From: Chondrosia reniformis
Lineage: Eukaryota; Porifera; Demospongiae; Chondrillida; Chondrillidae
Reading direction: 5' to 3'
DNA length: 64,000 nt
Assembly: GCA_947172415.1 (NCBI GenBank)
Contig: OX359201.1
Span: 2,356,001 to 2,420,000, forward strand
Part shown: positions 1 through 64,000 of the stretch, one piece after another
How the letters are laid out: each line of letters begins with the position of its first letter
How positions within the stretch are numbered: the stretch's first letter is position 1
The notes under the pieces: model-generated
Seen by the model: only the letters and a program-made list of their open reading frames with translations
The model's database searches: none
Told to the model about the DNA's origin: nothing
Program-made: the position numbers and the translations under genes

Positions 1-603
1 CGACAATATGGGAGTAACAATTGTCACTGCATAACTTAAAATACCGTAAAGGAAGACGTACATTATTAGAAAAGGAAGTCCACCTTCATCACTGAGAGTA
101 GGCGAACAGGTAACATTCTTGGCAATTGTAATAGTAATAACCTGAGGACTCCAAACCACTGCATTTAATGAGATATTAATGACCCATATCATGCAAACAG
201 TCAGCACTACATACCTCAGTACTACTCCATTGTGGCCATACCTTACAAACAGGAACACTACCACAGTGAAAACTGCCATAAATGAGAATCTGCAAGCTCC
301 TCCACTTAAGTACATCCAAGTAAAGATGCGACAAAAGTGTTCTGAAGGTTTGACATACAGGTTAGTGGCTGATATAATGACATCAGCAGTATTGAGTATT
401 ACTCCACTCAACCCAACAGTAATATTAGCAGCCAGGAGGTTGAGCATCAGAAGGCGCACAGGCTTTGGAAAAGTAGACTCTCTTAGAATCATAAGCTGGA
501 CAAATAGATTCAAAAGTATGCCAGGAATAAGGAGAACTATCAATTCAATCAAAGCACCAACTCTGAACCTTTCCTGATAGGGAGTAGAGAGATTTGCATT
601 CAT
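1..603 (-). CDS. Rhodopsin-like seven-transmembrane receptor, N-terminal 201 codons (partial, runs off left edge)
   Basis: The minus strand is open from an ATG at 603-601 to the window edge. The translation begins MNANLSTPYQERF, with an N-glycosylation site (NLS), and then shows successive hydrophobic segments. TM1 is around residues 16-40 (GALIELIVLLIPGILLNLF). TM2 starts near RLLMLNLLAANITVG. A cysteine at the start of TM3 (EHFCRIF) is followed by FMAVFTVVVFLFVRYG, where VRY sits in the place of the class A DRY motif. TM4 comes next, then a loop with a second cysteine (VTCSPT) able to pair with the first, and the start of TM5. This fits a class A-type G-protein-coupled receptor in the plasma membrane; the ligand is unknown. 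The frame stays open upstream of the chosen ATG, so an extra N-terminal exon or earlier start is possible. It is divergently oriented to the death-domain gene at 2116. Confidence 0.72.
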   Translation of the reverse strand, partial: MNANLSTPYQERFRVGALIELIVLLIPGILLNLFVQLMILRESTFPKPVRLLMLNLLAANITVGLSGVILNTADVIISATNLYVKPSEHFCRIFTWMYLSGGACRFSFMAVFTVVVFLFVRYGHNGVVLRYVVLTVCMIWVINISLNAVVWSPQVITITIAKNVTCSPTLSDEGGLPFLIMYVFLYGILSYAVTIVTPILS

Positions 604-2115
604 ACTCAGACTAAACCTGTTAAACGGTCTCACCAAATAATGAAATGTAACAAGTCTAAATCCTCTTTTATACCTAATCCCAGCCCATATACCAGTATGT
701 ATATATATTGTGAGAAAACCTATATGAAAATGTACATGTATAGAAAATTTCATAAAATTTAGTAATTGGCAATCGAAAAGTAATAAAGTCTTACCTCACT
801 GTTTAATGTTAGCTTTTGGTGGTTTTGATTGGTTCACTAACAGAATTAAGGCATTTCATTGGTGCTAAATTTAAGAATTTCATAATGTTCCCTTATTTAT
901 ATGTGTCTGTTGAATGCACATTCAAAAATGACAAAGTATACATACAATTATTTTTCTCTTTATATTCCATTGAAAATGAAGAGGAATGTATTGCTGTGAT
1001 CCTTAAAAAATACATGCATGCTAACAACGAATCAACAAGTTGAGCAGGCATGTAAAAAGTCATTTAGGTTTTTAAATATATAATATTATGTATACATATG
1101 TTTAACCAATGACATATAGACATACATTTTACACATACACTAAGTGGATAGAGTATATACATATTTAGCAAGTTATTTGTAAACACAACTTTGTGACTAT
1201 TGGTCTCTCTCAGTTGACCCTCAAAAACTAAAGTTGTATATTTTAAAAATGACAGGATCCTAGGAACAACTTTGATGAGATTCATGTTTTTTTTCTGAAA
1301 TCTTATATCTTTTATTATATTTATATCTTTTACTGATACCTTATTAATTGGAAATCTGCCTTTGAAGCCATATCCATTTCTGCCAACACAGCAGTTAGTC
1401 TTAAATATAGATACAAGATAATAAGAAATTTCCTTTGACAACATATATACCAGCACACCCTTGGAGGTACTGACTGGAGAAATGGGATGAAAATTGCTGA
1501 TATATACATTTTCAAACATGACGCGTACGACAGTATCTTAAGTTGAAAGCTGAATTAATGCAGTAATCGATATAACAAAAAAAGATATAAACATATGATT
1601 TGGCAGACTGCAGATTAAACTCTACCTCAAGATCAGTAACTTTGCAATAGAGTATTGTGTTAAGTAGACCACGCCTTGAATGGGTGAACTCCTTCATTAT
1701 AAATTGACAGGCCATCCATTTTCCTGTAGGTGTAATTCAGGGAAAATCATGAAAACTATTTTTCTGAGAAAACCGTGATTTGCGATTTAAAGACCCTTAA
1801 CAAGTAAGATGTTCTTGAATGCACTGCAACCGACCTCTTCGTATAATCCGTGGTAGAGTTTATTTACATTTAATCAGTCAAGAACGTAGGTCCTACAATC
1901 TTGTAGGTCCTACAGTTTTAACTGCTAGCTTGTGATCATACGCAACATTTATATTGTCTCTTAGTTTAGCAAATTTTAACTGCCTGGTAATATACGTGCA
2001 AATACAATAGCTTAATAATTATTAATTGAGAGGTTTCAAAAACCCATACAAATAGATAAAGTATAATGGAATGTTATTCTCTGCATGTCTAGCGATGTTC
2101 CTGTGATTTATTGCG
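604..2115. other. Intergenic region between divergent receptor and death/KH gene
   Basis: I see no recognisable gene here. Open frames of 60-151 codons exist on both strands (for example 1064-1519 minus and 816-1043 plus), but they lack recognisable domains and are AT-rich. An imperfect inverted repeat built from AGGTCCTACAA and TTGTAGGTCCT lies near 1888-1912, about 200 bp before the plus-strand start codon. The stretch presumably holds both divergent promoters. Confidence 0.5.
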
Positions 2116-5100
2116 ATGGCTGAAAGAAGTCCAACTCGACCTAACTGTGAGTTATCTTTATGTATACAGCTAGATATCTAATATTGTATGCTTGAAGCTC
2201 GGTAATTTATTGGTTATACACTTTTACTCTTACATATAGTATTGTATAAGCGTACAAGAAGGGAAGTTCAATCGCATATTGGCTTGAAATGGCCCGCTCT
2301 AGCTAGAGAACTGGGATTTTCTCAGACAGATGTGGATGGTATAAGGTGCAAGGATAAAGACAATTTGGAAGAACAGATTGAAGGAATGTTGCAGAAATGG
2401 GAAGAAACAGATCCCACTCATACAATCTACCAACTTCTCTCTGCGCTACATGATACAACTACATCAACAGGAGATGAAACTTACAAAAATATAGCAGATT
2501 CTATCTTTGAAAGTTGCTTGAAAGGTAAGCTACCTGTGTATTTTAGTTAGTAGTGTACTGCCATATACGAAGGTCTCATAATTCCAGTCTGAGAACTTCT
2601 GACAGCCAAAAAAGTTTAGCAAAGATCCTTACTGTATTGTATTTTCATTAGTATACAAATAATCCATTACACCATCTCCCATATATAGAACTGTTTAACA
2701 TACACATGCAGCTAAGGGGTTAATACTAACAGAATAGACTGTTTTTCGAGACTTATTATTTACAGAAAGTCTATATAAGGTTTTGGTTAGGGGGCTTGTC
2801 CAAATTATTTTTGTAAAATATAATGTCAAAATGACGTTTGGGGTGGGGTCAAGTCACATGACGTTTTACACTACTCTTACCAAGAAGGTGATGATGAGTT
2901 TGTATGTCCTCTTTGTTCAAGAAGGAAAAGGCCACGTTTACTGAAGTGAGATGAACATTCACACATGCACAACAAGAAAACTCTCTTTTGTAGCAATTGT
3001 TTTAATAAAGTGTTTGTATTATGTATTAAAATGTTGTGTATATAGAAAAGCAGCTTCTTGTGTTGAATCATTGTGTCGTTTTTGAGGGGGAGAGGTCAAA
3101 ACATAATGTCAAAATGATGGTATTTTTTACAAAAATAGTTTGGACAAGCCCCCTTAAGGATATAATTTGAGAGTACATGAAACACATTGTGTGAATAGGT
3201 ATCTTCTTACATGAGTCTTGCAGGCATTTCTTGAAACATTTCTAGCAAAGATTGTATGTCACTGCATTAAGGATTAGATGCTTATGTAAGAGTGTGTAGT
3301 TACTGTATGTACATGTATTACTTTTCTCATTATACATTACAGCCGTGATTGATGAAAAGGTTAGCAATCATTGGAAAAAAATGGCTACTGCATTTAACTT
3401 CTCCCACAAAGATATTGAACCTTTTATGTCCAAAGATGCTAATTTGGCAAATCAAGCTTATGTGCTTGTCCAACTCTTATGCAAGGAGGAAGGATGGCAA
3501 GTCGTGGTATCTCAACTTCCTGAGGTACTTGCTACCATTGGTTACACTGCAAAGGCTGAAAAATTGTCCGAAGACTTCTTTGGTATGTTGTAGGTATATG
3601 CACTCTGTTAAAGCTACCTTGATGTACATGTACATACACATTACACAATGTCATGGCTCATCTTTCAATAATTTTGACATATAAATATTTCAGTTTGATT
3701 TTCAGTTTTATCTGCTGATGATTCTGTGGTCTTCCTTATAATAACTGATTGATTGCTTGTAACTTTTTGACAAACTGTATTCTTAGATGTCCAATAGTTA
3801 CATATGGTTAACCACTTTAAAAATATGGTAATTCTCATTCCGTCATCTACTTTTCATATAGCAATTGTTTCTTTTGTACTTTCCCTCTTCATAACATTTG
3901 ATCAAGAGGATTATCACTTTTGATTATTCATAATGTATATCTTTGTGCTCATCTAGGCATGTCTTTGAATGACCTGAAAGCTCACCTAAAGCCATCCACA
4001 CAATATGAGCCTAGTGATATGGTAATGGTTGTTCATGGAGATAGTCATCTTTATGGTGTAGTAAAGTGGACTGGTACCCTCCCTGGACATGTGGAAAAGA
4101 TGGCTGGTTTAGAGATGGTTAGACTATTTGTCTTATGGAAATGAGCTCTTTATGTCATAATTAGGGATTTATGATTAAGTGTGACCCCCTTATTAACTCT
4201 GACTTTTTGTATATGTAGGAGGACGAATACCCAGTTTTAGAAGATAAACTATGCCAAGGCTCTTACAAAGGCAAGAATTATTTTATTAGTCCACGAGGAG
4301 CCTTCTTCCCGTTTTCTAAATTGCAACGAGATCCTCGAGTTTATGATGACAGCTCAACTATTGCAATAGCACCAGGATTTTCCAGAAATCAGTCAGCTAC
4401 CTTAGATTCTGTAGAGCAAGATTCTCCCCAGCGACACACATCAGCTACTAAAGATGGGGGATCCCCTACTTTAGAAACACCACCTTCTATGAAACCCAAA
4501 ATCCCACCTCAACCGATAGCATTTAACAACCTTGATGAGTCACAATTAGATATGGCTACTCCACCACCTTTTCAAACCAGTGGGGGCGGCCAGACAGAAA
4601 CAATTGTGAAGAAAGTAGCAGAAATACTGAGCCCAACCAGAGAAGAGAAATTTAAGCCAGTGTTTGTACGTGGGAGTAAGAGTATTTATATCTTCCATAT
4701 CCCTGGTGACTTGGCTGGTCTACTAATTGGTAAAGAGGGGGCAACAGTTAAACACATACAGAATGAGAGTAAGGCCAAGGTACTGATAACCTCTAAGAAG
4801 CAGGCCCTTGCCAATGATACTGAGGTAGCAGTGTTTGGCGAGGATAGCAACTGTGCTGAGGCAATCAAGATGATACTTAATCTCATTGAAGAGAAACAAA
4901 GGAAGTTTGAGGCAATAACAGAAATCGTAACCCTTACTGATTTAGAAGCAGGTAAAGTCATTGGTAAAGAAGCCAAAACTCTTCGTATCATCAAGCAAGC
5001 CTCTGGTGCTAAGATTGAAGTTGATCGCAGACCTAAAGGTGAGGTAGCATTTCCAGACACGAAAAGAAAGTGCAAAATCACGGGTTTACCAGAACAAGTA

Positions 5101-5262
5101 GGAACAGCTAAAGAACTCATTGAACAAGTGAGGAGAGGACTGCAGATATCTCCTGAAAAACAGCAGGTCAAATATTTATTGAATAGGCTTGTTCAGGAAT
5201 TTGGTGTCACAGTCCCAGATAAGGCAGACATCAGCGATCAACTTAAATCTTTTAATATATAA
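2116..5262 (+). CDS. Tandem gene A: death-death-CAP-Gly-KH-KH protein, 586 aa
   Basis: Five exons join in phase: 2116-2146, 2240-2524, 3343-3582, 3957-4117, 4219-5262. Residues about 11-105 form a death domain (motifs HIGLKWPALARELGFSQTD and MLQKWEE). Residues 106-185 form a second death-fold domain (EKVSNHWKKMATAFNFS, then QLPEVLATIGY). Residues 205-275 resemble a CYLD-type CAP-Gly domain (LYGVVKWTGTLPG, AGLEMED, YKGKNYF). A Ser/Thr/Pro-rich linker follows. KH1 lies at about 393-465 with an intact GKEG loop. KH2 lies at about 472-546, with its GXXG loop altered to GKEA. Death folds mediate adaptor oligomerisation, the CAP-Gly of CYLD binds NEMO, and KH domains bind single-stranded RNA or DNA. 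An RNA-responsive cytoplasmic signalling adaptor is therefore an inference, not shown. The paralogue follows 306 bp downstream. I know of no named family with this order. Confidence 0.85.
2787..3157. mobile_element. MITE-like element with long terminal inverted repeats in intron 2 of gene A
   Basis: The two ends are inverted copies. The left end reads GGGGGCTTGTCCAAATTAT and continues through TTTTTGTAAAA and an AATGTCAAAATGA block. The right end gives nearly the same on the other strand, GGGGGCTTGTCCAAACTAT. TTA or TTAA adjoins both ends and may be the target duplication. The roughly 370 bp length and lack of an open frame fit a non-autonomous DNA transposon. Confidence 0.7.
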
Positions 5263-5568
5263 AATTGTGCATACATTTACTCTAAACAAAAATCTTCAAT
5301 GACTGATTTTTTGGTGTTTCTGCTATAAATGTATATTACATGCATGTAGGCTTATTTTGCAAAAAAATATTGTAAATCGATAATCGGTTTATGATTTCTT
5401 GGAACCGAAACTGTAGGTTCTGAGAAAAATGGAAAGAAGAATCATAAGTTATTAGAAGAATCAATACGAGTAGTCTAGAAGTCGTTTCGATTTAGATGCT
5501 ACGCTTCGTTATAGTATTGTACTGCGATAAGCCGATTCCCAAGATCAGAGATAAACGGACTGTGTAGT
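5263..5568. other. Short spacer between tandem death/KH genes
   Basis: This 306 bp spacer must hold the 3' end of gene A and the promoter of gene B. No canonical AATAAA signal or other strong motif was recognised. Confidence 0.5.
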
Positions 5569-6662
5569 ATGGCAAGTAGGTACAGTGGTTTAGATAGTGG
5601 TATTTCGTATACGCGTGGTTTTACTATACCTGTTGAAAGTATTACATTATTTGTGTCATGTTCTTATTATCATTGAAGAGCATCGATATCTCTATATATG
5701 TAGGGTGTGGCATCAAATTTGGGACCACACTAAATCTTTAGCCGTATATAATCGTATCTCTTAGATTCTTGGTCCACTTCATAAGTACTTAGGACTACAT
5801 AGTTGCAAGATAATATGGAAATGCTTCACTTATTATTGTAGGTCCTTCCCAACTCAAATTGTATTATAGAGTTGTACAAGGTGTGAAGAAGCAGATTGGT
5901 TCAAAGTGGCCAATGCTGGCTAGCAAGTTGATGTTTAGTCAAACTGATATTGATGCAATCAAAGTTCAGCATCCTCATTGTCTTCACAGCCAAATAACAT
6001 TGTTATTCCTTAAATGGGGCATGCAGTTTGACTCTGGACAAGGAACCGTGTACAAGTTAATTTGTGCACTTCGTTTAGCTGCTCGTGAAAGTAGGGATCA
6101 GGACTACAACAAACTAGCACAGTCCGCATTTAGGGAGTGTTTGAAAGGTAATGCATCATTATGGCAAAAAGCAGTACAAGTGTAAATATATAAGTCAATA
6201 CACATTCCATTTAAGGTTAATATCATGTATTCACATACTATATTCAAGGAAGTTCAACATAGTTTTACATACAATATGGCTAATACATGCCCAGGAGCAG
6301 CCCTGTGCCCTGTAACCATAGCTGGCTAGCATCTTTTATTTGTTTTTTATATGCCTTGGGTGTAATATGTCCTTAAAACTGTAAGGTTCAAACACTGTTC
6401 ACTTCAAATGCAGTTCCTGGTCTCTAAGGACCTTACAACAACCTCCAAATGTAACTCAACTAACAGATATGCCGACCCTGTTGTCAACGAGGGTAGTTTT
6501 GAACTGATTATACATTTCCCATCACCAATGTTATAGACAATGTATGTAACATGTATGGTGCAATTAATACTGTACACCTAACCAATTAACCAATCAATAC
6601 ATCTAGAATGTTATACTTAGGTTTATACAACTCATGCCACATTGGCACATAAATAATAATAC

Positions 6663-6720
<58 letters not shown>

Positions 6721-9600
6721 CATGGACCATCTGTTAGTTTCTTGAGCCAGCCGAAGAAAGTGTTGAAAAGAATTCCACGTAAGTCCAGAATATCTGTCGC
6801 TAGGAGACTTGCAACCCTGGTCGAACAAGTGGTCACCCGCAACGACATTCCCACGTGGTTAGCGCTCCTGCAGTTTCCAAAGAAGTGCCTATTTACTCCA
6901 CCTAGAGGCGGAAAGCGCTGGAACCTGGCATCCTTGGTAAACAACCAAGTTCTCCAGGAGTCACACAGCATTCAAATCGAGGCTCAAAACCCTCAGCTCA
7001 GTCGACGCCCAGGTAGACCCAAAGCTAGCAACAAAGCACCCATTGACTTGCTTGCTGCCAGAGTTTCAGGTAAGTTGGAAGAAGGCGACTACAGGGGAGC
7101 TGTAAGGCTAGCCTGCAGTGAAGATGTAATTGCCGAGCACAACGGAGAAACACTGGAGGCCCTTAAGGATAAACACCCCCTTGCCCATCCTGGCTCTCAG
7201 ATACCTGACCTGAGCTGCAATGCCACTTTGCAATTCCCAATCAACTCGCAGGTAATTTTGAAGGCGATCACATCATTCCCAAATGGCTCAGGAGGTGGTC
7301 CGGATGGCCTCCTCCCTCAGCATTTGAAGGACCTGACAGGCAGTTCCACTGGTGATGGAGGTGTTTCCCTATTGGCATCCATAGGAGGGCTTCTATCTTT
7401 GATCCTGGAGGGCAGGACTCCACCACCTATACGTCCACTCTTCTTCGGTGCTAATCTCACTGCCCTGACAAAGAAAAGCGGTGGGATTCGCCCCATTGCC
7501 GTTGGCTGCACCCTCAGAAGACTTGCTGCAAAATGCGCTTGCCTTCATGCTTTGGAGTCCACCGCAGCATTGCTGTACCCACATCAATTGGGTTTTGGTG
7601 TCCCAGGAGGAGCTGATGCAGCCGTCCATGCTGCCCGCATCTATCTATCGCAAATGCCTAACAACAAGGCTCTCCTCAAAGTAGATTTTAGGAATGCTTT
7701 CAACAGCATTAGACGCGACAAGATGCTGGAAGCTGTTGAAGCATACATCCCGGAATTGTTGTCATTTGTGCATTCGGCCTACTCTGCCCCGTCAATCTTG
7801 TTATGGAATGAGGTCCAAATTCCATCATCAGAGGGAATCCAACAGGGGGACCCACTAGGCCCTTTGCTGTTTTGCTTCACCATCCATGAGCTTATATCCA
7901 GCCTGGTGTCCGAGTTTAAGGTCTTCTTCCTGGATGATGGCACCATGGGCGGCGACCTCGATGATCTGACAGCTGACTTGAAGAGGATTAATGAGGAGGG
8001 TCAGGTGTTGGGTCTGATACTCAACGTGTCAAAGTCTGAACTGATCTCACATGATCAGTCAAAACTGGGCACTATGTTCTCTACCTTTCAAGACCTAGTT
8101 TTTGTGGATCCCAAAGATGCCACCCTGTTGGGCTCCCCTCTAGGTCCCAATTCCATGATTGATTGCCTTCACAGTCAAATCAATCAGTTGAGGTTGGTTG
8201 GAGAACGTCTTTGCCATCTCGAAACCCATGACGCCATTACTATCCTACGTCACTCACTTGCAATCCCGAAACTTCTCCACATACTCAGGACATCACCAGT
8301 TTTTTCTTCACCTCTTTTGGTATCCTGGGATGAGCTACTCTTGTCTGTTTGGGTCAGAATCACAAACATTGATTTGAGACTGGGAGATCCATCCTGGTTA
8401 CAGGCATCACTTCCAGTCTCATCTGGTGGTCTAGGGCTTAGGAACGCCTCGCATCTTGCACCCTCTGCTTTTTTGGCCTCTGCTGATGGAGCTTCCGCCC
8501 TGGTACAGAAACTACTTCCACCACACCTACAATCCTCACCCTACAATGATAGAGAGACTGCTCTATCCACTTGGAAACGTGGCCTACCGGAAGACACACC
8601 CCTGCCCTCTTGCAGTTTACGTGGCCATCAGAAGTCATGGGACCAACCCAGAGTTGAACAGCTTTACCTATCCCTCCTGTCCAACTGTGACAATGACATA
8701 TCTAGGGCCCGTCTTCTTGCAGCTGCCTCAAAGCACTCTGGAGCTTGGCTTAATGCCCCTCCAGTCTCCTCCCTTGGTCTGCGAATGTCCAACGAAACTA
8801 TTCGCATAGCTGTGGGCCTACGGGTGGGAGCTGCCATCTGTCACAACTGCGAGTTTTGTGGCAGGGAGGTCGACCAGCTTGGCCATCACGGTTTATCATG
8901 CAGATACAGTCTGGGCCGCCTTGCTCGACACAATGCGTTGAACAGCATCATCCATCGCTCCTTGGCTGCAGCAAAGATTCCTTCCCGCCTGGAGCCATCT
9001 GGTATCCACCGCTCAGATGGCAAACGCCCCGACGGTGTCACCATGACCCCATGGTTGGAAGGCAAGTTCCTTGTCTGGGACGCCACTTGTGTCGACACCT
9101 TTGCGAGTCCCACAAGCACAAGTGTGCCTCAGAGTGTGGAGCAGCTGCAGCACATGCTGAAGGAGAAAAGGCCAGCAAGTACTCCAGCCTTGACCGTGCC
9201 TACTCCTTCCAGCCCATTGCGATTGAGACCTCAGGCTCAGTTGGCCCCAGCACCATGTCTTTCCTGAGGGCTCTTGGCCATCGTTTAAAGACGACCACAG
9301 GAGAGCCTCAGTCTACTGCATTTCTATTGCAAAGGCTCTCTGTGGCCATCCAGACTGGGAATGCAATCTCAGTGTTGGGCTCCCTCGGACCCACCTCTAG
9401 ACTTGGACTTTATTTTATAAGTAAACGTGTTATAAGATCACTTTTCATGTATAATTATTTAATGTTTGTGTATCCTGTATTATTTCATCTAGTATTTTAT
9501 TGTATATGGACACTTAGGCCTTTTCTTTTCTTAATCCTGTTACCTCATTCATGCCCTAATTACCACCAATCATCATCCTTTTTCCATAATAATAATAATA

Positions 9601-9656
<56 letters not shown>

Positions 9657-10915
9657 GGGCATTCAATACAGACAGATTACCACACCTGTCAAAGCAAGAT
9701 GCTCTCTTTTTGATTCGTTGTGCATTAGCTATTCCTAAAACCTTGTACCTCCTCCGCACTGCACCATGCTTTCACTCGCCCCTCCTTGAGGTGTTTGACC
9801 AGGAGCTTCGTTCCTTACTGAACTTGACCCTTAACATCCCCTTTGAGGACCACCATACTTGGTTGCAGGCAACTCTCCCTGTTGGCTGTGGTGGCCTTGG
9901 TGTTAGAAGGAGTGTTCAGCTGGCACCTTCTGCCTTTTTGGCCTCTGCTGCTGCCTCCTCACCACTGATCCAACAACTTCTACCAGGTAGGCTCACTGGT
10001 GTATCTTATGTCCCTAAAGAGGATGCTCTTAATCTTTGGCTTCAATCAGTGGATTGCCCTCCTCCATCTTCACCAAGGGACAGGAAACAACAGGCCTGGG
10101 ATGAACCCCAGTATAAAGCCACTTATCACACCTTAATTGAAAGTGCTGGAAATAGCGTCAGTCGTGCCCGTCTCCTGGCGGCAAATGTGAAAGAATCTGG
10201 TGCATGGATCAATGCCCTGCCCATCTCCGCTGTTGGGTTACGTATGAATGATGATGAGGTACAGCTTGCAACAGCCCTTCGTCTTGGTGCTCCAATTTGC
10301 CATCCATACAAGTGTCATCTTTGCGGGCATGATGTTGACCAATACGCTACTCATGGCTTATCTTGCTATCTTAACACTGGACGGCACTTCAGACATGCTG
10401 CTATCAATAACATCATCCATCGGTCCCTTGCAACAGCTAATATTCCATCTCGGCTGGAACCATCAGGTCTCTCTAGGTCAGATGGGAAACGACCTGATGG
10501 TGTAACCATCACTCCCTGGACAAGAGGTCGCATCCTTATATGGGATGCTACATGCATTGACACATTTGCTCCATCCTATGTGGAAGAAGCAACCAGAGAG
10601 GCTGGTTCAGTGGCTGCTATAGCCGAAAGCAGGAAAAAGAAGAAGTATGAAGAGCTTTCAACCATTCATGAATTCACCCCAGTGGCAATCGAGACTACTG
10701 GCGTGATGGGACCAGAAACCATGGAGTTTATTCGTAATCTGACAACCAGAATTAGATCCATCACAGGGGAGGACATGGCACACTACCATCTCATCCAGCA
10801 GCTGGCATTTGCCACTCAAAAGGGGAACGCGATGTCCATCATGTCAACAATGAACTAAACAAATTTATATTATTGTTATTATTTATCCATTATCCATTGT
10901 AAATTTAAATTTTAT

Positions 10916-10982
<67 letters not shown>

Positions 10983-13522
10983 TATGTCTTCATACATGTA
11001 ATTCTTTGTTTCCAGGTGTTTTTGATGAAAAGGTTAATGAAAGCTGGCACCTCTTAGCTAAAGCTTTCAATTTTTCCCCAGAAGAGAAGAGGGACTGTAC
11101 TCTAAAGGATCCCAATAGTAAACCTACTCAAGCATACGAGTTTACCTGTAAATTATGTGAGAAGTTTCATTGGGACTTGCTTCTTAAACTCCCAATGGTG
11201 TTGAAGGAAGTTGGATTTGAAGAGAAAGCTAATGAAATATCTAAAGATATCTTTGGTATGTTAATATAGGACACTTAAGCATCCTCAATCGTTAAGATTA
11301 AGAATATATATATTAAATCCTAACGAAGTGGACAAGTAGTTTGAGTTAGCCCCACATGTTTTTAAACTCGAAATACTTGTTTTTTTACTTAAAGTGCTTG
11401 CTAAGTTGAAGTTTAAGTTTGAATTAATTCATGATATTAATTCATTTGAAGGCATTGCTATAGTTAAAAGGATATACATTGATTTATAAGCAATTCCAAT
11501 AATCCTTAGGAACACCACTGACAGATCTGCAGTCCCAGTTGTATCCAGAGTGGCAGCCCAGTCTGAACGATTTGGTTATTGTCACTGTGGATGACAGTAC
11601 AATGTATGGCACAGTGAAATGGATAGGGACTCCCTCGGGTTGTCCATGGCCCATGGCTGGACTTGAAATGGTATGTACGTACATATACGTAGTACATAAA
11701 TTTCACAAGAAGTATGTATTTACCACCAGCAATACAGCATGTATGTATGTTACTAGTTTTATGTATAATATTTGTACAGAGTCGTAGGATGTGGTCTGGC
11801 TGGTCCATGCAGTTTTGGTCGTTGGAAACCTTTTGTACCCCACACACTTGTAAAATTCTTTTAATTTCTAGGTCAGCACTAGGAAGATAATTCTGCTGAG
11901 GTCATACCCATGTAAATTTTCCCTAGTCGTTACAGCTTACTCAAGTTCTCCTCATCCACATGTTACAGCAATTTTTCCTTTTGCAAAATTATAACGGTGA
12001 AAAAATACCTTCGCATTATTTCTTATACTGTGATAACTTTTAAATTGCCTCCTACAAATTTTCAACCATTAAATGTATACAGTAAAACCTCTAGTCCGTA
12101 TCGTATCCAACTCCTCTATTCACTAGATAGAAACCTCAGAGCCAACATTGTGTGTCAATGTATATACGTATGTATGGATATTCAAAGAGACAACCCACCA
12201 GATTTACTAGAATGAGACATATATAAACCAATGGCTTTGAGTATCCATCTTATTTTTGTGTTTTGTAGGAGGAGAAATATGATTGTGTTTCAGTGCAGTT
12301 TAGTGATGGTAGATATGAAGGACAAAATTATTTCAGATGCAATGAGTTTTATGGAGCTTACTTTCCTGTGTCCGATATCCAACCAGATCCTAGATTTCCA
12401 GCTGAGACAGATTCAGTGAAGAGCTTAGCTGCCTCTCTTATGAATGTTCACCTTGATGATCCATTTCCAGATTTAAGGTTGCCATTTAGCAGCTTGAGAC
12501 TGTCAGTCTCCTCGGAAAACCAGTCTGCTGAAGATTCACTGGTTCGTGATTCACCATATCGTCGTCAGTCAGCTGGAAACCAAGCTACAGTACAGGGACT
12601 TCAGTCCTCGCCGCTTACCGAGAGATGTCCAATTCCAGAGACCTCGCCATCTTCTTTTAGCACAGTTGGTTATGTGCTAGGGACTTCAGAGCAAGTCAAC
12701 GTTTCCCAAAGAAGTCAGTCCAGTCCCAAAGACTCACATAATCAACAACCACTTGGATCACAAGTGCCCAGACAGGTTAATCCACTTGATAGTGTCTTCA
12801 AACCTACAAGCCCAGCACATAACCAGCCCATAGGTGGATCTCATATCCCACCTAGGAGACAGGTTTCAAGTAGTGGAAGTGGTCATCAGGAGGAATTCCA
12901 AGATATTCAACCACTGCTTGATCTTGGTGAGAAGAAGGTGTACTGCCTACGCTTTGCTGGTGATTTAACAGGCCTGTTGATAGGAAGACAGGGAAACAAT
13001 GTCCAGAGAATCCAAGATGAAAGCAATGCCACTATACACATCCTGAAGAACAAGGCTAGTTCCCTTTCTGAAGACTGCAAAGTTATTGTGATTGGTACAA
13101 AGGATCAGTGCATGAATGCAATCGGGTTGATGGTTGACCTAGTTAACGAGAAGAGGGAACGTCTTCATGCATATACTGAGATCTTGATCTTGACAGATGC
13201 TGAAGCTGCTAGAGTGGTGGGTCAGAATGGTCTTACTATTCGAACCATTCAAAGGGTCTCTGGTGCTAGAGTTGATGTTGATCCTCGCCCAGAAGGTGTG
13301 GTTGGTTTAATCAATATTCGAAGAGAATGCAGGATAAAAGGGTCAACAAAACAAATTGAAGAAGCCAAGAAGCTGATAAGAGATGTCCAACAAGGGAAGG
13401 ATATTACTCCTCTAGTTTTCCTGTACATGCTGTCACGACACCTAGAAGGCTTGGAAGGAGTGAATGTTTTAAGTTCAGTTGATCCTGAGGAGTTAGCAGA
13501 GCTATCAGGTCTACTACCCTGA
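5569..13522 (+). CDS. Tandem gene B: death-death-CAP-Gly-KH-KH paralogue, 663 aa
   Basis: Exons 5569-5599, 5842-6147, 11016-11255, 11510-11670 and 12269-13522 join in phase. Exons 1, 3 and 4 have the same lengths as in gene A (31, 240 and 161 nt), and all intron phases match, so this is a tandem duplicate. The first death domain is about residues 17-112 (KQIGSKWPMLASKLMFSQTD). The second death fold is about 113-192 (EKVNESWHLLAKAFNFS). The CAP-Gly is about 213-283 (MYGTVKWIGTPSG, AGLEMEE, YEGQNYF). A longer Ser/Gln/Pro-rich linker follows. KH1 is about 467-541 (GRQG loop) and KH2 about 547-621 (GQNG loop), so both KH loops are intact, unlike gene A. The short first exon is inferred from its position, ATG, 31 nt length and phase. 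Intron 2 (4.9 kb) carries two retrotransposon copies. Function is inferred as for gene A; divergence in the linker and KH2 suggests different RNA or partner preference. Confidence 0.85.
6650..6719. repeat. (TAA)n microsatellite, left flank of retrotransposon copy 1
   Basis: About 20 consecutive TAA/AAT triplets directly precede the first coding-like base of the retroelement, marking its 5' junction in intron 2 of gene B. Confidence 0.95.
6720..9585 (+). mobile_element. 5'-truncated RLE-type non-LTR retrotransposon, copy 1 (reverse transcriptase, zinc finger, endonuclease)
   Basis: One long frame runs from about 6719 to 9267. Visible reverse transcriptase motifs are motif A DFRNAFNSIRRD, motif B GIQQGDPLGPLLF and motif C FFLDDGTMGG, where FLDD replaces the common F/YADD. 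A C-terminal zinc-finger-like stretch (CEFCGREVDQLGHHGLSC) and a PD-(D/E)XK-like endonuclease block (KRPDG, then VWDATCVD) follow, as in the R2/R4 type of non-LTR elements. There is no plausible start codon, and the reading frame opens directly out of the TAA tract, so the 5' end is truncated. Near 9105-9115 the homology with copy 2 moves to another frame, which continues to about 9400, so this copy is frameshifted and presumably inactive. The 3' end joins another (TAA)n tract. Confidence 0.85.
9586..9655. repeat. (TAA)n microsatellite between the two retrotransposon copies
   Basis: A run of TAA triplets, with one TATA interruption near 9602, separates the 3' end of copy 1 from the 5' truncation point of copy 2. 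Confidence 0.95.
9656..10917 (+). mobile_element. Second, more heavily 5'-truncated RLE-type retrotransposon of a different subfamily
   Basis: The frame is open from the TAA tract to the stop at 10858, about 400 codons. It matches the last half of copy 1 at the protein level (for example AIPKTLYLLRT, APSAFLASA, RPDGVTITPW, WDATCID) but is clearly diverged, so it is a separate insertion and not a duplication of copy 1. The zinc-finger-like CHLCGHDVDQYATHGLSC and the endonuclease block are intact, and the C-terminus is unbroken, ending STMN. The reverse transcriptase core is absent. A short AT-rich 3' end runs into (TAA)n. Confidence 0.85.
10918..10981. repeat. (TAA)n microsatellite, right flank of retrotransposon copy 2
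   Basis: About 20 TAA triplets directly follow the 3' untranslated end of copy 2. They stop 34 bp before the exon 3 splice acceptor of gene B. Confidence 0.95.
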
Positions 13523-14703
13523 AGGCTTACTATAGTACATATACTATATACTGTTTACAGCATATACATATTTCATTTGGAATCTATTTTTGTAAGTGTG
13601 CATATTTAGATTATATAATTTTATGAAAATGTAAGTAATAGTTGATGCAATATTTGTATGCAAAATTAATTATTATACATGTGTAGTGATTTACAAGACA
13701 ATGAAAAATATTATAGCTATATATTCAAACAATCGTACACATGCAGTGATCCTATAAAACCTGCATATGCCGACCCTGAAAAATATTTATCTATATATAT
13801 TATACATATACATGTACATGGTTATGCATGATTCACATTGAATGGTATACCTTAACTTGGAAATATGATCACCTGCAGCTGTGTATTCTGCAGTGTCACA
13901 GTACATTCTATCCCCCAATATTTCATCCAACTGGATAAAATAAACTATTCATTTTCAAACATGGTTCAAGGCCTTCGCAGTATGGAAGAAAAAGGCTTCA
14001 GGACAAGGATGAGCTATATATCTTAACCCTCCTGGTGTATCATGGGATATTCTGTGCTAGTTTATTCTATCCCCAGGGATAATATAAACTAATCCGGAGA
14101 TGTCTTCTGTTCTCCTAATTCACGTCTACCGAAGAGGATATTAACTTATCCTTTATTGTTTAATTCACTGCACCGTTGCCAACAGAGATATACGACTACT
14201 ACGATACTAGTGGTTATTATAAGGCTAAATGTTGCGCACGATGTACCTACGAGTAACGCCCCCTTTTGATAGCTCTATAGTAGGCGGGTCAACGCCCCTT
14301 TATGCTTGCCTTTGCTTCTCCAAAATATAATATGGTAAGATTCATAGATTTTGTAGCGACTAGGTTACCAGGGATATCCACTTTGTATAGAATATTATTG
14401 TATCTCTTACTGGGTTTGTTACAGTTTTAGATAATATGCAGTCTTTTAGGAATTTGAATACAGTTTGACTGTTCATGGCGATTTCATGTAATTTAAAAAT
14501 ATCCTTTATTGCACAGTATTTATTACACTTAGATATCAGGCATGTAGCCATATCAGTTTTATATTGTGAAGTAGCTAGCTAGGTGCTATGATCATTACTA
14601 GCTTAACTTTAGGACTTCCCATGTAAATATAACTGACAGGAGAGTGTTCTATATCAGCTGCTTAACTGACAGCATACATGTATGATAGAGTTTTTCTTGT
14701 TAG
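13523..14703. other. Intergenic region upstream of the laminin gene
   Basis: No coding signal was recognised. One AATAAA-type signal lies in the stretch ggataaaataaac near 13935, about 415 bp after the gene B stop, and could serve its mRNA. The last few hundred bases presumably hold the laminin promoter. Confidence 0.5.
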
Positions 14704-17700
14704 ATGAAGAAAACTACACAGAGGCTATTCTATGGTCTATTTGTCCTCCTATCCTTGTGGACTGTTGAAACAATTGAAGGTACATGCCACGATGGCTCAG
14801 TCGGTTGCATAACACCTTTAGGAAATATAGCGCTGCATCGAACAATTAACGCTAGTTCCACTTGCGGAGATCCACCTATGGAGTTTTGCGTTTTTCAAGA
14901 CCTGGAAGAGTGTTCCGTGTGCAACAGTTCTGATCCGCTATACGTCATACAGTCAATCAATGATGACGATACCACAACGTGGTGGCAGTCCGAAAATGGA
15001 GCAGATGATGTTGTAGTTCAGCTAGATCTCGCCTCTTCCATGCTCTTCTCCTCCACCTACATATTATGGAGGTCACCTCGCCCTGAATCGATGGTGTTAG
15101 AAAAGTCAGTAGATAATGGCGCCAACTGGATTCCTTTTAGATATTTTTCTTCAACTTGTCAAGCAACATTTGGTCTCTCTCAATTTAATGTTCTAACGCC
15201 ACCAAACTCTACGGAACCAGTTTGTCTAGGGAGTGAAAGCCTTATCATGCCATCAGATTTTGGAGAGGTGAGGGTTGACCCACTACAGGACAGCTAGAGA
15301 TACGTGTACATATACAGTCATACTTTGCCAATTATTATATTAGAAAGAGTTTTTATCTCAACAATACATACTGACCTGAAGGTGTTCTATAGGAATATAC
15401 TGTATATAATAGTTGTATGGGGCTGCTTATGTATAAAGTATTCACTCGAGCACCCCTGTATTAGTCAGTGTACTAGTTTTGGGAGTGGGGGAGAGCAGCA
15501 TTGGTGCTAAAGTACCTTCCCTGATTTTGATTAGCGATATTCTTCCTAGGAGATTATACTTCAAATATATCCTTCCTGTTACATTTCTGTATAACTATGA
15601 TTTCTAAGTCCATCCCTGTTTTGTCCCTGCTGTCTGTAGATAACATTCAGTATCAATGACCAAATAGCACCTGGGTCAGTGAGTGCAACAGAGGTGTTGG
15701 AATATCAAAGGATGACAAATGTACGACTGAGGCTAGTGAGGAGACATAGTGTTGGAATGGATATGAGATATGAATACTACGCAATAAGGGAATGGTCTGT
15801 CCAGGGGACTTGCATGTGCAATGGACACGGAACCTGTACTCCCAGAGAGGAAGAACAGCTCACTGAAGGAAAGGTACAGTTAGTGGTTTCTATGGTTACG
15901 CTACCCTAGACACCCAAGAAAAATCTAAGATGCCATTTTCCTACATGCTATGCCTATTCTGTAAAAGAGCCTATAGGGGAACTAAACCTGAAGAGAGCTT
16001 TGGATGAGGATACAGGAGTCATTTCTTCCTTCTTTTCCCTTCTTTCATCTTCTTCTCCACTGGGTCAGACAGCCGTTTCTGGGAATTCCACCCTTCATCA
16101 GTGATCCTGGGAGTCTTTGTATTTTCTTTATTTTGATCTTCTGTGAATCCTTGGCCCTTGGCTCAACCACACTAAACCCTATACAATAAATGTCATATTT
16201 TCTGTATTAGAACAAACACATGTTGATAGAGTTGTTTTGTCTGTACTACTCATTATCTTAGATATATTCTGGTTGTGACTGTAATCACAACACTGCTGGT
16301 GACCACTGTGAAATGTGCCTGCCATTGTTCAACGATGCTCCTTGGATGCCTGGCAATGATACGGATGCTAACAGCTGCCAAAGTAATGGAAACTAAATCT
16401 TAAATGTGTTTTGAGTATCATTTACAAGTTTTTAAGATTTATAGGTCCAAGTTTACATGCTTAATTACATTACATGTAGCTAATGGCTAAGGTGAATATG
16501 TATATAGTATATACGTAGGTGCTCTTATAGTTTTCTCCACACCTAAGGAGCTTGCATAGGTAAATTAATAGTAATAGAATGCTCTTTTTAGTGACTGTCA
16601 ATCCTTGTAAACTGAGCAGGAATGAATTTCCTTACATGACACTCTCCTACACAGATTTTAGGGTAATAGTTCTTAAACACATTTGAAGCACTATTGTCAA
16701 CATAGCATACATACATACATAGGTACATATACATATGTATAATGGAACATACATAGACTAATCCTTGTACTCGTAACCTTTTCATGTAGGATGTATGTGT
16801 TTTGGACATGCTGCTAGTTGTGTATATAATGATACTGTTGGAGGAGTGTGCAACTGTATGGACAACACTGATGGTATAGACTGTGGCACCTGTCTACCTG
16901 GCTTCTTTGTGGATGGAACTGTGCTACCAACTGATAGAGAAGTTTGCAAGCGTATGTTGCATTTGAATATAGTGATTTCTACATTATCAACAAGTTCTTA
17001 TTAGCATATTAGTGTGTATATAATTATGTAGGAGGTTAACTTTCTACTGTAAGCCTTTTATTATCTTTGGGATGGTACATCCTTCGACCTTTGAGCGTTT
17101 AGAAATGCACTTTGGTTTCGTTTTTGGTCAGCCTTTTATTTCTCTAAAGTAATTAAACATCTGATAAAAGAACACTAAAAATATATGTAATGTATGTTTG
17201 CCATTTTCACTCTTTCAAAATTGATAACAGCAGGCTATATGAAATAGTAGGCGTACCTCAAAATGTAGATATATTGAAATTAATCAACTTTTAATTCTGT
17301 GAATATCATGAATTTCCAGTTTTATCTGTACGTATATGTATTATACGTTTGTCTGATAGCTTGTGACTGCAATCCTGATGGTACTATTGGAGGTACAAAT
17401 GTTTGCGAAGTGGCTAATGGAGATTGTCCATGTAAAGCTAATGTGGACTTGATCGCTGATAGACAATGTACCACCTGTGTTGATGGCTTTTTCAATCTTA
17501 CCTTTGCCAATGTAGATGGATGTGAAGGTATTTCCTATATGTATAGTTGCTATATATGTAATTCATACAAAATGGTTAAAGATCACATGTTTGACAATTT
17601 TGCACAGTATCCAGAAACTAGAGCATACGTACATCTAGTGTACATTAAGCCTTGCTGAAGAAGCCTTTAGATGACCTGCTAGGCCTTTAGAGTTAAGACA

Positions 17701-20700
17701 AATGTAGTTATTGAATGCAGTGGCTTTTATTGTCATGTTTGCCATCACCGGAAGCTTGTGCAATTGACTGTGTCTAGGACTGAACCATGGACCCCATTAT
17801 ATATGTATGTATAATAAATAATTCCATCAATTTACTACTCAGTAGTAATGTTCTAACTTTTAAATTCTTATTATTCTATTACTTCATAAATTATCACTGG
17901 AACATATGTGCATTTATACAGTAAATACTACTGCTAAAGGTATTGTATCTACGTATATGTACGTATTTCCTGTGTTGCAACCCTCAGCATGTAGCTGTGA
18001 TGAGAGAGGAACTGATGTTGCTGGTTGTGATAAGACTACTGGAGATTGTGTCTGTAAATCCAATGTAGACTCTTCAACAGGCAACTGTTCCCAATGCAAA
18101 GTGAGTATGTTCATATGTATATACCACACAGCACATGAATAATACGTACATATCTTGTAGCACGAATGACGGTACAGCCAGATCTCATATAATATTTTCC
18201 TCATAGCTAGTCCTTTTGTATTTTTGTATCCATTATTTTGTTGACTTCTTTTGGAATTCACTGGGCTCCCTGTAAGTAGTCACATTGAGTGATTTCATTA
18301 TAATAAGGGTACAAGAATGATGCAAGGATTCAAAAAATGATAAAGAAAAAGATAAAGATTCCCAGAGTCACTGATGAAGGGGGAAATTCCCAGAAACATC
18401 TGTCTGGCCCAGTGGAGGAAAAGAAGGAGAGGAGACTCCTGTATCCTGTATTTAGTTCCCTATAGGCTTTTTAATTTATTACAGAGTAGGTATAGCATGT
18501 AGGAAATGGTGTATGGGATTATTCATGTTACCTGAATAATTTCCTTTGTATATATTGTAGGATGGATACTTTGGATTGTCAGCCGGTAATCCTCTGGGTT
18601 GTACAGACTGTGGTTGCCATGGTGCTGGTTCAACCAGTGCCATTTGTAGCAAGGATACAGGAGTGTGTCCATGCATTGACAATGTCAGTGGAATCACTTG
18701 TGACAGACCTCAAGTTGGGTACCATGTTAGACCTCTGGACTTCCTAAAGTTGGAAGCTGAAAACAGTGACATAAGTTCTGTAAGTTGTTAAATTATGGTT
18801 TGTATTTTGATATTCTAGTTTATTGGAATGGTGATGAACTCCTAATTTACACTATTAAAATTTTGAGCTAAATAATTTTTGGCACAACTTGGCTTGTTTG
18901 TATTAGGGAATGTACTTAAAATGTACATTCCCTTAGCAGTAAGTCTACAAAACAGTATATAGTCTATTCTGTGTATATGTTCCTAATATGTACGTATGTA
19001 CGTGTATGTATGTCCACCATATGTACGTACACTTCTACAAAATGATGATGTTTAGATTACCCATCTCTATGTGTGTTGCTGTAGGGATCTCCACCTGTGT
19101 ATCCTCTGCCTGGTGCCTCACCCCTACACACTGGGAGGGGATTTGCGGTGGTAACCGCTGGGCAGGGTAGTCTACAGATATCCACACAAGTAGAGCAAAC
19201 AGCAGACTATGAACTGGTCATAAGATACAATGTGAGCTTTGTTTAATAAGTTGGTAATTTTGCCTAATAATAAGTAAAGAATACAAGTCATCACTACAGT
19301 TGTAAATCCTTATATTCTTTGGTATGTGCACATACGTAGGCCCTTAATAGCATGCAATATCTAATCTTGGACTACATTTTGGTAAGGGCTGTACACCTTT
19401 GTATGATCTTTATCATCTCTCATAGTCACTTGGTACAGCTAACTTGTCACTGACCATATCAAGTTCTCTGCCGTTATCCACAACCTGTGGTCTGCAAGCA
19501 CCACTCAATCAAACATCTCTGATGGACACTCCACTGACACCCTCGCTTGACACTCTGAGTGCATCCTATCAGCAACTGGTGTCTTCTTTATGTCTTGAGG
19601 ATGGATCTACCTACAGTATTACTCTGTCATTCAGTAGCACAGAGGATGTACTAGTTGATTCAGTAAGAGAATCCTTCATGCAACACACCAAAGTCATGCT
19701 AAATAATTATTACTTGTTCCTGGGTCCTGATTATCAGTTTATTCTGATAAAGACAGTCACCACTAATGGACAATTAATTACTTCTTTTGTAGTTAGTGTA
19801 AGAGGGAAACATGAATGGAGCATTACTGTGGCAATTGTAGCTCAGTGGCAGAGCACCGATGGTCATAACCAGCTGTCCTGACTCCTGGGTTCAATTTCCA
19901 ACAATTGCTTATTTCATGTTTTTCCCTCTTTATGATATTTGAGACTGAATATAGTTACTTGTGGTTTGATTATCACTGTGGTTTCTCATGCTCTATAGTT
20001 GGTAGTCATTCCTGTTATTAACAGTGAGACCAGCAGTGTATATGCTTCACTGACCCAAGCAGATCAGGAAGTGGCAGACCTATGCATTCCAAGGGAGTTG
20101 AGGCCTATTTCTCCTCCTTGTGATTCTTATACATTTGATTTCTCTGTGGAGTTTTACCAACAAGTGTTTGGTTAGTATGTATATGGAACACCCTTAAAGG
20201 CATATGCAGACAATCACACATGTTTTGTATATTCTATACATTCAATGTACCTCTTTAATTGGCCAAAGGAGCACTGAAAGTAGAATATACCTTTCTATAA
20301 CCTTTTTTCTACATACGTATATGGAAAGGTATATTCTACTTTCAGTGCTCCTACGTACATACGTATGTACGTTCTTTCAATTCTATACACATTTATGTAT
20401 ATCTGTATATTATCTGTTTGTTAGCTTGTGACTGTGATTCAGTTGGAGCTTTTGCAACAGATCCTCTCTGTGATCTGTACAGTGGCAGCTGTAGCTGTAA
20501 GGAAGGGGTGACTGGGACAAGGTGTGACATTTGTGAAAATGGCAGAACTACCTTAACCAACACTGGCTGTGCAGGTAGGTATCTCTATGCCAACCAATTG
20601 AGACCATGCACATCTTTATATGTATACTGTTGTCAATTTGAGATGAAGCATTTGAGACCATCTGAAATATTTGTGCTAACTTAAAGAGATGAGAACAAGC

Positions 20701-23700
20701 CTTTTTGACTAGGAATTTCCATACTCAAGAATTATAACACATAGCTAGTCAAATGAAACCAAATTCATTAATTTGCAAACATTTTGATAATAATACAATT
20801 ACCATCTTCAGTGCAATATGGCCCAAACAGAGTGGTTTATGTGAAATGATGACATAATAGGGACAGGAAGAAATAAGAGATGTACCTAAATGTGTTGATG
20901 TTTAATAGTCTGTTTGGTCGCTATTGGTTACCTTATAAAGCAATGATACTCTACCTTGCCAATCTGGCTGCACTATGACAGCCACATTGTTTGCATAAAC
21001 ATGAGTTAGTAGTCACTAGTGCAGTGCTACTGACCACATGTGGGGCAGGTCCTCTTGTGCAGTGGGGGCGGGTCCTCTTGTGCAGTAGGGGCGGGTCCTC
21101 TTGTGCAGTGGGGGCGGGTCCTGCTGTGCAGTTGGGGGCAGATACATAGAACATATGACATTTGTGTATCCTGCTACATCCATATGTATATATAACCCCA
21201 TTGCCATGGCAACAAACTGATAATGTCCCCTGGGCATTATCTACTATATACAATGTCAATCACTGCTTAATAGGATATACCGCATGAACAAGTCAATAGA
21301 GAAAGTCTTACACATCCGTTTTCTTACATCTTTCGACTCTTTGAGCATCTAAAACACAGTTTGGCTTTTGGTCGAATGTTTTGACCCTGAGGGTCTTCAT
21401 CAGTCGACAAGTTTGACGGAAATCCTTATTCCGTTTTCGTTTTCTTAGTTGTCAGAAATGAAGCAAATTTGTGGCTGAAATTTCTTTGCTATTTTAGCCA
21501 TTTTGATCCCGGGCTGCTCAAATGCTGTCACAATGGGGTATGACTATTACGTGTACGTATATACAACAGCTAGTTGCATTTATATATCTCTCTAGACTGT
21601 GACTGTGATATTGCGGGATCAGTGTCTCTAGTTTGCAATCAAACTAATGGACTATGTGATTGTAGAGATGGTGTATCAGGACTGATGTGCGATGCATGTT
21701 TAGATGAATACTTCAACTTGACTAGTGATGGATGTCAACCCTGTGAATGCAGTGAACTTGCTACATCTCAGACCTGCAACAAAACCACAGGAATGTGCAC
21801 CTGTTTGGCTACTGTCGCAGGAGACAAATGTGATGAGTGTCAGGACGAATACTACAATCTCACTCAGTCTGGCTGCACCTCCTGCTTGTGTGATCCCTCC
21901 GGTAGTGCATCACTGATCTGTGACAAGCTGATAGGCCAATGTACCTGTGTGGCGAATACTGTAGAAAGAGATTGCTCAGCTTGTTCTTTGGGATACTTCC
22001 GTACAAACAGTCAGTTCACGGGAGTTTGTGAAGAGTGTAAATGTCTAGAACAGACGCAGGAGTGCTCACAGGATATGCAAAACTATACAATTGGAACAGT
22101 ATCAGATGATTTCACTGTACTTTGTAGCATGAATGAAGACTGTGTTGCAGGATGGAGGATTCTCAATCCAAGTCAAGGCACTGAAGAATTTTTTTTCCCC
22201 GGGTATGAATGTACACACATATACAGGTGTACTACAGTACTTTTTGGGTCGGTTGTCCAGACCGGACATTGCAATCAGTAATTGGTTAGCACTTGTGAAT
22301 ATCATTTGAACAAACTTTCCCACTAGAATGATGTCACCATGCAGAGATAACCTTTTTACTGATTACCGATTGCAACATTTGGTCTGGACAAGCGACCCAA
22401 AAAGTACTGTGAAAGATGTGTCCTTTTCCTTTCAATTTATTATTAAATTTATTTATTTGCTCTACTTCCTTAGAGAAATAACAGGCCTTCTGTACTTTAT
22501 CTTCAATGATGACTCTTTCTTTTATGCACCTTCAAAATATCTTGGAGATCAGTCACTTTCTTATGGACTACACTTTACAGTCCGGGTTCTCATTTCAAGT
22601 GACTCTCTTTCTGTTCCAGCCAGTGTATTTCCCTTGCTTCTTAGAGGTGGCCGAATGGATGCTGTTTATATTACAAATATGACATTGACAAATGTGACAG
22701 AGCCTGACAGTATCTCTAGAGTGCTGACATTAAGAGTAAGAGCCGGACTGACATTGGGGTACACTCTACACACATATGTGTAATAGTTTTTTATCCTGTG
22801 GAGTATAAACAATGTGCATTTAGATCTGCACATTCAATGGAACATCGCTTTATAGACCATCACAAGACTGGCCTAAAGTAATCAAAATTCTAAGATAGTC
22901 TGATTTGTAGAGAATTGTCAATACAATGTACATGCGTCTGAGGAAGTTGTAGTGATGTGCTTCTCTTATTTACAAGCAGTGTTAACTATGTGTGAAAGCA
23001 TGGGATTGGCTCATCTTTTAGCTAAAAATGAGTAAATTAATTAATCGGGATTCAAATATACTCTTTGAAGGCAATGATTGTTTTATGTTTATACTTAATT
23101 GGGATACAAATGCCATGATCACCTTTTTGTAGTGCATGGTTGTTGTGTGAAGCATCCTATAGTGAAACTGGTTCTAATATTCTACTTTGTTTTATAAATG
23201 TGTAATATATATATATATATATATGCACATATGTACATGATATACGTATTTCACTACATGTTTCATATTAACCTTTAACTTTACTGATGAGTACGTATAT
23301 GCATATATACATGTACAGATCTGTATTAATTATGACTTAACTTTATTGTTAGGCACAACTTACAGAGGAATTGTGGCATATCGGCACATTAAACGGACCA
23401 ACTGTATCAAAGTTGGAGTTTTTTTCTGTTTTGTTGAATGTTAGAGAAGTCAGAGTTACAACAATGTTTGTACAATCAGAGGTTAGCAACATCTAAGTTG
23501 TTCATGGTTAAAGGTGTGATGTACAAAAGTTACTGCATAGTTGTTATAAATTATAGGGCCCCTTTAAGTGTTGCATATCGAAATTAGTTTCTATTTCATT
23601 GAGTGCTCGTCACATTAATAGAATAACACTTTTGTAGCTTACACATACGGGATACTTGCAATTGTTGGAGTTACAGACTTTGGAGCCAGCTGCACCAAAT

Positions 23701-26700
23701 GTCCCGGAGAACCAACTCTACCCTTTGGAAGTCTGCAATTGTCCGCCAAATTTTGTGGGTCGATTTTGTGAGGATTGTGCTCCGGGCTATTACCGATCCA
23801 GTGGACTATTGAACGATTCCTGTATCAGTTGTATCTGCAACAACCTAACAGATATTTGTAATGATATGGATGGTGTCTGTATTAACTGCACTGGCTTCAG
23901 CTATGGAGATCACTGTGAAGTGTGTCTTCCTGGTTACTATGGTGATCCAACTAGGGGAATACCCTGTCAGCCATGTTCTTGTCCGAGTGCTACAGTAAGC
24001 CGCAGCCCTACTTGTATACTAGATACAGATGGTATGGAAACTTGTAATGCCTGTGAGGAAGGATACACGGGAAGAAATTGTGAGCAATGTGAAAATGGAT
24101 TCTTTGGCAATGCTATAGTAAGTCAACTCACTCAATAAGTCTTTACAAAGTCAATAAATACTTCATCTTTACAAATTCAGGTCTACAATGTACATACTTA
24201 ACAACAGGTGTAAATCCTTTTAATTTTTTTAACCACTACATACGTATGAAAGAAAGTAATATGTATGTACATACATATTACTTTCTTTCTTCTACCGTAT
24301 TATGGCACCATAGCAATTGATTGTATATGGACATTTATGCATATGGTCTTACTTTCCAAGCCTTCAATGCTATGTAGAGTGGCATCTGCAACCTTTGTAC
24401 ATGTAATGGAAATGTGGATCAGTCACTTGGTCTTGTATGTAACATGACAACTGGGTTCTGTGTTAACTGTCAAAACAATACAACTGGACCTACTTGTGGT
24501 GAATGTCTTCCTGGATATTTTGGGAACCCTTTACTTGGAGACTGTAAACGTAAGTTCCAGACAAACTATCTCTAACCATAGAGCCCTGGATTTTACCCCA
24601 GAGTCAAAAGATGGTGATAATCAAAACGTTAAAATTGGCTTTAGATCCTGAAGTCGTCTGTTTCTATACTGTACCAGCAACTTTATTTGTTTTATTTATT
24701 TCTCTTTAACTTTTCTAACCTCCTTCTCTAGCCTGCAACTGCCATCCAAATGGTTCAACGCCAAGAATATGCGACTCCCTAAGTGGCACGTGCATCTGTA
24801 AGGAGAATGTTGTATCTGGGGGTTCTTGTGACACTTGTAAAGCCAATTTTTGGGGTGTGCATTTGAATGTGCCAGAGGGATGTCTGCCGTGTGATTGCTG
24901 CATGACTGGATCTACCTCACCTCAGTGCAGTCAAGTTAGTGGAATATGGAGAATAGCTTACTAGCAGTGTTTTAAGTAATAAATCGCAAGGGATATACAA
25001 TACACTAAACCTTTCGAGAGACAACCTACGTAGTTCTAGTCTATTATAAAATTGATTGGCATTTTAACTTTCTTAAAGGAAGCAGGGTTAGATATTTTCA
25101 AGGGGTACCAAATGTCCCCCAACAAACCTGACTTGTGTGTTCTGTGAATTTGTGCTTAATCACTAACTGCTCTAGCTGGCCCACTAGAATTAATCAACTA
25201 TAGAATTAGAATTAATTGGTAAGTTGGAATTAGAGAGGAGACTTTTTTGTATGATTACTGGCAGTAGTAGCTCAGTACCAGAACACTGATGACTTAAAAC
25301 AGTTTTTCTAATGTTGATTCTAGAAGTGATTACTTCCTTTTTCTCTGAGAGTGTATAGTGAATCACCTGTTTTGTAGTTTCTTTATCACTTAATTAGATT
25401 AATAGTAATGTATCATGTATACCTTTGAGTGACGATATCTGCAGGAACAGCCATCTTCTCAGTTTTATGTATGTGTTTTTGCATCTTAATTATGTCTTAG
25501 CTAGACAGCTCTAGCTGCTGGGCATTGGTTAGTAAGCTTTGTACATTTGGTTGTAGCTCGATGGTAGCTGCAGTTGTTTGGATAACGTTGGGTCTCCTAC
25601 TGATGATAAGTGTTGCGACTGCAGCCCAGGATTCTTTGGACTTGCATCAACTGGATGCCAAGGTTAGCATACTATTGTACACATAGAGCAACTAGATTCC
25701 AAAGTAAAATAGCACATTGTGCCCTTACAACTGGATACTTAGGTTAACACTAGGGAAACACCCTGAAATTGGTTGTGTGGGAGTCAGTGTCTGTTTTGTT
25801 AGTCACTTTTACGATAATACATACATACAAGGTTTGAGTGCTATTGTATACACATACATGTACGTACATGGTTTGATATCTTACCTTATAATTTACGCTT
25901 CACAGTAGCTTTTTCACTTACTGAAGACTAAATATAATGTTATTTGCCTTCAACTGTACTTTAAATGTTCTTAATGTATTCCTACAGCTTGTGAATGTGG
26001 CAATGGCTCCGCATCACAGGTCTGTGATACTACTACTGGAGTCTGTCAGTGCTTAGAAGGATCTGTTGGTGACAAATGTGATGGATGTGGATTAGAATAT
26101 GAAGGTTAGTAACCCTTTTATTATGAAAGAAAACCTTTTATTATAATTATTTATACGTTTACATAGTGACACATAAATAATCTAAAACACTATTTTCCAA
26201 TAGACTTGGTTGATATCAATTTTAGGCCCTTTTTATAATCCACTTTGGTATTGAATTACTGAAACAAATGTCTAGATCTAATAAGGAGCAAGGTGTAGGT
26301 TTCAGATTGACGTTTTTTCAGTTAAAGTTAAATTTCACTAAAGAAGGACTCGAAAGCTACATTGTTTCATAACAAAAAGGTTATCTATACATATGTTTAT
26401 ATCTCAAACTAGTGGGCAATTTCATGGGGTAGGCCTATATTCCTCGAGTAGTCCTTTCCTTCACTCAAATTTGTACTCAAATAAGGGAACAAATTTGCAA
26501 CCACTGGTGCATGGTCAGTGTCCATAGGAATGCTAACACTCGGCTTAAACCTGTACTACCTACACAAATATATGTTGTCAGTCAGGTAGTTGTGCCTACA
26601 TTGATAGCACTGCCAGTATATCATTGTGCACATGTCCCATGCTAACCCAATGAAGGGACTGCTTACAGTTGAGACTCCTAGCCTCGTGTCCTAGGTGGAT

Positions 26701-29700
26701 ATTTGGTTCTGTCTGATACTGTGTATTGGTTACAATGGTAGGGTTACACTACAAGAGAGTCATTTGTTGTGCAAGCTATTAATACATACAACAGGCATAT
26801 AGTACTTAATCAGAAAATTGTGTATACAACAATCTACATTTTATGTGCATATTTAATGTTTACGTGAATATCATATTGTTGCTCTCATGTGTTTAATCTA
26901 TTCCAGGACGTGTTCCAAACTGTCAGCGTTGTCATGGCTGCTACTTTAGTCTCAATGATTCTATGAACAGTCTTTTAGCTTCAATTGGGAATGAAACAAG
27001 AAGGACAATGTCTCTTAGGATGGCTAACGGAAACCTAACTTTGATGGATGTAGAACAAGCACTAACTGACCTGTACTCTGAGTTAGATTCTGCAAAAACA
27101 CTGCTAGATTCATTACAAGTTAATGAAAATGATATCAGCAGTTTACAGGCAACCACTGAACAGGCAAGTATAGAGCAACAAATAGTCAGTCAGTGTTATC
27201 ACACATGATAACAAATGCACTCTTTCTGTATCTTTAGGTAAGGACATCAATGTTGTCCTTATCTAGGCAAACTAATGACACTGTCAACTTTCTAAATGAA
27301 ATTGAAATTTCACTCAACAACTCTTATGACTTCACTGGTATGTACATGGGTATGACAGGCTTTGATTTTCTGGCCAGGGCTAGAATGATTAACAACACAG
27401 CACAGGCTGACTTTCTCACAGCAGTAAATGCACTAAACGGATTAAGGGCTCTCTATACCACAGCAAAGAATTTAAACATCTCAGCCAATGATCTAGACAC
27501 CACTGTGACAGATGCATTAATGGCTATTCGGAATGCTATAAATGATTCCATCCAGGTTCAGGCTGATATAGACACATTTATGAGTCAGTACTCTATAAAT
27601 AGAATGAAGTTATCGGAGGCAGATATGGATCTTGTAGCACTTGGACAGGTAGTCCAATCCCACATTGATGAGCTACTTATAGAAAATGTGACTACTAGTG
27701 ACACTTTTCGAATGGTCATGAACCTCACTGACACCTATCTACAAAGATTGGATTATGTGCTAATGCTAAGAATGGAAGTAGAAAGTCTACAGGTCAAACT
27801 ACAGCAGACGGTGGCATCAGCAAGAAATATTCTCTACTTTGCTGATGTGTTGTATGTAAGTTCACGGTAACCTCAGTTATGAACATGTATTGCATGCACA
27901 GGAATATAGTGGCATGAGCAAGGGATGATTCATATGCCTGAAAAAAGTGATGAAACATTTTACAATAGGATCGATAGGTCTGATGCCATGCCATTATAAT
28001 TATTACTACTACTTTCAAAGCTAGTCCGATACATTTTGTGTGCATATGTAAAGTACTGTTCACTCTTCTTAACACTTTCCCTTCTCCTAAAGAGCACCTC
28101 TCAGAGTTTGGTCATCTCTCTGGCCAGTGTTGACATCACAACAGACAACCTGACCAGCGTAGTAGCAGACACCACTCTAGTCTTGCAGAACACTAACAGA
28201 AGTGCACATGAAGCTTTATCCATCCCTGTGCCATCTGTCCAAGAAGCAAGACAGCTATCTCAGAGAATTAACAGTTCCGTTGTACCTGAGGATGTTGTCT
28301 CTTCGATACTTGAAACTGCAGAAGCCAGCAAAAATCTATCAGTGGAGGTACTATCTTTGGCAAGAAATGCTAGGTTTGTACCATAATGTGTATTGATTAT
28401 AATCACTTCACTTCACATGATAAAAAATTGATCAGTCAAGCACAGCCTCTATATCTATGTCTAGCTAGGAATACTCTTTCAACTTTATAGTCATTCTGTA
28501 TATTCAGTTATGAAACCAATAACTGTGACTTTAGGAAACAATCTTAGCAGTAATAGTTATTCCTTAAATGCACACCATTACATACATGTACATACTTCAT
28601 TTGATAGAAATAATTAATCACAAGGAGATATTAGTATTTATTATTTCTCACATCATAGCCATTGGCTTAGTACAGTAAACGCCATTTTCACTGTACTTCA
28701 CTGTATGTGACCTTTATTTCTCCTCAGTGCCTTTGTAATTTCTGCACAAGACACCATATCCCAACTTCAGGAGGACCTGTCATATGTCATAGCAGTCCAT
28801 CAAAGGATAGCCAACTCCACTGCTACCACTGAAAACCTAACATCTACCTTAGAAAGTAACCTGAACCAGGTATGGGCATACCAAAGTTACAGTACAGTGT
28901 TAATTAACAGGCCTTGCATGCATAAATGTGTTATACGTATTTACTGCCTGCAGATTGAGGAAGAAATTGGTGCAGTAGAAAGATACTATGCTATGGCATT
29001 GGAAAGTGTTAACGGCACTGAGGAACTGGCTAACAGAACCTCAGAGCAGGCTCTAGAACTTGTAGCAAGATCTAGCCAATTATCGACAGAAGCTTCACAA
29101 CTACATGCATCTGCCTTGACCATAGAGAGTGTAAGAGTTTCACCACAATTGTTTGTACTTTATATAGTACTGTAAAACTTACTGCAGTGCTATTGGCTAT
29201 CTTGTGGATAACAAAGTTTTCATTGTCTGCTCTTCCTTCTGTCTTTTGAAGAGGTCATCTTTCTTATTCTATTAATTTCTTATAGTCAGTTGAAGATAGC
29301 AAAGAGCATGCAGCACTACTGGCTAATAATGCTACCAGCAAGCTGGAAGAAGCTGAGCTATCACTATCTAAAGCCCAAGAGATGCATCAGAATGCAACAG
29401 TCTTACGGGATGAGGCACTCTCCATTTCTTTGACTAGATTGCAAGGTTGGTATGTGTTGGTGATTGTTTTTCTCTTGCTTGAATTCATGCATGACAGATC
29501 AAGGACTGTCAGCTTATATTTAAAAGTGATAGTGAGAACAGTTGAGACCATAACCATGTACAGGTTAACTTAATTCTGTTTTCTTTCTTAGATCTGCTAA
29601 GTCGCTACGTTGACGAGAAACGGAAACAGATAAACATTTTACAAGACATAAACGCCACAAAGAGTCAGATGATAGATCTACAACTAGCATTCGAAAAGGC

Positions 29701-29737
29701 AGCCACAGACTTGGATGCATGTTATCGCACACCGTAA
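14704..29737 (+). CDS. Laminin subunit, 2047 aa, with LF-like plus L4 short arm and no LG domains
   Basis: The 26 exons are 14704-15267, 15640-15873, 16262-16382, 16790-16951, 17360-17527, 17988-18100, 18561-18779, 19085-19231, 19426-19662, 19999-20170, 20425-20574, 21596-22202, 22474-22735, 23353-23481, 23638-24117, 24378-24549, 24732-24934, 25557-25662, 25988-26104, 26907-27163 (GC donor), 27238-27855, 28093-28373, 28728-28869, 28954-29130, 29286-29445 and 29592-29737; the phases close. A signal peptide precedes the LN domain (about 20-245). LE repeats follow, then an LF-like domain (about 505-712; CDRPQVGYHVRPLDFLKLEAE, YELVIRY). More LE repeats, an L4 domain (about 910-1110; KYLGDQSLSYG) and further LE repeats come next. 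The CQRCHGCY knot at about 1463-1470 starts a coiled coil that ends in DACYRTP. Laminins are secreted and trimerise through this coiled coil in basement-membrane networks. The CY knot and terminal Cys are gamma/beta-like, whereas LF plus L4 recalls alpha arms, so subunit class is unsettled. Confidence 0.88.
15919..16151 (+). repeat. Interspersed repeat A, copy 1 (laminin intron 2)
   Basis: The roughly 235 bp unit includes CCTACATGCTATGCCTATTC, a pyrimidine-rich TTCTTCC block, and TTCTGGGAATTCCACCCTTC followed by ATCAGTGATCCTGG. Similar copies lie near 36083, 56919 and 59865, and an inverted one near 18361. Confidence 0.75.
17069..17145. repeat. Repeat B (hairpin MITE-like), single-end fragment
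   Basis: It contains ATCTTTGGGATGGTACATCC, TTCGACC and TTTGAGCGTTT, matching the terminal inverted repeat of the full copy at 31441-31587. Only one end is recognisable here. Confidence 0.6.
18361..18471 (-). repeat. Interspersed repeat A, copy 2, inverted (laminin intron 6)
   Basis: Read on the minus strand this matches the middle of copy 1, including CTGGGAATTTCCCCCTTCAT and the adjoining pyrimidine-rich block. Confidence 0.7.
19831..19910 (+). repeat. tRNA-derived repeat, CAT anticodon-like (laminin intron 9)
   Basis: It starts GCAATTGTAGCTCAGTGGCA (A-box-like) and carries an anticodon-like TCATAAC. GGGTTCAATTTCC (B-box-like) follows, and it ends CAATTGC, which can pair with the first seven bases. 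A 9-bp insert and weak anticodon stem make a working tRNA unlikely. A relative lies at 55390. Confidence 0.5.
20267..20352. repeat. Perfect 29-bp inverted repeat with 28-bp loop (laminin intron 10)
   Basis: The left arm 20267-20295 (AGGAGCACTGAAAGTAGAAT and on) is the exact reverse complement of 20324-20352. RNA or single-stranded DNA of this stretch would fold into a long hairpin. Confidence 0.9.
21041..21138. repeat. GC-rich minisatellite, about four units of 23-24 bp (laminin intron 11)
   Basis: Units of the form GGGGCGGGTCCTCTTGTGCA plus AGT repeat about four times with few changes; they are strikingly GC-rich for this AT-rich locus. Confidence 0.85.
21320..21420. repeat. Diverged relative of repeat B
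   Basis: Pieces such as CATCTTTCGACTCTTTGAGC and CCTGAGGGTCTTCATCAG resemble the end and interior of the 31441-31587 element. The match is partial and the limits are uncertain. Confidence 0.35.
22234..22410. mobile_element. 177-bp MITE-like element in laminin intron 12
   Basis: Terminal inverted repeats of about 45 bp: the left end reads ACAGTACTTTTTGGGTCGGT and the right end, on the other strand, ACAGTACTTTTTGGGTCGCT. There is no coding capacity. The insertion begins 31 bp after the donor of the exon encoding the first part of the L4 domain and fills most of that 271-bp intron. Confidence 0.8.
24248..24289. repeat. Perfect 42-bp palindrome (laminin intron 15)
   Basis: GAAAGAAAGTAATATGTATG plus T at 24248-24268 is followed without spacer by its exact reverse complement at 24269-24289. 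Confidence 0.92.
25259..25330 (+). repeat. Fragment of the tRNA-derived repeat (laminin intron 17)
   Basis: TGGCAGTAGTAGCTCAGTAC followed by CAGAACACTGATGACTTAAA resembles the A-box half of the copy at 19831. The B-box half is degraded. Confidence 0.35.
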
Positions 29738-29806
29738 AGAAGACATTTTTTATTCGTAAACACGCCTACATTTGTGAATCAAAGTATTTGTAAACTCTAA
29801 CAGGAA
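29738..29806. other. 69-bp gap between laminin stop and exchanger start
   Basis: It contains no AATAAA or ATTAAA signal. The bases before the exchanger ATG read CTCTAACAGGAA, which resembles a 3' splice site, so the exchanger may have an upstream untranslated exon or the two transcripts may overlap. Confidence 0.5.
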
Positions 29807-32800
29807 ATGTCGATAGTTTTAGTGAAGTGCCTTTTGGTACTTCTTTTGCGGGGTCTTGCAGGGGCTACTGAAACTACAGACCATGGCACATCGATGAGAA
29901 GTGTCGACGCTTCTGAACATGATCTTCCCGGGGGAGAAGCCGGCCATGGTCACCACCTGCCGAGAAACGTAGCTGTGGCTAATCCTGAGAGGTTCAATGA
30001 AATTCTCACCATTTTGTTGGTAATAGTGTTCATTATGATCGTAATTTTGGCAAAAACCCGTAAGTTCATTAGCCACTGTTAATAACAGCTGCATATAACA
30101 GACTATTGGCCTATAACTAAGGTGTAAGGGAGGGAGTTTCCGGACAAACATTAACTTGTGCATCGAATTTCCACTATCGCTTCACTTCTGCTCCTTTGGC
30201 AGCCAAGGGAGGATGAACTGATAGCCAAAGGAAGGGCCTACTAGATTACCACGTTTCAAGTTCGTGCGTTGTTGCTTGTGGCAGAGCCGCCGTTTTCCGC
30301 ACAAAATGTTAGGGAAGGGGATTCCCGAGAACAAAGTACTATCGCGTACACGCGAAAAGCGAGGCTGTTCTTAGTCAGGTATAGAGTCGATCCCCTCGAA
30401 TTAGGCAAGGTAAAGTAGGGGATGTCCGGACAGGATGGGTTTTCCAGACACAAAAGCAGAAACCATTACTTCACAGACATAACCAGAGCTTTCTTGTTAT
30501 ATGAAAATGTATATACCCTAGACTCTACACTACCGGTAGTATGGAGTTTGTAGTTGTAGCATCAGCTTACGAGACTAGCATCAGCTATGGTTGTAATATT
30601 TTGCCTGTAAATGAAAAGGGGAAGTTACATAATTGTACCTATGCAAAGGCTGATATAAACAGCAAGCCATCCAAGTGATATATATTCTCTTGTTAAAATA
30701 GCATGCAGTAATTGCCTCTCAGTTGTCCTAGGTGACAATAACTTTCTAGGAATACAACAGACTACCTTCAATTTACAAATTAAAAGCTTTTGGTTTCATA
30801 ATAGAGGCTATAGTTTAATTGAGGCTGAACACTCACAAATAACAAAAAGGGAGCGTTGATTATACACATTACCAATGTAAAGGCTATCTAAAACACTTAT
30901 ATAGTTAAATATTTAAATGGATAGTCAGGCATAATATTATGTATATACTGGAAATTATTCATATATAGCATTTTTTCTGTTACATGTAGTGTGGCATTCC
31001 AAATATTTTGAAATGATTGCAAACAATATTCCTGAGTCTTGGTGAGCTATGATTTACCAGATTATTATGTCTAATATTAACCAACCAGATGACGAGCTCT
31101 CCATAGTGGCACGAAACAATTTAAGTGTTGAATTCATCATCTAATATATATAGAGTTATTCGTTATATATATAGAGTTATTATATATATAGAGTTATTAG
31201 TTGCAAAATGGGTGTACCCTTTTAAAGATGTTATTCTATAGATAACATTCCATGGCACTCAACTGTTAAGTAATTAAATTATTGAATATAACATTACACA
31301 TATAAGCATTACTTTAAGGTGCTTTATCCGCAGCATGCTGATAGTACTTGGGGTGTTTGTTGGAGGACTAATTACGTAAGTTTCCACCATATGTATATCT
31401 CTGTTTCAAATACATAGTACATTTGCCACATATTCTATTAATCTTTGGGATGGTACATCCTTCGATTTGTGAGCGTTGAGTAATGTCTTCAAGAAGACCC
31501 CCAGGGTCGAAACGTTTGACGAAGAAATGACAACAAACTGAATTTTTAAACGCTCAAAAGTCGAAGGATGTACCATCCCACAAAGATAAGTTGGACACAA
31601 GGAATCCTTATTCTATTATATTCTATTAATTTGGTAGTACGTATGTACATAATTTTGCAATGTACATTCTTACATCTCACTAGCAGACTCCTCAGGAGAC
31701 ATGAGTGGATGGAGTAAATCCAAAGTCCACTAATGAAACATCTGAGCTATGATCAGCTTTTGGTCTCTTAAAGTCCCTCTTTTTCGTACTTACATTACCT
31801 TGCAAAGTGTGTGCAACAATAATACTTATACTTATTCTTACAAGGAAAGTAGTCAGTGTATCCCATAGCTGTAAATAGTGTCCACACAGAGTATCATTTC
31901 ATGTAGTCATTTAATTGGCAATACTTTATAAGGTACTGCATCTAGACATGTGTATTCTACCTATATGTGCAAACAGGTGACTCTGATAATCCTCTTTTTA
32001 ACAAAAATCAAGAAATTTATGCTGCATTAAAATCATGCAGTTTTTGTTTGAAGATGATTTCTGGAAAAGTAACGTAATTTAATTCATGCGAATTTGCTAT
32101 ACTATATGTTACAGTAATCACGTATGGGGAAATACCATGTGATGTAATTCATGCTTGCTGAGATGCCTCGCACAAATACATACAAATTAGATGCACACAT
32201 GAATTTCTTGTTTGATCTCCTTTTTATGCTATATAGGTGCATATACGAGTTGATAGGAAAAGACCCGCCTCAGTTTTCATCATTTCTCTTCTTTATAATA
32301 CTCCTTCCGCCGTAAGTGAGGCTGTTATACTACACATGTACTTGTCGGCAATGGGTCTACTAATCTTTACTTATTATATTACCTAGGATTGTATTAGAAG
32401 CTGGATATTTCATGAATAAAGGATTGTTTTTCAAGAATATTGGCACTATTTTGCTTTATGCCTTTACGGTACGTCTGAAGCAAGTGGTTGCTGAGGAATA
32501 AAATACTTTATACTGTACGTACATTCAAATTCAACTTAGCTAATTATGATTTTGCCTTTGTTTGCTGAAATGTGCTTTATGTATAATATTTCCTTGTGTG
32601 TTTACAGGGTACATTATTCAATGCATTTACTGTTGGTGGAATTGTTTATGGAGTTAGTACGGCTAACAGTGCCTTTGGCCAAGGGTGGAGTGTAGCTGTT
32701 GCATTGCTCTTTGGTGTTATCACATCAGCTGTAGACCCAGTAGCTGTAAGTAACTGCTTGAATGCATGAAATTCCATGAGGCTTAATGTTTGTGATTTTC

Positions 32801-35800
32801 ACAAGTTGACCAAATTCACAAAATATTTATTTAGTGAACGTTCTCCCATAAGTGAGTACAATACATAAGATGAGGTCAAATGTATCACTCTAGGCATAGC
32901 TACTCCCTCACCATCCTTCATTATTGCTATGTTGAGTAGTGATTAATAGAATAGTTTCCCTCTTGGCAAATAGCAATTCCTCTCCAACTGTAGCATTCAA
33001 AAGGTAATGCTTCTGGTCGTTTCCAAAAACTATGAAGATGAATATACATATAGTAGTGAAAACGTACTTGTTATTATAAAATGTGAACTGCAAAATGTTC
33101 AATTTTGAACAGAATCACAACATTTTCTTCTGCAATTTCACACTATATGGTAGTGCAATTGCTTGTTTTAAAAGCTTCTATGATTACATAATCTGTTTCA
33201 AGAGATGACCAAGCACTTGTAAATTGTCTATGTTTATACATACTACATACATATATATATGTGTAGTAGTGTGGTATGTGACCACCTCCACCAAATTGTA
33301 ACAACGTTGCAACTGTTTAAATATGAACTCCAACTATACGTACATCTAAAACTAAAATTTGAACTGCGAAATGATCAATTTTGAATTAACAAAATCACAA
33401 TATTTTCTTCTGCAAATTTCCCACTATACGGTAGTGCAATTGTTTGCATTCAAATTCTTTAGCAGCTTCTATAATAACATAATATTTGTCAAGAGATGAC
33501 CGAGTACTTGGAAACTGTCTAGGTTTATACATTGATAGATATATTAGATATATATTTAGTGTGGTACGTGACCACCTCCACCAAACCAAATTGTAACAAC
33601 GTTGCAACTGTTTAAATATGAACTCCAACTATACATGTACATATTAACAATATTTTAGCCGTTATTGCTATTGCTGCTGGTGATTTTGCCCACTCTCTAC
33701 ATTTGGGAATATGCCTGACTAATTGATTGTATTAATTGCTCTAGTGCCTGTTGTTAGAGTATGACTCCTAATATTGATGTGTCTATATTTGATAAGAAAT
33801 TGAAAGTATCTTCTAATTCTTGCTATACTTTCACAGTAACTATGACTATACTGTACAATTACTATTGTAGGTGCTGGCAGTGTTCGAAGAGATACATGTT
33901 GACAAGGTGTTGCACATTTTAGTGTTTGGAGAATCTCTTCTTAATGGTATCATACCTAACCAGGAACCAGTCATGTCACAGTCTTTTGAATCACATTAGT
34001 ATTCATGTGTGTAGATGCGGTGACTGTTGTGTTGTTTAACCTACTGGATGTGTTTGCAAATAAAGCAGCTCTTGGAGACCCTGTCACTGGTGCAGATGTA
34101 TGTAAGAAATACTTCCGAATATTTTCCTGCTCCTTCTTCCTAATTCATTAACATTCAAGTGTAGCATAATCTGGAAATGGCAACTGTGATGATGATATCA
34201 TACGTACAGTTATAACAGAGTGCACTCCTTCCTATCTTAGGGGCATATTCATGGGTTTGGTTCATACTAGCTTAAATTATCTTTTATCTATTTTATATGA
34301 ATATTGTGGAATTAGTAGACATACTGGTTTGTTATTGAACAGGATTAGTCAATAAGTATTGTAGCCCATGTCTTCATTTATATACTTAGTTTACATAAAT
34401 TGTTCAATTTCTTTTTTACAAAAAATATAATATATATATATATACAATTACAAGTAAGGCTTCACAGTAGCCATCCAACATGACAATGCTACAGCGGTGA
34501 TAGGTACCTCACCCCCGCGTACAACAGATTTATCTGATTATGCATACATATAATATCATTTATAATATCATTTATTATAATATGCATAGTTAGGCAGTTT
34601 TTTCTTTTATTCAAATATATTCAATCCCCTTTATAGATTAAATTCACTCTGTATTACTTAATATGTAAAGGTTAATATATTTAATAATTATATATGTTTA
34701 TATACGTATACATCATATCTATAATACGTATTTCACCCTTACCGTGCCTTATCAGGTATGTATATATGTACTTTAAACAGTTTATCTGTTTCATTTCAAA
34801 TATCAATAATATAAATGGCTGAATTCTATTTGTTGCCCTATATGCTTCCTAGATGTTCCTACATCCCTAATACTACAGGAAATTCTAAATTCAATTTGTA
34901 GTCTCATCTCATGGTGTTCATTCTCTGGTATATATAGGTTGGGTTGGGACTTGTCCAATTCCTTGTGGTCATTATTGCTAGTATCTTGATTGGAATTGTG
35001 ATGGGATTACTTGGAGCTCTATTAACAAAGTATACTGAGCAGGTTCATGGTGAGTGTGTGTAGTACATAGTGTCTATTCCATTGATACAATTGTGTTTAA
35101 TAGATGAAATGTTGATACTTATTCATGCTCCTGTTGTTAAAATTGTTATCTTTAAGCAACAGTGACATATTACTGTATTTTAATGGCAATTAGATATACA
35201 GCTCTGCAGCCTGCTTTCTCAAGCTTGTCTTCTTCACACTTTAGCTTCATTTGTGGGGTGCCAACAGTTGTCTCAGCTGACTCCCCGACACAATAAAACA
35301 CAGCCAGAGCTTTGTCTGTCAATGGTCAATGGGATTTGGCTTACACTTGCATTTGTTCCTGGCAGTATACTTACTGTAAAGTTCTAGAACACTATACAGG
35401 ACTTCTAGCTTTCAAAGGTCTTTTTCTGCACCAGTCAGATATTAGTCAACTGTATGTTAGCCATTACTAAGGCTTGATGTCAGATAATAAGTCACAGTAG
35501 ACATCATAAGAATAAACAGTTAGCAGTGGTTTAGCATTGGTTTTGCAAGGATTGTCTCAAGACACCAATTAAGTTTGGTGGAATGAGAGAAGGTGTGATT
35601 ATTTTACCTAACCAGTCTGTAATGTTTTGTGACAGGTAGTATATTCAAAGGCTACCTACACTGCTTCCATGCAATCCATAATATAGGAGGAACTAACCCA
35701 GTTGTTCCGCTTCGCTAATACCTTTGCCTTTTCCATAGACGCCAACTGACTGACTCCATAGACTATAGCTTAATATGGCTTCCTCATCTGCAGGTGGCAT

Positions 35801-38800
35801 ATGCCCAGGTTTTGGGTTGAAATCACCGTGTACTGGCACTTAGAAACAGAACATTACAGTCCTAGCCGTATATAGTTCTATATAAATGCCATCCCTCAAT
35901 GCATGTAGGGTTTCTTAGATCTTGTATAGCAAGCCCATAAGGTTTAATCACCCATGATCTGTGAAACATCCTTTATGGTTTGGGGGTGGTAACACAGTCA
36001 CTAAATAGTTAATCAGCCCATCAACCTTTTAATTATAGAGGCTAAATAATTGTCATACATGAATAATCTAATTCACTACTCTTCTACATGCTATACTGTA
36101 CCTATTTTGTAATAAATTACGTATAAAGCCAATGGGGAACTAAACCTGGTGAGAGCATTGGATGAGGTCTTCTCTTTCTTCTTTTGCTCCACTGGGGCAG
36201 ACAGCTGTTTCTGGGAATTCCACCCTTCATCAGTGTCATCTTTGTCTTCTTTATCTATTATTTTTATCTATGCCAATCATCCCAGGTCCTAGTAATCTGT
36301 GCTGTCATGTGTCTCCACTCTTCCGCTACCTGTGCCTTGATTCTTAGTGCCTCCATGTCAGCTGGTGTCTTGAGCTGGGCATCTATACATTTGAGGTCCT
36401 CATTCAGCACTTAATGGTAGCATGGTCCATGGTCTCCCTTGTCTACTTCTACCAGGCTGCTGTAATGTGCCATCTTAGCCTTGTTGGTGGAAACTGAGAG
36501 GGCAGTTTAGTATGTCGCTAAATAATTTCCAGCACACACATTAAAGGCCCAACATGGCAACGTTTGTGTTGGAAATCTGGTCCAGGTAGAAGATATCAAT
36601 CAAAGCTGTTTGCAATGAAGGTTTCTAGTCTGTTGGCTGCGCTTTGTGTGTGCCAATGTTGTTCATGAGAATTAGGAGAACATATGTAAAGCCAAATTGG
36701 AATACTTGTGTGTAACTTGATATTTTACAATAGCAGTGGAGAGCTGTATTGATGCTTTACCTTCAATTTCTTGTTTACTGTAGTTTTGGAACCCATAATT
36801 GTATTTGTAGTTGGATATCTGTCATATCTGATAGCAGATGGTCTAGCTTTCTCTGGAATTGTATGGTAAAATATTAATCACACACTTAAGTGTCATCTGT
36901 TAATCTCAACTGTAAATGTCAGAATGAAGCATATCATTGTAGCTGTTTCTTTATAGCTTAATAGTGTGTGCTATGGCAATGCGTCACTATATGGAACCCA
37001 ACCTGTCAAGAAAATCAATTACCACAACAAAATATTCAATGAAAGTTTTGAGGTTAGGCTAGAGGATAGATTTTGTATGGCATTCTGAGCACTTATGTCT
37101 CTCTCATTTGTAGCAATGTCAGTGAATCAGTAATTTTCCTCTTTCTTGGATTATCCTTGTACAATCGAAGCCTATACATGAACATCAATTTTGCACTTAT
37201 AGCTGTTACCATTGTCTTCTGTTCAATAATGAGACCCATAGGTAAGCTGGCAGGAAGTGCACATATTTTGATTACTCTAGTCAACTTCTCTAACAATAAC
37301 AATTATTCAGTATTGTCTTACATACACAAGTATTGAGTGTATTTTAGATGCCGGCTTACTACTTTTGTGTTTTACTATTGTCAGGTGTTCTTATGCTGAC
37401 CGCCATTGCAAATCTCCTCAGACGAACAAAGATTGGATGGAAAGAACAACTCATAATAGTAAGCAACATTAAGTATTTAATAGTATGAGGGTATGTTTGC
37501 TTTCTGTAGACATACAGTAACTGTAGTTTGATACATACATACCTTTCAGATGATATATGAAGTTTATTGAGCAACAGCAATTTGCTGATGAAGACCTGCG
37601 GGTTGAAACATTCTATTCCAAAGATTTAATGTTGCTGTTGCTCAATACCTTTCAGATGTATGTATATTTGCGTATAATTAATGACAATATCTTTATAATT
37701 GCCCTAGCCAAAATCATAAGTAAATTCAGACATTTCAACCGAGTCTGGATAAGTCGAATCTTTGGGGAACCAAATTGCAAATATCTGTTCGACTTCTACT
37801 TATCGGAATCCATTACTCAACACATGACATCAGTCAGAGAGTAGGGTACTTGACTGTCTTAGTAGGGAAAGCCAAAAACATTACTGCCTATTCAATCTAT
37901 TATCAACAAGTAAATAAAAAACATTTCAAAAATGATGTTAGAAGTAGGAATGGCAGTGTTCACTAATACATCTGCAAAAAGTATCGAAACAAGACACTGA
38001 TTATATGATATGGCTAATCATACAGAAGTGGCATATATACTGAACTTTAAGTAACTTAACCATACACTTCTGTATCAGTGGCAATTTAATTGTACTTATA
38101 GCAATGAGTGTCCATGTGTTTATTTAGAGCTACAGTGGACTGAGAGGAGCTGTAGCATTCTCTTTAGCACTCCTACGTGTAACAAACATAGAAGAAGCTA
38201 GAGCTAACCTTGAAGATTCTCTCTTTGAGTCAGAACATGCCTTAAGGAATCAGCAAACAGCTGCCATTCTTGCACTTACGTTGTTCACAGTATTTGTACA
38301 GGTACATTACAGTCATTGATTGTGCAACATACGTACTTGTGTGCATAGTTGCACACTCCTGAAAAGACATACTCAAAAGAATAGTAATAATACATTACAC
38401 TCTAAGATCCTACGTATATATCACTACCATCTTTTCTGATGTACGTACCTGTCTAGGGTTCAACCATAAAGTTACTATCCTACTGGGTAGGCATTAAGAA
38501 AGCTTCTGTCAATAAATCTTCCCTTAATGAAACCATCCATGACGCAGTAAGTGATTTCTTGTCATTGTTGTTTTCATAATTACTTTTTATGTCTATAAGC
38601 CATGTCAGGACATGTGAGTTAATTCTTGTTAATACCCGTTTATGGTAAGGTTCTTTTCATTGTATTTACATTTCAGTTTATCTTAATTTTCAGACCATGT
38701 TACACATTGCTAGTGGAGTGGAAGACATAATTGGCCATTTTGGTGATAATCGTCTTAGAGTAAGTTACCTGCTTTTCATACCCTTTAATATCCATGTAGT

Positions 38801-41800
38801 CGACAGTAATATGTTCATGCTTTCTCTCTTTCTTAATCTTATCTGTTGAAATCCCTTTGCTTTTTGCTCTTCTATTAAATTCTTTTTTTTATTTAGTATA
38901 GTATTTGACATACACGAGTTCAGTCGACCTTTGATCCCGAGCCAAATACATGGCAATCGTTGCTATCTGCCATTTTGTGGTCAACTGCTCGAACCATGAG
39001 TAAGAAGTACACTGACACTTTGTCAAAGATCGCTTGAGATCATTGCCTTCAGAAGCTTCTGTGTCTTTTTAATTGAGTCTGAGATTCAAGCAAAGACTGT
39101 GTAGACAGGTTAAATCCATACAGTAAAACTTTCTTTAAAATTTTCAACTTTGGAGGACATCTTTACTTCTTGTAGCAAGGTTTACAGGTTTCAAACTTTG
39201 GCATCCACCTAGAGTCAGGTTAAGAAATTCACTCTTTGATTTTCTTTCATCAAGCAGCAAAGAGCACTCCGTTAAAAACGGAAATTATTGCACAAGGGGA
39301 ATTCTAGACATCGCATAGAAGAATGCTTAAATGTCATTTTGGGTAGAAACAGTATTGGATTAAGGGTTTAAGATGAGTTTAATTATAATGTGATAAACAA
39401 CAGCACAGTTTGATGCATGCAATGCGGTCACTTAAGGCAATATCGGCAAAACCAGGCAACATCAGGGTAAGGCACTTCCTTCAATTATCCACGCCAATAG
39501 TGGAACCATGCACCTCAGTACCCACTGCACCCTACCCAGTCATCAACTTCTTCATTGTATTCCATGTTACATCCTTGGTAGTGGTTGATGTCTGTATAAT
39601 TAAAAATTAACATGTTCATATCTGCTGGACCTCAGACCTATTATATGTACTAGCAGCCCACTACAGCACATCGACCATGGCGCTTCCAATGACAGTACTT
39701 CCAAAGATGGTGCTTCTGACAAAGGTGCTTTCAAGTACGTTGCTTCTAATGGCAAATAATACAGGAGTTGGTTGACCTCTACTCCCCTGAATACTTTCCT
39801 CAGTACCCACCAAAATAGATGGAGCTGACTCCTGATGGTCCCCTTTAGATGACTCTTGGTTGTTCCCTAGCTGACTCTTGGTTGTTCCCTAGCTGACTCT
39901 TGGTGGTCCCTTGAGATGACTCTTGGTTGTTCCTTTGAGATGACTCTTGGTTGTTCCCTAGCTGACTCTTGGAGGTCCCTTGAGATGACTCTTGGTTGTT
40001 CCTTTGAGATGACTCTTGGTTGTTCCCTGGCTGACTCTTGGTGGTCCCTTGAGATGACTCTTGGTGGTCCCTTGAGATGACTCTTGGTTGTTCCTTTGAG
40101 ATGACTCTTGGTTGTTCCTTTGAGATGACTATTGGTTGTTCTCTTGAGATGACTCCTGGTTGTTCCCTAGCTGACCTTCACACTCGTCGTGTGCATCTGA
40201 AGGAGGTGACTGAACCATATTAGGTTGGTCAGGATGGATTGGCTCCATATGATGATGATCACCAGTTGAGTGTTGCTCTTCTGGTACTGAAAATTGTTGA
40301 CAGCTCCTGGGAGCTTCCTCACTGCACCTCTTAATTTCTTGGATAGTTTGTTGTTTCTCTTATCTTTCAGCATATTTGCACTACAACAGCAGCTGCAACA
40401 GTGCAATGAAACCATAGAGATGTGTGGATTTATTAACATATCTATGCGATGCAACGTGATCAACTTATTGTGCAATCATCAATCCGGATACCCTTAAAGT
40501 CCATTCTTTCGCCATTGAGCCGCTTTCTTTCTCCCAGGAAGATACTTTCCGCTATATAGTTTTCTTATCGGTACCTAGATGTAGAACATCTTTAAAATAT
40601 TCCCTTAGCTTCCGTACTTCTTTAGTTTCTACTGTTATTTGCTTATCATTGATTGGGCATTGTACTGCTGCCTTATTAATAGGAACAGGCCTGTTCCTTT
40701 AAGCACCGATACAAAGTACTGCCTTATTAACAGGAACAGGCCTGTTCCTTTAAGCACTGATACAAAGTGCTGCCTTGTAAATGTCCTCTCATACAATCTA
40801 ATAAAAAGTTTTGGAAAGTTGATCTGACATAAAGCTGTAGATTCAATATTCCTGGAGAACGCTTTTCCAGACCTTTTTCATTGGCCTACATCAAGGGGCT
40901 GTAGTATGTGAGTAGCATTTGGAGGCAGACACTGCAGTGTTATTCCCTCAGAACTTTTTTGTTCGACTTGTGGCTCTCTCAAAATAGGCTAGGGATGAAC
41001 TGGAAACTTTACTTGGTCTTCTTCTTATGATGAAAGACACTCGGAGCCTAGTCTGGATGTCGGCTGTCTTTAGAAGGCTTACCTACGTACAAAAATGAAT
41101 TTAACAAGTGTTGGGCTAAACATGTTTTATAATCTTTTGCTATAAATACAGTTTTACCTCCTATAAATTGGCCACAGCATAGTCTTGAATATTCTGTATG
41201 AGTATGTTTGTCGCAACTTATGGTAATGATCCATCTCTGTCATTGATGGAGATCGGCTGGGATAGTAAAAAACTGCTTTTGACTCTCCTTTGCCCTCCTA
41301 TTAGTACAACCAAAAGCACAGCAAGTCTGTGGCATCTTGCAAAGACTGTTCAGCGAAAACAGTTACTGAGTGGTTGTCAGCCTTTCACGTTTGAACACCA
41401 AAATGGTGGATAGCAACGGTTGTCATGCAATTTTCTCACATAATAGATTATGCTGAAATCGTCTCTATATGTGTACATACAGTGATTACGTGATTACTTA
41501 ATTTTTATAGGAAAAGCTCATAAATTTTGATGTTAAGTACATAAGACCTCTTGTAGAGCGTTACCCAAGGTCACGTGACCATCATATCCTGCGAAACTTC
41601 AAGAGACTGCAGTACAAGTAAGTATATACATACATGTATGTGAAAGGCAGGTTTGAGTGGGAAGAATGCATTTATCTCTTTAATCTGAACTGCATACAAT
41701 ACATGATCTTTACGCACTGAAAACATTCTTTATGTAATTGTAATCACGTTATTACAGGGAATCCCATGAGCTAGTTGATAAAGATATGGTCTTCATGGTA

Positions 41801-42941
41801 AGTTTAGCTGACGTGCTGCATGCACTGCTCTTCAGTGTTAATGAGCCATGAACTAATGTATATACTTACCCTTCACTGCAGAGAGAGGACACTAATACAG
41901 TCAGAGTTGTATGTAAGTCATGTAGTGCTTGTTCATTTGTGTTTTATGTTTTGTTAAATATTGCCATTGCTATTATCTTTTACACATTCATGTATAGCCG
42001 GTAGTGCTCAAAGATGTACACTGGATGTGCCAGGAGCAGGTGGACAACTAATTTCAAGGGCTCCTTCTTTAAGTATTCTCCCAATGTCTAGAAACCCATC
42101 AGTTTCAGATATACCAACTCTACAAGAAATTATCCAATATTCTCATCCAAATGTAAGTTTCTTTTGTGTGTGTTAATTATATATTTAACTGCAGACTTTG
42201 CTATTGTGTGCTGCAAAGTGTATGCATTAAGGCAATAACTTTGGCAGCTAAGCAGTTCCTCCTATGCTGCAAAGTGTATGCATTAAGGCAATAACTTTGG
42301 CAGCTAAGCAGTTCCTCCTATGCTGCAAAGTGTATGCATTAAGGCAATAACTTTGGCAGCTAAGCAGTTCCTCCTATGCTGCAAAGCATCCACCCTATCA
42401 TAGGTTACATGCCTTAGCTGGGAACTATGGCTAAAGTGTTAGTTGGTGGCTATAATACCTGAGTTAAGATTTTATTGTTATTTTGCACTTCTTTACAATT
42501 TCAAAACTCAAATGGTAGCCATTTTTATGTTATTTGGCAATGTTTGACTACATGTGCATGCACATACATATGTTGATAATATACTGTTTAATGTAAATGT
42601 TCCATATATATTCATAATAGCCTCACAGTGAGAATTTCAAGCATAAATTGGATGTTTCTGATAGAGAATTTGCAAGTGACCGCCATTCAGCTCCTGTAAG
42701 ACATAGAAGAACAAAAATTCAAAGACAACTGAAAAGAATTCACAAAAAGAAACAGAAGAGACCCTTGTCCACAATTTCAGCTGCATTTTCTGCATGTAGT
42801 CACTCACCAGATAATGATTCTCCCAATGTTGATAACAATGCCATACCAATAGTGGTTGTTACCAATACTGAAGAAGACGAAAGCAATACAGCTAATATCA
42901 CACCTGCTGTTGAACCTGCAGTAATGGAAACCTTTGTATAG
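29807..42941 (+). CDS. Na+/H+ exchanger of the plasma-membrane SLC9A1-5 type, 758 aa
   Basis: The 21 exons are 29807-30059, 30990-31041, 31334-31375, 32237-32311, 32387-32468, 32608-32745, 33871-33946, 34015-34097, 34938-35049, 36784-36865, 36957-37052, 37114-37241, 37385-37458, 38128-38301, 38457-38546, 38694-38759, 41511-41617, 41758-41797, 41882-41912, 41998-42152 and 42621-42941; the phases close. An N-terminal signal-like segment ([15 protein letters not shown]) precedes about twelve membrane helices. Family hallmarks are [32 protein letters not shown] with the conserved Asn-Asp pair, [15 protein letters not shown] and [13 protein letters not shown]. The cytoplasmic tail is basic ([20 protein letters not shown]), a likely lipid- or calmodulin-binding stretch. 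The protein should exchange Na+ for H+ across the plasma membrane, controlling pH and volume. Several exons are very short (31, 40 and 42 nt), and introns hold many repeats. Confidence 0.9.
31441..31587. mobile_element. Repeat B, full hairpin MITE-like copy (exchanger intron 3)
   Basis: The left end ATCTTTGGGATGGTACATCC, with TTCGA and GAGCGTT, is mirrored on the right by AACGCTCAAAAGTCGAAGGA, TGTACCATCCC and AAAGAT. The interior holds AAGACCCCCAGGGTCGAAAC. No coding capacity. Confidence 0.8.
33076..33641. repeat. Tandem duplication of a roughly 275-bp unit (exchanger intron 6)
   Basis: Units 33076-33346 and 33353-33641 share order and most bases, for example TTTAAATATGAACTCCAACT at both ends and GTGACCACCTCCACCAAA inside. 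Confidence 0.8.
36083..36265 (+). repeat. Interspersed repeat A, copy 3 (exchanger intron 9)
   Basis: It contains GGGGAACTAAACCTGGTGAG and TTTCTGGGAATTCCACCCTT, as in copy 1. It directly adjoins a minus-strand coding relic, suggesting repeat A is one end of a larger element. Confidence 0.7.
36270..36490 (-). pseudogene. Coding relic of an unidentified transposon or retrogene
   Basis: The minus strand reads [17 protein letters not shown], then after one stop codon [20 protein letters not shown] and [20 protein letters not shown]. The amphipathic, helix-rich text with balanced codon use looks like decayed protein sequence. The family was not recognised. Confidence 0.45.
37539..37658. mobile_element. 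Small hairpin element flanked by a 14-bp direct repeat (exchanger intron 13)
   Basis: The direct repeat ATACCTTTCAGATG occurs at 37539-37552 and 37645-37658. Between them TTGAGCAACAGCAA (37567) is the inverse of TTGCTGTTGCTCAA (37632). Confidence 0.65.
39390..40660 (-). pseudogene. Decayed minus-strand coding region with Gln/Asn/Ser-rich repeats and a PHD-finger relic (exchanger intron 16)
   Basis: Reading the minus strand from about 40660 downward gives protein-like pieces such as [40 protein letters not shown] and repeats of NNQESSQR. The end, at about 39590-39430, reads [26 protein letters not shown] and [14 protein letters not shown]. That pattern of cysteines with W-x-H and a final WFC-x-x-C fits a PHD zinc finger in which stop codons and lost cysteines have accumulated. 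The whole is interrupted by stops and frame changes and has no open product. It is probably a transposon or processed-gene relic; the parent family is not identified. Confidence 0.45.
39830..40170. repeat. Minisatellite with 22-24 bp unit
   Basis: About fourteen units of the type TGACTCTTGGTTGTTCCCTA followed by GC, or ending TTTGAGA, lie in tandem. On the minus strand they partly read as NNQESSQ repeats, so they may be an expanded coding repeat of the relic above. Confidence 0.9.
40664..40768. repeat. Two tandem 51-bp units with palindromic core
   Basis: Each unit holds the perfect 18-bp palindrome AGGAACAGGCCTGTTCCT, at 40681 and 40732, followed by TTAAGCAC and ATACAAAGT. Confidence 0.85.
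42209..42387. repeat. Three tandem 56-bp units plus partial fourth (exchanger intron 20)
   Basis: Units begin TGCTGCAAAGTGTATGCATT and end AGCAGTTCCTCCTA; the three are essentially identical, implying recent expansion. Confidence 0.92.
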
Positions 42942-43097
42942 TAGTGTTGTACGTATATATTTATTTGTTGTATGCCATGCTTAGCAAAGGCATTTACATA
43001 CATGTACATGTGTATATAATTCAGAGTTGATAGTATAAGCGTAGTTGCGTAGTATAGATAGTCTATATATATGGTATAAAGTTATCACTTGTTGCAA

Positions 43098-46000
43098 ATG
43101 GCGTCACTCCATAAATGGTGCCTGGGGTGCTGGAGAGAAGGTATTCCGCCTTTACCTGCGGTATTCCTTGGCCTTATAACTGTGCAGGCAGGTTTCTGTT
43201 TGGTTTTGCATGTTCTTTGTACTGTTTTTCTACGCATGATTATGGTCTGAATTAGGTGGGATTTGGGCTATATCCAGTTGTTGTAAAATCTTTCGCTTTG
43301 AACGCCGAAGCAAATCCCCTAATATTTAGTTTTTATAGGTAAGTATTGAGAATACTGTGAGTTAATGCATAGTTTATTTAGGAGTAAACTATTATTATTA
43401 TTCGATCAGAAACTGAGATACAATGCATGTGCCTCACTTTAATTTACATGAGTAGCTAGTATATAAGTTGATCACGTGAATGTTGGTACATATTGTGCCA
43501 CCCTGTAGCTAGTATGAATCTATAACGCAATATACTGCACAAAGATGAATTGCTCAATCGTCTACATAAGTCACTATCATAAGTAATAAGTTGATACATG
43601 CATGTCATATGTTCTGTTAGAGACCTGATATGTGCACCAGTGCTTTTTATATGTGCTGCTGTTGGAGAGAGGCAGTTCTTCCTCCCTAAGATCAAAGAAC
43701 TTGTGGTATGCACCCAGTTGAGGATAGGAGTCATTGAATAGACAATTAAATGTTATATTGTATAGTCTTTTACCTCCTTAGATGAAGCTAAACTGTCATA
43801 CTTTCTTGTGTAGATCTTTTGCCTATTGGGACTACTTGGTACATTTGGCAATCAGGTTAGTTACTACGTATATCCACTTGAAGATAAACCACATGTTTCA
43901 TCATCATGGGGTCAACCTAGGATAAAATGTACCACTAATTAATTAGGTTCCTTGCCTCCATTGGACACACGGAAGGACAGATCCCCAATTATATTATGTG
44001 GATAAAGAGTATAACATATGCATTGTAAAATAGTTTGATTTGCCCTTTTGTCTATAGTGCATGGCTAGTAGGAAGGAGCTACGGCCCCTTGCTAAATGTC
44101 ATGGCATGGTACAGTACTAATAAAAATGGATACAAAGATCTTTGTGTAAAGCAAGCACATTTTTACATTGCATTGTCTTTATAGCTATTTAAGTGTCTTT
44201 AAATCTTTTTCTTAATCCTTTCCCTTACATAGCTGCTCTATATCATTGGAGTAGACCTTTCTGGAGCTAACAGTGCCTCCATTTTTCAGGTTAGGCTGGA
44301 ATCCTTTACTGTTGCAGGTCATATGCCATAAAAATGAAATGATGGAGTGCAGATATCTGTTTACATCTTTGCTTCTTCACGTATCTTGTGGACAAAAGGG
44401 TGCTATTTCATCTAAAAGTACTCCTTTACCGACACACAGAGTAACATTCAAGTGTCTAAAATACGTACATACATATGTATGCTTTGCTATATTCTTTGCT
44501 GGAAGTCAACTTTAATTGGTATCATAATCGATGCAAATATATATATATATAAAATATTCCTTCACCTTCCTATATATATTCCTGTACATTCACCTATATA
44601 TTGGCAAACTGTTAGTTTGAGTATATCTGTTCAGCGTAATAATTATATTTTAGTGTGAAGAATGTATGTTTGCAGTGTGTTGTAACAGTTGATTGTATTG
44701 ACCTGCTTCAGCACCTCCATACCAGTCTTTTGTGCACCCACATTTCAAGTTCCACTGTCTCTTGCACAGGTCACATATACATATTCACTTTTTCTGCATG
44801 ATACTAGATGATAGGATTTGTATCCATGTAAGTGTAAATGTTGAGTAGAGACTCACTTTCGAAAGAAATCCTTTGCACAATTTTAGAAAAGCTGTACTGT
44901 TGTTTGAAACAATGGTCTACTTTTCAATCAATGCTGTGGAAGTCTTCCTGGTTTCTATTACAGGATAAGGTACTGAAACATGAGTGAAGTCCTTCCTTTT
45001 GGCTTCAGGGCATTGTCTTCCAAGATTTTGAGAGTGTCTTTTGGTAGCATAAGGAAGGTATACCCTTAACGTTGCAACTCTAATTCAATGTCTCGATGGT
45101 GTGATGCTATAGTATGAATAGCTGGAAATATTTAAACATATCAACAGTGACACCAGGTTTATAGTTTGATATAACATAGAAACATGCAAGATTGGATATT
45201 GTCTATATAAATAAAGGCAATTTTTCCACTCAACAATCAGTCACTGAAGAAGATCCCCAGGGTCGAAACATTTAACGAAGGAATGAAAACAAACTGTGTT
45301 TTTAAACGCTCAAAAGTTGAAGGATGTGCCATCCCAAAGATAACATTGGATATTGTATAGATTTGTGGTTGTTAAATTGGCAAATAAATTTCCCACCAAT
45401 TTTCCCAGCTCTATGGCTTTAAGTTACCTATAACCTCTGTATTTCTACCACCATATCTACGTATGTACGTACATGTGTAGCAGCTATGTAATCATGGTAT
45501 TATCTTCTAATCAAATCAATACCCACAGAATGCCATACCAGTTTGGGGAGCTCTTATTTCCATGATATTATGCATTGAAAAATTCAAGATTAAGCAGGTG
45601 CTTGAATCTTAGAAGTACATGTACTTTTCTTTTAATTGAATGTGTTTTTTGGTGGCATGAGGATGCTATCAAAATGTGTCCATTCATATCAAAGTATCCG
45701 ATTGTGATTTCTTTGTTTCTGATATTCTTCTCTAGTGGTATCCTTATGTTAAACTTGTTGGAATAGCTGCAGCTGCAGGTTTGTATGGAAATGATCAGCT
45801 TAGCATTGTACTCAATAACTAGTGTTTTAATAGGTGGTGCAGTTGAGATGATTCTAACAAAACCTAAGGTTGCAGCTACACCTGTTAATACTACTAACAG
45901 TGATGGAAATTCTTCTAAGAATGTATTGCCCCTCTCTCTGGAAACTTTGGGATACCTTTCTTTAGTTGGTAATACTTTTTTAATGGTAAGTCCAGTATTG

Positions 46001-47766
46001 AGGTCCAAAGGTGATTGAAATTGTAAACATTTAAATTCTGTAATTTTTTCTTTATCTTACTTGCATATGGAATATAAGTACAATGACATAATCTTCCTCT
46101 GCAGTATTAGTGTCTACCAGAGTACATCCTACCTCCATAAGAAGTGGTCACTAACTGTTATCTAAAGTTTAAATCTAATTTTCATTTTAATCTAATATGT
46201 CTATAGCCACTGGAATTATTTTTATGCAGGCTTTGACTATAATACTTCAAAAGAAGCTAATATTTGGCAATAAGAAATGTTAGTTAATTACAGTTACTGA
46301 GTATGTTAGAAGTTAGGAGCATTCTAACTATAAGTGAATTGATAATCCTCTTCTAACATCTATCAATGTAGCTCGCTGGAAGGACTTACCCATATTTGTA
46401 ACAGCTTACACCTATGTATTTGGTACTATGTTCATGGGACTGTCTTCTGTATATTACTACAGTCAACCATCTGTGTTTGTTTTACCTCAAGAGGTAGGGG
46501 AGAAACCTTTCTCATAAATACATACCTCATTTCACAGACTTGTTTACATTGGCATTTTGTTTACTGCTGTATTTGCTTTTATTCTTCCTAGGCCTGGATT
46601 GGACTTGTTTATGCTGTATTTGTGACATCATCACTTTGCTATTTATTATTGTCCTGGGCCAATCTACATATTTCTTCTTCCATTGTAACTGCATTTTGGC
46701 CTTTACAAGTAAGATAATGTAGACATTATAGGTACATAAAACGTACGTACGTACGTATGTGTATAGTAATTAAGGTTATCAACTCACTATCCTTTTATTT
46801 GAAACTAAATTTTGCAAATTACCTATTATTCCGCAATTATTATTGTAGTTTACACAATATTACTGTATAACATTTTTTCTTTTAGCGATTTCACTATATC
46901 CTTTGGATTAGTATATAAGGATACAAGTTATTTACTGTTGTTATTGTAGGTACCAATAACTCTTGTTTCATCATTTCTCATAAACCATGAAGAACTAGCT
47001 GGCTTGGTTTGTTTAGTTTTACATTAGATGCTATCACTGTACTCCTTAATGTACAAAGAGAATACTCCAATAGAATAGAATGTTGATCTCAAACCCTGTT
47101 TGTGTACTTGCATTTATGTATATATTTGTGTGTACATACGTTGATTTTCTTGTGTACCTCATACTTCATACCCATGCAGCAATACATTGGAGGATGCATG
47201 ATTGTGCTTGGACTCCTTCTTGTTGTATTGGCTGGTCACAAGGTACGTGCATGAACGCTGTTCTACTGTACTACATGCTTTTGGTTGAGTGATGTTCGGC
47301 AGACCTCTACTTATTGTACTACCGTGTATAGTCAACATTTTGAACACATTTCTCTAAAAACGAATCATTTTTTCTTTTCTTAAACAATTGAATAGACTTA
47401 ATGGAGTAATCTGCTTCAATGTGTGTAACTGTTATGAATACCCTGCTTAACAATGCAGCAAAGATAAAATGTAAAGTACCTAAGAATTAAGACTTTGGTA
47501 CCACTTTGCGACTTGGATATAAAGATGATGCTTAACAGAATTGTCAAATATATTGCATTGCCAACTTAATTTGGCTTTTACTGCTCACATGGTACTTTTG
47601 TACTAGCTTGTAAACTTATTGCGTTGTTTAGGAACATCATAAGAAGAAAGAGGAAAAGGAGTATTCAAACAAAAGGGAGAAAGAGGAATCATTTAAGGAA
47701 AAGAAACCTTTACTGGACACTAATAATGTTCCTCATAGTAACCCTTCTGTACAGGTTAATAAATAA
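43098..47766 (+). CDS. EamA-family (WAT1-like) drug/metabolite transporter, 387 aa
   Basis: The 14 exons are 43098-43187 (GC donor), 43256-43338, 43621-43705, 43814-43855, 44233-44289, 45529-45597, 45736-45778, 45834-45985, 46230-46278, 46372-46493, 46592-46708, 46950-47006, 47180-47242 and 47632-47766; they join in phase to 387 codons plus stop. The length and two-halved layout of roughly ten helices fit DMT exporters. Characteristic pieces are FGLYPVVVKSFALN, NPLIFSFYRDLICAPVLF, GNQLLYIIGVDLSGANSASI, YTYVFGTMFMGLSSVYYYS and SSSIVTAFWPLQVPITLVSS. The cytosolic tail is highly charged (KKKEEKEYSNKREKEE). It should export or import a small metabolite across a membrane; substrate unknown. It starts 156 bp after the exchanger stop, and a decayed partial copy lies downstream. 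Confidence 0.85.
45241..45343. repeat. Repeat B, right-half copy (transporter intron 5)
   Basis: GATCCCCAGGGTCGAAACAT and AAACGCTCAAAAGTTGAAGG with ATCCCAAAGATA match the interior and right end of 31441-31587; the left end is missing. Confidence 0.75.
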
Positions 47767-48594
47767 TATAACATTATATTTGTATCATGTGCTGAACAAA
47801 TCAACCACTAATGATATATCTTCAAAGTCAAATTGATTTTGTAGCTGTGTGTCCTGGAGTCATGATTTCCATATTAATGTGAATTATATTATTTTGTTTA
47901 CAAACATGTATGTACATACGTACATATATGTGTCTATCGCAATTATATAACTTTTTGGCCTGAAACATAAGAAGTAACAAAGGATTCTAATATTCTTTGG
48001 TGTGATATCTTTAATATGTTATCAGGATGCAATTATCCTTGGGTATAGTGTATGTATGTATGTCTAATGGGACTCAATAGCTCTCAGTACAGTAAGTGAA
48101 AAGCATTCAGTTCATCACTCTAACAGCATCTCTGTTTATCTATTGAAGTACATTTCTTTTGAAATGTGTATAAAATCCTCTTACTGTTTCAGCTGTCAAA
48201 CGCATTACATACGTTTTAGCAACTAGAGATATTTATGTTGTTTACCAGAATCATTAGATAACCTATAAAGTACATTCACATATAAATATGCTGCATTGAT
48301 TTAATATTATGGTATACATACGTAGGTGTTAACAGATTACGTATAACAGGTCTACATGATATTTACTAGAGTACTTACATATTCCAGGCCAGCTTCAATG
48401 TTAGCTTTCATTACTTGTTCTGTATTCTAATAATACGTATATTAGCACAACTCTACCTATAGTGGATCAATTGGACCACTGCTTAATTAGATGTGGATAA
48501 AAGTCCTATAAGAGGGATGTATATTAACAATTCTTGGAAATAAAAAGAGTAAAGAGTAAAGCTGACATACTTCTACATTGTTTTAGAATATATT
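47767..48594. other. Spacer downstream of the EamA transporter
   Basis: AT-rich sequence with short TACG/TACA-type repeats. No gene was recognised; it should contain the transporter's 3' untranslated region. Confidence 0.4.
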
Positions 48595-50505
48595 GCTTCA
48601 CACTCTGGAAACTGTGGGATATATACTTTTTTATTAATTGGTAAAACTTTTTAATGGTAAGTCCAGTATTGAGGTCCAAAGGTGATTGAAATTGTAAACT
48701 TTTAAACTTTTTATTTTTTTCTTTATCTTATTTGCAAATTGAATATAAGTACAATGACATAATCTTCCTCTGCAGTATTAGTGTCTACCAGAGTACATCC
48801 TATCTCCATGAGTAGTGGTCACTAACTGTCATCTAAAGTTTAAATCTAATTTCATTTTAATCTATGTCTATAGCCTCTTGAACTAGTTTTTGTCTCTGTC
48901 GAGACATAGTGCCAGGTAACGGTACGTATGGGGAGGTACGTTTGATATTCATATAGTCAGCCAAGTTAATCCCCAGGGTCGTGGGTGTTCGAGCCCCACA
49001 TCGGGCGCTTTTTACTTTTTTCTCTTTATAAGAAAAATATACGGTAACATGTTGCTGTAACTAGGCTAAGCAATATTGTGTCTGTATTTTGTTTTCAGAA
49101 CACTTTATATACAACAATAACATTGAGCATACATTGATATCATTATGACAAAGTGTCTGCTGTTGTTGTCATACAGTATTATCAGGATAAAATGATTGTG
49201 TACAATAAACCGCAAACATTAAATCCGCAAACTTTACTTTTTACTACAAATTACAAAATATAATTACCGCAAACATTTCCGGCTATACGGTTATATGCAA
49301 TTCACTATGTTGTGCCGAGATGTTTTGCAGTCTCTTTAAAGACTAACACTTGTTATGTAGGCTTTGGCCATAATACTTCTATTTGGCAATGAGAAATTCT
49401 TAGTAATGTTAGAAGTTAGTAGCATTCTAACATTAAGTGAATTGATAATCCTCTTCAAACATCTATCAATGTAGCTCGCTGGAAGGGCTTACGTATCCAT
49501 ATTTGTAACGGCTTACACCTATGTATTTGGTACTATGTTATTGCTACAGTCAACCATCTGTGTGTGTTTTGCCTCAAAAGGTAGGGGAGAAACCTTTCTC
49601 ATGAATACATACCTCATTTCACAGACTTGTTTACATTGGCATTTTGTTTATACACTAATTTACATAACTCAATTATTCCACTTATTACTGTCCTGAGTCA
49701 ATCTACATATTTTCACTTGTAACTGCATTTTTGACCTTGGTAATGTACCAATCATAGATAAGTACATAATATATGCATATGTAGTAATTGATAACTTCAG
49801 GCATTAGTTACATACATACATTGTATTAACTGTAAATCCCAATACATTTGAATATCGTTAAACATACACTGTGTATATATATATATATATACATAGGGTC
49901 ATTTGGGTTAGCTACTCACTATCATTTTAGTTACGTATATATATGTAACTATACATTTACGCATGTACAATTTTTGAAATGTTATTAATCACAGTTTCAG
50001 CACTGCATACAATACATATAGCTATATTATATGTTGTACTTTGATGATGTCATATGTTCTCTGGAACTGCTACATAATAAGAATAATCCATAATGTACTC
50101 TCAAAGTTGTTTCGTTATTATACAGTATATGTTTGTTTAAATTTCATGCTTCCATGCAGTTGCAATACACTGGTGGTTATTGTGTTTGGACTCTGTACAC
50201 AAGGTAGTACATATATACTATTGACAGTCTACATAAAGGTTCTGTTGCATGCTTTAGCTAAGTATTTTACGGAAGCCATTCAGAGCCAATGATTGAATAC
50301 ATTTCTCTAGAAATGATTTATCTTTTAATCTATTCTAATAGTGTTTAATTAAATAGGATTTACTAAGGTAATCATTTAGCAATGTTTTCATTAAAATATG
50401 ATAATATGTAGCTTAATCATGCAGCTAAGTTGAAAGCAGCTGAAAATGTGTAGCTGAGAATTTAGATTGACACAATTGGGTTATAAAGATGACACTTATA
50501 TTAAA
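48595..50505 (+). pseudogene. Decayed partial tandem duplicate of the EamA transporter gene
   Basis: Exons and introns of the gene at 43098-47766 are recognisable in order. CACTCTGGAAACTGTGGGAT corresponds to exon 8. The following intron is nearly identical. AGCTCGCTGGAAGGGCTTAC corresponds to exon 10, and CCTGAGTCAATCTACATATT to exon 11. TGCAATACACTGGTGGTTAT corresponds to exon 13. Frames carry deletions and altered splice sites, and the first seven exons are absent, so no product is expected. A block of about 450 bp (near 48900-49350) interrupts the copy and contains a tRNA-like 3' half. Retained introns show DNA-level duplication and exclude retroposition. Confidence 0.82.
48965..49012 (+). 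repeat. tRNA-like 3' half with T-run
   Basis: GTGTTCGAGCCCCACATCGG resembles a T arm and acceptor end, followed by GCGCTTTTT, a polymerase III-type terminator. No matching 5' half was found, so it is treated as a SINE or tRNA fragment. Confidence 0.35.
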
Positions 50506-50509
50506 TCAA

Positions 50510-50685
50510 ACAATGCTTCAACCTGTGGTTCCCATACTCCATGAGCACTAAAGTTCACCACCAAACCACCTGTACAATTCTCATCATTCTCATTTCTACA
50601 TTGTGAGAAATGGTCCTGCCATCTTTTCCTAGGTCGTCCCCGTGGTCTCCTTCCCCTTGCTTCTTCTTATATCATTTTTATGCAA
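50510..50685 (-). pseudogene. Retroelement coding fragment (C-terminal)
   Basis: The minus strand reads RRPRGRPRKRWQDHFSQCRN followed by ENDENCTGGLVVNFSAHG and VWEPQVEALFD without a stop. The basic RPRGRPRKRWQDH text resembles the C-terminal tails of non-LTR reverse transcriptases and other retroelement polyproteins. The flanks are non-coding, so only a fragment remains. Confidence 0.5.
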
Positions 50686-52425
50686 ATATACATAATATAT
50701 TGATTGCAATTCTACGACCCCATAGGTTGTTACTGAAGAGTAATGTCAGATACGTAATGGACTTTTAAGCTTTAATTATACAGTTGTTTTGATAGTGTGG
50801 TATTTTAGAAACAGCAATTCTTTGTATGAACTTTTCAATAAATTGAATATGAGCCAAAACAATTAAGCAATCATACATTATATACTCTGATAGTCATATA
50901 GTTAAGTCACTACATACATACATAATCGAGATTCAGTCTTGTTAACTACCTGATTCCTTTTTCATTTATCAAAAATGCCTTTGCTCCACTTACTCTCTCC
51001 ACTTACTCTAAAATCTTTAGTCATGCTATACATATATACGTATGTACCATTATAAGATATCTCTATTTATATCTATATATTTCATTGAGCCAGCTATTGC
51101 ACCAACCAACATTCATAATATATACACAATATTTTGCCTACAGCAGGGGCTTCATCAGGTGTCAAAGGATGTACGTAATTCATTAAAATGTATAGTCATG
51201 CACAATTAAGTAGGTTGTGAAATAAAAGAGATGACTTAGTAAATTGCTTCTTGAAGTATGATCTTCTTGAAGACTAAACCATGTTTCTGATATAACATAT
51301 GTGCATTGAACCATTAAATTCACTTGCATAAAATATATTTTATGGAAGTCTAAAAGAGTCTAATCTCAGAATGCTATACTATTTTCATGAAATATACATT
51401 ACACAACAACATCATTATGCAAATAGTGGTTTCGTAGCAGTAAAATGGCGTCAATTTACATGCAGAAATCAATGCGCTCTGCGTAAAATTTTCAGTGTAG
51501 TCGCTTCTTCTTTACTGAAGGTTAGTGCACTGTACACACTTCCATGTGTGCCTATAATACCTATATATATAGCGTTGGGATATCACTCTACATTCTTCCA
51601 CCGGCTATTGCGTACTTCAAAGGGACACTTTACATATAATCTGCCTTTGTACAAGCTAAAGTGTAGGAAATATATTACATACAAGTGTGTTGATTCTCCA
51701 TGTGATAATTACTCTCTGTCGTATCTTATTTCTAACACTCCTTTACATGCTTTGAAATTGAACTGAGGTCAGTTGGCCTAGTGTGAAATTTTTATTTTGT
51801 CTCTACCATAGAAAAAACGTTTAATGTAGAGAATTAGGACTTTTATTTTGAACTGTCAAGTCCTTACTGTACCAGTATATCAAAGCCTCTCGCAAATACA
51901 TACCATATGCTTTGATTAAATTCTTTAGTATATATTATATCACTGGCTTAAAATTACAAACAGAATATTGTGCAAATTAGGGACATGCTTTAAAGTGGTT
52001 TGGTTAGTGGGACTTGTCGCACATGTTTTGATTCACTTCAAATTACTAATATAAAAGTTAATACAGCTACGTATGCGGTTACTAAAGGTAATTGTGGGAA
52101 TTGTTTCTGTTTGGTTCCCTTTTATACTTTTCACTGTCTGTATCTGCTTTCTTGAAAGTCTAAAGGCGTGTCATTTGCCAGAAGTGACTAGCGTTGTAAT
52201 TGTAATATATGCATAATATTTCAAATGGTGTTATAGGAGCATTTGCAAATTATTCAAGTTGAAACAGTTGACAAATTTGTATAAATACATTTAAAAAAGG
52301 TTTAGGAGGAGCACTTTTTAAATGAAAGGTACTTCTGAGCAAGATTAGTAGTAATAAACAGTGTATAAGGTTGCAGGTGCCTTTGAGCCTGATCCAGCTG
52401 CTGTCATGCCAGTAAAGCCATGTCA

Positions 52426-52545
52426 TATTAACCCATTGTTGTAAGATGTACTTAGTCTGTGTAATGGAACCAATAAATGATTTACCATTTATACACTAAA
52501 ATTAGTAACTTGAGTATTTCAATCAGAAAGGGTTATAATAAACTT
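52426..52545. repeat. Dispersed direct duplicate, first copy
   Basis: CATATTAACCCATTGTTGTA through AACTTGAGTATTTCAATCAG and AAAGGG recurs about 1.08 kb downstream with few changes. Confidence 0.85.
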
Positions 52546-53107
52546 CAACATTCACCTAGCTGTTACAGAAGAAAGACTTTTCATGTAAACAAATGTTATA
52601 TACTGTTGAAATGCATGAAAAACTAAATTGACATGTATTGTTACTGATATTATTACTTTATAAGATTGCAGTCATATAGTTTAGCCATCTATGTTCTGGT
52701 ATAACTTACTATGTTAATCTGGTGTGCAGTTACCCCTAGCAACGTTCAGGAAGGACATAGGCTAATGTATTACTTCTCCAGCCATCTGACTTTCAGCTGC
52801 CATTTCTTATTTGTATGACATGGTTTAATATCCCACATTGGTCTGTATACTATTTTTGTATGATTAGATACAAGCTCATTGGTACACAAGTGTAGATAGT
52901 TCGGTGTTGTAAAAAATACAAGTCAGTTATCTGTTTGGTGCAGTTAGAAGAAATCCCTATTATCTAATTAGTTATCTGTTCATTTAACATTAAAAACCAC
53001 TAGTTAATTGTGTCAGCAAAGAAGTAATAATTGTGCTATAATTTACAAATAATTACTCAAAGATATTTTGAAAAGCTACTTAATTATATTTCATTAGATA
53101 ATCCTAA

Positions 53108-53143
53108 CCTCTTCACTAGATAAAGTATTATCTAGTGAAGAGG
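53108..53143. repeat. Perfect 16-bp inverted repeat with 4-base loop
   Basis: CCTCTTCACTAGATAA, loop AGTA, then TTATCTAGTGAAGAGG. Confidence 0.9.
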
Positions 53144-53506
53144 TTTATCTAGTTAAGAGGTTAACCCCAAAAGACTATGTACGTATAGGTATACGTATCC
53201 AATCTTCATTAAACACTACTGAATTTTATTTAAGGTATTTCAATAAGCGTTTCTTGTGTGCCTTGTGTGCATTAGAATTTCAAACCTTGACACTCATTGT
53301 GGTAACTTGTAAGGCTCTTCATACTCATGTTTAAGATGTAGAGTTGTACAGTAGTGTTTTTCCTGTTGCTTTGCAACTAGACTTGTAATAATTTGTGCTT
53401 GTACCTGCACAGATGGCCACTACAATGTAGGATTCTTTATGAACACATTAATGGTGTGCCTATTACACATACAACGACTTATTGTGTGTTCATTTAGCTG
53501 GTACAA

Positions 53507-53637
53507 CATATTAACCCATTGTTGTAAGATGTGCTTAGTCTGTGTAATGGAACCAATAAATGATTTACCATTTATACACTTGCATTCTTTAAAATTAGTA
53601 ACTTGAGTATTTCGATCAGAAAGGGATATGATAAACT
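53507..53637. repeat. Dispersed direct duplicate, second copy
   Basis: Same unit as 52426-52545, with a short insertion (TGCATTCTTT) before the AAAATTAGTAACTTGAG block. Confidence 0.85.
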
Positions 53638-55389
53638 ATATAACCTTTGACCTGATTACGGACCTACCTACATAATGGTGAAATAATGAGGTAAATAATT
53701 AATCCTTTCCAAGAAAAGGGGAGATTGTTTTATAATTTCACCCATTCCTTTGTGACATAATAAAAGCTTTATAAGAAACATTGTGTACAGGAAATTTTAC
53801 ACTTTCTTTGTGACCTTGTAATGGAAAAAATGAATTAGGTATACGGTAGTGACTGCACTCTTTGTGGCCATTAACCTTCAATAGCAAGTCATTTTGAAAA
53901 GTAGATAATGTTTTCAATTTATTTGCCCTATTTTGTGATTAGCATTTGTAGATTAGCTGCTGAGCCATTTAATTGTGTATATATACGCAGCTACTATCCA
54001 TACCTTGATGCAGCGACCACAGTCTGGTCCCTCCACAACATTGTCTGTTTATAGTAGAGATAAATGCATACTCTAACTTTCTACTACTCTGAATAAGGAA
54101 TACCCATGAATGGAATGTATGGGGTTTATGGTTTGTTTAAGTTCTAGTGCACTCAAGTGGCCTTTTAATATACAGTGCAAATCATGTAATTTATTAAATC
54201 TTAACCCTTTTAGTCTATTTCTATCCTTATAATGTCAAAACGTTAAATGTTTCTCAAGCATTTGGTTGTCTTCATATAGTCAGTATGTCTGTATAGGATG
54301 CTTTCAACCTGATTACATTTCCTTTTATCATGTTTTTGGTGTTACTGAAATCATCTATTAGTGCTTATTATATTTGAATGTCATGCATACAAATGCAATG
54401 AAACATTCAAGGCCAGTGATGGTAGACAGTATGGTCTCATTGGAGTGGCATTTGTACCCATCTTTAAATGCAAGGGACATTCTGCCACCTAATTGCTTAG
54501 GTATGCTAAGCAGGCAGTATCTGATCAACTGGTGAAATATAATATAGTCTATGGCTTATTTGACTAAGATTCCAGCAGCCACACTCTAGGCTGCAAAAAT
54601 AGATTGTATCCTAGGGTTAATTGAAATAATGTATCTTAGAGAATGGCTCTTCAATATTTTATTGACATTACCAACCTGCCCTTATGCACTGTAAAATGAG
54701 CTTTTACTAATCTGCTATTAGCTGATGCCAAAATATGGGATTATTGGCGTCTGACAGCTGAGTAAAGAGTGTCTCTACATAATATAGTAGACTGCATGTA
54801 CTGTATATCACCACTGTATATGCATTGCGGGTATAAATTACATAATCACAGACTTAAGGTACACTTAGTGGTAAGAAGCATGCAAGCTGAACCTTTGTGT
54901 GTTTATATAACAGCTAATCTAAGTTGACCTTGGAATTCCTTTTATAGATTGTTTGCATATTTGAGGTTTTGTCTCCCAGAAGTAAAGAATTCCGACTGAG
55001 AAGATTGCAAAGCTACTTTTTTCAATGGATGCTAAGAATTTTATTCAACCTATAACTAATGAAAAATATGTGATTGATATAAGGAACCTTGGCAATCAAC
55101 TTTCTTTCAACCTTTTTCTTTCCAAAGGTCATAAAAGTGCATATGTACATATATAATAACCTTGTTTGTGTTGATGGTATACGTAACTAGGATAGCCTAT
55201 ATGTATATGTATGTAAATGAGCCTCAGCGGCACAATTTTATCAGCAATTGAACATTTCAACCCAGATTTGTTCATCAGCAATAAAATGTCCATGTGCACA
55301 GCCAACATCCCCTATAATTTCATGGTATAACTAGTTAAACCCCAAGTTTAGTATTAAGATGACTAATTACAGACTAGATGGTCAAACAT

Positions 55390-55467
55390 TACAATTGTAG
55401 CTCAGTGGCAGAGTACTAGTGGTCATAACCAGCTGTCCTGGGTTCAATTCCTGGCAACAGCTTTTTT
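55390..55467 (+). repeat. tRNA-derived repeat, CAT anticodon-like, with T-run
   Basis: ATTGTAGCTCAGTGGCAGAG (A-box-like) is followed by GTGGTCATAACCAGC, CTGGGTTCAATTCCTGG (B box and T arm) and CAGCTTTTTT, a possible polymerase III terminator. It is closely related to 19831-19910. The acceptor stem does not pair well, so a SINE or tRNA pseudogene is more likely than a working tRNA. Confidence 0.55.
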
Positions 55468-56918
55468 GCATTTTACCCTCTTCATGATGTCTGTGATGTG
55501 GTTTGATGCCCTTTCTATTTCACATTGACTTTCAGTTACATACTGAGGTATTAATATACACTTGAACATGTACTTTGTTAGTTAATTGACTCGTTGACCT
55601 ATCTGCTTATGTCAACTTTTCATAAAAAGTACATTTGGATGGTACAAATCATGTACGTACATATGTACATTTGTAGATTGGTAAGGTTTAAGCATTGAAT
55701 ATTTGTACTATATATAGTTCATCACTGCTGTAGAACTCAGCTATTAATTGGGAATGTCAATTATATGCTAGCACCTGCCTGTTAGAGCCCCATGCTAAGT
55801 AATATACAAGTGGTTGTGTATGTAGCTCAACCACAAGAATGAACTGCCACCCAATGAGATGGGCAAATTGAATCAGCTGTCTCACATTTGTATAAACTGC
55901 CTCACACCATTATATACTTGTCCTTGTTTAACTACCTTATCCTCAAATATATGTCACTTTAACACAAACTACAAGCAATTTTAGAATTTATTTTCATTTT
56001 CAATTGTTTCATTGTTTAATTTCACGATATGACTATTTTGATCACACATATTCCCAAACTATGGTTATCATGCAGCTAGGCTCTTTCTTCCTTTCTCCAT
56101 TAGGCCTGACAGCTGTTTCTGCATGCCTTGTTACTATCTGTCCATTGAATGGTATATAAGTATAAAAAAGATTCACTTAGCAGAGAGTACAGCAGTATGC
56201 TTTAAGTTGGTGTGTTACATTGTAAGAGACTAGATGGTCGTGGTTTAATCAGTTAAGTAAAATGATCCAAATGTATCAACACAGATGTACAGGATAACGT
56301 ATCTCTACTCACTCTGTGTCATCAGGACACTGACCCTCAGTAGATACATCTGACCATATTCAATACTGAATAGCGACCTAATGGATGAAGTATGCTCCTC
56401 ATTGTAGGCACCCTTACTTTGGTAACTTGTTTACAAAGTTTAAGATAAAAATAACTGTAAGAAGACCTTTCAAAGAGTCAAAGGAAACCTGTAATGGTTG
56501 TCTTCCCTAGGAGTGCCTCATATTGTAAAACTATACTAATTAAATTACCTCTGTGGGGAACTTTTCTCAGTGGCCATTATAACTACTTCTTACTTAACTA
56601 AATGTCTTGAGATAATACATGACTTTCTTCCCAAGGTATTATATTGTGTCATCATTAACTGTTTGAAACTAAAGTCTTGCAGAGTGTTCCCACGGGATGT
56701 AATGATTTAAGTACACACTATAATTAATGCAATACTAATAGGTGTATCATTGTTGGCTTTGTTAAATTCATTTTTTGGTATTTGCGTGTGATGAAGTCCT
56801 GTTTGAATGGTGAGATAAATATATATATATATATAGATATATGTGTATATAACATTCTTAATGTATAGTTCATATCATATGTATGTAAGTATACAAAAGT
56901 ATTAGTGGTATTTTCACA

Positions 56919-57165
56919 TGAAAAATCTAAGATACCACTTTCCTACATGCTACGTATATGCGTATTCTGTAAAGAGCCTATAGGGGAACTAAACCTGAAG
57001 AGAGCTTTGGATGAGGATATAGGAGTCTTTTCTTCCTTCTTTTACCTTCTTTCATCTTCTTCTCCACTGGGTCAGACAGCCGTTTCTGGGAATTCCACCC
57101 ATCATTAGTGATCCTGGGAGCCTTTGTCTTTTCTTTATCTTGATCTTCTGTGAATCCTTCCATGA
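56919..57165 (+). repeat. Interspersed repeat A, copy 4
   Basis: It is nearly identical to copy 1, including GGGGAACTAAACCTGAAGAG and TTTCTGGGAATTCCACCCAT. Confidence 0.8.
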
Positions 57166-59864
57166 TCCTAACATGCATGTTAGCTGATACCTTGGTATAT
57201 TTAGAGAATTCCAAATGTGGTTTGTAAACATCCTTTGACTCTTCTATGGCTACATCATGTCAATCTATCAATATTGGGAATGAACACAGGATGAGTAATT
57301 CAGAAAGGAAAGCACTGCAGAGTTTTTTTCTGATTTTAGTAACAAGACCGCTTACCATTGAAGGTGAATACTTTCATGTCTCCATTTTTGGGTAGCTAAG
57401 ATAGACACTGTAAGCTACATTTGAATGTTACTATGGTTACCACTTATGTAACAGTTGCCCTTGCAGCGAAACATTGTCCTTGTCATATGCATGCAAACAT
57501 TTAATCATATTTGTTTTTTTTGGCATTCTTGTATTGCTTGGCTGAATCTAAAATGTTCACAATTCTGATGTGTTTCTTTAAATACGTATACTACAGTGAA
57601 TATATTTGTAGTGGCTATTAGATGTTTGTTAGCTTGTATACCTCGTACTATTGTACTGGTAAATTACATTTCAGCATCTTGTGTCCGCCATCCTCAAATG
57701 CCTCATGTTAGTTCAGCATGTACCTATGTTTCACTTGCCAACTGTACAAGGAATGTTGACTTAACACCTAGTCAGCGTGACTAGGATTTTCAGAACAAAA
57801 TACAACCTCCCTATTTGTACTATTGTAGTGGGTAGTTGTATACATGTAAAAACAACTACCTACCTAGTTTAATTGTTGTGGTTAATGAATAGCATAGATA
57901 CCACATCAGGATTCTTTTAGGGGAAGGGCAGAGAGGGGCATTTGCCGTCATATTGATAACTTTTAATGACAAACAATATTGTTGCCCCTCAACATTTGCT
58001 GTATTGTATTTTGCAGCACATACTGTATACATACACACGTATTAGTGGCTTGCATACTTGTTGTTAGTTACTAGATGCCTTCTTAGTGTGTTTTTATGGT
58101 ATTGGTGAAACAGAGTATGAATGGTATTACCCTTAATTGAAAAGCAGATGACTGGCCCCTGTGTCCTACGTATGTGCAAGTTTTATGGGCTGAATTAGTT
58201 TCATGTGATAGTGCTTCTGTTGTACACTTCAGTCTCTATGTGGTAATCTGAATTTGAAGCCCAGTTTTAACATGCCAGAGATTCATAGACACAGTGCAAT
58301 GACTGGCTGTCTGTTTGTTCTAAAAATAATACTTTGAAGCCTTATACATTGGTGACCAAACATATTTCATAATGCTTCATTTTTAATTCATGAAACAAAT
58401 AATTGGAATTATTGTACAGCATGATAACAAACTTTTATGAATGCCATTTAATTTGTGCAATTTACATAAATGTTTGGTCATATCCAGTCGATACTTGATG
58501 ACATGTAACTTAGCTGTGAAACAGTTTAATACCTCACTATGTAGTAGGTATGCGTGTGTTTGTAATAGTTTTGCTTTCCAGTGTTCACAGGGTTGTTTCT
58601 CATTATTTCTTGTATTGCTGAACAGTAAAGGGAAGTTCCTTACCAGAAATGATGTTTTGTCATATTGTGAGACACTATTGTGGGTTTCATTAACGTACAT
58701 TGCATGGTGTGTTCTACCTTTAATATTGAGAAAGCTAACTATGGGTGTCTACTGTATGTGAATAGTGCAAACATAATATTTCAGAAATTTGGTAGTCCTA
58801 CAAGTAAGATAGTCCAATATTTTTAGTTAAAATACTTGGTTTTTTGTTAGGTGCTGTTTACATAAGTATTAGCATTTTTTCATTCCCTCAACAGTATTTC
58901 TTGTTTAAAAAACTTGTCTTTTTGTCACCCCATACTGTTTACAAGAAATTCTTCAAGTTCATATTTGTGAATAGAAATTGTAAGATAATTATAATTTCAA
59001 ACTTTTCAATACACATTGAAGAATGGATTTGCTGAAAGATTATAACTGTCTTTGCATGCCAGTTCCTTCAATAGCAGGTTTTAAATATATTAGTGATTAA
59101 TATCTTATTTGCATACTCATTTTGTTAAAGCTTTTGACATATGAGAAGATGCAAAGTAACTGCCATTTTCATTCAATCAAGTCTGTGTCAACTGTTTATA
59201 CAGTTGACAGCTAGCTGACCACATATACAAATACGTAGTAATGTGACTTGCACACATTGTTGAGCACCCACAGGAAGCTCCCTTGGTTACAAGATACATG
59301 CACTTCTATCTATTCTGCGAACTTTTCCATATTTGTACAGTGGTTTAAAATGACTTAAAATGTAAATTATGTAATTTGAACCAAAATTTGAATCAGCTAA
59401 TAGGTACATTACATTGTAATAGTTTCAGTGGTTATGCTATAATAAGGTTTGTCAGTATCTAATCCAAAGTACATCTATATACATACATCACTATCACTAA
59501 AAGCAGGTAAATGTATATGTAGGCATATCTACAGCACATTATTAGGTTGATTTGGAAGATAAATTTACAATAGGGAAACTCTAATTCAATAACTTCATTC
59601 CAATCTGTAGGCATATTTGGTTCTGTTGTTCCTATATACATACATACTGTATGTCAACAATGTATATGATGTGTCAGAAAATGATTTTTCCTGTAAAGCA
59701 AAATATTTCAGGTATCCTTATTGGGCTACATACATATTACATTTACATTGATTTTATCTCCTTCATGCCATGCAAGTTTTTATACAGAGGTACATTTGAT
59801 CATTGGCTTTTAGCAATTACATACTCAACGATAGCAGAAAATGTTATATGCCATATACATACAT

Positions 59865-60095
59865 GAAAAATCTAATGTACCATTTCCTACATGCTATGCC
59901 TATTCTGTAAAAAAAGCCTATAGGGAATTAAGCCTAGAGAGAGCTTTGGATGAAGATACAGCAGTCTTTTCTTTTCTTTCTTTTTTTCTTCTCTTTCTTC
60001 TTCTGCTCCACTGGGCCAGACAGCTGTTTCTGAGAATTCCACCCTTCATCAGTGACCCTGGTCTTTTCTTGATCTTGCTCTTTTGTGAATCCTAT
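59865..60095 (+). repeat. Interspersed repeat A, copy 5
   Basis: It contains TTTCCTACATGCTATGCCTA and TTTCTGAGAATTCCACCCTT, as in copy 1, with a longer pyrimidine-rich block. Confidence 0.8.
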
Positions 60096-60665
60096 ACATA
60101 CATGCATACGTTTATAATTAGTATATAAGGTCCAAAAAAGTAAAATTCTAATGTTTTGAAAAATGTAAATACTTGGTAATGAACTGATGCACTATGTGTC
60201 TATGTGAAGGACAAATTAACATGTTAAAGTGTCATGACATATGTATATATGTAATATTCACTGCCGGAGTTTAATGTACACTTTTTGTAGCCCTTGTACT
60301 GACAAGTATGCACCCTGTATATCATGAATCTCATTATACAACCCCCTACAGAGAGGTAATCAATGCAAGCAGGTCCCCTGGAGATTGAAGTATCCTGCAT
60401 AATAACTCAATGCTATAGCACCACACCTACAACACACAAAACATTGTCTTATGAAGCATTCCAACCTCACTTTGTAATAATTTTGTTCCTTTATCCTCAA
60501 GTTGTTATTTGTAGTACTTTTAAAGCCATACATTGGCTCTATTTTACTTCAAGCTTTAGTTATGCTCGTTTCAATGATGGAATAGGCTATTCAATGATAT
60601 GTTAAGCATACCTCTACACCTGTATACATTTGTAAGCATAGTCATTCTTTTATGTCAAACCTTGG

Positions 60666-60711
60666 CCTATGGTAAAACGCGGAATTCCGGAATTCGGCGT
60701 TTTACCATAGG
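60666..60711. repeat. Near-perfect 46-bp palindrome upstream of the bHLH gene
   Basis: Outer arms CCTATGGTAAAACGC and GCGTTTTACCATAGG enclose GGAATTCCGGAATTCG; 44 of 46 positions are self-complementary. It lies about 290 bp before the TATA-like motif. Confidence 0.9.
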
Positions 60712-60955
60712 GTTGACTATAGATTGTAAAGTTAAAGAAGATCGCGAATGCTGATGATGACACTGTATGGTGGCCTCGTGGCTCGGCGTGAGAGCCTAAA
60801 TGCATACAGTAATATTATAGCGGTAGCGCAGAGTTGCAGCACCTGCTAAGGCTTCAGTTCGCCGCCCACCCACGTCCTAAGGTGTACTTGCTAAGAAAAA
60901 TGCCAAGAATTAACCACAAAAATGCGAGCACTGGATCGCTTCACTAGACTACACG

Positions 60956-60963
60956 TATAAATA
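60956..60963 (+). promoter_or_regulatory. TATA-box candidate for the bHLH gene
   Basis: TATAAATA lies 58 bp before the ATG at 61021, leaving room for a start site near 60985 and a short leader. Confidence 0.55.
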
Positions 60964-61020
60964 CCGATATCTGTGCTACTAAACAAAAGCAATTAAAGCT
61001 GTGTTTTTGTGAATCTTACA

Positions 61021-62019
61021 ATGGGTATGGATCAAACTAACAACACTCCCTACGCATCTCCGAGCAGTAAGGGAGCATCTCCCAGTGTGTTTCGTGTCAA
61101 CGATTTCGAAAGCGGAGAGCGTCACAGTGGGGGGTGCAAAAGCAAAACCGATGGTAGTAGACTCACCCGTTCTTCTAGCAGCGGAAAGGTAAAGGGCAAT
61201 TCTCCTTGCAAAAGAGCAGACAGTCCGTATGCGCGTTCCAGTTCAGAGGACAGCGATGGAAACTCTGATGGAGGATGCATCAGAAAGAAGCAACGCCGAA
61301 TGGCAGCCAATACAAGAGAACGCAATCGCATGCACACAGTGAATATAGCTTTCGATATGCTCAGAGAAATGGTCCCTTCTTATCCATCAAACCGAAAGCT
61401 TTCCAAGATAGAAACTCTCAAGTTAGCTTGTGCCTACATAGCTGACATGGAGGCTTTGTTGAAAGAACATCAACGAATACAAGGTGAGGATGTCAGTTTG
61501 GCTGCGAATAGAGTAAGCGTGAGAAGACCAAGCTTGGATGGCTTTCTATCAATAAAGCAGCACCCAAACCAAATCCAACAAGCTACCACTGCTCAACATC
61601 AAACACACTATCATCACCATCCCCACCCCAGTCCTCCTCCATATGAGCTGGTTCATATGACTACTCCAACTCATTCGCAGGCATACAGTCCTAGGTCTTA
61701 CCAGTCATCTGACAGTGAATTAGCATATTCTCCTCCAGCCCCAGACCAGGTATATCCATACTTTTGTACTGTGTCTACATCGCAAAATCATAATAGACCT
61801 GTATTAATGACTCGTGTTTCAAGTGATTCTGCTGTTTCCATGCCCCACAGTGGGCTCGTATCCCACTCAGTGACTTACTACCCCACACCATCACAACCAA
61901 TGTCTTGCGACCAAGTATCTCAATCTACAGTTGGATCCTCAACAGCGACAAACACCACTCTGAGTCACAATGTACTAAATCAGTTGGATCCTGGTTCAGG
62001 CTGTATGATGGCACAATGA
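61021..62019 (+). CDS. Group A bHLH transcription factor, 332 aa, single exon
   Basis: An uninterrupted frame encodes a bHLH domain at residues about 88-146. The basic part is RKKQRRMAANTRERNRMHTV, with the ANTRER core typical of E-box-binding group A proteins. Helix 1 is NIAFDMLREMVPSY, the loop PSNRKL, and helix 2 begins SKIETLKLACAYIADMEALL. The N-terminus is Ser/Gly-rich with a basic patch. The C-terminus is rich in His, Pro, Gln and Ser, as in activation domains. ATG 61021 was chosen as the first ATG; ATG 61027 is a close alternative. The protein should act in the nucleus as a dimer and regulate cell-type genes. Affinities resemble the TCF15/twist/atonal side of group A, but a subfamily cannot be fixed by eye. 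A TATA-like motif precedes it. Confidence 0.9.
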   Translation: MGMDQTNNTPYASPSSKGASPSVFRVNDFESGERHSGGCKSKTDGSRLTRSSSSGKVKGNSPCKRADSPYARSSSEDSDGNSDGGCIRKKQRRMAANTRERNRMHTVNIAFDMLREMVPSYPSNRKLSKIETLKLACAYIADMEALLKEHQRIQGEDVSLAANRVSVRRPSLDGFLSIKQHPNQIQQATTAQHQTHYHHHPHPSPPPYELVHMTTPTHSQAYSPRSYQSSDSELAYSPPAPDQVYPYFCTVSTSQNHNRPVLMTRVSSDSAVSMPHSGLVSHSVTYYPTPSQPMSCDQVSQSTVGSSTATNTTLSHNVLNQLDPGSGCMMAQ

Positions 62020-62171
62020 GGACATTTCAATTTATGCCATACATTTAATTGTCTTAAGAACCTTTTATGTTACTTTTATTTTTAACATTGTTTTATACTT
62101 TCAATTTCCAACGAAATAAGTAATCTGTTTGTAATGATAAAAGTAGCAATGATCTAAGAAATACAATAGCA

Positions 62172-62242
62172 TTGCATGTGCACGCAACAACTCATCGATC
62201 AAATTCCATACATGTACGTTTGCATGTGCACGCAAGCACGTG
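62172..62242. promoter_or_regulatory. Duplicated 16-bp motif and E-box upstream of the SLC26A11-like gene
   Basis: TTGCATGTGCACGCAA occurs identically at 62172-62187 and 62220-62235, and is itself near-palindromic. CACGTG follows at 62237-62242, 33 bp before the start codon. In the 255-bp space between two genes this looks like a compact promoter. Confidence 0.55.
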
Positions 62243-62274
62243 ATTTTAAAATGGCTAACTGCTTTTGAATTAGT

Positions 62275-63252
62275 ATGTCCGCAGAGAACTATCCTTTAAT
62301 TCGTGAACCCAGAAGTTTAGACTACAGTAGCATCAATGCAACGGCTGTTGGGGAGACTGATAAAGCAACTCGGAACGCCAATGATGATTCTAAATGTTGC
62401 AACAAATTTACCAAGGCGTATCTTGATGCTCCATTTGTTGCCCGGGATTGCTTCCCTTGTGTATTTAGCCCAAAGGAATACTTTATGAATAAGCTGCCAG
62501 TCTTGCAGACCGTTTTCATGAAATACTGGCAGAAGAGGTACGTTAAGTCGGTTTCCTTCTTTGTAGCCGACTTGATTGCTGGATTGACAGTAGGATTAAT
62601 GTTGGTACCGCAAGCCCTAGCTTATGCCAAGATCGCTGGCCTAAGTCCGGAAGTAAGTTTCAATATGCCTCTATCTATTAAATTGTGTGCATGTCACCAA
62701 AAGACTCTTCTCTTTGCTGTAGTATGGACTGTATTCATCGTTCATGGGTTGCTTTGTATATTTCCTTTTTGGTACATCCAAAGATATTACTTTGGGGCCA
62801 ACTGCCATCATGTCATTGATTGTTGCTTCGTTGGTGTCACAGCTTCCCAATCCAGTTCCTTATGCTGTTGCACTTTCTCTTTTGGTTGGGATAACACAGT
62901 TTTTGATGGGAATACTTAATCTAGGTAGGTTTATCAACGTTTGAGCTCATTTATAATTATATACTCTTACAAACAGAGTACATTTGATCAGTGATAAGCT
63001 ATCACTGACTTGAATACGTGTACACTAATGTGGTATATCTCACTGTCTGTAGCTGCTGCTTTGTACACAATATAAAGTTGTGACTTGTTTTTTTGGCTCT
63101 TTTAATTACAGAAGGCCCTATGCTTACATTTATAAGTTAAAACTACTGTACCTTTTTATTATATAGGTTTTATTGTTGATTTTATTCCTCATCAAGTGAT
63201 CAGTGGATTTACATCTGCTGCAGCTATTACAATAGCAGCAGGACAGATAAAG
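62275..63252 (+). CDS. SLC26A11-like anion (sulfate) transporter, first three exons (partial)
   Basis: Exons 62275-62652, 62723-62924 and 63167-63252 join in phase and give the N-terminal 222 residues. A soluble N-terminus (MSAENYPLIREP) leads to the conserved SLC26/SulP start: FVADLIAGLTVGLMLVPQAL, AYAKIAGLSPEYGLYSSFMG, GTSKDITLGPTAIMSL and FIPHQVISGFTSAAAITIA. These are the first transmembrane helices and the sulfate-transporter signature region. Vertebrate SLC26A11 transports sulfate or chloride and is found at the plasma and lysosomal membranes. The donor gttggt after 63252 opens an intron that runs past the right edge, where no further exon was recognised. The gene begins 255 bp after the bHLH stop. 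Confidence 0.88.
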
Positions 63253-64000
63253 GTTGGTGCTTGGAGATTCAATCATGCATGGTAATATCTAATCTGCTTC
63301 TGCCTAATTGGTGCACAGACCCGGATAATCCAATATTATACTTGGTTGGGACACTTGTTGTAGGCAGTGCCTAACACAATCCGTATGTTCTGTCATTATT
63401 GTACACACATTCTCATGTAAGCGGAAAGTACTATTCTCTTGTCTGACAACAGGTATTGATTGTTTTCTGGTTTTCCATGTTTTAATTAAACAAATTTGCT
63501 TGTTTTGTGAACAGTATGGTAAATGTCAGAGCATAGCTCCATTAAGTACTTCTTCCCCTTCAAACAGTTATTTTTGTCTGGTTTGTTGTTCCAATTGTAT
63601 TGCATGTGAGCTGAATGTGCTTTGGACAAATTTAGGAAGTTATCTTCAAATGATTTTAGTCCTATGTTAATCTCTTTTAAGTTTGGGGTCAGTTTACAAG
63701 TGTGGCTATACCCAATCCCTGCCTTTCTTCCTTATCCATTTGTACTTGTAGAGATTGTCTAAGTGTAATTATTTAACTTACTGATTGCCTATAGGTTAGT
63801 TGTTATAGATAGTTTAATTTTTTTTTATTTGTCAGTGATATTAAGCTGTTTGGTTCGTATATTATGTTTCCTCATTCTTCTTAGCAATCATTTAAGTTCT
63901 TTAGGCAATTGTGTACTCTCTTTGAGGAAGGTTTAACCTAATATTTCTTATCAGTATTAAAGGTATCATGAGCTGTTGAAATTGTGACTGAATTAGTATC

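Follow-up and report, generated by a model that had tools for sequence, protein, structure and literature searches.

Two genes lie in tandem on the forward strand near the start of the window, i.e. the whole stretch of 64,000 nucleotides of the Chondrosia reniformis genome that was analysed (contig OX359201.1, here C13:2356001-2420000). Both encode the domain order Death-Death-CAP-Gly-linker-KH-KH, an order that has been duplicated here and conserved for a long time. The upstream gene, gene A, comprises five exons. Exon 1 (2116-2146) holds the ATG, ten codons and one further nucleotide before a GT donor in phase 1, with an in-frame TGA upstream of the ATG at 2104. Death domain 1 is encoded by exon 2 (2240-2524), which as an exon alone scored 51.7 bits (E=1e-13) against Pfam Death and returned PDB matches to PIDD, RIPK1, ankyrins and FADD. 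Death domain 2 follows in exon 3 (3343-3582; Pfam Death 27.1 bits as an exon alone, cut-off 22.6). Exon 4 (3957-4117) encodes the N-terminal half of a CYLD-type CAP-Gly domain and ends in a phase-0 junction after AGLEM, and exon 5 (4219-5262) encodes the C-terminal half, a Ser/Pro-rich linker, KH1, KH2 and the stop codon, as placed by Pfam on the joined protein.

All four introns are bounded by GT/AG with phases 1,1,1,0, and joining the five exons yields one open frame of 586 aa, exactly the exons, coordinates and protein length given in a first-pass annotation made from the letters and their open reading frames. The two death domains and two KH modules proposed there were likewise supported by Pfam profile searches on the joined protein, which detected KH_1 (E=1.9e-25, 88.8 bits, cut-off 21.5) and Death (E=6.2e-20, 71.6 bits, cut-off 22.6), each in two stretches. 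The CAP-Gly call passed narrowly, with CAP_GLY (E=4.9e-6) at 26.8 bits standing 0.3 bits above its cut-off of 26.5. Within intron 2 of gene A, at about 2785-3160 of the window, two inverted copies of a stretch with GGGGGCTTGTCCAAA were observed by eye; they resemble a small inverted-repeat transposon.

Gene B (5569-13522, 663 aa) is located directly downstream, starting 306 bases past the gene A stop. Its exon 1 (5569-5599), weak on its own, has 31 nt and phase 1 as in gene A. Exon 2 (5842-6147) encodes death domain 1 (Pfam Death, 44.4 bits), and exon 3 (11016-11255) a divergent death domain 2 with 38% identity to gene A exon 3 and the same length of 240 nt and phases. The N-terminal half of the CAP-Gly domain is found in exon 4 (11510-11670; 47% identity to gene A exon 4, both 161 nt), and exon 5 (12269-13522) carries the C-terminal half, a long linker, KH1, KH2 and the stop, as located by Pfam on the joined protein (CAP_GLY 29.5 bits; KH_1 82.4 bits in two stretches). 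The Death cut-off of 22.6 bits was exceeded by both death exons of gene A and by the first only in gene B, the second death exon of gene B alone having matched no Pfam family at E up to 0.1. This exon is nevertheless read as a probable death domain because of its identity to gene A exon 3 and because a two-sequence profile of exon 3 from both genes matched ankyrin-3 (chain 4o6x, E=8.8e-4) and ankyrin-1 (E=0.058).

Comparison of the two genes revealed a common exon plan, with lengths of 31/31, 285/306, 240/240 and 161/161 nt (gene A/gene B) followed by a long last exon, and identical phases throughout. Junctions 2, 3 and 4 align residue for residue between the two proteins; no alignment was obtained at junction 1, where the N-terminus is poorly conserved and exon 1 has only 31 nt. 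Protein identity is 38%, and identity at codon positions 1, 2 and 3 is 0.515, 0.644 and 0.320 (581 aligned codons), the pattern expected of long purifying selection. At the nucleotide level the two regions share five short matches, the longest of 45 bases and the best with E=0.007. The identities by codon position and the nucleotide comparison together indicate that the pair is old, with both frames held open and the architecture kept. Since gene B repeats the exon plan and phases of gene A under this pattern of long purifying selection, the gene A model is not a product of chance. Furthermore, a recent chimera or assembly artefact was ruled out, as third codon positions are near saturation while the exon plan is the same.

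Intron 2 of gene B contains reverse-transcriptase element(s) with AAT-type simple repeats (6607-10858, forward strand). Pfam RVT_1 was matched (E=1.6e-18) in a frame of 886 codons at 6607-9264, and in a second long open frame (9602-10858) the stretch 9659-10855 had no Pfam match. Elsewhere in the window, a laminin-type gene extends from 14704 to about 29000 (Laminin_N E=4.1e-38 at 14704-15294, followed by EGF-like and coiled-coil frames identified by eye), a helix-loop-helix gene lies at 60997-62019 (HLH E=1.2e-19), and from 62269 onward the beginning of a gene of the sulfate-transporter family is found (E=1.4e-8).

The assignment of the CAP-Gly domain to the CYLD type in the first-pass annotation was borne out by PDB matches, a common phase-0 intron and tree placement. 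Searched alone against the PDB, the gene A domain matched CYLD chains 7owd, 1ixd and 7owc at 7.1e-6 to 1e-5, and the list up to E=10 comprised five chains, the other two of unrelated proteins (0.56 and 1.1) and neither of them a CAP-Gly domain. For the gene B domain the same CYLD chains scored 1.7e-8 to 2.9e-8; CLIP4, the next CAP-Gly domain, followed at 1e-3. In both genes the domain is cut by a phase-0 intron after AGLEM, the same residue and phase as in the third CAP-Gly domain (CAP-Gly3) of the CYLD-type loci of this genome (L051-L054). In all four of these loci the CAP-Gly3 exon ends right after AGVEL at a GT donor; the next exon begins right after AG in the same frame in L051, L052 and L054, and two residues ahead of the chosen peptide in L053. 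CYLD CAP-Gly2 has the same cut in both copies examined, and CAP-Gly1 is cut one codon later; the shared intron is therefore taken to mark the CYLD group, not CAP-Gly3 in particular. Five other CAP-Gly domains in the genome (L001-L005) run uninterrupted across the place of the CYLD intron, with no stop or gap, and in three further ones (L059-L061) the cut lies about six residues beyond it, near GK[N/H]NG; the comparison does not extend to L062 and L063.

An unrooted tree of 17 CAP-Gly domains (those of genes A and B, ten CYLD-type domains of four loci and five others) placed the two genes together (support 91) and adjoining CYLD CAP-Gly3 (support 82). The tree leaves aside the other genome matches as well as CAP-Gly2 of L051 and L052, includes L005 with an incomplete start, and represents CAP-Gly1 of L052 by the second gene at this locus. 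Given the shortness of the domains and the absence of a root, this support is moderate. Taken together, the tree, the intron and the PDB matches make a shared origin of the pair's CAP-Gly domain with CYLD CAP-Gly3 well supported.

The CYLD-type genes form a cluster at C12:7.10-7.26 Mb with at least four genes containing CAP-Gly domains (L051-L054). In L054, two frames gave matches to 2vhf, the structure of the CYLD protease (6.5e-11 and 1.7e-23). Downstream of the CAP-Gly domains of L051, L052 and L053, on the same strand, lies a kinase frame (Pkinase 3.2e-25, 5.8e-37 and 3.6e-34, respectively). No protease frame of at least 60 aa was found between CAP-Gly3 and the kinase in L051 and L053, suggesting predicted CAP-Gly and kinase proteins in which the kinase would replace the deubiquitinase.

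The loops of KH1 and KH2 read GKEG (residue 410) and GKEA (488) in gene A and GRQG (485) and GQNG (564) in gene B; GxxG is thus kept in three of the four KH_1 domains and degraded in gene A KH2. The best PDB match of the gene A pair was IGF2BP1 (chain 6qey, E=3.4e-12), and the gene B pair matched Nova-1 (4.6e-6), TDRKH (2.7e-5) and others. A tree was built from 15 KH domains of the genome, the pair's four and 11 of five further loci. In it, KH2 of both genes grouped with KH2 of a TDRKH-like gene on C9 (support 91), and KH1 was unplaced (support 20); this tree omits 21 of the 36 listed KH matches, mostly a C3 array and short matches. The C9 gene (C9:999500-1009400) appears TDRKH-like by eye, with two KH domains, a hydrophobic N-terminus and tudor-like frames. 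On family grounds, the KH domains of genes A and B are predicted to bind RNA.

To establish how widely the combination occurs, the genome (117,379,552 bases in 15 contigs) was searched. The published assembly is reported to span 117.37 Mb (117,390,217 in a figure legend) in 14 chromosome scaffolds plus a mitochondrial genome, with 17,340 protein-coding genes annotated at Ensembl (PMC12181767). The second death exon of gene A gave two matches in the genome, both within the pair. Gene B exon 5 gave four, namely the pair, the TDRKH-like gene and a gene with three KH domains on C14, and gene B exon 4, at E up to 10, gave three, the pair and one weak match (0.061) in the CYLD cluster. Within 30 kb of the listed Death matches lay 4 of 36 KH matches, all of the pair, and 1 of 24 CAP-Gly matches. 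This CAP-Gly match, at C14:250498, was set aside, its frame resembling tubulin-folding cofactor B by eye and not a death gene. The combination of Death, CAP-Gly and KH was accordingly found only here in the genome. Another copy cannot be fully excluded, because the Death list covers the 150 that were scored of 220 candidates and the CAP_GLY profile, with its 24 genome matches, misses split domains such as the pair's CAP-Gly exons, each too short alone. Outside the animal, pattern matches in GTDB genome contigs and IMG/VR (104 and 179, respectively) included none that was confirmed, as expected for an animal gene.

At least 150 Death matches (of 220 candidates) were counted genome-wide, many clustered on C2, C13, C11 and C10, and death-domain genes look strongly expanded in C. 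reniformis. Rel-homology matches were found as exons at one place, on C10. Both the death-domain and the Rel-homology proteins would be candidate partners of the pair.

In human CYLD, CAP-Gly3 binds ubiquitin at its Ile44 patch via Leu475 and NEMO on a separate surface; Pro or Arg at the Leu475 position blocks that mode of ubiquitin binding, and KIF13B, with Phe there, does not bind ubiquitin (PMC8511506). Residues were numbered from 7owd, in which residue 1 of chain B was taken as 467 (construct 467-552); on this count the printed chain has the expected L, V, E and F at positions 475, 487, 507 and 545. A profile search that included the sponge CYLD domains returned CYLD at E=3.8e-20, a circular value, and was used for residue positions only, since the profile contains the sponge's own CYLD domains. 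The residues at L475 are Met (gene A) and Leu (gene B) by profile alignment or Val in both by ungapped counting, hydrophobic either way and never Pro or Arg. At the other contacts, V487 corresponds to Val and Thr, E507 to Glu in both, and F545 to Val and Phe in genes A and B, respectively; the Arg numbered 488 in PMC8511506, which is 489 by the 7owd count, is Lys in both.

Conservation of the ubiquitin surface is thus only partial, with Thr for V487 in gene B and Val for F545 in gene A, and ubiquitin binding by the pair's CAP-Gly domain is possible. The CAP-Gly3 domains of the CYLD genes in this sponge carry Arg, Ala or Glu in the L475 column, suggesting that ubiquitin binding at this site may not be ancestral to the group. 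The first-pass annotation had also invoked the contact of the CYLD CAP-Gly domain with NEMO. This step is unsupported by the present comparisons, as a NEMO profile had no match in the genome, a weak negative run without a positive control; a CYLD_phos_site profile, likewise run without a positive control, had none either.

Homotypic assembly is characteristic of death domains, and binding of single-stranded nucleic acid of KH domains. With a probability of about 0.5, the most likely role of the two proteins would be that of a death-domain scaffold that binds RNA and, via its CAP-Gly domain, ubiquitin or an IKK-type partner. The KH pair would bind single-stranded RNA or an mRNP, and binding to RNA or ubiquitin would concentrate the protein. 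Its death domains could then co-assemble with other death-domain proteins, which are very many in C. reniformis. The CAP-Gly domain may bind ubiquitin chains, as that of human CYLD does, and so place the protein in ubiquitin-based complexes upstream of NF-kB or cell death; alternatively, it may let the protein compete with CYLD for such complexes. The direction could run either way, with RNA regulating the signal or the signal regulating mRNAs. The direct link from RNA to inflammatory signalling proposed in the first-pass annotation remains an inference, and nothing in the sequence of either gene ties the protein to inflammation over mRNA or germline regulation.

Clearly less probable, and still the best of the other readings, is that the proteins are mainly RNA regulators, i.e. 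TDRKH- or IGF2BP-like mRNP proteins that control mRNA stability or translation with no relay of a signal, the death domains and CAP-Gly domain serving only to localise them. This would be consistent with KH_1 being the strongest domain match and with the grouping of KH2 with that of the sponge TDRKH-like gene, and the long Ser/Pro-rich linker in exon 5 would suit an RNA-binding protein. However, the death exons are kept in both paralogues with no known need for them in mRNA control, and KH1 was not placed in the tree.

Two further readings are unlikely, to a similar degree. In the first, the pair would encode innate-immune RNA receptors of the sponge that lack a helicase or TIR domain. Foreign or misplaced RNA on the KH pair would cluster the protein, the tandem death domains would seed assembly of a signalling complex, and the CAP-Gly domain of CYLD origin would anchor this complex to ubiquitin chains or to a complex of IKK type. 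In the second, the proteins would act as decoys or inhibitors of CYLD-type complexes, with the CAP-Gly domain taking CYLD's partner in the absence of a deubiquitinase, the death domains forming a dominant-negative adaptor and RNA tuning the effect. The CYLD ancestry of the domain, the presence of CYLD genes in the same genome and the absence of a UCH/USP family among those listed for either gene suit a decoy, but an activating scaffold fits these observations equally well. Finally, that the death exons and the CAP-Gly/KH exons belong to separate genes is very improbable and was rejected: the longest introns (818 nt in gene A and 4868 nt in gene B) would leave room for it, but two diverged paralogues share exon order, phases and near-equal exon lengths with three of four junctions aligned, and the CAP-Gly domain is split over exons 4 and 5, so that at least these two must be joined.

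Should the scaffold role hold, the pair would represent an animal adaptor, made by capture of a CYLD domain, in which RNA binding is linked directly to signalling by death domains and ubiquitin. Since sponges branch early among animals, it would also illustrate how flexible the wiring of NF-kB and cell-death networks can be. Independent of function, domain shuffling is plain in the pair, and a relative can be traced, namely the CYLD CAP-Gly domain with its intron.

Several known systems share parts of this architecture. CYLD itself combines three CAP-Gly domains with a deubiquitinase, whereas genes A and B have one CAP-Gly, two death and two KH domains. No USP/UCH deubiquitinase domain was among the 11 (gene A) and 7 (gene B) Pfam families listed at E up to 5, and the last exon of both genes reaches its stop after KH2, leaving no C-terminal protease. 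The stop is the firmer of these two points, since Pfam likewise gave no match for the genuine CYLD protease of the sponge when its exons were searched singly. TDRKH and IGF2BP have in common with the pair a tandem KH arrangement, reflected in the KH2 grouping and in IGF2BP1 as best PDB match of gene A, but the pair has death domains and a CAP-Gly domain in place of any listed tudor or RRM family; specifically, no tudor domain after the two KH domains was among the Pfam families listed for either gene.

The closest published parallels come from marine invertebrates. A large family in the demosponge Amphimedon combines TRADD-N with one to three death-type domains and with C-terminal domains that vary (PMC8195603), resembling the pair in its N-terminal death-type domains followed by a lineage-specific domain mix; CAP-Gly and KH are not among the C-terminal domains named for Amphimedon in section 10 of that paper, and the term 'CAP-Gly' is absent from its main text. 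Among the papers listed in literature searches, none combined 'death domain', 'KH domain' and 'CAP-Gly', and none concerned the architecture of genes A and B. In the oyster Crassostrea virginica, DED and TRADD-N are reported fused to KH, RRM, macro and ART domains (PMC8195603), a lineage-specific family that shares with the pair a death-fold N-terminus and KH domains. The domains as described there (DED, TRADD-N, RRM, macro and a PARP14-like ART) differ from the two Death, one CYLD-type CAP-Gly and two KH domains of genes A and B, for which TRADD-N, macro, RRM and ART were not among the Pfam families listed, bearing in mind that a divergent TRADD-N may be absent from Pfam. The first-pass annotation had considered the architecture undescribed, and within the searches made the exact domain order is indeed new, but the death-fold and KH theme was already in print. 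Because of these oyster fusions, genes A and B are best regarded as a new variant on a known theme.
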